A stretch of DNA of 42,734 nucleotides from positions 1 to 42,734 of IMG/VR virus record IMGVR_UViG_3300009163_000065, one strand, 5' to 3'. Under the pieces are notes generated by a model. It searched no databases. It was not told the DNA's origin and was given only the letters and a program-made list of their open reading frames with translations. The stretch's first letter is position 1, and the number at the start of each line of letters is the position of its first letter. This document shows positions 1 through 42,734 of this stretch, piece after piece. Both the position numbers and the translations under genes were made by a program. The DNA comes from a virus.

Positions 1-69
1 ATTGAACACATATGAACCATAAACAATTAGTATGATTGATTGCAAGATGAAGTAAGTTGTGTCAGACAT
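1..69 (-). CDS. Partial small membrane-like protein, runs off left edge
   Basis: The ATG at 67-69 is preceded on the minus strand by a good ribosome site (AAGGAA, 6 bases upstream). Only 23 codons lie in the window: a polar start (MSDTTYF), then a hydrophobic stretch (ILQSIILIVYGSYVF) that could be a membrane segment. It overlaps the end of the 28-codon ORF upstream by 8 bases, as in a compact phage operon. The reading frame is open at base 1. If the map is circular it would read in frame into the ATP-grasp gene at the right edge, but that join would lack the N-terminal part expected of ATP-grasp enzymes. Function unknown. Confidence 0.45.
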   Translation of the reverse strand, partial: MSDTTYFILQSIILIVYGSYVFN

Positions 70-148
70 ATTGATTTCCTTCTTTAAGATTACATTGATT
101 GAATTGGTTTAATTGCAATATTGCTTTGAAGATATAATAATTATTCAT
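62..148 (-). CDS. Small hypothetical protein (28 aa), first leftward gene
   Basis: A short minus-strand ORF starting with ATG at 146-148 behind a clear Shine-Dalgarno site (GAAAGGAATAAA). The peptide is Asn/Gln-rich (MNNYYIFKAILQLNQFNQ at the start) and matches no family I recognise. Its stop overlaps the next leftward start. It would be the first gene of the leftward transcription unit. It may be a translated leader rather than a functional protein. Confidence 0.4.
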   Translation of the reverse strand: MNNYYIFKAILQLNQFNQCNLKEGNQYV

Positions 149-207
149 TTTATTCCTTTCTAAAAATTAATTACACGAAAGGATTTATTATATATATTAA
201 TTATTAT

Positions 208-277
208 CGAGCGTTTGCGTTCGAGATTGAAGCCCGAAGGGCCGAGACCTTGGGCTCGGTTTACGAAAGCTCGTAAA
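208..277. ncRNA. Run of four hairpins in a GC-rich island (possible structured RNA)
   Basis: Four consecutive inverted repeats fill 70 bases: CGAGCG/CGTTCG (208-213 with 218-223, one G-U pair), GCCC/GGGC (232-235 with 239-242, GAA loop), CCGAG/CTCGG (242-246 with 255-259) and a perfect 7-base stem TTTACGA/TCGTAAA (260-266 with 271-277, loop AAGC). The second and third share base 242. The surroundings are strongly AT-rich. There is no cloverleaf or T-loop, so it is not a tRNA. Which strand, if either, is transcribed is unknown. Confidence 0.4.
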
Positions 278-725
278 ACGCCCAGAATTACTTGGTGACA
301 CATTACCATTAGAAGATAAAGATAATGAGTTTAAGGTAGGTTTGTGTGTGTTACAGAGGTATATTTAGTAAGGGATTACAGTTGTGTAAGTAATTGATAG
401 ATATGATTGGTGATATACACTAATCTATTCTGTGTGTATTAATTAATAATATATATTATTATTGTGCTATGTGATGATTGATTATGTGTATATGGGGTTA
501 GGTCTGGGCTGTCTACCCCAGGGGGGAGCAATTAATGTATTAGTTATCTTGTATGTAGGCACTTAACTAGATTTATTATAGATTTTACAATTAAGCCTAG
601 TCAATTATGTACTCCCTAACGGGGGATCACTGAATATGGTCCTCGTCTTAACTAAGTTCGGATTCTTAGACTTCGGACTTACGTCCTCAGTCAACTAAGT
701 ACCCTCTCTATTAATTAATAATTAC

Positions 726-817
726 TAATTAATAATTATTATTATTATATTATTATATTAATATTATTATATTATAAATTAATATAATTAATAATTAATA
801 TTAATTAATAATTAATA
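726..817. repeat. Uninterrupted A/T tract of TAAT/TTAATTAA units
   Basis: Ninety-two bases contain only A and T, built of degenerate repeats of ATTAATAATT and TTAATTAA. Such easily melted DNA is common at replication origins, and it lies between the divergent arms. No iterons or initiator boxes can be identified, so an origin role is inferred. Confidence 0.45.
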
Positions 818-886
818 GATTTTAACACAAATGTATATTCGTGTCAAGAAAAATATAAAATATTTACGAACAAGACCTATTAGCTA

Positions 887-915
887 TTGACATTCAAATT
901 AAACTGTGGTATACT
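887..915 (+). promoter_or_regulatory. Consensus sigma70-type promoter with extended -10, start of rightward arm
   Basis: TTGACA (887-892), a 17-base spacer and TATACT (910-915), preceded by TG at the extended -10 position (TGG before the hexamer). Transcription would begin near 922, just before the small terminase gene. The -35 is perfect and the -10 matches five of six bases. It looks made for host RNA polymerase; I found no phage RNA polymerase gene in the window. Confidence 0.85.
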
Positions 916-942
916 ATTACCATACGAGTGAGAGTTTACCCA

Positions 943-1608
943 ATGATTAGAGACGAACTACCTGAAGATACTAATCCAGACAAGCTGTCTGGTTATAAGC
1001 TAGATGACCATGAGATCATACTAAGCAAGAAGAGAGGTCCAGGGTTTAAGTTTAACAATCCTAGTTACTTTAACCTAGAACAGAAGACTGATGCTTGTGC
1101 ATTGTATTGTGTTTATGGTGATGTAGATCAAGTTTCAGAACTAACTGGCATTGATCCTAAATTTTTAAGACAATGGAAAGATGAACCTTGGTGGTCTGAA
1201 ATTCAAAAGAAAGTGTTTGTTGAACAAAATGAAAAGCTGGCGTCTAGAATTAGTGGTGTGCTTGATAAGTCTCTTGAGCATCTGGTCGATAGACTGGATA
1301 ATGGAGATTATCTTTGGGATGTAAGAAAGTCCAAGCTAGTTCGTAAGCCTGTAGACACAAAAGTATTATCAAACCTATTTAACAATCTTGTAACTCGACG
1401 TCAACTTATCAGAGGCGAGCCTACGAGTATCACATCTCAAGTTGCTATAGACGATAGATTAAAATTACTTGCTAAGCAGTTTGAGAAATTCGCTAACGCT
1501 AAAGAAATTGAAGGGGAAACTTATGGCAACACCTATGAAGAAATCAGCACCAATGAAAGCCAAAAAGCCAATGAAGAAAGCATCAGACAAAATGCACAAG
1601 ATGCCTAA
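943..1608 (+). CDS. Probable terminase small subunit
   Basis: About 221 residues. An N-terminal region is followed by a helix-turn-helix-like segment (YGDVDQVSELTGIDPKFLRQ, then WKDEPWW), typical of the DNA-recognition domain of small terminases that choose the packaging site. A long charged helical region follows. A GTG at 928 in the same frame would extend the protein by five residues, but with a transcript starting near 922 it would have almost no leader. I prefer the ATG at 943, which has a weak GAGTGAGAG upstream. It is the first gene of the packaging module, and the large subunit lies 2.2 kb downstream. Assignment rests on motif and position. Confidence 0.6.
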   Translation: MIRDELPEDTNPDKLSGYKLDDHEIILSKKRGPGFKFNNPSYFNLEQKTDACALYCVYGDVDQVSELTGIDPKFLRQWKDEPWWSEIQKKVFVEQNEKLASRISGVLDKSLEHLVDRLDNGDYLWDVRKSKLVRKPVDTKVLSNLFNNLVTRRQLIRGEPTSITSQVAIDDRLKLLAKQFEKFANAKEIEGETYGNTYEEISTNESQKANEESIRQNAQDA

Positions 1609-1654
1609 TGGTAAAATGATGTATAACTCTAAAATGAAAAAGGGTAAGTGCTAA
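1523..1654 (+). CDS. Small Lys/Met-rich basic protein (43 aa)
   Basis: It starts at the ATG at 1523 behind AAGGGGAA, inside the 3' end of the terminase gene in another frame. Nearly a third of the residues are lysine, in repeats of PMKK/PMKAKK, and it ends in KKGKC. The charge suggests binding to nucleic acid, for example DNA compaction or packaging, but no family function is known to me. It is the first of five tiny basic genes in a row. Confidence 0.65.
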   Translation: MATPMKKSAPMKAKKPMKKASDKMHKMPNGKMMYNSKMKKGKC

Positions 1655-1656
1655 TC

Positions 1657-1830
1657 ATGGCTTCAAAGGTTAATGCTGCTAAGAACTATACTAAGCCTTC
1701 TTTACGTAAGAAGATAGTATCTCAAGTCAAAGCATCAGCAACTCATGGTACAAAAGCAGGACAATGGAGTGCTCGTAAAGCACAACTAGTAGCAAAGAAG
1801 TATAAAGCTGCTGGTGGCGGTTACAAATGA
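1657..1830 (+). CDS. Small conserved basic phage protein (57 aa)
   Basis: The ATG at 1657 lies two bases after the previous stop. The peptide starts MASKVNAAKNYTKPSLRKKI and ends KKYKAAGGGYK. I recognise this pattern (N-A-A-x-N-Y-T-K-P near the start, G-Q-W-S-A-R-K-A-Q in the middle) from many podovirus genomes, where it sits next to packaging genes with unknown function. Very basic and without hydrophobic segments. Confidence 0.75.
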   Translation: MASKVNAAKNYTKPSLRKKIVSQVKASATHGTKAGQWSARKAQLVAKKYKAAGGGYK

Positions 1831-2078
1831 GTGCTCTAGCTAAATCTCAAAGGTCACTTAAAGCTTGGGGTGATCAGAAGTGGACAACTAAGTCAGGTAA
1901 AAAGTCTAGTGTAACAGGTGAAAGATACCTACCTGAGAAAGCAATTAAAGCTTTATCTTCACAAGAGTATGCAGCTACAACTAAAGCTAAAAGAGCTGGT
2001 AAAGCTAAAGGCAAACAGTTTGTAGCTCAACCTAAAAGTATTAAAGCTAAGACTAAACCATATCGAAAGGTATCTTAA
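1827..2078 (+). CDS. Conserved basic phage protein (83 aa)
   Basis: The ATG overlaps the previous stop by four bases (ATGA). The protein contains TKSGKKSS, GERYLPEKAIKALSSQEYAA and KRAGKAKGKQFVAQPKSI, a pattern common in podovirus packaging regions. Strongly basic. The function is not known. Translational coupling to its neighbours suggests production together with packaging proteins. Confidence 0.8.
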   Translation: MSALAKSQRSLKAWGDQKWTTKSGKKSSVTGERYLPEKAIKALSSQEYAATTKAKRAGKAKGKQFVAQPKSIKAKTKPYRKVS

Positions 2079-2264
2079 ATGGCAACTAAATCTAAAAATT
2101 GGATTGCTGATGCAATCAAAAAGCCTGGAGCACTTAAAAAGTCTATGGGTGTTAAGAAAGGTGAGAAGATTCCTGCAGGTAAATTGGCAGTTGCTGCTAA
2201 AAAACCTGGTAAAATGGGTCAACGTGCTCGTTTAGCTCAAACTCTTAAAGGTTTTAAGAAGTAA
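2079..2264 (+). CDS. Conserved basic phage protein (61 aa)
   Basis: It starts directly after the previous stop. It begins MATKSKNWIADAIKKPGAL and contains GEKIPAGKL and KMGQRARLA, a recurrent small protein in podovirus genomes. Its final A overlaps the next ATG (TAATG), so the genes are tightly coupled. Function unknown. Confidence 0.8.
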   Translation: MATKSKNWIADAIKKPGALKKSMGVKKGEKIPAGKLAVAAKKPGKMGQRARLAQTLKGFKK

Positions 2265-2527
2265 TGGCTACTAAAAAGAAGGGTGTTAGCTTATCCATAG
2301 GCCGTGGTGAGAAGTTGCCTGTCTCTAAAGGAGCAGGTTTGACTGCAAAAGGCCGTGCTAAGTACAATGCAGCTACAGGTTCTAACCTAAAAGCTCCTCA
2401 ACCAGGTGGTGGCCCACGTAAAAGATCATTCTGTGCACGTATGTCTGGTATGCCAGGCCCAATGAAGGATAGTAAAGGGAGACCTACTAGAAAGGCAGCA
2501 TCGCTTAAACGTTGGAAATGTAGCTAA
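2264..2527 (+). CDS. Conserved basic phage protein (87 aa) with RPTRKA motif
   Basis: The protein contains SKGAGLTAKGRAKYN, GSNLKAPQPGGG, SFCARMSGM and KDSKGRPTRKAASLKRWKC. This combination is widespread in environmental phages as a domain of unknown function. Two conserved-looking cysteines (in SFCAR and RWKCS) might bind metal or form a disulfide. It is the last of the basic run. Confidence 0.8.
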   Translation: MATKKKGVSLSIGRGEKLPVSKGAGLTAKGRAKYNAATGSNLKAPQPGGGPRKRSFCARMSGMPGPMKDSKGRPTRKAASLKRWKCS

Positions 2528-2532
2528 TAGTT

Positions 2533-3582
2533 ATGCAAAACTATTTAGATATGTTTTTAAACTACGTAAGTGGATTAACAGGTAATAATAGCCCTCAAAT
2601 TACGGGTTATGCACCTCAACCTGTTCCAGGTACATACAATCCTGGACCAGCTACTAACCCACCAGCGGTTAATCCTAATATACCTAATCCTAACAATTAT
2701 AGATTTATTAATGGCAAGCCTGTAGCAGATTTACCAGAACCTGGTGAAAAAACATTAGATGTATTCCCAACAATACATTCATTAGAGCCTACTAAATTAA
2801 ATAAAGGCACACCTTGGGCAGGTCAAAAGATACCTGAAGATTATTTAGGTGGCCTAGCTTATGCTCAAGCTAAAGCTAAAAGTATTGGTTTACTAGATGA
2901 TGAAACACTTAATCAAATGCTTCCTCTTGCTACTAGAGAAAGTAGATACAAAGACTATGGAAACAATGGTGTATTTGTAGATTATAAAACACCACCTCCT
3001 AAAGAATTAGAAGGGATTATCTCTGAGTCTAATAAATTAAGAGCTCAAGAACTTAAATTAGAAGCACAAAAAGATAAAGCTTTTAAATTAAAAAATATGC
3101 CTTTATTTGGAGATCTTGTAGTTAAACAAAAAGAACTTGAAAAGCAAAGAGAAGCTATAGATGCTAAGATTTTATCTAATGAAAAATGGACATCAAGAGC
3201 AGAATCTTACAATAACATTAGTGATAAAGTAGAAAAACTTGGCTTACAAAGATCTATGAATCAAGAGTTAGTTAGAGACAGACAAGGACGTATTGTATCA
3301 AAAGCTGATGTATATAGAGCACATGATTTAGATACATATGAAACAAAAGCATTACATGTTCCTCTAGCTCTTTACAATAAAAAGTTTGAGAATCCAGAAG
3401 CAAAAGGTTTAGCACTTACTAAGACGTTTGTAGGTGGTGGTGATGCAGCAGCAGCTAGAAATAAACAAGAAGCTGAAATTGCTAGAAACATTTACTCACA
3501 TCAAAAGAATAAACCTGTAATGGATTACTATACAAACCAATATAATAAATACTATACAGAGATGTCAAAAGGTAAACGATAA
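2533..3582 (+). CDS. Hypothetical protein, 349 aa, upstream of terminase
   Basis: The first 60 residues are rich in Pro, Asn and Gly (a low-complexity linker around GYAPQPVPGTYNPGP). The middle (about 165-240) is charged and predicted helical, with Lys/Glu repeats such as KQKELEKQREAIDAK. No family is recognised. Its place between the basic genes and the terminase, and its tight spacing (six bases after the previous stop, one-base overlap with the next gene), suggests a packaging or virion-associated role. Inference only. Confidence 0.7.
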   Translation: MQNYLDMFLNYVSGLTGNNSPQITGYAPQPVPGTYNPGPATNPPAVNPNIPNPNNYRFINGKPVADLPEPGEKTLDVFPTIHSLEPTKLNKGTPWAGQKIPEDYLGGLAYAQAKAKSIGLLDDETLNQMLPLATRESRYKDYGNNGVFVDYKTPPPKELEGIISESNKLRAQELKLEAQKDKAFKLKNMPLFGDLVVKQKELEKQREAIDAKILSNEKWTSRAESYNNISDKVEKLGLQRSMNQELVRDRQGRIVSKADVYRAHDLDTYETKALHVPLALYNKKFENPEAKGLALTKTFVGGGDAAAARNKQEAEIARNIYSHQKNKPVMDYYTNQYNKYYTEMSKGKR

Positions 3583-3842
3583 TGCCTAGCTCACCAAATT
3601 ATAAACGTAACTATAAACAAGAGTATGATTTATTTGCTGACTCTACTAAAGCTAAAAAAGATAGAGCTGCAAGAAACAAAGCTTCTAGAGCTAAAGGTGC
3701 TGGACCTACTGATGTAGATCATAAGAAACCTTTACGTGCTGGAGGATCTAAAGCTTTAAGTAATACACGTACACGTTCAGTTTCAGCTAATCGAGCTGAC
3801 AATGGACATAAACCTGGTGAGAAACAAAAAAGACATAAATGA
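3582..3842 (+). CDS. HNH-like small protein next to terminase
   Basis: 86 residues. The C-terminal half has the HNH pattern: DVDHKKPLRAGGSKALSN, then S-A-N-R, giving the central His and two Asn of the beta-beta-alpha metal fold. HNH proteins beside large terminases are known to assist cos or headful cleavage in several phages. This copy is short and lacks an obvious zinc-binding CxxC pair. The stop overlaps the terminase start (ATGA), so the two are probably translated together. Confidence 0.65.
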   Translation: MPSSPNYKRNYKQEYDLFADSTKAKKDRAARNKASRAKGAGPTDVDHKKPLRAGGSKALSNTRTRSVSANRADNGHKPGEKQKRHK

Positions 3843-5347
3843 AATTAACACCTGACCTAATACATGGGTTTGCAGGTTCGATTTTAGCAAAGAGGTACGA
3901 TGGTTCAACCCCTACTCCGCAATGTCATTTAGAGTGGTGGGATCTTTGTTGCAGCGAAAACCCTTTAGTAGCTATTGCAGCACCCCGAGCCCACGGGAAG
4001 TCAACTGCAATTACTCATGCTTACTTACTCGCTGCTCTTTTATTTAGGGATAGAAAGTTTGTATTAATTGTTTCTGATACTGAGAACCAAGCTATTAACT
4101 TCTTAGGTGATATTACTAACGAGTTAAAAAACAATGAAGATTTAATTTCTTTATTTGGAATTAAAAGTTTTATTAAAGAATCTCAAACAGATATTATTGT
4201 AGAGTTTGATGATGGAGAACAGTTCAGAGTTTTAGTACGTGGTGCAGAACAAAGAGTACGGGGTCTTAAATGGGACCAACGTAGACCTGATTTAATTGTA
4301 TGTGATGATTTGGAAGGCGATGAACAAGTACAATCAAAAGAACGACGTGAAAAGTTTAGAAGGTGGTTTTATGCTGCACTTCTTCCTTGTCGGTCTCAGC
4401 ATGGTATTGTACGTGTTGTGGGAACTGTGTTACATCTCGATTCCCTACTCAATCGTATTATGCCTCCCGATTATGATGGCGATTATATTAAGGTTGAGCC
4501 TTTAAAAACTTATTCAACACGTAAACGTGTAGAGTGGAGATCTGTAAGATACAGAGCACACTCAGATGATTATAAGGATATTCTTTGGGCTGATAGATAT
4601 ACAGCTGATTTCTTTATAGATAAAAAAGATGATTACACTAAACAAGGTATTCCAGAAGTATATGCACAAGAGTTCCTCAATTATCCTATTGACGAGTCTA
4701 CTGCTTATTTTAAACGTCCCGACTTTATTGAAATTCCTAAGTTTACATTAGATGCTATTAGACATAAAGAAAAAAAGCTTAGTTATTATGCTGCAGTCGA
4801 CTTCGCCATTTCTACTAGAGAACGTAGCGATTACACTGTCATTGCTATTGGTGGAATTGATTCAGATGGCATAATGAACATAGTAGACATTCGAAGAGGA
4901 AGATGGGATTCCTTAGAGATTGTTGAAGAGATGTTTGCAGTACAAAAGAAATATGAACCTCAATACTTTGTTACTGAAAAGGGAGCTATTGAAAAAGCAT
5001 TAGGTCCTATCTTAAGACGGGAACAAATTGCTAGACAAGAATACATGAGTCTTTACCCAATGACTCCAACAAAAGATAAACAAACTAGAGCCAGATCTTT
5101 CCAAGCTAGATTTAAAGCTGGCGGTGTTAAGTTTGATAAAGGTGCTCCTTGGTACCCAGATCTAGAAGAGGAAATGGTTCGTTTCCCTAAAGCTAGACAT
5201 GATGACCAAGTGGATGCACTTAGTTGGTTAGGTCTAATTGTAGACCAAGTACATGATGCTGAATCTCCTGCAGAGGAAGAAGAGTACGAATATTTGAAAT
5301 CATTATCTCAACAACACGATGGTAGATCTGCTATAACAGGATATTAA
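3839..5347 (+). CDS. terL: Terminase large subunit (packaging ATPase/nuclease)
   Basis: 502 residues. The N-terminal ATPase has a Walker A-type loop (APRAHGKST, about 48-56) and a Walker B (DLIVCDDLEGDE, about 151-162). The C-terminal RNase H-like nuclease has acidic residues in AAVDFAI (Asp321) and in RHDDQVDAL (Asp455, 456 and 459). It powers DNA packaging through the portal and cuts the DNA. The alanine-rich loop with HGKS differs slightly from the classical GxxGxGKS, as is common in this family. It is followed after two bases by the portal gene. Confidence 0.95.
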   Translation: MKLTPDLIHGFAGSILAKRYDGSTPTPQCHLEWWDLCCSENPLVAIAAPRAHGKSTAITHAYLLAALLFRDRKFVLIVSDTENQAINFLGDITNELKNNEDLISLFGIKSFIKESQTDIIVEFDDGEQFRVLVRGAEQRVRGLKWDQRRPDLIVCDDLEGDEQVQSKERREKFRRWFYAALLPCRSQHGIVRVVGTVLHLDSLLNRIMPPDYDGDYIKVEPLKTYSTRKRVEWRSVRYRAHSDDYKDILWADRYTADFFIDKKDDYTKQGIPEVYAQEFLNYPIDESTAYFKRPDFIEIPKFTLDAIRHKEKKLSYYAAVDFAISTRERSDYTVIAIGGIDSDGIMNIVDIRRGRWDSLEIVEEMFAVQKKYEPQYFVTEKGAIEKALGPILRREQIARQEYMSLYPMTPTKDKQTRARSFQARFKAGGVKFDKGAPWYPDLEEEMVRFPKARHDDQVDALSWLGLIVDQVHDAESPAEEEEYEYLKSLSQQHDGRSAITGY

Positions 5348-5349
5348 CT

Positions 5350-7431
5350 ATGGAATTAGATGTAAAACTTGACATAAGTAAATTAGTCTCTTCACCAAAC
5401 ATTGCTGAAATGTTAGATGAAAGAGCTCTAAATACATTAGGATCTAGAGTCGTATCTGAATTTGATACTGATAAAGAATCTCGTAGTGTATGGGAACAAC
5501 GTGTAGAAGAAGCTATGAAGTTAGCACTACAAGTTGCAGAAGCTAAATCATTCCCATGGTCAGGTGCATCTAACGTTAAGTTTCCATTAATTACAATAGC
5601 AGCATTACAGTTTCATAGTCGTGCTTACCCTGCTTTAGTACCTGCTGGGGAACTTGTTAAGATTGATCATGATGTAACAACAAATACAGATCCTTTTGGT
5701 CAAGATGAAAACCAAGCTCGTAATAAACGTGTTCAAAGACACATGAGTTACCAGTTACTAAAAGAAGATGAAGCTTGGGAATCTGAAATGGATAAGGTGC
5801 TTATTACAGTACCTATTGTTGGTTGTGCATTTAAAAAAACATATTGGGATTTTAATGAAGATCATCCTAAATCAGAAAACGTATTAGCTAAAGACTTTGT
5901 TGTTTCATATTGGACAAAGAATTTACATGACTGTGATCGTCAAACTCACGTTTTATATTTATCTACAAATGATGTTATTAGTAGACAACGTAGAGGTCTA
6001 TGGTTAGATGTTAAGTTAGGTCGTCCTATCTTACAACCACAAGATTATTTAACTGTAGCTCAAGATAAACAACAAGGCACAGAAGATTACAATACAGATT
6101 CAGGAACTCCTTATGAGTTTCTTGAACAACACCGTTGGGAAGATTTAGATGGTGACGGTTATAAAGAGCCATACATTATTACAGTACACAGACCTACTAA
6201 AAAAGTAGTTCGAGTTGTAGCTAACTATTTTGAGTCATCTATTAAACGTAACATTAAAGATGAAATCATTAATATTAAACCTGAAAGTTACTTTACTAAG
6301 TATTCTTTTATTCCTTCTCCAGATGGTGGTTATTATGACATCGGATTTGGTATTTTATTAGGACCTTTAAATGAGTCTATTAATACTATTATTAATCAGC
6401 TTATCGATACAGGTACTATGGCTAATACAGCGGGAGGATTCCTTTCACGGGGAATTAAAGTCCGTGGAGGCAATTACAATTTTGCTCCTCTTGAGTGGAA
6501 GCATGTGGATTCTACTGGAGAAGACCTAGCTAAAGGTATTTATCCATTACCTGTTCGTGAACCTAGCCAAGTATTATATACACTATTAACAACTTTAGTT
6601 AACTATGGTGAACGTATTGTTGGTTCTACAGACATTATGGTTGGTGAGAATGTAGGTCAAAATACACCTGCAGCTACAAGCCAAACAATGGTAGACCAAG
6701 GTATGAAAGTATTCTCAGGAATATTTAAACGTATCTATAGAGCTTTAAACTCAGAACTTCGTAAAGTATATCGTTTAAACCAACTATATTTATCAGATGA
6801 ATACAAGTTTGCTGGTAATGTTGTACTAGCTTCAGACTATAAAGACTCATCAGTTGACTTACGTCCTGCAGCAGATGTACAAGTTATTTCTGATACACAA
6901 CGTCTAATGCAAGCAGAAGCATTAAAACAAACAGCATTAGCTGTACCAGGATTTAATGTTTACAAAGTAATGCGTAGATATTTAGAAGCACTTAAAGTAC
7001 CAAACATTGAGGAAATCTTACCAGATCCTTCAGGTCCAAATGCATTACCACCTGCAGGTCCAGATGTTAAAGTTCAAGTTGAGCAAATTAAAGCTCAAGA
7101 ACGTAAGCTTTCTCTTGAAACTAAATTTAAACTTGGCATCGCTAAATTACAAAACGAAGCTGAGCTTAATAAAGCTAAGATTATCAAAATGGAAGCAGAA
7201 GCAGCTAAAGCACTTGAGGAAGCTGGTGGTGTTAGAGCAGGTCATGACATTGCTATGTTACAAACTCAGTTGGGTGCTGCTAAAGCTCACCAAGATGGTA
7301 TCTTAAGATCTATAGATATGTTAATGAAAGCAACTGAGGGAGCAGTAGAGTATGATAATAACGCAGCAGGAGTACTTGGATTGGGTGGAACATCCAGTAA
7401 CCAAGGCACTGAAGAAGTCCCTACACAATGA
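5350..7431 (+). CDS. Portal protein
   Basis: 693 residues, the size and position of P22-type podovirus portal proteins. The early part contains SFPWSGASNVKFPLI and repeated aromatic and charged segments typical of the clip and wing domains. The C-terminal 120 residues (KVQVEQIKAQERKLSLETKF onward) are an Ala/Lys/Glu-rich coiled coil that may form the barrel or contact scaffold. It would form the 12-subunit channel for DNA packaging and ejection. It lies directly after terL. The last 80 bases overlap the next gene in another frame. Confidence 0.9.
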   Translation: MELDVKLDISKLVSSPNIAEMLDERALNTLGSRVVSEFDTDKESRSVWEQRVEEAMKLALQVAEAKSFPWSGASNVKFPLITIAALQFHSRAYPALVPAGELVKIDHDVTTNTDPFGQDENQARNKRVQRHMSYQLLKEDEAWESEMDKVLITVPIVGCAFKKTYWDFNEDHPKSENVLAKDFVVSYWTKNLHDCDRQTHVLYLSTNDVISRQRRGLWLDVKLGRPILQPQDYLTVAQDKQQGTEDYNTDSGTPYEFLEQHRWEDLDGDGYKEPYIITVHRPTKKVVRVVANYFESSIKRNIKDEIINIKPESYFTKYSFIPSPDGGYYDIGFGILLGPLNESINTIINQLIDTGTMANTAGGFLSRGIKVRGGNYNFAPLEWKHVDSTGEDLAKGIYPLPVREPSQVLYTLLTTLVNYGERIVGSTDIMVGENVGQNTPAATSQTMVDQGMKVFSGIFKRIYRALNSELRKVYRLNQLYLSDEYKFAGNVVLASDYKDSSVDLRPAADVQVISDTQRLMQAEALKQTALAVPGFNVYKVMRRYLEALKVPNIEEILPDPSGPNALPPAGPDVKVQVEQIKAQERKLSLETKFKLGIAKLQNEAELNKAKIIKMEAEAAKALEEAGGVRAGHDIAMLQTQLGAAKAHQDGILRSIDMLMKATEGAVEYDNNAAGVLGLGGTSSNQGTEEVPTQ

Positions 7432-7576
7432 TAGGGAGTATCTCAAAGAAATGATTGTTCGCGGTAACGTGGATAATGAGGAAGAAGTAAAAGGTAGATG
7501 TAATGCAGTTTTAAATATCCTTAATATTACATATGAGGATTTAACAGAGGGAGCAAGAGAAGATGCAAAATACTAG
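7352..7576 (+). CDS. Small hypothetical protein (74 aa) overlapping portal
   Basis: The ATG at 7352 has GAGGGAG upstream. It overlaps the portal end by 80 bases and the co-chaperonin start by 14. The sequence (TQQEYLDWVEHPVTKALKKS, then acidic helices ending in TYEDLTEGARE) resembles small helical phage proteins that often follow the portal gene. No transmembrane segment or known domain. Function unknown. Confidence 0.7.
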   Translation: MIITQQEYLDWVEHPVTKALKKSLHNDREYLKEMIVRGNVDNEEEVKGRCNAVLNILNITYEDLTEGAREDAKY

Positions 7577-7871
7577 TGGGATTCACCCAAAGGGTCATCG
7601 AGTTTTAATACTCCCAGATCCAGTGGAAGAAGTAACACAAAGCGGTATTATTGTTTCAGTTGGTGAAAACCGAGATAGAGAAAGACTAGCACAACTAAAA
7701 GGTACTGTTGTCGAATTAGGCAATACAGCATGGTTAGACCAACCAAGTCCTTGGGCTCAAGTAGGTGACCATGTAATCTTTGGTAAGTACTCTGGATTAA
7801 TCTATCAGGGAGATGATGCCAAAGAATACCGTATCATTAATGATTTAGATGTTGTAGCATTAGTCGACTAG
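7563..7871 (+). CDS. GroES-like co-chaperonin
   Basis: 102 residues with the Cpn10 pattern: HPKGHRVLILPDPVEE near the start, the mobile-loop region TQSGIIVSVG, then VVELG, VGDHVIFGKYSG and the closing EYRIINDLDVVALV. GroES-like proteins cap the GroEL chamber; T4 gp31 is the classic phage example needed to fold the capsid protein. Placement just before scaffold and capsid genes fits that role here. The host GroEL would be the partner. Confidence 0.88.
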   Translation: MQNTSGIHPKGHRVLILPDPVEEVTQSGIIVSVGENRDRERLAQLKGTVVELGNTAWLDQPSPWAQVGDHVIFGKYSGLIYQGDDAKEYRIINDLDVVALVD

Positions 7872-7879
7872 GAGAAAAC

Positions 7880-8740
7880 ATGTCAGAAGAAAAAGAAGTA
7901 CAGCAACAAGAAACAAGTGCAGATCAAGAGGCACAGGCAGTTAATGAACAAACTCAAAAAGAAGCCCGTATATTTGGTTGGGTTCCTAAAGAAGAGTTTA
8001 GAGGTTCTGAAGATGACTGGGTTGATGCAGAAGTATTTGTAAAACGAGGTAAGGAAATTAATCCTATTCTCCGTAAGAATAATGAATTACTTATGAAGAA
8101 GTTGGATGAAAAAGCCAAAGAAATTGATAGCATAAAAGCATCCGTTGAAGAGTTTAAAAAGTTCCAAAAGGAATCATTTGAACGTAAGACTGCTGAGTAT
8201 GAAGTACAAATTGCTCAGTTAAAGTCACAAAAACGTGAAGCTATTGCAGAAGGAAACGGTGATCTAGTCGTTGATATTGACGATCAAATTGATTCACTAA
8301 AGGAAGCACAGCGTGAGGCTAAGGAAGCTAGTAAAGCTAAACCAGAGCCAGAACAACCTGCTCAAGTAAGTATTCCAGATGATCCAGAATTACAAGGTTG
8401 GTTAAATAAAAATACATGGTTTGGTAATGATATTGAAATGACTGAACTAGCTAACACTTTAGGATCCTCTGTAAGAAAACAATTTCCTCACCTTACTAGT
8501 CGTGCCTTTTTAGAAAAGCTTGATGATAAGATTCGAGAGTACATGCCCAATAAGTTCTTAGGTAATAAAGCTAAGGGCAGTGCAGTAGATTCCTCAGGTA
8601 GTGTTAGAGGAACAGGATCTTCTGGTAAAAAGTCTTATGACAACTTACCTGATGATGCAAAACAAGCGTGTGATCGATTCATTAAACAAGGATGGATCAA
8701 ATCTAAACAAGAATACATAGACAGTTACGACTGGAATTAA
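7880..8740 (+). CDS. Capsid scaffolding protein
   Basis: 286 residues, acidic and Glu/Lys-rich. The region from about 60 to 160 is a long coiled coil (KKLDEKAKEIDSIKASVEEF and following). A linker rich in Pro and Glu and a structured C-terminus (DDPELQGWLNKNTWFG; ends YIDSYDWN) follow. This order is typical of podovirus scaffolds that guide head assembly and leave afterwards. The start has AGGAGAAAAC upstream. Located between portal and capsid genes, as expected. Confidence 0.85.
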   Translation: MSEEKEVQQQETSADQEAQAVNEQTQKEARIFGWVPKEEFRGSEDDWVDAEVFVKRGKEINPILRKNNELLMKKLDEKAKEIDSIKASVEEFKKFQKESFERKTAEYEVQIAQLKSQKREAIAEGNGDLVVDIDDQIDSLKEAQREAKEASKAKPEPEQPAQVSIPDDPELQGWLNKNTWFGNDIEMTELANTLGSSVRKQFPHLTSRAFLEKLDDKIREYMPNKFLGNKAKGSAVDSSGSVRGTGSSGKKSYDNLPDDAKQACDRFIKQGWIKSKQEYIDSYDWN

Positions 8741-8751
8741 GGAGAACAATT

Positions 8752-9243
8752 ATGGCTAAAGCATTAACAATTGAAGAGAAAAAAGAACAGGCACTTACTA
8801 GAACTACCACAGAACGTCCTTCACGTGAACGTCAAAGGAATTTATTTAATGGTACTCAAGCAAAGTTAACTGTAAATCATTTAATCCCTGGATACCACCT
8901 ACACATCTTTAATGATGAACCAGGTAGAGTCCAGACCGCACTTGATGGAGGATGGGAGTTTGTCAGTCCTGATGAAGTGGGCGGTGTTAAAGATAGTGTA
9001 ACGTCTGGTAATACAGATATAGGAGATAAGGTAAGATACCTCGTTGGTACAAGTGAGAAAGGTGATGGTCTTTATGCCTACTTGTTAAAGATTAAACAAG
9101 AATGGTTTGATGAAGATCAATCAGAGTTACAAAAACGTAATGATCGAGTAGATGCTGCAATCCGTGGTGGTGTAAACATTAAGGACGGAACAAGTTCTGA
9201 TGGTTTCTATACTCCTAAGGGTGGCATTAACTACAAAACATAA
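8752..9243 (+). CDS. Conserved structural-region protein (163 aa)
   Basis: Contains NLFNGTQAKLTVN, IPGYHLHIFNDEPGR, WEFVSPDEVGG and LYAYLLKIKQEWFDEDQ, which I recognise as a pattern recurring between scaffold and capsid genes of many podoviruses. Probably a head-associated or assembly protein, but the role is not established to my knowledge. It has a strong ribosome site (AAGGAGAACA). Confidence 0.75.
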   Translation: MAKALTIEEKKEQALTRTTTERPSRERQRNLFNGTQAKLTVNHLIPGYHLHIFNDEPGRVQTALDGGWEFVSPDEVGGVKDSVTSGNTDIGDKVRYLVGTSEKGDGLYAYLLKIKQEWFDEDQSELQKRNDRVDAAIRGGVNIKDGTSSDGFYTPKGGINYKT

Positions 9244-9268
9244 ACTTAATTTCTAAAAGGAAATAAAA

Positions 9269-9892
9269 ATGGCTAACGCAAATACCCCTCGTGGACTTAG
9301 CCCAGTAGGAACAATTACTGGTGCTCCGTTTAACGAACAGGGTCGCCTCTATGCTATCGCTAACGACGGTTCTAACACTTACGCTATTGGCGATGTTGTT
9401 AAAGTTGCTGGTTCAAGCGATACAAACGGTGTACCTTATGTAACAAAAGCTCTTACTACTGATACACCAGTTGGTGTTATCGTTGGTATTCGTGTATCTG
9501 ATCCAGGTGTATCTCTTGTAGGTACTACATTGGCTCTAAATACAATTTACTTACCACTTAATTCTGGTACTCGCTACGTTTACGTAGTTGATGATCCATC
9601 AATTATTATGCAAGTAACAGGTGATGCTACTGGTGTGGCAGCTGCTGACGTATTCAAGAATGCTGGTTTAACTATTACAGCTAACCAAACAACTCTTGCT
9701 CAATCAGCTCCGCTATCTTCAACGGTATTGAACGCTTCTTCATTCTTAGCTATTGCGTCTTCTGGCTCATTAGCTTTACCACTACAAATCATTGGACTAA
9801 CACAAGCAGTTAATAATGCTGCTGGTGCCTATGCTCAAGCTTTGGTAAAATGGAACAAGCATCAATTCCTCAACCCAGTTGGCACGGCTTAA
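9269..9892 (+). CDS. Probable capsid decoration/cement protein
   Basis: 207 residues. It starts MANANTPRGLSPVGTITGAP, the usual opening of a podovirus head protein, then beta-rich segments with many Thr, Val and Gly (YAIGDVVKVAGSS, TPVGVIVGI). Likely binds the outside of the capsid shell as a cement or decoration protein. It directly precedes the major capsid gene and has a good AAAAGGAAA ribosome site, consistent with high expression. Confidence 0.7.
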   Translation: MANANTPRGLSPVGTITGAPFNEQGRLYAIANDGSNTYAIGDVVKVAGSSDTNGVPYVTKALTTDTPVGVIVGIRVSDPGVSLVGTTLALNTIYLPLNSGTRYVYVVDDPSIIMQVTGDATGVAAADVFKNAGLTITANQTTLAQSAPLSSTVLNASSFLAIASSGSLALPLQIIGLTQAVNNAAGAYAQALVKWNKHQFLNPVGTA

Positions 9893-9907
9893 TAAGGAGA
9901 ATATAAC

Positions 9908-10822
9908 ATGGCTGGTATTATAACAACCGCTTCACACCCTAAGGCCCTATGGCCTGGGATCAAAGCATGGTGGGGTCAAGTCTATGACGAACATAAAGAA
10001 GAATATTCTCAATTGTTTGACAGTGACACATCCTCAATGAACTATGAAGAAGATGTTCAACTTACAGGTTTTGGTTTAGCTCCGGTTAAATCTGAAGGCT
10101 CTGGAGTTTCATACGATTCAGAAATTCAAGGTTTCACAACACGTTATACACACATTGCTTACGCTTTGGGTTATATCGTAACAAAAGAAGAGTTAGATGA
10201 CAACTTGTATGAACAAGTATCACGTCGTAGATCTGCTGCATTAGCAATGTCTTTCCGTCAAACGAAAGAAAACGTTGGTGCTAACATCTACAATCGTGCA
10301 TTTAATTCTACATACTTAGGTGGTGACGGTGTGTGTTTAGCTTCAACAGCACATCCTAACACATCTGGTGGTACATTTGCTAATGCTCCTTCAGTTCCTG
10401 CTGACTTGTCAGAAGCTTCTTTAGAAGATGCATTAACAGCAATTATGGGTTTCCAAAATGACCGTGGTCTTTTGATCAATGTTATGCCAAGAAGCCTAGT
10501 TGTTGCTCGTCAAAACTGGTGGAATGCTAATCGCATTATGAAATCAGCTTACACACCAACAACAGCAAACAATGCAGTGAACGTTTTAGTAGCGACAAAT
10601 GCTTTACCAGAAGGTATCGTAATGAACCACTACTTAACTTCACCTAACGCATGGTTTGTTAGAACTAACATCCAAAACGGTCTTAAGTACTACTCACGTG
10701 TTGGTATTCAATTTGATCAAGACAATGATTTTGATACAATGAATGCTAAGGCTAAGGGTTACGAAAGATACTCATTTGGCTGGACAGACCCTAGAGCAAT
10801 CTACGGTGTTAACGGTCCTTAA
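9908..10822 (+). CDS. Major capsid protein
   Basis: 304 residues. The N-terminal MAGIITTASHPKALWPGIKA, the central GYIVTKEELDDNLYEQVSRR and the C-terminal FGWTDPRAIYG match major head proteins of the HK97-fold type found in many podoviruses (family recognition, not alignment). The GAGGAGA-type site upstream is strong and codon usage looks optimised. It is followed by a hairpin that could reduce read-through (10841-10868), consistent with high, separately tuned expression. Confidence 0.9.
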   Translation: MAGIITTASHPKALWPGIKAWWGQVYDEHKEEYSQLFDSDTSSMNYEEDVQLTGFGLAPVKSEGSGVSYDSEIQGFTTRYTHIAYALGYIVTKEELDDNLYEQVSRRRSAALAMSFRQTKENVGANIYNRAFNSTYLGGDGVCLASTAHPNTSGGTFANAPSVPADLSEASLEDALTAIMGFQNDRGLLINVMPRSLVVARQNWWNANRIMKSAYTPTTANNAVNVLVATNALPEGIVMNHYLTSPNAWFVRTNIQNGLKYYSRVGIQFDQDNDFDTMNAKAKGYERYSFGWTDPRAIYGVNGP

Positions 10823-10840
10823 TTAGGACTACATGAGATG

Positions 10841-10880
10841 TAGAGGGGGCGAGTTAAAGTTCCCTCTAGTCTTTATTTTA
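10841..10880 (+). terminator. Hairpin terminator (probably leaky) after capsid gene
   Basis: Inverted repeat TAGAGGG (10841-10847) with CCCTCTA (10862-10868), extended by one G-U pair, followed by GTCTTTATTTTA. The loop is 13 bases, longer than ideal, and the U-run is interrupted, so partial termination is more likely than full. It would make capsid mRNA more abundant than tail mRNA. Confidence 0.55.
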
Positions 10881-10889
10881 GGAGTAAAT

Positions 10890-10949
10890 ATGTCATATCC
10901 AATAGAAGAAAAAAAAGGTAAACGCCCACCTGTCAAAAAGGGTAAATAA
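10890..10949 (+). CDS. Tiny basic peptide (19 aa) after major capsid gene
   Basis: ATG at 10890 preceded by a strong Shine-Dalgarno site (TTTAGGAGTAAAT) and ended by TAA. The peptide is MSYPIEEKKGKRPPVKKGK: acidic start, then Lys, Arg and Pro. There is no hydrophobic part. The strong ribosome site and the isolated position between two hairpins argue that it is translated. Function unknown. Confidence 0.55.
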   Translation: MSYPIEEKKGKRPPVKKGK

Positions 10950-10966
10950 TTTATTGTTCTCTGATG

Positions 10967-11001
10967 ACGCTTAGAGATAAGCGTTGTTATAACAAACAAC
11001 G
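10967..11001 (+). promoter_or_regulatory. Two overlapping, mutually exclusive hairpins before tail-region gene
   Basis: The first stem is ACGCTTA/TAAGCGT with a GAGA tetraloop (10967-10984). The second is CGTTGTT/AACAACG (10982-10988 with 10995-11001). They share bases 10982-10984, so both cannot form fully. The Shine-Dalgarno AAAGGAG (11004-11010) follows directly, then ATG at 11017. No U-run follows, so these are not terminators. They may be an mRNA stability or translation control element. Confidence 0.5.
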
Positions 11002-11016
11002 TCAAAGGAGATTTAT

Positions 11017-11715
11017 ATGTCAAATCCAACAAGATTTTCAAATGGTGTGTCTACAAATGATGCACAGTATTTAAATGGTAACTATCCGTTACCAAGTCCA
11101 TTTACTACAAGTGGTTCTAGTTTAACAGGTGTTGCTCAGTATGCAAATGATTTTACAAACTCAGTTGCAGAGTATACAGTTACTGGTACCTCATCTACAT
11201 TTGCTTTAACAGATGGTAATGGTGGTTTAGGTTTAATTACCCCAGGTGCAGCTTCTACAGCTACAGCTGCTTATAAAACAGCATCTAATGTTGCTTTTGT
11301 TGCAGGTAATCAAGTGTGGTTTACATCAAGATTTAAAGTTTCAGCCGTATCAGGTACTAAAGCATTCTATGTAGGTTTAAGAAATGGTTCAGCAGTAACT
11401 AATGGTTTATGGTTTGCTAAAGCAGCTTCATCAACTTCAGTTAACTTAGTTGCAACCGTTGCATCAGTAACTACTACATTAATTACAGGTGTTGCTACAG
11501 CAGTTGCTGATACATACCTTGAACTAGGTTTCTATTTTAATGGTGTAGATTTATTAGTTTATTCTGATAATCTTTTAGTAGCTCGTGTTGAAGCTCCTGT
11601 TATTGGTACAAACATACCTAGTGTCAATTTAGGTCCAGTAATGCAAATTACACCGACAGCTACTGATACATTAACAGTTGATTATATTTCTGCTTCTGTA
11701 GAAGTTACACGATAA
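11017..11715 (+). CDS. Beta-rich virion protein, lectin-like
   Basis: 232 residues, very rich in Thr, Ser, Ala and Val. Segments such as NQVWFTSRFKVSAVSGTKAF, YVGLRNGS and YLELGFYFNGVDLLVYSDN resemble the jelly-roll (concanavalin-like) folds of phage fibres and decoration proteins. Likely on the virion surface as head decoration or tail appendage. The ribosome site AAAGGAG is strong and preceded by two alternative hairpins. No catalytic motif is seen. Confidence 0.65.
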   Translation: MSNPTRFSNGVSTNDAQYLNGNYPLPSPFTTSGSSLTGVAQYANDFTNSVAEYTVTGTSSTFALTDGNGGLGLITPGAASTATAAYKTASNVAFVAGNQVWFTSRFKVSAVSGTKAFYVGLRNGSAVTNGLWFAKAASSTSVNLVATVASVTTTLITGVATAVADTYLELGFYFNGVDLLVYSDNLLVARVEAPVIGTNIPSVNLGPVMQITPTATDTLTVDYISASVEVTR

Positions 11716-11727
11716 TAGGAGGCCAAT

Positions 11728-12144
11728 ATGGCTAATTCAGTACAGATTCAAACACTAGTTGATAGTGAGCGTAATCTAGTTGTTAAATTAGTTGGTATCC
11801 TAGATACAAGTAACGTAAGTTTAGCAACCTTAATTGACCCAGCACTTGTTGCTGCGGTTAATGCTTCAGGGTTAAACTCACAACAACCTACTAAGGTAGC
11901 AATTAAAAAAGTAACTTACACTGTAGAAGATGGCTTAGCTGTCAACCTTTATTGGGATGCTACAACAGATGTACCTATCTGGAGGTTTGTAGGTAGGGGA
12001 TTTGTAATGGGAGAACAGATTGGTTTCTTACAAAACAATGCTGGTGCAGGTGTGACTGGTAAAGTTTTATATGATACAGACGGTTATTCATCAGGCTCAT
12101 TATCATTCAGTTTATTAATTGAATGTATTAAACAATGGAGTTAA
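11728..12144 (+). CDS. Conserved virion-region protein (138 aa)
   Basis: The sequence (LVDSERNLVVKLVGILDTS, KVAIKKVTYTVEDGLAVNLY, GRGFVMGEQIGFLQNNAGAG) is beta-rich with a hydrophobic core and resembles small structural proteins in many podo- and siphovirus genomes. It follows AGGAGG closely. Role in head completion or decoration is possible but unproven. Confidence 0.6.
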   Translation: MANSVQIQTLVDSERNLVVKLVGILDTSNVSLATLIDPALVAAVNASGLNSQQPTKVAIKKVTYTVEDGLAVNLYWDATTDVPIWRFVGRGFVMGEQIGFLQNNAGAGVTGKVLYDTDGYSSGSLSFSLLIECIKQWS

Positions 12145-12145
12145 C

Positions 12146-12496
12146 ATGGAAGATATCATAGGATTATTGTTCTTTGCACGTAATGTTACGCACATTGAAC
12201 ATTTAAAAACTAAGAGTTATGCTCAACACAAAGCTCTTGGTCATTTCTATGATGACGTTATTGAGTTAGCAGATAAATTAGCAGAAGCATACCAAGGGGA
12301 TCAAGGCCTTTTAGGAGAGATTCCCTTATATGCCAAAATACCTAATTACCCAATTGATGTATTTTTAGAAAAACAACTTGCAACAATTGATGAGTTACGT
12401 AAAACTGCTACTACTAGATCAGCAATTCAAAACATCATTGATGAGGTCGTTGAGTTATATCTATCTACACTTTATAAATTAAGGAACTTATCATGA
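12146..12496 (+). CDS. Ferritin/Dps-like four-helix protein
   Basis: 116 residues starting at the ATG at 12146 behind GGAG. Helical throughout. The motif NVTHIEHLKTKSYAQHKALG followed by FYDDVIELADKLAEAYQG resembles a family of ferritin/Dps-like phage proteins of unknown function (I believe DUF5856), with His and acidic residues placed as in a four-helix bundle. Whether it binds iron cannot be told. Its stop overlaps the next start (ATGA). Confidence 0.6.
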   Translation: MEDIIGLLFFARNVTHIEHLKTKSYAQHKALGHFYDDVIELADKLAEAYQGDQGLLGEIPLYAKIPNYPIDVFLEKQLATIDELRKTATTRSAIQNIIDEVVELYLSTLYKLRNLS

Positions 12497-12648
12497 TAGC
12501 TTCTGATGCTAAAGTAAAAGAAATGGAAATATCTGCAATTATTACAAGAGCAGATGGAACTATTGAAGATCTTGGAACAATTCAGTATTGGCACAAGAAC
12601 CCACTTAAACGTATTTTATGGAGAATTAAAAAATGGCTACACTATTAG
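12493..12648 (+). CDS. Small conserved phage protein (51 aa)
   Basis: Short ORF between two overlapping neighbours. Starts MIASDAKVKEMEISAII and ends in a Trp-rich basic helix (YWHKNPLKRILWRIKKWLHY). The TRADGTIEDLGTIQYWHKNP pattern is common in podovirus structural regions, so I judge it real. The amphipathic C-terminus could contact membrane or protein. Function unknown. Confidence 0.65.
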   Translation: MIASDAKVKEMEISAIITRADGTIEDLGTIQYWHKNPLKRILWRIKKWLHY

Positions 12649-12998
12649 TAAACACAGGTAAAGCTGTAGTTACAAACCGTATCAAAGGCTCTGGAACTGA
12701 ACCTTCCTATGTTGCTTGGGGTACTGGTTCTGGTACTACTGCTGCTACTGATACAACTTTATTTACTGAAGTTGGTACTAGAGTTGCAGGTACATCTACA
12801 CAACAAACAACTACTACAACAAGTGATACATACCAAGTGGTAGGTACACAAACAGCAGGTTCTAGTTTAACAATTACTAATGCTGGTTTGTTTGATGCAC
12901 TTACAGTTGGTAACTTATTTGTTAAAGGTGACTTTACTGGTATCGCATTAACATCAGGCGATAGCATTCAGTTCACATTCAAAACACAATTTAGTTAA
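12633..12998 (+). CDS. Virion structural protein (121 aa)
   Basis: Beta-rich, Thr/Gly-rich protein (YVAWGTGSGTTAATDTTLFT, then GLFDALTVGNLFVKGDFTG, SGDSIQFTFKTQFS). This pattern recurs in tailed phages among head or tail structural genes. The start overlaps the preceding gene by 16 bases. No enzymatic motif. Confidence 0.65.
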   Translation: MATLLVNTGKAVVTNRIKGSGTEPSYVAWGTGSGTTAATDTTLFTEVGTRVAGTSTQQTTTTTSDTYQVVGTQTAGSSLTITNAGLFDALTVGNLFVKGDFTGIALTSGDSIQFTFKTQFS

Positions 12999-13018
12999 TA
13001 AGATTGGGGGCCTGAGCT

Positions 13019-13846
13019 ATGGCTCTAAATCAATCAGCAATTAACGTACGAGTAATAAACGGGGCTGAGACTACACAGTTTAGTCAAGCCCTGAATGTTA
13101 CTGCTACAGTTACTGCTTCGTTCTTACGAGCACTAGGTGCTATTAAGTCTATTGTTAGTACAAGTACAGCTACAATTGTTTCAAGTTTTGTATACTTAAA
13201 AACAATTACAGCATCCTTAGTTACTAGCTTAGCTTCGATAGCTCAAACTGGTCGTGGTAAAATATTAGAAGTATCTTCTACTACTTTGAGTACGTTAGCT
13301 AATAGACTATCTTTACTTAGAGATATTATTGCTACTAGTACTGTAGTTTCAACTCTTCAAAGAACCTTTGGTAAACTTGTTTTACAAGCAGAAGTAACAG
13401 TATCTACAATACTAACAGCTACTAATAGACTTGTAACATTATTAGCTTACTCAACAATTACCCCTAGTTTTATTAGAGCTATTACTTTTAGCATACCTTT
13501 AATAACTTCTACAGTAACATCTACTATAAGTAGAGGGTTAATCTTAGCAAGAACAATTACAGCTTCTATAGTTAGTTCTACCAGTACATTAATACCAGTT
13601 AAATTGTATTATCAAATCTTAACTGTTTTATCTACAACAACTTCTACTTTAGTAAAATTAGTAGGAAAACCATTGACAATTCTAGTAAATTGTGGTATTA
13701 TATTAGTTAAGGGTGTACGTAAATTTATTACATTAATAGTTACTCCTATAGTTACATTAATTAGAAGTGCTATATCTTTCATAACATTCCCTTTAAATAG
13801 ATTAATATATGCCGCTTCTAAGATTAGAAAAGTCTTTTATACTTAA
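13019..13846 (+). CDS. Repetitive hydrophobic Thr/Ser-rich protein (275 aa)
   Basis: Built of degenerate repeats of about 25-30 residues containing S-T-S/T-x-x-x-L/I-V (for example STSTATIVSS, ITASLVTSLASI, ITASIVSSTSTLI). Almost no acidic residues after residue 90, many Leu, Ile, Val, Thr and Arg/Lys. The C-terminal part (about 210-260) could form membrane segments. Similar repeated proteins of unknown role occur in podovirus virion gene clusters. An internal promoter candidate lies within this gene. Confidence 0.6.
   Translation: MALNQSAINVRVINGAETTQFSQALNVTATVTASFLRALGAIKSIVSTSTATIVSSFVYLKTITASLVTSLASIAQTGRGKILEVSSTTLSTLANRLSLLRDIIATSTVVSTLQRTFGKLVLQAEVTVSTILTATNRLVTLLAYSTITPSFIRAITFSIPLITSTVTSTISRGLILARTITASIVSSTSTLIPVKLYYQILTVLSTTTSTLVKLVGKPLTILVNCGIILVKGVRKFITLIVTPIVTLIRSAISFITFPLNRLIYAASKIRKVFYT
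13673..13701 (+). promoter_or_regulatory. Internal extended -10 promoter candidate before fibre genes
   Basis: TTGACA (13673-13678), 17-base spacer and TATTAT (13696-13701) with TGTGG just before the -10. Spacing and the TGTGGTAT context are the same as in the promoter at 887-915. It lies inside a coding region, so chance is possible, but the match is strong. It would feed the fibre and modification genes from 13858. Confidence 0.55.
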
Positions 13847-13857
13847 GGATTTAGGAT

Positions 13858-14169
13858 ATGCCTACGGCTTTTTCATACAAAGTAACTACTGAAAACGAAC
13901 AGTTTACTTTTGATTTTTCTCCAGCTATGGGTACAGGAGAAACTATTACAAGTGCAACTAGCACAGTACAAGTAGTCTCAGGTACAGATGCATCTCCTAC
14001 TTCTATACTTCAAGGGAGTCCTGTAGTAAGCGGTCAACAAGTAGGACAAAGAATTTATGCTGGTTTAGATGGAGTAATTTATCGTATTCAAATGACGGTA
14101 ATTACATCTGCTTCTAATACCCTAGTTCTTTTAGCTGACTTACAGATTCTTGCTCCACTTAGTGTCTAG
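13858..14169 (+). CDS. Small beta-sandwich virion protein (103 aa)
   Basis: Pattern of an Ig-like or tail-adaptor domain: FTFDFSPAMGTGETITSATS, then VVSGQQVGQRIYAGLDGVIY and a hydrophobic end (LADLQILAPLSV). Recurrent in podoviruses just upstream of fibres. Function likely structural. Ribosome site AAGGATTTAGGAT is present. Confidence 0.6.
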   Translation: MPTAFSYKVTTENEQFTFDFSPAMGTGETITSATSTVQVVSGTDASPTSILQGSPVVSGQQVGQRIYAGLDGVIYRIQMTVITSASNTLVLLADLQILAPLSV

Positions 14170-14178
14170 GAGACTCAG

Positions 14179-14586
14179 TTGAGTTATATACCTAGATACG
14201 ATAAAGGAGACTGGATAGCTCTTTGTGACGTCTGTGGACGTAAGTACAAAGCGTCTAACCTTAAGAAACGTTGGGATGGTCTCATGTGTTGTGACCATGA
14301 TTGGGAAATACGTCAACCACAAGACTTTGTAAGAGGTATTGCAGATACTCAGATAGCTCCATGGTTAAGATCAGAACCTGCTAATAGTTTTATAGCCGTA
14401 ACACAAGCTTTATTAGGTCAGTATCTTTCAACAAGTATAGCAACTTTACTTTTAACTGTTGTAAGAGCACCATACAATTTTTATATAACTAGCCCAGTAA
14501 CAGTAACCTTGAGCGCTGTATTACTTGCTCCAGCAACACCAACATCGATTAATGGTTCACCAATTAATAGTATAACATTAAATTAG
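14179..14586 (+). CDS. Zinc-finger virion-region protein (135 aa), TTG start
   Basis: It starts with TTG at 14179 behind AGGAG (14168-14172). The N-terminal CDVCGRKYKASNLKKRWDG with CCDHDWE and RQPQDFVRG is a familiar small metal-binding module of phage structural clusters (CxxC plus Cys/Asp). The C-terminal half is a Thr/Ser/Pro-rich beta region (PTSINGSPINSITLN). Probably a tail or fibre-associated protein. No alternative ATG exists before the zinc motif. Confidence 0.65.
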   Translation: MSYIPRYDKGDWIALCDVCGRKYKASNLKKRWDGLMCCDHDWEIRQPQDFVRGIADTQIAPWLRSEPANSFIAVTQALLGQYLSTSIATLLLTVVRAPYNFYITSPVTVTLSAVLLAPATPTSINGSPINSITLN

Positions 14587-14595
14587 GATAATATT

Positions 14596-15810
14596 ATGGC
14601 AGGATTAAATTTATTTACAAATAATGCATCAACTACACTAGCTTCTGGCATTTCAGCAGTTGCTACCTCATTAACAGTGGCATCAGCTACAGGGGCTTTA
14701 TTTCCAAACCCTACAGCTGGTCAATACTTTTACTGTACTTTATCTAATACATCAGCTACTATAATTGAAATTGTTAAAGTAACTGCTAGATCTACAGATA
14801 CTTTTACTATTGTCCGAGGTCAAGATAATACAACAGCTTCTGCATTTATAACTGGTGATAAAGTAGAACTTCGTTTAGTAAATGCTAATTTAACTAACTT
14901 TCCGCAATTAGACTCTACTAATACATTTACACAAACTCAAACATTTACTACTCCAATATTAGGTACCCCTACATCAGCTACCCTTACTAATGCAACAGGT
15001 TTACCTTTAACTACGGGTGTTACAGGAACGTTACCTATAGCTAATGGTGGTACTGGAACAACCTCTACAACCTTTACTAATTTAGCTACTAATGTTACAG
15101 GAACGCTTCCAATTGCTAACGGCGGTACAGGAGCTACTTCTTTAGCTGCGGCTACTATTGCTACATTAGGATACACTACTACAGCTACAGCGGCAGGGAC
15201 TACAACACTTACTGCATCTAGCACAGCAACACAGTTCTTTACAGGATCAACCACGCAAACTGTTGTACTACCTGTAACATCTACTTTGACTCAAGGTCAG
15301 CAATTTACAATACATAATAATTCTTCTGGAAACTTAACTGTAAATTCATCTGGTGCTAATTTAGTAGGAACTGTTACAGCTAATACAACTGTTGTTTGTA
15401 CTTGTATATTAACTTCTGGTACAACTGCTGCTTCTTGGGATTATGATGTTACTGGTTTTACTACAGCTCTTCCTACTGCTCGTGGTGGTACAGGTTTAAC
15501 AACAGCTGGAACAGCTAACCAAGTATTAACTACAGATGGTACAACATTATCATATTCTAAAGTAGGTATTGCTAATTTATCTGCTACTGGTACAGCATCA
15601 GCATCTACATACTTACGTGGTGATAATACATGGGCAAGTGTTTCAGTATCAGGTTATGCAACAACATCACAAGCAGTAAATTATATAGTTGGTTCAAACT
15701 GTTGGCCTTCACAACCAGCAAATACCTACAGATATCTTAATTTATACTCTGTTGATAACACTTTAACACAAAGTTTTGTACTCTATACAAATTGTAACTG
15801 CAACTGCTAA
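14596..15810 (+). CDS. Tail fibre protein with Asn-Cys-repeat C-terminus
   Basis: 404 residues. The N-terminal domain (GLNLFTNNASTTLASGI) is a common virion-anchoring start. The shaft has repeats of TGTLPIANGGTG (two full copies, then LPTARGGTGL), a repeat typical of trimeric phage fibres. Toward the C-terminus lies ASTYLRGDNTWASV. The last six residues before the stop are NCNCNC (Cys400, 402 and 404), very unusual for a fibre. Further Cys are in VVCTCIL and SNCWP. The radical SAM and 2OG oxygenase genes follow 1.5-3.3 kb downstream in the same direction, so the tip may be a modification target; this is inference. Confidence 0.8.
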   Translation: MAGLNLFTNNASTTLASGISAVATSLTVASATGALFPNPTAGQYFYCTLSNTSATIIEIVKVTARSTDTFTIVRGQDNTTASAFITGDKVELRLVNANLTNFPQLDSTNTFTQTQTFTTPILGTPTSATLTNATGLPLTTGVTGTLPIANGGTGTTSTTFTNLATNVTGTLPIANGGTGATSLAAATIATLGYTTTATAAGTTTLTASSTATQFFTGSTTQTVVLPVTSTLTQGQQFTIHNNSSGNLTVNSSGANLVGTVTANTTVVCTCILTSGTTAASWDYDVTGFTTALPTARGGTGLTTAGTANQVLTTDGTTLSYSKVGIANLSATGTASASTYLRGDNTWASVSVSGYATTSQAVNYIVGSNCWPSQPANTYRYLNLYSVDNTLTQSFVLYTNCNCNC

Positions 15811-15822
15811 AAAGGAAAAAAT

Positions 15823-16539
15823 ATGCAATTTTATAAAAATGCAAGAAATATAGAAAGGTCTGAAACAAAAAAAGCTAAATTAAAAACTTTAGATAGCAAT
15901 TCTTTTGAGCTTAAGTTAATCAATATGAATTTATCTGATAATAATATTGAAGATATAACTTTCACATACATTTTTAATAAAGATACTTTTTTAAAAGATC
16001 AAAAATTAAAAACATTAATGACAGGAGCTCATATTGTATCTGCAATATATCCTCATGAGTCTGATGAAACAAGACTTAATGCTATTGATTTTTTTAAGCA
16101 TTCAAAACATAATAAAGGAAATATTGGTTCAATTAGATTGGCATTAGATATTGCACCTATTATGTTTGGATTTATTCCTTTTTCAGACAGTCCATCGTCT
16201 GATTACATTGTTGTTGTTAATTTAAATGATGTAACTTTGGACGAAGAAGAATTAGAACCTTTAAATTTAGATAATGATGTTCATATTTCAGAGCTAGCAA
16301 ATCAGATGTTGCCAAATATTGCATTAAATAAAAATGGCAATGAAATTACTGCACAATTAAGTGTTGCTAAAGAAGGCATTGAAATTTACTTTGAAACAAC
16401 AACTGGTTATTTAAATAAAACACGTGCATTAACAGATGCAACTGGTAAAGCTACAGTTAAAGTATTTGGTGATGAGCTTGAAGGAAAGGTTAAGGCTGGA
16501 TTTAAACATTTCTCAGGTAAAGCAGAAATTAATATTTAA
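15823..16539 (+). CDS. Ig-like domain protein A (paralogue of next gene)
   Basis: 238 residues. The C-terminal 60 residues (IEIYFETTTGYLNKTRALTD, then GKATVKVFGDELEGKVKAGF) resemble an invasin/Big1-type Ig-like domain, with the typical 'TTTG... T.A.GKA' pattern. The middle contains FIPFSDSPSSDYIVVVNLND, matched by PWPDSPIEDWIVFLPAK in the following protein, so the two genes are tandem paralogues. Probably an extracellular or virion appendage protein. The ribosome site is AAAAAGGAAAAAAT. Confidence 0.6.
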   Translation: MQFYKNARNIERSETKKAKLKTLDSNSFELKLINMNLSDNNIEDITFTYIFNKDTFLKDQKLKTLMTGAHIVSAIYPHESDETRLNAIDFFKHSKHNKGNIGSIRLALDIAPIMFGFIPFSDSPSSDYIVVVNLNDVTLDEEELEPLNLDNDVHISELANQMLPNIALNKNGNEITAQLSVAKEGIEIYFETTTGYLNKTRALTDATGKATVKVFGDELEGKVKAGFKHFSGKAEINI

Positions 16540-17300
16540 TGATTGGTTACAAAAAATGTCCTCATGTAGGGGAAGAACAGTCTCCTAATACATTAGTAAT
16601 TAACCATGATAATAATGGTTTACAATATGAGTTAACTTTAATTGGAAGTAAAGATGCTGTAGTTTCACATAGACGTGAAATACAAATGGATCAGTTAGAT
16701 AAATACACTGGGTACTTATCAATGTATGATTTAACTAGAGACACTTCTTCTAATGAACGTATAAATCAACCACATGCTATTATAGGGGTTGGTTTTAGAT
16801 TACGAGAAAAAGTAAGAGTTTACGATTTCTTTAGACACTCTTGTGAATCTAAATCAACTACTGGACATGTAGTAGCTTCTATGTTAGGAGTACAACAAGG
16901 GTTCTGTTTAGCTAGACCCTGGCCTGACTCTCCAATAGAAGACTGGATTGTATTTCTTCCAGCAAAGACTATTACTATTAATGGCATTGAACAAGGTGAT
17001 AATTTTATTGAAACTATTAATGCTAATGGTTTAGATGATGTTATTCCAATGTTACCATCTATTGAACTTAAAAAAGATGAGGATGATAATATATATGTTC
17101 AATTATTAAATGCTGATGGAACATATGCACTTAAAGAAAACATAGAAGTATACTTGGAAACAACTACAGGTATTCTTCAAGAAACTAGACTTATAACAGA
17201 TAAATTAGGTAAAGCTCAAACTAAACTTTTATTAAAAGGTAAAGGTAAGGTTAAAGCAGGTTTTAAATTTTATACAGGAAAAACGGAGATAACAGTATGA
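16539..17300 (+). CDS. Ig-like domain protein B (paralogue of previous gene)
   Basis: 253 residues. It shares with the previous gene the [PF]xDSPxxDxIV segment and the C-terminal Ig-like domain (IEVYLETTTGILQETRLITD, GKAQTKLLLKG, GKVKAGFKFYTGKTEITV). The N-terminal half differs and holds Cys residues (KCPHVG, HSCESKS, FCLARP). It starts within the previous stop (TAATG) and overlaps the following oxygenase by four bases, so these genes are translated as one unit. Likely a fibre-associated protein. Confidence 0.6.
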   Translation: MIGYKKCPHVGEEQSPNTLVINHDNNGLQYELTLIGSKDAVVSHRREIQMDQLDKYTGYLSMYDLTRDTSSNERINQPHAIIGVGFRLREKVRVYDFFRHSCESKSTTGHVVASMLGVQQGFCLARPWPDSPIEDWIVFLPAKTITINGIEQGDNFIETINANGLDDVIPMLPSIELKKDEDDNIYVQLLNADGTYALKENIEVYLETTTGILQETRLITDKLGKAQTKLLLKGKGKVKAGFKFYTGKTEITV

Positions 17301-17944
17301 ACTTAGAGAATCCAAATATTGTATTACAAAGGCACTGGCCTGTTAATATCATTATAGAAGATGTTAATATTACTGATGAAGATAATCAAGAACTTATTAG
17401 AATTGGTATTGAACACTCTAAAGAATTTAAACACGTTCCTGATATTTTAGATCCTAATCGTAAAGGTTATAATCTTTTAGATGTTGAACATCCTGTTATT
17501 GATAAATTTAAAGCTTATATTAAATCTAGAGTTCGTATGATGATGCATGCAGAAGGCTTTATTGATCCTGAAAAGTATGAAATAGAAGCTTTAGTTGTAG
17601 CTAGACAACATGAACATGGCGACAGAAGTAAAACTCATAATCATCGTGGATGTGATTATGTAGGTGTATACTATGCAGATCTTGATGTTGTAAATGAACC
17701 TGGTGATAATTTTAAACAACCTAAAGGTAGATTTATATTTACAGATCCTATTACACAAAGATCACGTGCTTTAAATCATACACAAAACGTAGACATTGTT
17801 GTACGTCCAAAATTTATGATTATGCATCCAGCATATTTATATCATTTTAGTGAACCTTATTTAGGACAAAAAACAAGATACTTTTTTACAATTGTTGTAC
17901 GTATAGCAGAACCTATTCAGCATCCATTTTATAAAAAGATTTAA
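17297..17944 (+). CDS. 2OG-Fe(II) oxygenase A
   Basis: 215 residues of the double-stranded beta-helix dioxygenase type. The metal-binding region is SKTHNHRGCDYVGVYYADLD (His114 and His116, HxH with following GVYY, as in the PF13759-type putative 2OG oxygenases). The distal ligand is in AYLYHFSEP (His183), and the 2OG-binding Arg in TRYFFTI (Arg194). Likely hydroxylates a protein or small molecule. Substrate unknown. It is half of a tandem pair with the next gene. Confidence 0.75.
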   Translation: MNLENPNIVLQRHWPVNIIIEDVNITDEDNQELIRIGIEHSKEFKHVPDILDPNRKGYNLLDVEHPVIDKFKAYIKSRVRMMMHAEGFIDPEKYEIEALVVARQHEHGDRSKTHNHRGCDYVGVYYADLDVVNEPGDNFKQPKGRFIFTDPITQRSRALNHTQNVDIVVRPKFMIMHPAYLYHFSEPYLGQKTRYFFTIVVRIAEPIQHPFYKKI

Positions 17945-17946
17945 TT

Positions 17947-18570
17947 ATGCTACATCAAATGTGGCCTGTTAACCTTCTTATTGAAGAAGACTTTTTAACA
18001 GATGAAGACAATAAAGAATTGCTTAAAACAATACTTCCTGAAATAGATAAGTTTAATGGTGTACCTGAAATCTTTAATAGAGATATTAAAATACCAAACT
18101 TATTCTTAGAAAATAAACCTATTATCCAAAAGTTTAAAATTATGGTTAAAAATAGGTTATATCAAATGCTTCATGCTGAGGGATTTATTGATCCTGATTC
18201 TTTAGAGATTCAAGTTAATGCCTTTCCTAGACGGTTTACTAAAGGCATGAGAGCAAGACCACATACTCACCGTGGTATTGATTATACAGGTGTTTACTAT
18301 TTAGATTTAGAAGTTACTGACAAAGGTCAGAATTCTTGTGATAATGATGATGGGAGATTACTATTTATAGACCCTATTGCACAGCGTTCTAGGGGCCTTA
18401 ATCACAATATGTTAATACAGTTAATACCTAAGCCTAGGTTACTTATTATGCATCCTTCTTATGTGTTCCATGAGTCTGAGATGTATAAGGGTAATAAAGA
18501 TAGGATCTTAATTGTAATTAATGCTAAAGTAAAAGACCGTCAACAAGCTGACTCGTTTATTACAATATGA
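17947..18570 (+). CDS. 2OG-Fe(II) oxygenase B (paralogue of A)
   Basis: 207 residues, similar throughout to the previous gene: both begin HxMWPVNLLIEE or close, share AEGFIDP, then HTHRGIDYTGVYYLDLEV (metal-binding His pair), GRLLFIDPIAQRSRGLNHN, and YVFHESEMYKGNKDRIL (distal His and Arg). Tandem duplication is evident. The two enzymes may act on two sites or substrates. The start lies two bases after the previous stop. Confidence 0.75.
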   Translation: MLHQMWPVNLLIEEDFLTDEDNKELLKTILPEIDKFNGVPEIFNRDIKIPNLFLENKPIIQKFKIMVKNRLYQMLHAEGFIDPDSLEIQVNAFPRRFTKGMRARPHTHRGIDYTGVYYLDLEVTDKGQNSCDNDDGRLLFIDPIAQRSRGLNHNMLIQLIPKPRLLIMHPSYVFHESEMYKGNKDRILIVINAKVKDRQQADSFITI

Positions 18571-19091
18571 TCATAGATAATTTCCTATCTCAAAAAGACT
18601 GGGATTATTGTTATGAATACTTTAAACAAGGGTACTGGCAGTTTCCAAATCTAAGTGGTATACAAGGTAATCAAGGTTGGAGAATATTTAACCCTGAGGT
18701 AGAAAACAATATAGGTAGGGTTCTTTACAGTGCTTTAAGTAAACATAACCTTAAACCCTATGCTATTAAAAGAGTTGGTATAAATGGAGCTACTACTTTA
18801 AATGAATCTCATCTACATAGAGATGGTCCCCCAGGGGATTTAAGTTTAATATGGTTTGCTTCTAAAGATTGGGATAAATCTTATGGTGGTAACCTTAAAG
18901 TTTACACTAAGAATAGCTTGACAGAACCTACCATTATAGAATATAATAGTAATAGGGCTGTAATATTTGATTCTAACTTATTGCACATACCTGACACTCC
19001 TAGTGTTAAAAACATACTTAGAATTACTGTAGGGTTACATTTAACTCCAGCATCTGAGTGGAACTATCAATATATACCGAGAGATAATTAA
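18567..19091 (+). CDS. 2OG-Fe(II) oxygenase C, prolyl-hydroxylase-like
   Basis: 174 residues with the full iron and 2OG set: HLHRDGPPGD (His84, Asp86), LLHIPDTPS (His140) and LRITVGLH (Arg152), in the arrangement of prolyl 4-hydroxylase-type enzymes. It is distinct from the two preceding oxygenases. Overlaps the previous gene by four bases and the radical SAM gene by one base (TAATG), so it is probably coexpressed with it. Confidence 0.75.
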   Translation: MIIDNFLSQKDWDYCYEYFKQGYWQFPNLSGIQGNQGWRIFNPEVENNIGRVLYSALSKHNLKPYAIKRVGINGATTLNESHLHRDGPPGDLSLIWFASKDWDKSYGGNLKVYTKNSLTEPTIIEYNSNRAVIFDSNLLHIPDTPSVKNILRITVGLHLTPASEWNYQYIPRDN

Positions 19092-20464
19092 TGCCTTTAT
19101 TTACAATTACCGCACAAAACTTTGTCACCCAAGATAAAAAAACAATATTATATGATTCGTCATTAAGTACTCTTAAATGGGAAGACGGTACAGACATAGT
19201 AAAAACTACCCCTAAAAATGATGATGTTGTTATCCCTGCTAAAATTGAAAAGGGTAAACGTAATTTAAAAACCATTAAAATTCAATTAGGTTTATCTTGT
19301 AACTTTGAATGTGAGTATTGTAATCAAAGATTTGTACCCCACGCAGAAGAAACTAATCCAGAGTATGTAGATACTTTTATTAATAACATGGATAGTTGGT
19401 ATAAAGGGGATGGTAAAGTTAACTTTGAGTTTTGGGGTGGAGAGCCTTTTGTTTATTGGAAAACATTTAAACCTCTTGCAGAAAAGTTAAAGTTAAAGTA
19501 TCCAAATTGTACAATGTCAGTAATTACTAATGGTAGTTTACTAGACAAAGAAAAGAATGATTGGTTAGAGTTATTTGAATTTGCAGTATCTATATCTCAT
19601 GATGGTCCTGGACAACATGTAAGAGGACCAGATCCATTAAATGATCCTGAATCTAAAGCAGGAGTTATAGATTTATATAAAAGATTAGCTCCAGTAGGTA
19701 AACTTAGTTTTAACTCTATGATTAATTCTAAGAATATAAGTAGAGTTGCTATTCAAGAATGGTTTGAAAACTTTGTTACTACAGAAATAGGACCTGAGTA
19801 CTTACAATACCTTGGAATAGGTGAGGGTACTTTTGTAGATGCCTATGATGAAGGTGGATTAGCCACATCATTATTACATGAAGAAGAAGATGTAAACTAT
19901 AGAAATATAGCTGCAGCTGAAATAAGAACTAATAAAGCTAATAGATTTGGTACCCTTCAACAAAAGTCTTTAAACTTTATTAAAGGTCTTTATGAAGGTC
20001 AAAGAATAGAATCATTACCACAAAAATGTGGAATGGATAAAGAAGATAATATTGCTATAGATTTAAATGGTAATGTTCTTACTTGTCAGAATGTAAGTCC
20101 TGTATCACATAACCCTGCAGGAATCTCACATCATATAGGGCATGTATCTAATTTAGAAGCTGTAGAAATTAAAACAGGAACTCATTGGAGTGACAGGTCT
20201 GAATGCCCTAACTGCCCTGTGTTACATTTATGTAAAGGTGCTTGTTTCTTTTTAACAGGTGAGCTTTGGGAAGCTTCTTGTAATAATGCTTATAGTGATA
20301 ATGTAATTGTATTTTGTAATACTATAGAAGCAGTTACTGATTACTTTCCTATACACATTGATGGGCCTTTAAGAAAAGATAGAAAAGATTTATTTTGGAT
20401 TATTAATGGCAAACCAGATAAACTTCGTAAACCTAAAAAAGTAATACCTATTATGCAAGGATAA
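19091..20464 (+). CDS. Radical SAM enzyme with SPASM-type C-terminus
   Basis: 457 residues. CNFECEYC (Cys70, 74 and 77) is the CX3CX2C cluster of radical SAM enzymes, followed by the GGEP motif (FWGGEPF, 116-119). The C-terminal part has eight more cysteines (313, 332, 372, 375, 381, 385, 397 and 409) spaced as in SPASM domains, which bind two further Fe-S clusters. SPASM enzymes mostly modify peptides and proteins (anaerobic sulfatase maturation, thioether or C-C crosslinks). The first 50 residues are an extra beta-like region. The motif context resembles anSME-type enzymes more than PqqE. It sits in the tail gene block, next to three oxygenases. Confidence 0.85.
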   Translation: MPLFTITAQNFVTQDKKTILYDSSLSTLKWEDGTDIVKTTPKNDDVVIPAKIEKGKRNLKTIKIQLGLSCNFECEYCNQRFVPHAEETNPEYVDTFINNMDSWYKGDGKVNFEFWGGEPFVYWKTFKPLAEKLKLKYPNCTMSVITNGSLLDKEKNDWLELFEFAVSISHDGPGQHVRGPDPLNDPESKAGVIDLYKRLAPVGKLSFNSMINSKNISRVAIQEWFENFVTTEIGPEYLQYLGIGEGTFVDAYDEGGLATSLLHEEEDVNYRNIAAAEIRTNKANRFGTLQQKSLNFIKGLYEGQRIESLPQKCGMDKEDNIAIDLNGNVLTCQNVSPVSHNPAGISHHIGHVSNLEAVEIKTGTHWSDRSECPNCPVLHLCKGACFFLTGELWEASCNNAYSDNVIVFCNTIEAVTDYFPIHIDGPLRKDRKDLFWIINGKPDKLRKPKKVIPIMQG

Positions 20465-20467
20465 CAC

Positions 20468-20833
20468 ATGGATCCAATTACAATTTTATCAGCATTTGCT
20501 CCAGTAGTAATGGACTTAGGTAAGTCCCTTATTAATCGTTTTGTAGCACCTAATGAATTTAAACCTGCAACAATAGAGCAGTATGCTCAGATGAAGAACA
20601 TAGATTTAGAGTTCTTTAAAGTAATGAACGAAGCAGGATCAGGTAACCCATCATACCCTTGGGTAGAAGCAGTTACTAGATTAATGAGACCAGCTATTGG
20701 TCTTATTGTTTTATCTACTTGGGCATATATGCATCTTAATGGTATTGCAACACAAGAAGTAGATAACTTTGCTAGTGCTGTAGGTTTCTACTTATTTGGT
20801 GAGAGAAGCTTATTTTATATTAAAAAGAAATGA
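20468..20833 (+). CDS. Putative holin (3TM-type family)
   Basis: 121 residues. The pattern PWVEAVTRLMRPAIGLIVLS, then WAYMHLNG and a C-terminus VGFYLFGERSLFYIKKK, is typical of the small '3TM holin' family known from phage and gene transfer agents. At least two hydrophobic segments are visible (near 8-25 and 75-95). It would form holes in the inner membrane at lysis. The last bases overlap the metalloprotein gene (ATGA). Confidence 0.7.
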   Translation: MDPITILSAFAPVVMDLGKSLINRFVAPNEFKPATIEQYAQMKNIDLEFFKVMNEAGSGNPSYPWVEAVTRLMRPAIGLIVLSTWAYMHLNGIATQEVDNFASAVGFYLFGERSLFYIKKK

Positions 20834-21168
20834 AACTTATAACAGTTGAGTCGTGTAAAGCAGTTTACAGAATGTTATGTGAACTGCCACCTTTCAACAA
20901 GTATCAGTTACCAAGACCTTCAGAGATAGAGTTTTTAGTTGTAGATGATCCTTCTATGTATGGGCAATACATACCAGAGCCTCATAATATTACTATAAGT
21001 AGTGCTAAGATGAGTCATCTACAAACACTAGAGAAAACTATGGCACATGAGATGGTTCATCTTATTTTATACCTTGAAGGTAAAAGATATGAACTCCATA
21101 ACAAAAACTTCTATAAACTAACATATCAAATAGCCGAGATCTATGGCTGGGAACCTAAGGATTTATAA
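20830..21168 (+). CDS. Zinc metallopeptidase-like protein (HExxH)
   Basis: 112 residues containing TMAHEMVHLILY (His73, Glu74 and His77), the zinc-binding and catalytic motif of SprT-like and gluzincin peptidases, followed by YELHNKNFYKLTYQIA with a possible third ligand. It lies between two holin-like genes. A lysis or protein-cleaving role is possible. SprT-like domains are common in phages with unknown targets. Confidence 0.7.
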   Translation: MKLITVESCKAVYRMLCELPPFNKYQLPRPSEIEFLVVDDPSMYGQYIPEPHNITISSAKMSHLQTLEKTMAHEMVHLILYLEGKRYELHNKNFYKLTYQIAEIYGWEPKDL

Positions 21169-21347
21169 TGGAACATTTGCAAGAGTCAACTAAACACATA
21201 ATAGACACAGCTTCTATTGCTACAGCACTAGGTACAATAATGCAATTACTACCAGCAATTGCTGCTTTATTTACTATTGTATGGACTTTAATTCGTATCT
21301 ACGAAACTAAGACAATACAGAAACTATTAGGTAAAACTAAGGGATAA
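21168..21347 (+). CDS. Small class II-type holin (59 aa)
   Basis: Starts at the TAATG overlap with the preceding gene. The peptide begins MEHLQESTKHIIDTASIATA and has one hydrophobic span (about 25-45) ending TIVWTLIRIYETKTIQKL, a pattern I recognise from T7-group-like phage holins. A short basic tail (KLLGKTKG) follows. It may work with, or instead of, the larger holin upstream. Confidence 0.65.
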   Translation: MEHLQESTKHIIDTASIATALGTIMQLLPAIAALFTIVWTLIRIYETKTIQKLLGKTKG

Positions 21348-21348
21348 C

Positions 21349-22347
21349 ATGGCTACTTCAGGTACTACTACATTTACCGTTACCAGAGATCAAATTATTG
21401 AAGCTGCTCTACGTAGTTTAGCAGTCCTTGAAGAAGGGGCTACACCAGGGCCTAATGCACTAGAGAATGCTTCTTTCTCTTTAAATCTTATTTTAAAGAA
21501 ATGGCAATCAGAAGGTATTAAACTATGGACTATTAAAGAGTATACATTACCTTTAGTTCCTAATCAAACTTCTTATACTATAGGACCTTCAGCAACTTAT
21601 AATTTAAATGCTGCTAAACCTTTAAGACTTATTCAAGCTTACTTAAGAAACTTATCTAATGCTACATACTCAGTAGGTGAGATTTCTTTAACGTCTGGTG
21701 GTACGGGTTATACAGTACAACCAACTAATCCAGCTGCTACTACTGGTGGTACTGGTACAGGTGCTACATTTAACTTAACATTTACTGGTCCAGTTGTTAC
21801 AAGTGTAATGCTTGCTAATACAGGTGGTAGTGGCTATGCTGTAGGTGATGTACTAACAATGACTGGTGGTACCTTTACAACACCATGTACTGTTACAGTA
21901 GACACTCTTTTAAGCGTATTTACAGACATGCCAATGACTGTTATCTCACAACAAGAGTATAATATTTTAGGTGCTAAACAATCACAAGGTAACGTAAATA
22001 CTGTATACTATAAACCTTGGAGAGATTATGGAGAACTAAGTGTATTCTTAACTCCTAATACTTTTACAGCTGAAAATTATAATTTACATTTATTTGTACA
22101 AACACCTATTGAAGACATAACATCAGCTAACCAAAACTTTGATTTTCCATCAGAGTGGTTCTTAGCTCTTAAATGGGGCCTAGTTGCAGAACTTGCATCA
22201 GATTATGAAAAGACTCTTCAAGACAAACAATACTATGAAGAAAAAGCATTAATGCTTAAGAATGAATTAATGGACTGGGATATTGAGTGGACCTCAACAT
22301 TCTTCCAACCTGATGTAAGAGGCGGATTTAACAGGAGCTTCCGATAA
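21349..22347 (+). CDS. Head-tail connector / tail accessory protein (P22 gp4-like)
   Basis: 332 residues. The N-terminus (TRDQIIEAALRSLAVLEEGA, then ALENASFSLNLILKKWQSEG) and the C-terminus (DFPSEWFLALKWGLVAELAS) match the P22 gp4-type tail accessory family that binds under the portal. In between, about residues 105-190 form a Gly/Thr-rich insert (SGGTGYTV, TGGTGTGATF, NTGGSGYAVGD) absent from the basic fold. The same type of insert occurs in the next protein. It overlaps the next gene by one base. Confidence 0.8.
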   Translation: MATSGTTTFTVTRDQIIEAALRSLAVLEEGATPGPNALENASFSLNLILKKWQSEGIKLWTIKEYTLPLVPNQTSYTIGPSATYNLNAAKPLRLIQAYLRNLSNATYSVGEISLTSGGTGYTVQPTNPAATTGGTGTGATFNLTFTGPVVTSVMLANTGGSGYAVGDVLTMTGGTFTTPCTVTVDTLLSVFTDMPMTVISQQEYNILGAKQSQGNVNTVYYKPWRDYGELSVFLTPNTFTAENYNLHLFVQTPIEDITSANQNFDFPSEWFLALKWGLVAELASDYEKTLQDKQYYEEKALMLKNELMDWDIEWTSTFFQPDVRGGFNRSFR

Positions 22348-23999
22348 TGCCTATTGTTAATATTCCATTAACAACTCCTATAAAACAACGTACCAATGAT
22401 ACTAGCAAAGATGCTAAGATGGTTAATTGTTTTAAAGAAACTTTGGCTGATGGTAGAACATTAGCTATTAAACGTCCAGGTAAAGCTGCATATACAATTA
22501 CGCCAGTACTTCCTACATCAGGGGAAGGTTTATGGTCTTATAATAATAACTTATATGCTGCTGCGGGTGGTAAACTATTTAGTATTACTAGTGGTGTATC
22601 TACACAATTACTTACAGGTATGAGTGGAGAAAATGTAAGTTGGGTAAATACCTTAGATACATCTAGCCCTCATCCTTACATGGTATTTCATGATCAAGTA
22701 AAGGGTTGGTATTTAACTGCTACAGGTACTATTTATGAAATTCGTAAAATGGTAGCTGGTGTTACTTTAGTAAGTGGTGGTTCAGGATATCCTGCAACAG
22801 GTACATTTAGTATTACAGGTTCAGTTAGTGGTAGTGGTGCTGTAGGGACTTATACTGCTGATGGTGGTGGTGTTATTACTAATGTTACTTTAACAAATCC
22901 TGGTTCTAATTACGCTGGTACATTAACTGTTGTATTTTCAGGTGCAGGAACATTAGCAGTAGCTAATGCTTATTTAAATGCATTTCCAGCAAACCCTGTT
23001 CCAGGTTTAGTATACCTTGATGGTTATGTATTTGCAATGGATTCTCAAGGACAAATCTTTCAATCTGATAATGAAAATCCTGGTCAATGGAATCCTTCAA
23101 ATTATACATCAGCTAAGTCAGAAGCAGATGAAGGTAAGGCTATAGCACGTCATCTTAATTATATTATAGCATTTAAAGAATGGACAGCTGACTTTTTCTA
23201 TGATGCAGGTAATGCACAAGGATCTGTTCTATCTATTAACCAAGCAGCTCATATGGAAATTGGATGTGCTGATGGTAATTCAATACAAAATCCAGAACAG
23301 TCTTTAATTTGGATGGGAACTGTAGTTGAAGGTGGTAGAAACATTATGGTAATGGATGGGTTATCACCTAGAAAAGTATCTACTAAAGCTGTAGAAAACT
23401 TCTTAAATGCTAGTAATTTAACTGGTACATATTCTTGGTTATATAAAATTGCTGGCCATACATTATATGGTTTAGTACTAACTGATCAAAATGTAACCCT
23501 TGTATATGACTTAGCAGAAGATCAATGGCATTATTGGACTACAAGTAAAGATTATATTGCAGGTGGTGAAAACTACTTTGAATGTTCTTTTGTAACACAA
23601 TTCCCATTTAACAGTGGTAACTTTTATGTATTAGATGCTGTTAATGGTTTAGTATTTACATTAAGTCCTAATAACTATGTAGATCCTTTTGGGCCCATTA
23701 GGATGCGTGTAGTAACAGATCGTTTAGATTTTGATACGTATGCATTTAAAACAGTATCAGGTTTAACTCTTTATGGAGATACAATTAATGATGTACTTAA
23801 CATACGTCATACAGAAGATGATTATACTAACTGGTCTCAGTATAGACAAGTGCAATTAAACTCACAGAAACCAGGTTTATATCAACTTGGTAGGTTTAGA
23901 CGTAGGGCTTATGAATATCTATATCAAGGTAATAATCCTTTCCGTTTAGAAAAAGTACAATTTAATATTAATGGTAGATTAGATCCAAGCTCAGAATAA
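22347..23999 (+). CDS. Tail accessory / DNA stabilisation protein (P22 gp10-like)
   Basis: 550 residues. The opening IPLTTPIKQRTNDTSKDAKM, NCFKETL and the later beta-propeller-like repeats (WSYNNNLYAAAGGKLFSIT, LNYIIAFKEWTADFFYD) fit the packaged-DNA-stabilisation family that closes the tail hub. An inserted Gly-rich domain at about 139-205 (VSGGSGYPATG, VTLTNPGSNYAGT) resembles the one in the preceding protein. Good support from order: gp4-like, then gp10-like, as in P22. Confidence 0.8.
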   Translation: MPIVNIPLTTPIKQRTNDTSKDAKMVNCFKETLADGRTLAIKRPGKAAYTITPVLPTSGEGLWSYNNNLYAAAGGKLFSITSGVSTQLLTGMSGENVSWVNTLDTSSPHPYMVFHDQVKGWYLTATGTIYEIRKMVAGVTLVSGGSGYPATGTFSITGSVSGSGAVGTYTADGGGVITNVTLTNPGSNYAGTLTVVFSGAGTLAVANAYLNAFPANPVPGLVYLDGYVFAMDSQGQIFQSDNENPGQWNPSNYTSAKSEADEGKAIARHLNYIIAFKEWTADFFYDAGNAQGSVLSINQAAHMEIGCADGNSIQNPEQSLIWMGTVVEGGRNIMVMDGLSPRKVSTKAVENFLNASNLTGTYSWLYKIAGHTLYGLVLTDQNVTLVYDLAEDQWHYWTTSKDYIAGGENYFECSFVTQFPFNSGNFYVLDAVNGLVFTLSPNNYVDPFGPIRMRVVTDRLDFDTYAFKTVSGLTLYGDTINDVLNIRHTEDDYTNWSQYRQVQLNSQKPGLYQLGRFRRRAYEYLYQGNNPFRLEKVQFNINGRLDPSSE

Positions 24000-24415
24000 T
24001 GAATGTAATTATAGTACCACAAGAACATAGACACATTATATTTCCTAAAGTAAAACACTATCTAGAAAAAGCAGCTAAGCTTTCAGGTGGTAGAATTTCT
24101 ATAGAAGAGATTGAAAATAATGTGTTATATAAAAACCATCAGCTTTGGATTGCTTTTAATGATGATGAAATTGTAGCAACTGCTGATACAGAACTAATTC
24201 AGTATGCTAAAATTAAAACACTAGTGGGGCATTTTATTGGTGGTAAAGATTTAGAGTCTTGGAAACAATCTATTGTAGATGCAATGGCTATGTTTGGTAA
24301 AGCAGAAGGTTGTTCTAGAATTGAATTTATGGGTCGTCGTGGTTGGACTAAACCATTAAAACAGATAGGTTGGAAAGAAACGTATCGTGTATATGAATAT
24401 AATTTGGAGACGTAA
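23999..24415 (+). CDS. GNAT-like protein in tail region
   Basis: 138 residues. It begins MNVIIVPQEHRHIIFPKV; the pattern LWIAFNDDEIVATADTELI, then DAMAMFGKAEGCSRIEFMGR and GWKETYRVYEYNL resembles the GNAT acetyltransferase fold in shape. Clear acetyl-CoA loop residues cannot be seen, so activity is uncertain. Similar proteins occur in podovirus tail clusters. Joined by one base overlap to the gene upstream. Confidence 0.55.
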   Translation: MNVIIVPQEHRHIIFPKVKHYLEKAAKLSGGRISIEEIENNVLYKNHQLWIAFNDDEIVATADTELIQYAKIKTLVGHFIGGKDLESWKQSIVDAMAMFGKAEGCSRIEFMGRRGWTKPLKQIGWKETYRVYEYNLET

Positions 24416-24417
24416 CA

Positions 24418-25107
24418 ATGATTAACTTATTTAACTGGGTAACTCTTTTAGTAGAAGCTTTTACATTCTATGGTGGTGGTAAAGGTGGTGGTGGTAGCAC
24501 TCAAACATCTACCTCACAAGCTGTAGACTTTTTTGGTGTAGACAAACGACAAAAGTATGAAGACCTTCTTTACAAATATATATCAGGAGACTCTGCAACT
24601 TTAGCTAATGTTAAAAATCAACCTGGTTTTCAATTTGGTTTAGATTTAGCAAATGAAGCACAAGATCGTAGTTTTGCAGCTACTGGTGTAGGTCCCTCAG
24701 GTTATGAAAATATTGCTAGAAGTAATTTAAATCAAGGTTATGCTCAAAATTATATTAATAGTATGATTGGTAATTTAACAGCTCCTTCTGGTGCTGGTAT
24801 TAGCTTAGGTCAAAACACAACAACAACAGGTAGCTCACAAGGTCAAAGCCCATTATGGGGAGTTGCAGGTACTGTTGCAGGTGCAATGCCTTGGGGTAAA
24901 ATATTCTCTGATAAAAATCTTAAAACTAATATTAAACATATTAATACAATTAAAGGTATTAAAATCTATAGCTTTAATTATATTTGGTCACATGTTAAAT
25001 CTATTGGTGTTCTTGCACAAGATCTTCTTAAGATGCCTGAATATAAACATGCGGTAAGTTTAACTAGTCTTGGTTACACTGTTGACTATTCTAAATTACC
25101 TATCTAA
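24418..25107 (+). CDS. Virion/ejection protein with S74-type C-terminal chaperone motif
   Basis: 229 residues. The N-terminal half has a glycine run (FYGGGKGGGGSTQTSTSQ) and ANEAQDRSFAATG, as in small DNA-ejection proteins. The C-terminal 60 residues start SDKNLKTNIKHINTIKGI, continue YSFNYIW and IGVLAQDLLKM, the core of the S74 intramolecular chaperone/peptidase domain usually found at fibre ends. The Ser at the domain start could be the self-cleavage site. Likely ejected or tail-bound. Confidence 0.65.
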   Translation: MINLFNWVTLLVEAFTFYGGGKGGGGSTQTSTSQAVDFFGVDKRQKYEDLLYKYISGDSATLANVKNQPGFQFGLDLANEAQDRSFAATGVGPSGYENIARSNLNQGYAQNYINSMIGNLTAPSGAGISLGQNTTTTGSSQGQSPLWGVAGTVAGAMPWGKIFSDKNLKTNIKHINTIKGIKIYSFNYIWSHVKSIGVLAQDLLKMPEYKHAVSLTSLGYTVDYSKLPI

Positions 25108-25122
25108 CTAAAGGATTATATT

Positions 25123-26973
25123 ATGACATTTGCTTCTGGTTTTGAAGCTGGGCTTCAACTAAGAAAATACATGGATGAGCAAGACAGGGAAAAACAAGCT
25201 ACAGAAATCTATAATAGAAATTATGGAAAAGATGAAGCAGAACCTCTTGTTCCTGATGGTTTTGCAGCTCCTCAATCTGTACCTACTAATTATACTAAAG
25301 GTACTGGTTTTGGTGGTCAAGAGACAATGATGCCTAAAGGTGCTATGTCTATGACTCCAGGTACTACTAATGAAAAGATGGTGGCTAATAAAGATACAGT
25401 TCCTGGTTATCAAGATGGTAATGTAACTACTTATCCGTATCAAATTAATGAACCTATTCAAAACACAACCCCAGTAGGTACTTCTCCATATAATACTACA
25501 CAACCTGTAACTCAAGAAGCTCCTAATTATGGAGTAATGAATGGTTATCCTGCAGGTGCACAACCAGTACCTAGTGGTCCTGCTATGCCTAATGCTATTA
25601 CACAGGATCAATCTACAATTACTCAAGACTATACTGCTAATACTCCTCAAGAAGTTAAAGATAGATTAGCTTCTGCTAAAACAGAAGATGAGTATAATTC
25701 TATTTTAAGTGATTATAAAAAGTCTCAACAACCTAAAGAGTCTAGTTTTTATGACAAGACTATTGCAGACGTTACATCTGCTAAAAATAAAGTAGATTCT
25801 AATCAAGAAGAATTAGCTCGTATTAAAAAAACAGCTAATGACATGAGATCAAAAGGTCTTTGGAAAGAAGCTGAAAAGTTTGAAACTAAAGCTGTTGAAA
25901 CTCAAAAGAATTATTATGAAGCTACAAATGAATATAATAAAGTAGTAAGTAAAGCTTTAGATGTTAAAGCAGGTTTAGCTAAATCATATTTAAATGCTGT
26001 TGAAAATGGTGTTGATCCTGAGTTTGCTTTTAATCAAACATTAATGAGAGCTCATGCTTTGGGTATTCCTGATTTAGATCAATACAAATCTATGGATGGA
26101 ACTAAACGTGTTCAAGCTGCTCAAATGATTGTTGATGATGCTATGACAACTAAAGATAGACTTAAGTCTGATCTTGAAATTATGAAAGATGAGACTAAAA
26201 AAGCTCAGTTTAATAAAACTATAGCTCAAAAGCAAGAAACTAATCTTATGAAAGATAGATGGCATACAGAAGATCGTGAGCTTAAAGAAAGATCTCTTGA
26301 TATAAAAGCTGTTAAAACTAACTTTGATATGGCTAACCAAACTGTTAAGACTACTCAAAGAGATCTTAAAATGATTCAAGATCGTTTAGATTTAATTAAG
26401 AGTGGTGCTGCAATTAAAGATGATTTTGGTAATATTATGTCACCTGCTGAATCACAACGTGAAGCTCAGGTTTTAGTACAACAACGTACTAATCTTCAAG
26501 ATAGGTTAGTTGCTGCAGAAGAGCATGCTGCTAATGTTAAAAAGTATATTCCTACTAAAGAACTAAAAGAAATTGAAAAGGCAGATAAAGTTTTAAATAA
26601 TCAAACATCTGCTATTCCTCAAGAGAATGTTAATACTATTAAAACACTATTTAATAAAGTAGTTGCTTTACCTGCTGATAAACAAGCTCAACAATTTAAT
26701 ATTTTAAAATCTAATGTAGAAGCGGAACATCCTGGATATACTTTAGATACTAAGGGTAATCTTGTTGAAAAAGGTAATGTATCTGCTGAATCTAAACCAG
26801 AACCTAAAACTCAAGAGAATGTATTAAAATCATTTGAGGGTTCTCCAAAACGTGTAAAGGTTGATGTAACTAAATCTTCAAGAACTATAGAAAAAACTTA
26901 TAAAGATCCTATTACTGGAGAAGAAATCTCACGATCAGAGTTCCGTAAAAAATATGGTGAAAATCCTAAGTAA
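25123..26973 (+). CDS. Internal virion / DNA ejection protein, coiled coil
   Basis: 616 residues. The first 60 are charged (MTFASGFEAGLQLRKYMDEQ). The region 60-150 is rich in Pro, Gly, Asn and Thr. From about 210 to 500 it is a long Lys/Glu/Gln-rich helical stretch, including VKTTQRDLKMIQDRLDLIKS. Disordered Pro-rich plus coiled-coil architecture, directly upstream of the giant lysozyme-fused protein, fits an ejection protein like P22 gp20 or T7 gp15. Product assigned by position and shape, not by motif. Confidence 0.65.
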   Translation: MTFASGFEAGLQLRKYMDEQDREKQATEIYNRNYGKDEAEPLVPDGFAAPQSVPTNYTKGTGFGGQETMMPKGAMSMTPGTTNEKMVANKDTVPGYQDGNVTTYPYQINEPIQNTTPVGTSPYNTTQPVTQEAPNYGVMNGYPAGAQPVPSGPAMPNAITQDQSTITQDYTANTPQEVKDRLASAKTEDEYNSILSDYKKSQQPKESSFYDKTIADVTSAKNKVDSNQEELARIKKTANDMRSKGLWKEAEKFETKAVETQKNYYEATNEYNKVVSKALDVKAGLAKSYLNAVENGVDPEFAFNQTLMRAHALGIPDLDQYKSMDGTKRVQAAQMIVDDAMTTKDRLKSDLEIMKDETKKAQFNKTIAQKQETNLMKDRWHTEDRELKERSLDIKAVKTNFDMANQTVKTTQRDLKMIQDRLDLIKSGAAIKDDFGNIMSPAESQREAQVLVQQRTNLQDRLVAAEEHAANVKKYIPTKELKEIEKADKVLNNQTSAIPQENVNTIKTLFNKVVALPADKQAQQFNILKSNVEAEHPGYTLDTKGNLVEKGNVSAESKPEPKTQENVLKSFEGSPKRVKVDVTKSSRTIEKTYKDPITGEEISRSEFRKKYGENPK

Positions 26974-26990
26974 TACATAAAGGAGTTCTA

Positions 26991-29900
26991 ATGGCTGGAA
27001 ATGCTTACTTAAAAGGACTTGATCCTAGCATTGGTGAAGAAGCTAATATGCAAGCTTACTTAGATGGTATAGGTAAGGCTGAGGGTGCTGACTATGATAC
27101 TATTGTTGGTGGTAAGAAGTTTACTGATTACTCTAAACATCCTAATATAGTAGGTGTTACTACTAAGGAAGGCCCAAGCACGGCTGCTGGTAAGTATCAG
27201 ATTACTAAGACTACTTACGATTATTATGCTCCTAAACTAGGCATAACTGATTTTTCTCCTACTTCGCAAGATGCAATTGCAAAAGCAATTCTTAAAGCTA
27301 AAGATGCTGAAGGAGATGTTATTAAAGGAGACTTTGATGCTGCCCATTTAAAGTTAGGAACTACCTGGGCAAGTCTACCAACGAGTACATACTCACAACC
27401 TAAAAAATCCACTAAGTGGGTTCAGGAAAATATAAAACCTATTACACAAGCAGACATGCTAGATGTAACAGCTAATATAGCACAACCTGAACAGGTGTCT
27501 TATCGGCTCGGTTCTAATGACAATCCTTATGCTAGGGGTCTTGACTTACCGACTGAAACAGAAGTATCAGTAGAAAATAATCCTTATCGTAAAGGTATAG
27601 CTAAAGATAATCCTTATATGAAGGGATTAGATTTAAGTGAACCTGTATCTGCTCTTAAATCATTTGGTAAGTCTTTTGTAGGTAGTGCTTCTAAAGCTAT
27701 TGCTGCTTCTCCTGGTATGGCTATTGGTGCTGAACTAGGTGTAGAGACTGGCTTACTAGCGGGTCCTTATGCTCCTATTGCAGCTCCTGTATTAGGTCTT
27801 GTAGGTGGTGTAGGTGGTTACTTAGCTGGTGAAAAAGCTGTTAGTGCAGCTTATGATAAGTTTGTACCTGAAAATGTTAAAGAAGCTATTGGTTATGGTA
27901 AAGCTACTCGTGAAGCGGAAATAGCTGCTAACCCTGAATCATCTTATGCTGGTGAACTAACAGGTAATCTTGCTTTATTTAGACCTGGTAGCTTAGCTAA
28001 TATTACTCTTCCTGGTGGTAAAGTAATTACTCCTCTTGCTCAACGAGCTACATTAGGTGGTGTTTCTGGTGGTATTGAAGCTGGTTCAGAAGCATTATCT
28101 GGTGGTGAATTAAATCCTCAACGTATTGCAGAAGCTACTGCATTTGGTGCTATTGCGGCTAAACCTACAGCTATTACTCGTCATGCTGACAAGTTAGCTT
28201 CTAATCTTATCTCTAGAATTCCTGGAACTTCTGCTTATGAAACTAGATTAGCACAAGGACTTGAAACTGATCGTACTATTAATGGTACGCAAGAACGTAC
28301 GACTACTCAAGAACGTGCTGCTCCTGAACAACAAGATTTATTCCAAGAAGAATTAACTCAAGCTCAAGAGATGCAAAACAGGGGTCAAGTATTTGAACCT
28401 GGAGCTACTAGAACTACACCTACAGATGCTGTAATTCGATCAGAACAAGAAATTGATCTTGCTAAGATGGAAGCTAAACAAACTCGTTCTAGACTTGAAG
28501 AAGAGATTCCTGATTCTCGTAATCGTGAACAGATTACTATGTCTATTGAAGGACAAAAACGTCAAGATAGATTATTAAGTGACAGACAAAAAGCAGAAGA
28601 GCTTCGTATTTTACAATTAAGTATTGCTAAGAAACAAAACTTAGCTAATGCTATGGAAAGAGAACCTCTTAATGTTATCTTACAAAATACTAGAAATAGA
28701 GATGCTTATAACAATCTTAGAAATAAAGAAGGTTTCCCTAGAGATGGTACTCAAGCAGAACAATTAGCTTTCTTACGTAATGATATAGAGAATACTGTTA
28801 GAGGTCATAACTCTTTAAGAGATCGTCCTTCTGATGAACCATCATTTGGTGTAAGGGATTATATTGTTAGTGAGTTTAGACGTTTAGGTGAACGTGCTAG
28901 AAGTGAAGGTTTATTTCCTCAATTACGTAGAGACTATGTAACTCATGCTTTAGACTTTACTGACTCTGTTTTAAATAGAGAACAACAACGAGCTTTATCT
29001 GACTATTTATTTGCTAATACTAATGAGTCTAGGTTTGTTAGAGACTTTACACAAGCTCGTCAATTTAGATACATTCGTGATCTTGAAAATGCTTTACGTC
29101 AAGCTGGTGATGAACTTGGTATAAATACTCGTGGTATTAAAGTACAAAGAGATATAGCTAAGATCATGGAAATTTATAAGACTGCTATGGGTAGAGCTCT
29201 TGTTGAAAAACGATTAGCTAACTACTTACTTAAAACTAAAATAGATGGTTCTCCTATCTCTGGGCAAGTAGGGGAACTTCCTATTGTAACTAATAACATA
29301 GAACAAGGTTTTAGAAATAACTATGTTAAGTTTACAGGTCAAGGTTCTGATATCCTGCAAGATGTTATGGTACATCCTGACTTTAAAGATATTTTAGGGC
29401 ATGTCTTTAAACAAGATAATCCAAATGCTATGCTTGAAGCATTTAAATCTGTATCTATGTTATCTAAGTTTTTAAATACTGCAGGTTCATTGTTTCATGC
29501 AACATCATTAGCAGTAGCACAAGCTACCGCAGCTCCAGGATTATTCTTAAAAGAAGTAATGACTGGTGGTAGTGGTATTCGTGCAGCTTTAAAAGACCTA
29601 GAACATAGAGGTGTTGGAGCACAGGGTCAATTACTTATTAAAGGTGGTTTAAAGGTAGCTACAGAGGACGTACAGCGTACTATTATAGGTGATGCTGCAG
29701 GTACAGCAGACAAGTTAATTGGTGACCATCTTGTTGGTGGAAGAAATGTAAAAGTTCTTAGACAAATGAGTGATCCTTTAGAGAATCATTTCCTTAATCA
29801 TATGAATAGATTTACATGGGATTACATGCATGCTGGTGGTAAATTAAATCTAGCACAGCACTTTTTTACACAAATTAAATCTAAACATCCTGAGATACCT

Positions 29901-30746
29901 GATGATCAAATTGCTGCTGAAGTAGCTAGTTTTGTTAATAATACTTTAGGTGGTCTAAACTGGTTACAAGTAGCTAATCAAGTAGAGAACAAGTTTCTTA
30001 AAGGCTTTGCAATTAAAGCTATGAAGTTACAAAACAGAGACTGGGCACAGATTGTATTGTTTGCTCCTGACTGGACTGTATCTACATTAAGATCATTTAC
30101 TAAGGCTCTTCCTAAAGAGTTAATGAAACCTCAGAACTGGAAGTTAAGAGCAGGTGTTAAAGGTCTTATTGATCCTACAAATAATAGTGACTTAGCACGT
30201 AGATATGTATTAACTACAGGTTTATTATGGTTAACTATTCTTAATGGTTTTAATATGGCATTTACAGGTAGACCTATTTGGACTAACAAAGACCCTACTC
30301 GTGTAGATTTAGGTGATGGTACATCTATGCAAATGGCTAAACATTCTATGGAAGCAGCCCACTGGTTACTAGATCCTGAGAAGACATTGGGTAATAAGTT
30401 AGGCTTTATACCTAAGGGAGTTATTACTATGACTACAGGTAAAGCATACCCAAGTCCTAAAGCTCCTATGGTTAAAGATAATACAACTCTTGGACGATTA
30501 GTACATTCAGCTAAGGCTGCCCTACCATTCCAAATTAGTGCTGCAGCTAGTGCACCTCCAGGTGAGGGTGGTAAACGTGCATTAGCAAGTTTCTTAGGTG
30601 TACCTATCTATGGTCAAACAGATAAAGCTAACTCTACTGCTGAAGTATTAGCAGAACGTAAAGCTAAACGTAAAGAGTCTAGAATTCAAAATAGACTTGA
30701 TAAATTAGAACAGCAATATGAGGAATCAAAATGGCAACAGGATTAG
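26991..30746 (+). CDS. Large internal virion protein with N-terminal lysozyme/transglycosylase
   Basis: 1251 residues. Residues 20-145 form a lambda R-like murein hydrolase: YLDGIGKAEGADYDTIVGGK (catalytic Glu31), FTDYSKHPNIVG, STAAGKYQITKTTYDYY, and TWASLPTSTY. Four copies of N-x-Y-x-[KR]-G-[LI] (residues near 4, 176, 196 and 206) flank it. A Gly/Ala-rich hydrophobic region (about 240-285) could insert into membrane. The rest is helical. It is likely ejected into the cell to open the wall locally and form a DNA channel, as T7 gp16 does. Confidence 0.8.
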   Translation: MAGNAYLKGLDPSIGEEANMQAYLDGIGKAEGADYDTIVGGKKFTDYSKHPNIVGVTTKEGPSTAAGKYQITKTTYDYYAPKLGITDFSPTSQDAIAKAILKAKDAEGDVIKGDFDAAHLKLGTTWASLPTSTYSQPKKSTKWVQENIKPITQADMLDVTANIAQPEQVSYRLGSNDNPYARGLDLPTETEVSVENNPYRKGIAKDNPYMKGLDLSEPVSALKSFGKSFVGSASKAIAASPGMAIGAELGVETGLLAGPYAPIAAPVLGLVGGVGGYLAGEKAVSAAYDKFVPENVKEAIGYGKATREAEIAANPESSYAGELTGNLALFRPGSLANITLPGGKVITPLAQRATLGGVSGGIEAGSEALSGGELNPQRIAEATAFGAIAAKPTAITRHADKLASNLISRIPGTSAYETRLAQGLETDRTINGTQERTTTQERAAPEQQDLFQEELTQAQEMQNRGQVFEPGATRTTPTDAVIRSEQEIDLAKMEAKQTRSRLEEEIPDSRNREQITMSIEGQKRQDRLLSDRQKAEELRILQLSIAKKQNLANAMEREPLNVILQNTRNRDAYNNLRNKEGFPRDGTQAEQLAFLRNDIENTVRGHNSLRDRPSDEPSFGVRDYIVSEFRRLGERARSEGLFPQLRRDYVTHALDFTDSVLNREQQRALSDYLFANTNESRFVRDFTQARQFRYIRDLENALRQAGDELGINTRGIKVQRDIAKIMEIYKTAMGRALVEKRLANYLLKTKIDGSPISGQVGELPIVTNNIEQGFRNNYVKFTGQGSDILQDVMVHPDFKDILGHVFKQDNPNAMLEAFKSVSMLSKFLNTAGSLFHATSLAVAQATAAPGLFLKEVMTGGSGIRAALKDLEHRGVGAQGQLLIKGGLKVATEDVQRTIIGDAAGTADKLIGDHLVGGRNVKVLRQMSDPLENHFLNHMNRFTWDYMHAGGKLNLAQHFFTQIKSKHPEIPDDQIAAEVASFVNNTLGGLNWLQVANQVENKFLKGFAIKAMKLQNRDWAQIVLFAPDWTVSTLRSFTKALPKELMKPQNWKLRAGVKGLIDPTNNSDLARRYVLTTGLLWLTILNGFNMAFTGRPIWTNKDPTRVDLGDGTSMQMAKHSMEAAHWLLDPEKTLGNKLGFIPKGVITMTTGKAYPSPKAPMVKDNTTLGRLVHSAKAALPFQISAAASAPPGEGGKRALASFLGVPIYGQTDKANSTAEVLAERKAKRKESRIQNRLDKLEQQYEESKWQQD

Positions 30747-31177
30747 TACCAATACCCAATCAACCTATAAGTGAGACACATGAATGGAGAGAATGGTTTT
30801 TTAATTTATGGGAATCTCTTGGTGGTGCTCAAGGTCAAATCTTTTATACAGGTTTAAATTTTACAGGATCTAATTTAAATAGTATTCAAACTAGAGCACA
30901 TAATATTTTACAAGGTTTACAAGGTGGTAATGTAGGTGGTACTGAGTATTATCATTTAGATGCTACCCAATATGCAACTTTAACTGCACTTTCATTGCCT
31001 TTATCTATTGCTAACGGGGGAACTGGAGCAACTACACAAGCAGGAGCTAGAACTAGTTTAGGTTTAGGTAGTGGTCTTTCAGTAACTATTACAACAGCTA
31101 AGTTAACACCAGCAGGTGCTAATGGTAGCATGACATTTGTTAATGGTATATTAACTGCACAAACACAGGCGACTTAA
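30731..31177 (+). CDS. Short fibre-like protein with SIANGGTG repeat
   Basis: 148 residues. The first 60 contain NQPISETHEWREWFFNLWES, common in virion proteins that dock on the ejection complex. The centre has LPLSIANGGTGATTQAGA, the same fibre repeat as in the tail fibre at 14596. It overlaps the giant gene by 16 bases. Possibly a tail spike base or plug. No enzymatic motif. Confidence 0.6.
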   Translation: MATGLVPIPNQPISETHEWREWFFNLWESLGGAQGQIFYTGLNFTGSNLNSIQTRAHNILQGLQGGNVGGTEYYHLDATQYATLTALSLPLSIANGGTGATTQAGARTSLGLGSGLSVTITTAKLTPAGANGSMTFVNGILTAQTQAT

Positions 31178-31179
31178 TT

Positions 31180-31575
31180 ATGGAAATGAAACTTAAACGA
31201 TTTGAATTTGGTAAAACATTTACTATTGGTAAATTATATATAGATGGTATATACCAATGTTTTGTATTAGAAGATGTTGTAAGACCTAAAGGAGAGAAAG
31301 TAGATGGACAAACAGCTATACCTAGTGGCACTTATTCTGTTATTATTGATCGTTCTACCAGGTTTAATAAAGACATGCCTCACATCCTAGATGTGCCTAA
31401 CTTTACTGGTGTTAGAATACATTCAGGTAACTCTTCTAAAAATACAGAAGGGTGTTTGTTAGTAGGTACTACTTGGTCAAGTGGTGACTTTATTGGTAAC
31501 TCTAAGTTAGCTTATGATGCTTTATTTAAAAAGCTAGTAGCTACTAATGAAAAGATTACAATTACAATAGAATAA
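31180..31575 (+). CDS. DUF5675 protein, candidate endolysin (L,D-transpeptidase-like)
   Basis: 131 residues. FVLEDVVRPKGEKVDG, AIPSGTYSVIID and GVRIHSGNSSKNTEGCLLVG match the DUF5675 family. His81 and Cys92 are arranged as in L,D-transpeptidase-like active sites (H...SxGC). This suggests a peptidoglycan-acting enzyme. It closes the rightward arm. With holins 10 kb upstream and no other stand-alone endolysin visible, it is the best endolysin candidate; that role is inferred. Confidence 0.7.
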   Translation: MEMKLKRFEFGKTFTIGKLYIDGIYQCFVLEDVVRPKGEKVDGQTAIPSGTYSVIIDRSTRFNKDMPHILDVPNFTGVRIHSGNSSKNTEGCLLVGTTWSSGDFIGNSKLAYDALFKKLVATNEKITITIE

Positions 31576-31594
31576 AAAAGGGGCCGAAGCCCCT
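31574..31594. terminator. Bidirectional terminator between converging arms
   Basis: A 6-base GC-rich stem AGGGGC/GCCCCT (31579-31584 with 31589-31594). On the minus strand the loop is TTCG and a T-run (31578-31574) follows, a textbook intrinsic terminator for the leftward operon. On the plus strand the loop is CGAA and the tail AATATTATTT is weaker. It lies right after the stop of the rightward DUF5675 gene and just beyond the stop of the leftward 50-codon gene. Confidence 0.9.
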
Positions 31595-31598
31595 AATA

Positions 31599-31751
31599 TT
31601 ATTTAGCGTCCTTTAAGAAAGCCGCAACTTCATCCCAGTCTTTAAAGATCAAGACTTCGTTAAGCTGTGTCTTTGTTAAAATATCAATCTTAGTACCATT
31701 TAAAACATAACCATTGTTTACTTTGGTAATTTGAACGTTATCAAATTTCAT
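31599..31751 (-). CDS. Small hypothetical protein (50 aa), last leftward gene
   Basis: ATG at 31749-31751 with GGAG nine bases away on the minus strand; stop at 31599-31601, five bases before the terminator stem. Begins MKFDNVQITKVNNGYVLNGT and ends EVAAFLKDAK. Mixed beta and helix; no family recognised. Confidence 0.65.
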   Translation of the reverse strand: MKFDNVQITKVNNGYVLNGTKIDILTKTQLNEVLIFKDWDEVAAFLKDAK

Positions 31752-31761
31752 ACTATCTCCT

Positions 31762-31899
31762 TTAAAAATTAACTACTACTCTAACTAAAAATAAATCAAT
31801 TACTAGGTAAATATCTTCATTATTAGGATCTACATCTTTACCGCTTACAAGTTCTATTCCAAAAGTACAACCTTGTATTAAATGAAATGTAGCATCCAT
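31762..31899 (-). CDS. Small conserved phage protein (45 aa)
   Basis: Starts inside the stop of the reductase gene (TAATG) behind AGGAG. Peptide begins MDATFHLIQGCTFGIELVSG and ends YLVIDLFLVRVVVNF, a pattern (short, GCxFGIE, then IDLxxxRxxx) seen in many phage genomes near replication genes. Hydrophobic end, no signal. Function unknown. Confidence 0.65.
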   Translation of the reverse strand: MDATFHLIQGCTFGIELVSGKDVDPNNEDIYLVIDLFLVRVVVNF

Positions 31900-33785
31900 T
31901 ATTGTACTCCTACAATCTCACAAGCACCCGCAGTACAACTGAGCTCTTGGGTGCCTGTGGTTGTATCTTCTTCCTCTTTTAAGTTACCCCAATCAATCAA
32001 TGGGAAACTTGCTACAAAGGCATCATACTCTTCCTTTGTTATTTCTTGATAAGGTGCTTGTTTATATACATGATCTGAGTGTGGTAAAAGAGACACACCT
32101 GAAACATCACTGAAGTTATTATATATCCAATCGCCTATCGTCAAGAACTCGTTATCTTTATAGTATACAGTAATAGATGGATTATGTTCTGTCCAGTTCT
32201 TTTGATATACACTATAAAGTTTTAATTGTTCAATTGCATTTGTTTCATTTCTAGTAACACCAGACTCAGTTCCTTTTTGAGGAAAACTAAATATAGTAAT
32301 GTCACTAGGTTTAGTTACATCGGGTTCATTAGGAACACCTTGTGTTTTAAAGAATAACGTTAACGGATCTTTGTTATCCATACGTACAGTCCTAATATAA
32401 TATTGACTATATGCAGGATGAATCCCACTAGAACAACCCACCAACTGACTGACTGTACCACTTGGCTTAACAGTAGTGATAGCAGCAGACTGAGGAATAC
32501 CAAGTCGTTCAGCCCACTCTTTATTGATCTTAATTGCATGTTCTCGTAGTTCTGTTAACCATTTAACTGTCTCCTCAGTAGGTTTACTAAGTACAGGATG
32601 GTCCATAATACCCGTCATACTTACACCAAGTAAACGTTCTTCTTCTTGATTCTTTCTCCAATCACTTCTTAAGTATCTAAAGTTTGTAAGGGTGGATTGA
32701 AATGTCCCGATAATTGTTGCGATCCTGACTTTTTCTTTAAGGTCAGCAAGGGTATCGCCCTCTCTGATGACAACTTCACTGAGATTACAAAGCCCTTTAG
32801 ATCGCAGGATAATTTCTCCGCAAGGGTTTGTACCGTATTCAAAGCCGTCAACATCTCGTCTTCCGTTAGAGCTTGCTTTTTTAGTAGCTGCAACTCTATT
32901 AAATATTCCTCTTTCTCCACTTTTTGATTCATATAATGTTGTCCATTCCTTTAAGAAAATACCTACATCAGGTTTTTCTGTATAGGCTACAGAGTTATTG
33001 GCAAGTGCACGTTGCACATCAGATTCCCACCAGGCTCCGTTCTTTGCGTTTCGCATCCTATCGTCGGTGAGGTTTGACAAGCTGATAAGAGCTGACCTAC
33101 GCACACCGCCAACAATAACAATATCAGCAACTTTACATACGATGTCATGGCATTCTAAGCTATTTAGCTTTCTCCCCGCTGCTTTCTTAAAAGTATGAAC
33201 CGTAAATTGGAACAGGTCCTCGAGAGGCTTAGGGCCAGATGCTCGGCCTCCAAAAGTCTTGAGCCTAGCTCCTGCAGGTCTGATTCCTGAAGTGTCCCAT
33301 TTTGGCACTCGTCCTGAATAGAGTAAGCTAATGAGTTCGCGGTACGCACTAGCCCAGCCAATTCTTGAATCCTTAACTCTAATTGTTGTATCAGTTTCAT
33401 GGAACTCCTCTGCAATAGTAGGTAGGTTATTAGTAAACTGACGTTCTACACTAAAGCCTACGCCAGTACCACACATTAAAACATACATTACTTCATCAAA
33501 TGCTTTAGGGGAATCAATAGCAATGAAGCTACAATTGTAACCTGCTATTTCATCACGTTCTAATGCAGCACCTGCTGACATTAAACATCTCATACTAGGC
33601 ATTACATTAAGATCATGTATTGCTTTATTTACTTCTTGGTCTGGAAAAGTATCTGGAAAACGATTCTTAAAAAAGCTAGTGTATCTATTTACAGTTTCTT
33701 CCCATGTTTCTCTACGGCTTTCATCAGGCATCCATCTTGCATAACGGCTTGCGTGAATAAAACGTTGATAGTCTGTTAATTGCAT
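31899..33785 (-). CDS. nrdJ: Class II (B12-dependent) ribonucleoside-triphosphate reductase
   Basis: 628 residues. The catalytic NPCGEI motif (Cys322, Glu324) is followed at +11 by Cys333 (LCNLSE), with Cys85 in YNCSF, and the C-terminal CTAGAC pair (Cys617, Cys622). This is the same arrangement as the monomeric adenosylcobalamin enzyme of Lactobacillus (Cys119, 408, 419, 731 and 736). It makes dNTPs for phage replication in oxygen-independent fashion but needs host or imported B12. No thioredoxin or other reductase gene is visible in the window. It overlaps both neighbouring genes by one base. Confidence 0.92.
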   Translation of the reverse strand: MQLTDYQRFIHASRYARWMPDESRRETWEETVNRYTSFFKNRFPDTFPDQEVNKAIHDLNVMPSMRCLMSAGAALERDEIAGYNCSFIAIDSPKAFDEVMYVLMCGTGVGFSVERQFTNNLPTIAEEFHETDTTIRVKDSRIGWASAYRELISLLYSGRVPKWDTSGIRPAGARLKTFGGRASGPKPLEDLFQFTVHTFKKAAGRKLNSLECHDIVCKVADIVIVGGVRRSALISLSNLTDDRMRNAKNGAWWESDVQRALANNSVAYTEKPDVGIFLKEWTTLYESKSGERGIFNRVAATKKASSNGRRDVDGFEYGTNPCGEIILRSKGLCNLSEVVIREGDTLADLKEKVRIATIIGTFQSTLTNFRYLRSDWRKNQEEERLLGVSMTGIMDHPVLSKPTEETVKWLTELREHAIKINKEWAERLGIPQSAAITTVKPSGTVSQLVGCSSGIHPAYSQYYIRTVRMDNKDPLTLFFKTQGVPNEPDVTKPSDITIFSFPQKGTESGVTRNETNAIEQLKLYSVYQKNWTEHNPSITVYYKDNEFLTIGDWIYNNFSDVSGVSLLPHSDHVYKQAPYQEITKEEYDAFVASFPLIDWGNLKEEEDTTTGTQELSCTAGACEIVGVQ

Positions 33786-33961
33786 TAGTCTATATCTCCG
33801 TCCATGGACAATTGTTTGTTAAAGAATTCGTATTTGTCTTCAATACGGTCAAAGAAAGCATCAACAAGATCAAAAGAATTGATATTTAAAACTTCTAATA
33901 AAGTTATTTCATCAAACTCCTCAGCAAGTTTTTCTTTAATCTCTTGCAATGTTAACGTCAT
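33785..33961 (-). CDS. Small acidic protein upstream of reductase (58 aa)
   Basis: ATG at 33959-33961, stop overlapping the reductase start (TAATG). Begins MTLTLQEIKEKLAEEFDEIT and has FDLVDAFFDRIEDKYEFF. Acidic, helical; resembles small phage proteins of unknown role. No good Shine-Dalgarno site is visible, but it lies one base after the DUF3310 stop, so coupling is likely. Confidence 0.65.
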   Translation of the reverse strand: MTLTLQEIKEKLAEEFDEITLLEVLNINSFDLVDAFFDRIEDKYEFFNKQLSMDGDID

Positions 33962-33962
33962 T

Positions 33963-34187
33963 TTATGTTTTTAGTTCTTTCAATAGTTCTACATAATGGA
34001 TAATTTTATTAAGATCTTCCACTCCACCTTTGTCTTGCCATCGACATATATATTTAATAATGTTTCCTTCAATATAAGGAATATTATTTTTAGTAATAAA
34101 TTCAACAGGTTGGATTACATACTTCTTGTAATGTGTACCAGCCACTTGTTGTTCTATTGCTTTTTGTAATTTAGGAAGTTTACTCAT
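33963..34187 (-). CDS. DUF3310 family protein
   Basis: 74 residues with the DUF3310 core: GTHYKKYVIQPVEFITKNN, then GNIIKYICRWQDKGGVEDLN and a helix (KIIHYVELLKEL). This small family is widespread in phages, sometimes annotated as nucleotide kinase-related, but its biochemical role is not established. Its ATG lies right at the predicted start point of the promoter at 34194-34222, so the mRNA may be leaderless here. Confidence 0.85.
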   Translation of the reverse strand: MSKLPKLQKAIEQQVAGTHYKKYVIQPVEFITKNNIPYIEGNIIKYICRWQDKGGVEDLNKIIHYVELLKELKT

Positions 34188-34193
34188 GATATT

Positions 34194-34222
34194 ATTATAC
34201 CATGCCTTTCTGCGTTTTGCAA
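34194..34222 (-). promoter_or_regulatory. Host-type extended -10 promoter, leftward, probably leaderless transcript
   Basis: On the minus strand: TTGCAA (34222-34217), 17-base spacer ending in TGG, and a perfect TATAAT (34199-34194). Six bases (AATATC) separate the -10 from the ATG of the DUF3310 gene at 34187, so the expected transcription start is at or next to the A of the ATG. It would drive DUF3310, the small acidic protein and the reductase. Confidence 0.75.
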
Positions 34223-34314
34223 GACTTTTTAGAAGAAAGATGATGATAGTAGTTACTACGTTTTTTATCTATGTAGCAAGCCATTGATAGGAATATAATT
34301 ATAAGTAATAACAT
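34195..34314 (-). CDS. Possible small membrane peptide (39 aa)
   Basis: ATG at 34312-34314, two bases after the exonuclease stop. Starts MLLLIIIFLSMACYIDKKRS, a hydrophobic segment followed by a basic tail, like a small membrane-anchored or lipoprotein-like peptide (the Cys at 13 has no ideal lipobox). Its 3' end contains the promoter above. No clear ribosome site, so uncertain. Confidence 0.35.
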   Translation of the reverse strand: MLLLIIIFLSMACYIDKKRSNYYHHLSSKKSCKTQKGMV

Positions 34315-34316
34315 AA

Positions 34317-35063
34317 TTAAATCTGCACAAACGTTTGATGATCTTTGTCTTTGACGCTTTTGGTATTTCTAAAATTAGTTCCGCAGTCATTACAAACAAA
34401 TCGTTGGTACTTGGTGGTTCTTGTAGTTCGGTAACCTTTAGATTCAAACTTAGTACTTGCACAATTAGGACAACATAAACCTGTTCTAGAGTACATAGAA
34501 AGATTAATACCTGTACGAATCCATGGTAAGAATTTATGATAAACTTTTTCTAATAAAATTACATCTTGTTTATTATATTTCTCCATAGTTTGCCATGCAA
34601 CAGGATCTTTAGCCATACATTTAATCCATAGTTCATGACCTTCATGTTTTTCTTTCTTACCTAAACCAAGTGATTGTGCAATATAGTCTAATTTATTTGA
34701 CACAAATCTAAATCTATTTCTTGCTACTTTAAGTAAATCCATTTCTATTACAGGGCTTGGAGGAAACATACCTTCAAGTAAGAATGCTTTATTTAAAGAA
34801 GGGATATCAAATCGAGATCCATTATAATGTACTACAGCATCTGCTTCATCTAATAATTTCCAAATAGATTTAAGCATAGCTTTATAAGAACCGTTTTTAA
34901 TTGATTTAAATACAATATCTTTTTCACCTAACCATTTAGCTGCAAAGCAAAGAATCTGTGAGGATTCTAGTAATTGATTGATTGCAATGTTTTGTTGCCA
35001 GATGCCCCAGACATGTGCTGTATTGGGACTTGTCTCAATATCTAATAAAAGTATCTTACTCAT
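34317..35063 (-). CDS. DnaQ/RNase H-like exonuclease with C-terminal zinc ribbon
   Basis: 248 residues. Exonuclease motifs: ILLLDIETSPN (Asp8, Glu10), HYNGSRFDIPSLN, and KYNKQDVILLEKVY (motif III). It resembles the YprB/RNase_H_2 type. A C-terminal zinc ribbon is formed by GLCCPNCAS and FVCNDCGTNF. It may process nucleic acids in replication or recombination, or degrade host DNA. Start overlaps the upstream small gene (ATGA). Confidence 0.8.
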   Translation of the reverse strand: MSKILLLDIETSPNTAHVWGIWQQNIAINQLLESSQILCFAAKWLGEKDIVFKSIKNGSYKAMLKSIWKLLDEADAVVHYNGSRFDIPSLNKAFLLEGMFPPSPVIEMDLLKVARNRFRFVSNKLDYIAQSLGLGKKEKHEGHELWIKCMAKDPVAWQTMEKYNKQDVILLEKVYHKFLPWIRTGINLSMYSRTGLCCPNCASTKFESKGYRTTRTTKYQRFVCNDCGTNFRNTKSVKDKDHQTFVQI

Positions 35064-35236
35064 TTACGATCCTCAGAAGTTTCTACATGGATAATTCTTA
35101 AATCATTTGCATTAACATTAGGTAAAGCAGCAATGAATAATTCCATTGCATGATCTTTAGCTACGTTTTCATTTGGGCAATGAACCCGTATCTCTGTCTC
35201 ATAACGAATCTTTACCCAGTAGTTTTGCTTATTCAT
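35060..35236 (-). CDS. Small hypothetical protein (58 aa)
   Basis: ATG at 35234-35236 and TGA overlapping the exonuclease start. Begins MNKQNYWVKIRYETEIRVHC, contains KDHAMELFIAALPNVNANDL and ends ETSEDRK. Beta-alpha pattern, no family recognised. Four-base overlaps on both sides support it as a real member of the operon. Confidence 0.65.
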   Translation of the reverse strand: MNKQNYWVKIRYETEIRVHCPNENVAKDHAMELFIAALPNVNANDLRIIHVETSEDRK

Positions 35237-35436
35237 TTATAATTCTGTCTTTCATCAAGCATGGCATCAGCAATTTTATAAGATTGTTCTGCAAACTTTT
35301 TAACATCTGCATAAGACTTAACACGCAATAAACTATTTAGTGCTTCTAGTGCAAAGTAATCTCTAAGATTCATACCTGTATAGATTTGTTTGTTGTTATC
35401 TTGACACGGAAAAGCTGGTGAATTTCCTTGACTCAT
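35233..35436 (-). CDS. Small conserved phage protein (67 aa)
   Basis: Starts at ATG (35436) with a strong GGAGGT upstream. Begins MSQGNSPAFPCQDNNKQIYT and has GMNLRDYFALEALNSLL, the 'PAFP...GMTLRDYFA' pattern found in many phages, usually near replication genes. Function unknown. Overlaps both neighbours. Confidence 0.75.
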   Translation of the reverse strand: MSQGNSPAFPCQDNNKQIYTGMNLRDYFALEALNSLLRVKSYADVKKFAEQSYKIADAMLDERQNYK

Positions 35437-35627
35437 GATACCATACCTCCATCTTCTTTAAATAAATCTAGTTCTTGTTGGGCTACATCTGTAGCAATAC
35501 TAAACACACCACGTCTTACTAATTCTTTAATAGCTAAATCCATTAAGAACGAAGCTTCATTAGCATCAACATGGAAATCAAAGTCTAAAGATCCATCAGA
35601 GTTTTGTACACAATTGTTTATAATCAC
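35433..35627 (-). CDS. Small hypothetical protein (64 aa), GTG start
   Basis: GTG start at 35627 inside the 3' end of the endonuclease gene (32-base overlap), with AGGA 11 bases away. Contains DFDFHVDANEASFLMDLAIK and ELVRRGVFSIATDV, helical. The start is uncertain: no good ATG lies before the conserved-looking core. Function unknown. Confidence 0.6.
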   Translation of the reverse strand: MIINNCVQNSDGSLDFDFHVDANEASFLMDLAIKELVRRGVFSIATDVAQQELDLFKEDGGMVS

Positions 35628-35982
35628 TTAACCAGTCCTTTCGATAGTCTAACCACTTAAAGCCATTGGCTTCCGCCCACATCCAATAAGTTGTTTTACT
35701 TCTTTTATTAATTTTATTATCAGGATTCATAAACAAAAAGATAATAGTTGTATCAGGATTACATTCCTTAAACCACACCATTTTCTGTCTTGTATCTAAA
35801 TCAAGTTTACCTTTTGCTTCTAAGTAAATCTTTCTACGTCCTGTTCTAAAGTCAGGGATATACGTTCGTTCCTTTTCAGGTTGTATATATTTAAACTTAT
35901 CAGGTTCATATTTAACTGAAGGAAAGTTACTCTTCAGGATTTTCCATACTTGTTCCTCGAGTTTGCTCTTGAACGAGTTCAT
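35596..35982 (-). CDS. T7 endonuclease I-like Holliday junction resolvase
   Basis: About 128 residues from the ATG at 35982, which has AAGGA and GGTTTA upstream; in-frame ATGs at 36039 and 36006 exist. Core motifs of T7 gp3-type nucleases: SFKSKLEEQVWKILKS, KERTYIPDFRTG (Asp), IYLEAKGKLDLDTRQKM (catalytic Glu and Lys, ExK) and WMWAEANGFKW. It resolves branched DNA before packaging and breaks down host DNA in T7. It overlaps the exonuclease gene upstream. Confidence 0.85.
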   Translation of the reverse strand: MNSFKSKLEEQVWKILKSNFPSVKYEPDKFKYIQPEKERTYIPDFRTGRRKIYLEAKGKLDLDTRQKMVWFKECNPDTTIIFLFMNPDNKINKRSKTTYWMWAEANGFKWLDYRKDWLSDYKQLCTKL

Positions 35983-36637
35983 TAAACCTATCCTTCCAGT
36001 CTTCATTTTCTTTACGTCTAATCCATAACACACGACCATTCATTAAGAATTCTTCATCATTGCTGTATGCTTCACGAACAGCATTAAACATTTCTTGTTC
36101 TGTTACACAACCAGCTAGAATCTTTTCTGCTTTTTTAGGGCCAATCTTTTCAATACCTTTAATGTTATCAGAACGGTCTCCAGTCAAACATTGCATATAG
36201 AAATGACGCATACCTGAATCATTGGTAACTTCTTGAAACTCGTCTTTAACAAAGTTATAGTGCCGACCAGGAATCATAAGTAGGTCTTTGTCAATAGAGC
36301 ATATGATTGTATCCTCTGTTTGAGCAATACCTAAAGCATCATCAGCTTCTTGTCCATCAATTACTTCTGCATTAAATGTAGCAATAAGATATTGTCTACA
36401 CTTCTCAAGCCAGAATGGTTTCTCTGTAGGACGGTGAGCTTTATATTCAGGGTATATTGAATACCTAAAGTTATTTTTACCTGTTAAGAACAGACGATAC
36501 TCAGTTGCTTCAGTATTAACTAAGATTTGATCTACTAGATCTTCTGCTCTAGCATACACAAAGTCTTCAGCATCGTCTTCCTGAAGCGTACAAGCAACCC
36601 TATACGCTACAATATCAGCATCAATAAGAGCTTTCAT
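35927..36637 (-). CDS. 5'-3' exonuclease (FEN/PIN family)
   Basis: 236 residues. MKALIDADIVAYRVAC (first metal-site Asp), DGQEADDALGIAQ, CSIDKDLLMIPG and LTGDRSDNIKGIEKIGPKKA (helix-hairpin-helix) are the classic flap/5' nuclease motifs of Pol I-like and T7 gp6-like enzymes. It removes RNA primers and probably degrades host DNA. It stands alone here, the polymerase being encoded upstream in the operon. Confidence 0.9.
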   Translation of the reverse strand: MKALIDADIVAYRVACTLQEDDAEDFVYARAEDLVDQILVNTEATEYRLFLTGKNNFRYSIYPEYKAHRPTEKPFWLEKCRQYLIATFNAEVIDGQEADDALGIAQTEDTIICSIDKDLLMIPGRHYNFVKDEFQEVTNDSGMRHFYMQCLTGDRSDNIKGIEKIGPKKAEKILAGCVTEQEMFNAVREAYSNDEEFLMNGRVLWIRRKENEDWKDRFNELVQEQTRGTSMENPEE

Positions 36638-37146
36638 TATAGAGGAAAGTCATCTTCCATTTCATTAATTGCATCAATGCCTGTTGATTTAGCAAAAACA
36701 TAATCTTCGAATTGTTTAGCTACTGCTAAAACTTCTTCTACTGATTTACCTGGCCCTAGTAATTCTACAGCACTAGATAAAGATGATTGACGAACGATTA
36801 ACACTTGACGTGCTGCACGTTCTTCTTTAGTTTCATAGTTGCTACCAGTTACACGACCACCAGCTTGTGGTGTTGTTTTAGTTTCAGTTGCCACAGTTTT
36901 ATCTCCTTCAATACCAATCCACTGCCAATAACCAGCAGCATCTTTTTCAGTTCGTAAATTAATTTGATCACCTTTAGTTAAATCTTTAATGTGATTAAAC
37001 ACACTAGGATTACTAAAAGACATTAACTTTTTATTTTTTACTTGACCTTGATCATCTTTGTAAGTTACTTCAATTGATTGATAAGATCTGCCATTCTTTG
37101 CAGCATGAGTATTTGGTGCACCAACATCTATAATATTAATTAACAT
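36637..37146 (-). CDS. Single-stranded DNA-binding protein
   Basis: 169 residues. The N-terminal 80 residues are OB-fold like (LINIIDVGAPNTHAAKNGRS, YQSIEVTYKD, DQINLRTEKDAAGYWQWIGI). A flexible middle follows, and the end is an acidic tail (EMEDDFPL) of the SSB type used to recruit other replication proteins. Located between the polymerase and the 5' exonuclease; overlaps the polymerase end by 11 bases. Confidence 0.75.
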   Translation of the reverse strand: MLINIIDVGAPNTHAAKNGRSYQSIEVTYKDDQGQVKNKKLMSFSNPSVFNHIKDLTKGDQINLRTEKDAAGYWQWIGIEGDKTVATETKTTPQAGGRVTGSNYETKEERAARQVLIVRQSSLSSAVELLGPGKSVEEVLAVAKQFEDYVFAKSTGIDAINEMEDDFPL

Positions 37147-37852
37147 TCACTATCTCCATATTGCCCCAGTTAGGTCCTACTTGACACTCAACCCTCATGG
37201 GAAGATTAAAATCTACTCCAAACAATCTTTTAAAGTTTGCTGGAATATCCGTAAAACACTTATCAACAATCTTTACCATACTAGTATTATCGCATACTTT
37301 TTCATCAAAGTCAACAATAATTGAATCATGTACAGTATTGATTAGTTTAACATTTTTTATACCCTTAAGTCTATTACTCAAAGATACTCTTGCAATAGCC
37401 ATTAGGTCTGCACCTAATCCTTGCACAGGGTAATTTAATATCTTTGTTCTAGGCCATTTAACTTGTCCTCCTCTAAGATCAGGTTCGTAGTAATAGATTC
37501 GTCCTGTTGGCATTGTGAGTTTTCTATCTCTTTTAGCGTCATTGACAATGTCAGTATGCCACTCTCCGAGTCGTACATATTTTGTATAGAACTGATCAAT
37601 AACTCCTTGCCAAAACTTTTCTCCACCAATTTCTTTAAAATTGGGATCTCTTGCATAACTCCAGGCGGAGCCTCCATAGATAAGTCTGAAGACAAAGGTC
37701 TTTGCGACCAGTCTACTTGGTAATCCAAATCGTTCTTGGTTATCGCTATGTTGATCAACATTATTTAATATCTCCTTGATTGCTACTGAATCTTGACTTA
37801 AGTAAGCAGCACAAACCCATTCCAAAGCTTTAGCATCAGCTTGTAACAGCAT
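37136..37852 (-). CDS. polA: DNA polymerase A, C-terminal part (motifs A-C)
   Basis: About 238 residues if started at the ATG at 37852, which has GGGAG five bases upstream. It begins exactly at motif A (LLQADAKALEWV) and contains motif B (RLVAKTFVFRLIYGGSAWSY) and motif C (TVHDSIIVDF, with HDS instead of the usual HDE). The N-terminal half of the polymerase is in the next ORF upstream, in a different frame, overlapping it by 17 bases (37836-37852). It may be made as a separate chain, or joined to the N-part by a frameshift. A longer frame up to 37888 (TTG) has no ribosome site. Confidence 0.88.
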   Translation of the reverse strand: MLLQADAKALEWVCAAYLSQDSVAIKEILNNVDQHSDNQERFGLPSRLVAKTFVFRLIYGGSAWSYARDPNFKEIGGEKFWQGVIDQFYTKYVRLGEWHTDIVNDAKRDRKLTMPTGRIYYYEPDLRGGQVKWPRTKILNYPVQGLGADLMAIARVSLSNRLKGIKNVKLINTVHDSIIVDFDEKVCDNTSMVKIVDKCFTDIPANFKRLFGVDFNLPMRVECQVGPNWGNMEIVNVN

Positions 37853-39005
37853 ACCTACTCCCAAATAGTTGTTTAATTTCTCCATCAAAGTTTTGCAAGT
37901 TAGGTTTACTAGATGACAGTCTACCTGTTTTTGCTACACATTGATTAAGTTGACCATGTAATTTATCTACAGGCCAGTTCATAGATGTTCTAAGTTCAAC
38001 CAGTCCTCTATAGTAAGTTGTTAATCGTTTCTCTAGAGTTGCACGTTCTAGTATTAGTTTAACTAGTTCTTTAGCTTCTTTAGTTCCTCGTAAACTTTTA
38101 AGAGTTGACTCGTCAGTTGAAAACAATCCTTCTTTATCTAATTCAGATCCTTTTAATGGATTAATACGTCTATCAAAGTTTATTAGATGTTCTACCCATT
38201 TTTCTTTTGCCTGTCCTTTGCGATCTCCCGTTTTAAACAGGCCAATAACTTCTCTACGTTTTACTTTTATAGTACCGCCATACAGTAAACAAGATAGCTG
38301 CTCATTACTGGAAGGATTAAACTCAGGAAGATTATGATATGGAACCAAGGCATTATCGAGATCTTTAATTTGTTGTTCCAATTCTTTTGCAAGAGTATTA
38401 GCTTTTGTTTCATCAAATAAAAGTCCATTGTATTCCATTTCTTCTAAGACCATTAAGTCTTGGTTATGTAAACTGATTAGTCGTTGCATGGGTTTTGTGC
38501 ATGACGCAAATTCTTGCATTTGTTTATCAAATACCTTTTGCGTTAAATGCAAATCACCAATTAGATATTCTTCAAGAATCTCTTTTGGAATATTAGGTGT
38601 ATCTATTTTGTTGCCCCAATACTCTGTAGCAACAACATCAAGCTTGCTACCCAAACCATAGTACTCAGAGACACCATTAAGACTTGGATAGGAATCCTGT
38701 TGGCCTTGCAATATAAAATGTACCAACTGACAATCCCAAACACGCTTACCCACAAAGTTAATTCCATATTTGCGAAGCCAATGCAAATCAAACTTAATGT
38801 TAAAGCCAACCAATATCTCAGCTTGATCAATTTCTTTTTGGATCTCCTCTAGTTTATGTCGATAGGGTTCATCGTCATACTCAATAGCATAGCATTGAGT
38901 TTTGTCAGTATTGGATAACCCAACATAACAAAGTTTATTAGACTCGTCAAATGGGTTACCCTTGCTACTGATTGTTGTTTCTACGTCTAAGATTAAGCTC
39001 CGCAT
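37836..39005 (-). CDS. polA: DNA polymerase A, N-terminal part (3'-5' exonuclease and thumb)
   Basis: About 389 residues from ATG 39005 (GGAGG five bases upstream). Proofreading motifs: SLILDVETTISS (Asp7, Glu9), VGFNIKFDLHWLRKYG, and LIGDLHLTQKVFDKQ. Then the thumb and the start of the palm, to KTGRLSSSKPNLQNF, DGEIKQLFGSRY. The frame ends after AVTS, just before motif A, which continues in another frame at 37852. The complete set of pieces points to one polymerase divided in two. Confidence 0.88.
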   Translation of the reverse strand: MRSLILDVETTISSKGNPFDESNKLCYVGLSNTDKTQCYAIEYDDEPYRHKLEEIQKEIDQAEILVGFNIKFDLHWLRKYGINFVGKRVWDCQLVHFILQGQQDSYPSLNGVSEYYGLGSKLDVVATEYWGNKIDTPNIPKEILEEYLIGDLHLTQKVFDKQMQEFASCTKPMQRLISLHNQDLMVLEEMEYNGLLFDETKANTLAKELEQQIKDLDNALVPYHNLPEFNPSSNEQLSCLLYGGTIKVKRREVIGLFKTGDRKGQAKEKWVEHLINFDRRINPLKGSELDKEGLFSTDESTLKSLRGTKEAKELVKLILERATLEKRLTTYYRGLVELRTSMNWPVDKLHGQLNQCVAKTGRLSSSKPNLQNFDGEIKQLFGSRYAVTS

Positions 39006-39151
39006 TCGCCTCCACAACCACTTAATTTCTGAATTGTTTCTTCAATTGTATCATTAGGATTACCTAGTGTCAAGATATCTTCTACTTCAAATGGTGACAA
39101 TTGTGGGTTTACATTCAATACATCTGTTGCTGTTGCATTAATAACTAACAT
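38993..39151 (-). CDS. Small protein with Cys-rich C-terminus (52 aa)
   Basis: ATG at 39149-39151 with AAGGAG seven bases upstream. Begins MLVINATATDVLNVNPQLSP and ends KLSGCGGECGA, a Gly/Cys tail (two Cys, CGGEC). It overlaps the start of the polymerase gene by 13 bases. The Cys tail might bind metal. Similar short phage proteins with CGGxC endings are known to me only as uncharacterised. Confidence 0.65.
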   Translation of the reverse strand: MLVINATATDVLNVNPQLSPFEVEDILTLGNPNDTIEETIQKLSGCGGECGA

Positions 39152-39162
39152 TCTTTCTCCTT

Positions 39163-40404
39163 TTATAAGTCCTCATAACGAGCGATTTCAGGTTTGATTA
39201 GAACCTGTGTTGAACCATGCCTAAGATCAGGCATAGTATCTTCATCACCAATAAGTTTATTCTTACTGATGTTAAAGTATCTAGTGCGGGATGTGTTGTC
39301 TTGTTCTTTACCAATCCCTAGAATCCAGTCAGCCTCACCTTGTTTAGCTGTTTTAGATCCATCAACCATATCCATGGTTAGAAACAACTTCCCTTCCGCT
39401 TCGCCACTTGCTTGTGACACCGCGATGACGGGAGCGTACGTTTTAGATATTTCCCTAGCCCATTGATAAATTTGTTTAAGTTCCAAGTCATTACGATCTC
39501 CTTTGAATCCACGAATCTTATCTATCTGGTCAAAGATAATTAACGCAGGTTTATATTGTTTAAGTACACCTTCAATTTTATGTTTGCTACTTGAATCTTC
39601 GAAGTCTAGAATTTTAATTCTGTTACCTGTTAAGGCTCTATAGTCTTCTTTGTTTTTTGTTTTGTTAGTAAATAACTCTTTCGTAGTAAGACCAAGGGCA
39701 GCTTGGTAAACCCTAATACCAACTTTATTTCCTTGCTCTTCGTTGTTAAACCATAAGACGTCCCCATCAGTTTGACTGACCATGTGAGTAATTTCAGACG
39801 CAAGAAATGTAGTCTTACCAGTCTCAGGCCTAGCAAAGATAAAGCCAAAATCACCCTTGCGAAGACTACCAAGAGATTTGTTAAGCCATCTACAACGCCA
39901 CCGTAGACCTGGAGTGGCAATCTGTGAATTGTACAAGTTATCCAAGTCCATATCAACTGGAGTAATTTCATCAGCTTCTACCTCCTGGTGTTCAAAGTCA
40001 TTAAATAATTCTAGCAGCTCTGCTGTAGATTTCTTACCAGCTTCTACATCTAAAGCCATTAAAGCAACTTGACCTGCAAGAGAACGTCTTCGATGTTCTT
40101 CTAACAGGCCAATGATTATTTCAGGATTAGATGTGTTTTGATTATAGACATCATCTAACAGTGTTATTAGTTCTTTTCTTTCATTATCTTTTAATAAATA
40201 ATTACTATTATAAAATATATCTAATTCATTAATAGTAATTATATTATTATCTATATATTTATTATAATATAAATCTATAATATTAAATAATTTATATAAA
40301 TCATTATAATTAATTTTAATATAATTTATGTTAACATACTTGTAATACTTTGTAAAGAGATTCTTGTCTGTACAAAATAGTTTAGCTATTTGTTTTTCAA
40401 CCAT
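39163..40404 (-). CDS. Replicative DNA helicase (DnaB/T7 gp4 C-terminal type)
   Basis: 413 residues. Walker A in GFIFARPETGKTTFLAS (about 187-203), Walker B-like PALIIFDQIDKIRG, and a RecA-type ending (GSKTAKQGEADWILGIGKEQ, RYFNISKNKLIG). The first 75 residues are very rich in Asn, Tyr, Ile and Lys, encoded by extremely AT-rich DNA. It unwinds the template for the polymerase and works with the primase encoded just upstream (overlap 19 bases). The two T7 gp4 activities are on separate chains here. Confidence 0.88.
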   Translation of the reverse strand: MVEKQIAKLFCTDKNLFTKYYKYVNINYIKINYNDLYKLFNIIDLYYNKYIDNNIITINELDIFYNSNYLLKDNERKELITLLDDVYNQNTSNPEIIIGLLEEHRRRSLAGQVALMALDVEAGKKSTAELLELFNDFEHQEVEADEITPVDMDLDNLYNSQIATPGLRWRCRWLNKSLGSLRKGDFGFIFARPETGKTTFLASEITHMVSQTDGDVLWFNNEEQGNKVGIRVYQAALGLTTKELFTNKTKNKEDYRALTGNRIKILDFEDSSSKHKIEGVLKQYKPALIIFDQIDKIRGFKGDRNDLELKQIYQWAREISKTYAPVIAVSQASGEAEGKLFLTMDMVDGSKTAKQGEADWILGIGKEQDNTSRTRYFNISKNKLIGDEDTMPDLRHGSTQVLIKPEIARYEDL

Positions 40405-41090
40405 GCGTTGATTTCTCCTGTTGAATATTCTTTAGGATCTTTGGGTGTAATTATTACATCTGAATCAATACCCTTTTGTTTTAAATTTCTAGCCTGTTTA
40501 ACAGCTTCAATTGCTTTATCCCTATCCAACCATATAAAAACTTTATTAAAGCGTTTAAGGATAGTTTCTGTAAGTTCTAGGGGTATAATAGAACCTAACA
40601 AGGGTATTACACATACATTTTTATTTGATTTAGCAATTTTAATAGCAGAAATTACATCTTCTACACATACAAGTGTATCACTAATGTTATAAAATATCAA
40701 TGGCTTTTTACCTTTAGCTATGTACTTAGGACCATATCCACTAAAGTTTCTACCTTGATGATACTCAGGTGTATTGAGTAACACTAGCATTTGTTTTCTA
40801 GGTTCCCAACCTATTTGATATAACTTTATATCGTCTTTTGTAATATTATATTGCAATAACCATTGCATTGGTTTTAATGGTATGTTATAATCTAATACTA
40901 ACTCATCAGATAGCATCGCATCCTCACGATGCTCTGACAATCTGTTTCGTATACTATTTAGATCATTCTTTTGTTTTTTATATCCACATCCAAAGCAATA
41001 GAATCCATCAGTATATTCTGCTAGATTATCACGGCTGCCACATTTAGGACAATTGGTGTGTTGGATAAATGCCATCTGGTTTCCATTCAT
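40386..41090 (-). CDS. DNA primase (zinc ribbon and TOPRIM)
   Basis: 234 residues from ATG 41090 (or ATG 41075). The zinc ribbon is NCPKCGSRDNLAEYTDGF and YCFGCGY. The middle holds a primase-like region (WLLQYNITKDDIKLYQIGWE), and TOPRIM motifs follow (TLVCVEDVISAIKIAKSN with acidic centre; VFIWLDRDKAIEAVKQA). This matches the N-terminal part of T7 gp4. It supplies RNA primers to the separate helicase. The start overlaps the 2OG oxygenase gene by up to 47 bases. Confidence 0.88.
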   Translation of the reverse strand: MNGNQMAFIQHTNCPKCGSRDNLAEYTDGFYCFGCGYKKQKNDLNSIRNRLSEHREDAMLSDELVLDYNIPLKPMQWLLQYNITKDDIKLYQIGWEPRKQMLVLLNTPEYHQGRNFSGYGPKYIAKGKKPLIFYNISDTLVCVEDVISAIKIAKSNKNVCVIPLLGSIIPLELTETILKRFNKVFIWLDRDKAIEAVKQARNLKQKGIDSDVIITPKDPKEYSTGEINAWLKNK

Positions 41091-41571
41091 TTTGAATATG
41101 TTTAACTAATGAATGAAAACTTAATTCATCCTTAGGTTTAGCAAAATCTAAACTAAACAAGTAACGTGTAGTTTCAAAGTTATAAACTGTATGAGGAACC
41201 TGAGTATTAAATACATAATATGTATTAGGTTTATACTTTAGTTCATTGATTTTAAATACTAATTTATCTTGTTTCATTTTAAATGCACAATAACTTTTAC
41301 TGTTATCTGTGAGTAACATATTGATACCTACTCCACGTCGAGTATCAGTATGCCAATCGTAACATGTATATGGATCTATTCTTAAAACGCCAGGCACAAA
41401 TTCATAATGTTTATTTAACCATTCAAAGAATGGATCTTTAGTTACTAGTCCCATAGGTAATACTTTAGCTTTAAAGTTATAGTATTCAAACCATTCAGAT
41501 GAGCTAGAGAATGCCCAGTCTAAAGCATCATGAGCTATAACAGATTTGTTAGGAATTTCAAAGTAATTCAT
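41044..41571 (-). CDS. 2OG-Fe(II) oxygenase D, beside primase and pqqA
   Basis: 175 residues. Metal ligands in YDWHTDTRRGVGINMLL (His74, Asp76) and VPHTVYNFETTRYLF (His127, Arg136 for 2OG), the dioxygenase pattern of the Asp/Asn-hydroxylase or phytanoyl type. It differs from the three in the tail block. Substrate unknown; nucleic acid or protein hydroxylation is conceivable. AAGGA lies 10 bases before the ATG. The opposite-strand pqqA cassette begins 40 bases upstream. Confidence 0.75.
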   Translation of the reverse strand: MNYFEIPNKSVIAHDALDWAFSSSSEWFEYYNFKAKVLPMGLVTKDPFFEWLNKHYEFVPGVLRIDPYTCYDWHTDTRRGVGINMLLTDNSKSYCAFKMKQDKLVFKINELKYKPNTYYVFNTQVPHTVYNFETTRYLFSLDFAKPKDELSFHSLVKHIQNEWKPDGIYPTHQLS

Positions 41572-41609
41572 ATACAGATTATCCTTAGTATTTTTTAAGG
41601 GATTAGATC

Positions 41610-41638
41610 ATTACAAATGTACAAAATAGGAGTATAAT
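41610..41638 (+). promoter_or_regulatory. Promoter of pqqA
   Basis: ATTACA (41610-41615), a 17-base spacer, then perfect TATAAT (41633-41638). The -35 matches TTGACA at four of six positions. Transcription would start near 41645, about 40 bases before the pqqA start. It is the only good plus-strand promoter in this arm and points at pqqA alone. Confidence 0.7.
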
Positions 41639-41683
41639 ATTACTACATACTAAAAATTTGTATGCAACTTTTAGGAGATTACT

Positions 41684-41755
41684 ATGTGGACAAAACCAGC
41701 AGCTACTGAAATGCGTTTCGGTTTCGAAGTTACAATGTATGTAATGAATAAGTAA
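41684..41755 (+). CDS. pqqA: PqqA, precursor peptide of pyrroloquinoline quinone
   Basis: A 23-residue ORF with Shine-Dalgarno TTAGGAG seven bases before the ATG. It begins MWTKPAATEMRFGF and continues EVTMYVMNK. Family PqqA peptides have MW(K/T)KPA at the start and G(F/L)EVTxY at the end; here Glu15 and Tyr19 lie at the same positions as in the 23-residue Klebsiella peptide. PqqE joins these two side chains and PqqB, F and C complete PQQ, the cofactor of methanol and glucose dehydrogenases. None of those genes is in the window, so the host enzymes would process it. The gene lies on the opposite strand to all neighbours. Confidence 0.93.
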   Translation: MWTKPAATEMRFGFEVTMYVMNK

Positions 41756-41771
41756 TTACACTCCATAGATA

Positions 41772-41796
41772 GCAGACGCCCTAACAAGGGCTCTGC
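41772..41796 (+). terminator. Strong hairpin after pqqA
   Basis: GCAGA-C-GCCCT, loop AACA, AGGGC-TCTGC: ten base pairs with one bulged C (41777). It lies 16 bases after the pqqA stop and before the end of the leftward 63-codon gene. There is no T-run, so it may protect the 3' end of the mRNA rather than end transcription. In bacteria a hairpin often follows pqqA and raises its mRNA level. Confidence 0.65.
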
Positions 41797-41808
41797 AATC
41801 ATATGTCG

Positions 41809-42000
41809 TTAATGTCCATTATAAGCTTCAGTTAATTTTTTAACATCTACTTTTTGTACTTCACCAGTAGATTTATTAAGTTCATACTCAGGTAACTCTT
41901 TTTTCTTTTTAGGAAATATTAAATCCCAATTATCTTCACCTTCTTTAGATAGTTTTTTATTAATGATTTTATCCCCAGTAATATCATTTCTATTCGACAT
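41809..42000 (-). CDS. Small charged hypothetical protein (63 aa)
   Basis: Begins MSNRNDITGDKIINKKLSKE; contains GEDNWDLIFPKKKKELPEYE and ends KKLTEAYNGH. Highly charged, no family recognised. Overlaps the zinc-finger protein end by 11 bases. It is the last gene of the first leftward segment before the pqqA cassette interrupts the arm. Confidence 0.65.
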   Translation of the reverse strand: MSNRNDITGDKIINKKLSKEGEDNWDLIFPKKKKELPEYELNKSTGEVQKVDVKKLTEAYNGH

Positions 42001-42202
42001 TGAATATGTCTCCTTCTAAGTCATCTAATTCTAAAACGTCATCATCACATTCATCACGTAAGTCTTCACGTACTACCGTTTCTATATCATTTTCTACATC
42101 ATGAAAGCAATGATTACATAAGTCTACATACTCACCAGTTGTTACTGATTTTCTAGTAGATTCAAAATCATTTAAAGCTTTATTACAGGCTTGGCACCGC
42201 AT
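41990..42202 (-). CDS. Small zinc-finger protein with acidic tail (70 aa)
   Basis: MRCQACNKALNDFESTRKSV and LCNHCFHDV form a CxxC...CxxC zinc site; the C-terminal 35 residues are very acidic (DECDDDVLELDDLEGD). AAGGAAC lies upstream of the ATG. This pattern occurs in many phages near the early genes. A DNA-mimic or transcription-interacting role is possible but unproven. Confidence 0.75.
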   Translation of the reverse strand: MRCQACNKALNDFESTRKSVTTGEYVDLCNHCFHDVENDIETVVREDLRDECDDDVLELDDLEGDIFNVE

Positions 42203-42215
42203 TATAGTTCCTTAA

Positions 42216-42734
42216 TTAATTATTAGACCTATAATAATTATATATTGCTTTTTGATATTTGTCAAGTGTTGTTCCTTCTATTCCTGGTGCAGTATTAACT
42301 TCGAACACAAAGAATTTATTATCGATTAGTCTGTGCCCGATGTCAACGGCACCAAAATCAAGGCCCAATAATTTAACGGCTTGGATTGATGATAGTAGTA
42401 GCTCTTCGGACGGAGCTATTTCTGCCCTTGCATATACCCATCCATTACTGTAGTTCCTAATGCCTGATCCTCCAAGGGATCCATTACGCTTACGCTTCAT
42501 TTGAACATCAATAACTTTGTCTTTAAATACATGTACACGATACTCATGTTTATGTTTAGTATGCAATGTATATAGTGGTGCATATGTAAGTTTATCATCA
42601 TCATTACAGATAACAATACCACGACCACTATGTCCCATAGTTGTTGTACGACAATATACTTTAAGTCCCAAGTCAAGCCAATGTTGTGCTTCATTAGGAT
42701 TAGTAGTCCAATCAGGTACATGAGTAAATGATTG
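42216..42734 (-). CDS. ATP-grasp ligase, N-terminus cut by window edge
   Basis: About 172 codons visible; the frame is open to the right edge (upstream residues QSFTHVPDWTTNPNEAQHWL). ATP-grasp features: a glycine-rich loop (RTTTMGHSGRGIVI), YRVHVFKDKVIDVQMKRKR, LLGLDFGAVDIGH and the metal-binding FEVNTAPGIEGTT. It resembles RimK/D-Ala ligase-type COOH-NH2 ligases seen in phages; substrate unknown. An apparent TTG start at 42671 would cut off the conserved region before it, so the true start lies outside. At least 60 N-terminal residues are expected to be missing. Confidence 0.8.
   Translation of the reverse strand, partial: QSFTHVPDWTTNPNEAQHWLDLGLKVYCRTTTMGHSGRGIVICNDDDKLTYAPLYTLHTKHKHEYRVHVFKDKVIDVQMKRKRNGSLGGSGIRNYSNGWVYARAEIAPSEELLLSSIQAVKLLGLDFGAVDIGHRLIDNKFFVFEVNTAPGIEGTTLDKYQKAIYNYYRSNN

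Follow-up and report, generated by a model that had tools for sequence, protein, structure and literature searches.

Why would a phage encode the peptide substrate of a cofactor pathway and none of the enzymes that act on it? The question is raised by a short open reading frame (ORF) in a 42.7-kb IMG/VR virus record (IMGVR_UViG_3300009163_000065), the whole of which was analysed and is referred to here as the window. The ORF lies at 41684..41755 on the + strand, consists of 23 codons plus TAA, and encodes MWTKPAATEMRFGFEVTMYVMNK. A sequence-only reading had identified it as pqqA, the gene for the precursor of PQQ, and had proposed that the phage supplies this peptide to the PQQ pathway of a methylotrophic host.

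Identity and setting of the window pqqA

Membership of the PqqA family is supported by two curated profiles. The Pfam model PF08042 matched MWTKPAATEMRFGFEVTMYVMNK over profile positions 1-19 of 19 with 42.4 bits (E 6.4e-11), about twice the curated cut-off of 21.1, and the NCBIfam equivalog TIGR02107 (PQQ_syn_pqqA) gave 40.4 bits against a cut-off of 20 (E 1.8e-10). Because both cut-offs are passed, the similarity is far beyond chance; a PDB sequence search with the peptide returned no match. Glutamate is residue 15 and tyrosine residue 19, four apart and in the PqqA register. Glu15 and Tyr19 of PqqA are the residues that are joined to form PQQ. The length criterion for PqqA, about 22-26 residues with a ribosome-binding site of its own, is also fulfilled. 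The coordinates, the 23 codons, the PqqA identity and the Glu15/Tyr19 register that had been claimed for the ORF all held.

The ribosome-binding site, AGGAG at 41673..41677 (+), is 6 bases 5′ of the ATG, and such sites precede 107 of 113 distinct viral pqqA genes versus 9% of random ATGs. A possible sigma-70-type promoter at 41610..41638 (+), with ATTACA, a spacer of 17 and TATAAT (41633-41638), rests on a 10/12 consensus match only, which by itself is weak evidence; support is added by the recurrence of TATAAT at a like distance before pqqA in six relatives of the window. Across all viral pqqA genes a general promoter signal (≤3 mismatches) was not above that of composition-matched shuffles (39.8% versus 39.0%), and promoter claims are therefore restricted to the TATAAT position in the window's relatives. 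A stem-loop (CATAC..GTATG) predicted at 41646..41664 (+), where the transcript is expected to begin, might stabilise the mRNA, and the evidence is suggestive only: stems of at least 7 pairs occur in 36% of viral pqqA 5′ leaders versus 11% after shuffling. Downstream, a strong hairpin, GCAGA.GCCCT(AACA)AGGGC.TCTGC at 41772..41796 (+), has no T run behind it and is a possible terminator or 3′ stabiliser by prediction. The 3′ flanks of 65% of distinct viral pqqA genes fold with z below -2, versus 5% of random stretches. The ribosome site, promoter and hairpin of the sequence-only reading thus held, the promoter by consensus only and the hairpin without a T run. Rfam and tRNA scans of the window gave no matches. 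The ORF is a genuine, full-length phage pqqA that probably forms a separate transcription unit, although its promoter rests on a consensus match; cross-linking of the peptide by PqqE/PqqD and its conversion to PQQ are inferred.

The window is a bona fide phage genome in which TerL, portal and polymerase have phage relatives. Its TerL is closest to that of an uncultured spring phage (75%) and its polymerase to those of the Methylophilales phages MEP402 and MEP401 (57%). The pqqA gene reads on the + strand within a leftward-reading block. A claim that all of its neighbours are phage replication genes is inexact, as the primase-like protein (40386-41090) is one gene away, with the DnaB-type helicase (39163-40404) beyond it and an A-type DNA polymerase on the same side, all named from an annotated relative. 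The 175-aa ORF between pqqA and the primase and helicase gave no significant hit in Pfam; the opposite flank of pqqA holds two small ORFs and a RimK-like ATP-grasp ORF. A perfect 12/12 sigma-70 match (TTGACA, 17, TATAAT) at 42265-42237 (-) points leftward and perhaps drives the leftward block.

The claim that no other pqq gene is present held: tblastn found no relatives of PqqB, C, D or E in the window, and the PqqE HMM found none. These missing genes were not counted against PqqA identity because orphan pqqA genes are common in hosts. A radical-SAM/SPASM protein at 19091-20464 (+) was considered as a phage PqqE and rejected, with 0 matches to TIGR02109; its best NCBIfam relatives are PapB-type and other SPASM/RiPP maturases, all far below cut-off. 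It is directly preceded by three ORFs, of which at least two match 2OG-Fe(II) oxygenase families, and it may form with these oxygenase-type ORFs a cassette, located after the tail genes, that modifies a peptide or protein of unknown identity.

Distribution of pqqA among phages

When the 23-aa window peptide was used to query 50,697 phage records, PqqA was found in the Methylophilales/Methylophilaceae isolates P19250A (freshwater), Venkman, MEP301, MEP401, MEP402 and four Melnitz isolates, that is, in every named Methylophilales phage isolate that was located. The phage-host pairs are Venkman and Melnitz on H5P1, MEP301 on HTCC2181, and MEP401/402 on FZCC0133. Venkman, MEP301 and Melnitz were described in 2023 as the only OM43 isolates before MEP401/402 (PMC10580990), and since all of these match, every OM43 isolate named in that paper has pqqA. 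Few if any flanking proteins are common to these isolates, which are also classified differently. In none is the gene annotated as pqqA, the locus being blank or lying under an antisense 'hypothetical protein'; PQQ is unmentioned in the papers on MEP301, MEP401/402 and Venkman and appears in the Melnitz paper as a medium supplement only. P19250A was said to encode none of these genes (pqqA, methanol dehydrogenase) (PMC7678222), a statement contradicted by its sequence (KX815270.1), which has an unannotated pqqA at 28085-28153. The remaining matches among the 50,697 records were one spring-water phage (host unknown) and two Acinetobacter 'phage' records. The Acinetobacter record that was opened, filed as 'Acinetobacter phage MD-2021a' (CAKLQF020000010.1), was rejected as a case of phage pqqA: the stretch read consists of bacterial DNA that includes a whole pqq operon and ppk, and the record is apparently mislabelled. 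No PqqA match was obtained in the same search for MW202796 (Manatee Spring; host unknown), whose TerL is 75% identical to that of the window. Collections cannot be listed by host, and Methylophilales phages without pqqA may exist unseen.

For metagenomic viruses, IMG/VR was searched with a pair of degenerate DNA patterns that cover the N-terminus and the core, respectively. The searches indicate at least about 190 IMG/VR contigs with pqqA; both patterns, the named phages and the window together give at least 196 viral loci at which the PqqA ORF is complete. These lower bounds include near-duplicate contigs from different samples. Among 120 loci found with the N-terminal pattern, 29 had no PqqA call, including one real PqqA with a variant residue and two that look truncated or frameshifted; the remaining loci fit the pattern by chance in other sequence.

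Exactly one PqqA over cut-off was present in each of 49 whole viral records chosen for carrying the gene. PqqD was found in none of 49 pqqA-bearing viral records other than the window, an HMM search found PqqE in none of the nine such records examined, window included, and the flanks of viral pqqA genes hold no pqqBCDE-like matches. From the absence of PqqD (49/49) and PqqE (9/9) we infer that the phages supply substrate only. One of the 49 records (72 kb) encodes a PQQ-dependent alcohol dehydrogenase whose best match is XoxF (PDB 6oc5, E 1.4e-199) and which carries the motif WDYDG. This motif is the lanthanide-type aspartate motif. A search of the 72-kb record for a T4 portal gave no match, and neither did the control.

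In the same record (72,356 bases) the XoxF-type gene is followed by a 946-aa ORF that, as assigned by eye, resembles a formate dehydrogenase alpha subunit, and the pair, at contig 33989-38784, may represent a phage-borne methanol-oxidation module.

Counts of lineages from shared flanking proteins (single linkage) were uninformative owing to chaining, and the isolates and the positions of pqqA within the window's clade are used in their place. Relatives of the window TerL were fetched and the whole records searched, giving 24 records. All 7 clade records of at least 45 kb have pqqA; the 9 of 24 without it are all shorter than 35 kb and are therefore probably incomplete. Within the clade pqqA occupies four or five different sites. 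In the window and its close relatives it adjoins the primase. In other records it lies upstream of w928, before the packaging block; downstream of the structural gene w9908; in the gap from the end of the late block to the leftward-reading w31899, which kinship suggests is a ribonucleotide reductase; or flanked on both sides by copies of one small ORF. One record of 50,776 bases (G179) has two copies at different sites, at 45380 and 32544. Functional selection would be expected to produce such a pattern, in which the gene is retained although it has been gained or moved repeatedly.

Selection on the peptide and the host pathway

An overall pN/pS of 0.15 was replaced by values calculated on codons that had not been used in the search. 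For 74 distinct ORFs retrieved solely by their codons 1-6, pN/pS over codons 7-23 is 0.10; for 78 ORFs retrieved solely by codons 13-19, it is 0.31 over codons 2-12 and 20-23. Glu15 and Tyr19 are kept in 91 of 91 ORFs found by the N-terminus alone. These ratios and the clade positions show that strong purifying selection maintains viral pqqA across phages. Its target is the peptide and not DNA identity, because synonymous changes are almost saturated (pS 0.55-0.68) and the amino-acid sequence has nevertheless been preserved. Of the checks proposed with the sequence-only reading, those for an HMM match, presence in related phages and conservation of Glu15/Tyr19 were thus passed.

The host of the window phage is likely to be a Methylophilales methylotroph, an inference from the peptide motif and the polymerase kinship. 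The motif EMRFGFEVTMY occurs almost only in Methylophilaceae, where 26 host copies encode exactly the window's peptide and the nearest copy differs from the window gene at 3 of 72 bases. PqqA was found in 120 of 120 Methylophilaceae genomes sampled, with a median of 4 copies (range 1-12) and still a median of 3 in genomes of 1.4 Mb or less; PqqE exceeded cut-off in 39 of 40 genomes and was almost always single. Many host pqqA copies stand alone, and the multi-copy habit of the family was already known (PMC4109929). The phage location, probable methylotroph host and omission by gene callers put forward in the sequence-only reading are all supported. Five Methylophilaceae loci were also seen to hold tandem pqqA pairs about 200 bp apart that encode divergent peptides (MWTQP.. 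and MWTKP../MWTTP..).

Published work on bacteria bears on whether PqqA supply matters. Its availability was reported to be rate-determining in Methylovorus MP688 (Ge et al. 2015, cited in PMC11317620), and overexpression of pqqAB in Acetobacter raised PQQ by 29% (PMC7936290). The pqqA of M. extorquens AM1 was reported to be dispensable, orphan copies not having been examined there (PMC11317620). The orphan copies of M. extorquens respond to lanthanide source, and it has been suggested that PqqA takes part in lanthanide uptake (PMC11317620). In Methylophilales, PQQ is known chiefly for its use in methanol oxidation.

Proposed role and alternatives

We consider it likely that phage pqqA is a substrate-only auxiliary metabolic gene that sustains host PQQ and methanol oxidation. 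The analysis shows that the gene is present, belongs to the PqqA family, is conserved and is under selection at the protein level, that the enzymes are missing and that the host has the pathway; translation in infected cells, use by PqqD/PqqE and benefit to the phage are inferred, and there are no expression or metabolite data. The phage peptide would enter the host pathway, where PqqD would present PqqA, PqqE would cross-link Glu15 and Tyr19, a host protease would free the cross-linked pair, and PqqB and PqqC would complete PQQ. One PqqA would be consumed per PQQ, with PqqB-E acting as reusable catalysts, so that the substrate gene alone would suffice at least cost. Shut-off of host expression by the phage would cut the supply of substrate while the enzymes, which are assumed to persist, remain. 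Continued PQQ supply may then keep the PQQ-dependent (XoxF/MxaF) methanol dehydrogenases running in infected Methylophilales, and the benefit would be sustained methanol dehydrogenase activity in cells that draw carbon and energy from methanol. Such substrate supply would explain pqqA without enzymes in the phages searched, the invariant Glu15/Tyr19, and hosts that multiply only pqqA. The XoxF-type methanol dehydrogenase co-encoded in one pqqA-bearing viral record is in favour of this reading. A rise in PQQ and in PQQ-dependent dehydrogenase activity or methanol oxidation, as proposed by the sequence-only reading, is still inferred.

The peptide could instead be a decoy that occupies PqqD/PqqE, lowers host PQQ and shuts methanol oxidation. 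The conserved leader, which is expected to bind the maturation enzymes, and the lack of PQQ enzymes in the phage are compatible with a decoy; we regard it as unlikely, as the cross-linked residues would be dispensable in a decoy but Glu15 and Tyr19 never vary, and the phage peptide equals the commonest host substrates. Moreover, one record with viral pqqA encodes a methanol dehydrogenase as well (also PMC7678222), which suggests support and not blockade. Additional PQQ might also serve a use other than methanol oxidation, such as lanthanide binding or uptake, oxidative-stress protection or another PQQ enzyme. The lanthanide response of orphan pqqA and the proposed uptake role in M. extorquens speak for this, but the dominant known use of PQQ in Methylophilales is methanol oxidation and the only PQQ enzyme found in a viral record is a XoxF methanol dehydrogenase, and this alternative too seems improbable.

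Less probable again is that phages retain pqqA chiefly as a target for homologous recombination with the numerous copies in the host, with the peptide of lesser importance. Short homologous units are repeated in host and phages, and there are several insertion sites; however, the near-saturated synonymous sites, with the protein kept, make this very doubtful. That a host pqqA was carried by chance, or that host fragments were misfiled as viral, could be argued from a short host-like unit so close to its nearest host copy. This is virtually ruled out, being already contradicted by the isolated phage genomes, by clade-mates that hold pqqA at defined phage positions, by viral flanks without pqqBCDE-like matches and by strong purifying selection.

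Substrate supply by the phage thus remains the preferred reading, and a bolder form of it can be stated, which we consider more likely than not. In this form pqqA would be near-universal in phages that infect methylotrophs, acquired several times over by unrelated families and overlooked for its size; phages would control a RiPP-type cofactor pathway through its ribosomal substrate alone, mirroring the multi-copy orphan pqqA of their hosts, and PqqA supply would limit methanol oxidation during infection in oceans and lakes.

The sequence-only reading could not say whether such a gene had been described before. Viral pqqA as a kind is known. The Lake Baikal phage VP_266, predicted to infect Methylophilaceae, carries pqqA and a methanol dehydrogenase, and a role in methanol oxidation, the same as that proposed here, was suggested in 2020 (PMC7678222); VP_266 is T4-like and has both genes, whereas the window phage has pqqA alone. 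A bare mention comes from a 2026 study of reservoir sediment viruses (PMC13188868), in which pqqA is listed among the viral genes, beside pqqD and pqqE, and is treated as a phosphorus-cycling gene, with no methylotroph link in the relevant passages. The spread of pqqA through isolates and unrelated lineages and its shifting position appear unreported in the open-licence literature searched. The closest bacterial counterpart is the orphan pqqA of Methylophilaceae (PMC4109929) and Methylovorus MP688, with the same 23-aa peptide, a single-gene unit, a ribosome site, a downstream hairpin, and multiple copies beside a single pqqBCDE. These copies are in bacterial chromosomes, and many printed examples end in T-run hairpins, unlike the window gene. 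Cyanophage photosynthesis genes such as psbA supply a fast-consumed component of a host energy pathway, psbA replacing a protein that turns over. Phage pqqA would likewise provide a fast-consumed part of such a pathway, although as a ribosomally made cofactor substrate.

Phage infection would thereby be tied to marine and freshwater methanol turnover through one 69-nucleotide coding sequence, its effect in infected cells being inferred. The case also illustrates that a widely shared phage metabolic gene can escape standard annotation, and it corrects the published statement on P19250A. The isolated phage-host pairs make the substrate-limitation idea directly testable. Six viral loci encode another PqqA type (such as IRLGFEVTMYF) without the Methylophilaceae signature, and may belong to phages of other PQQ-making bacteria.
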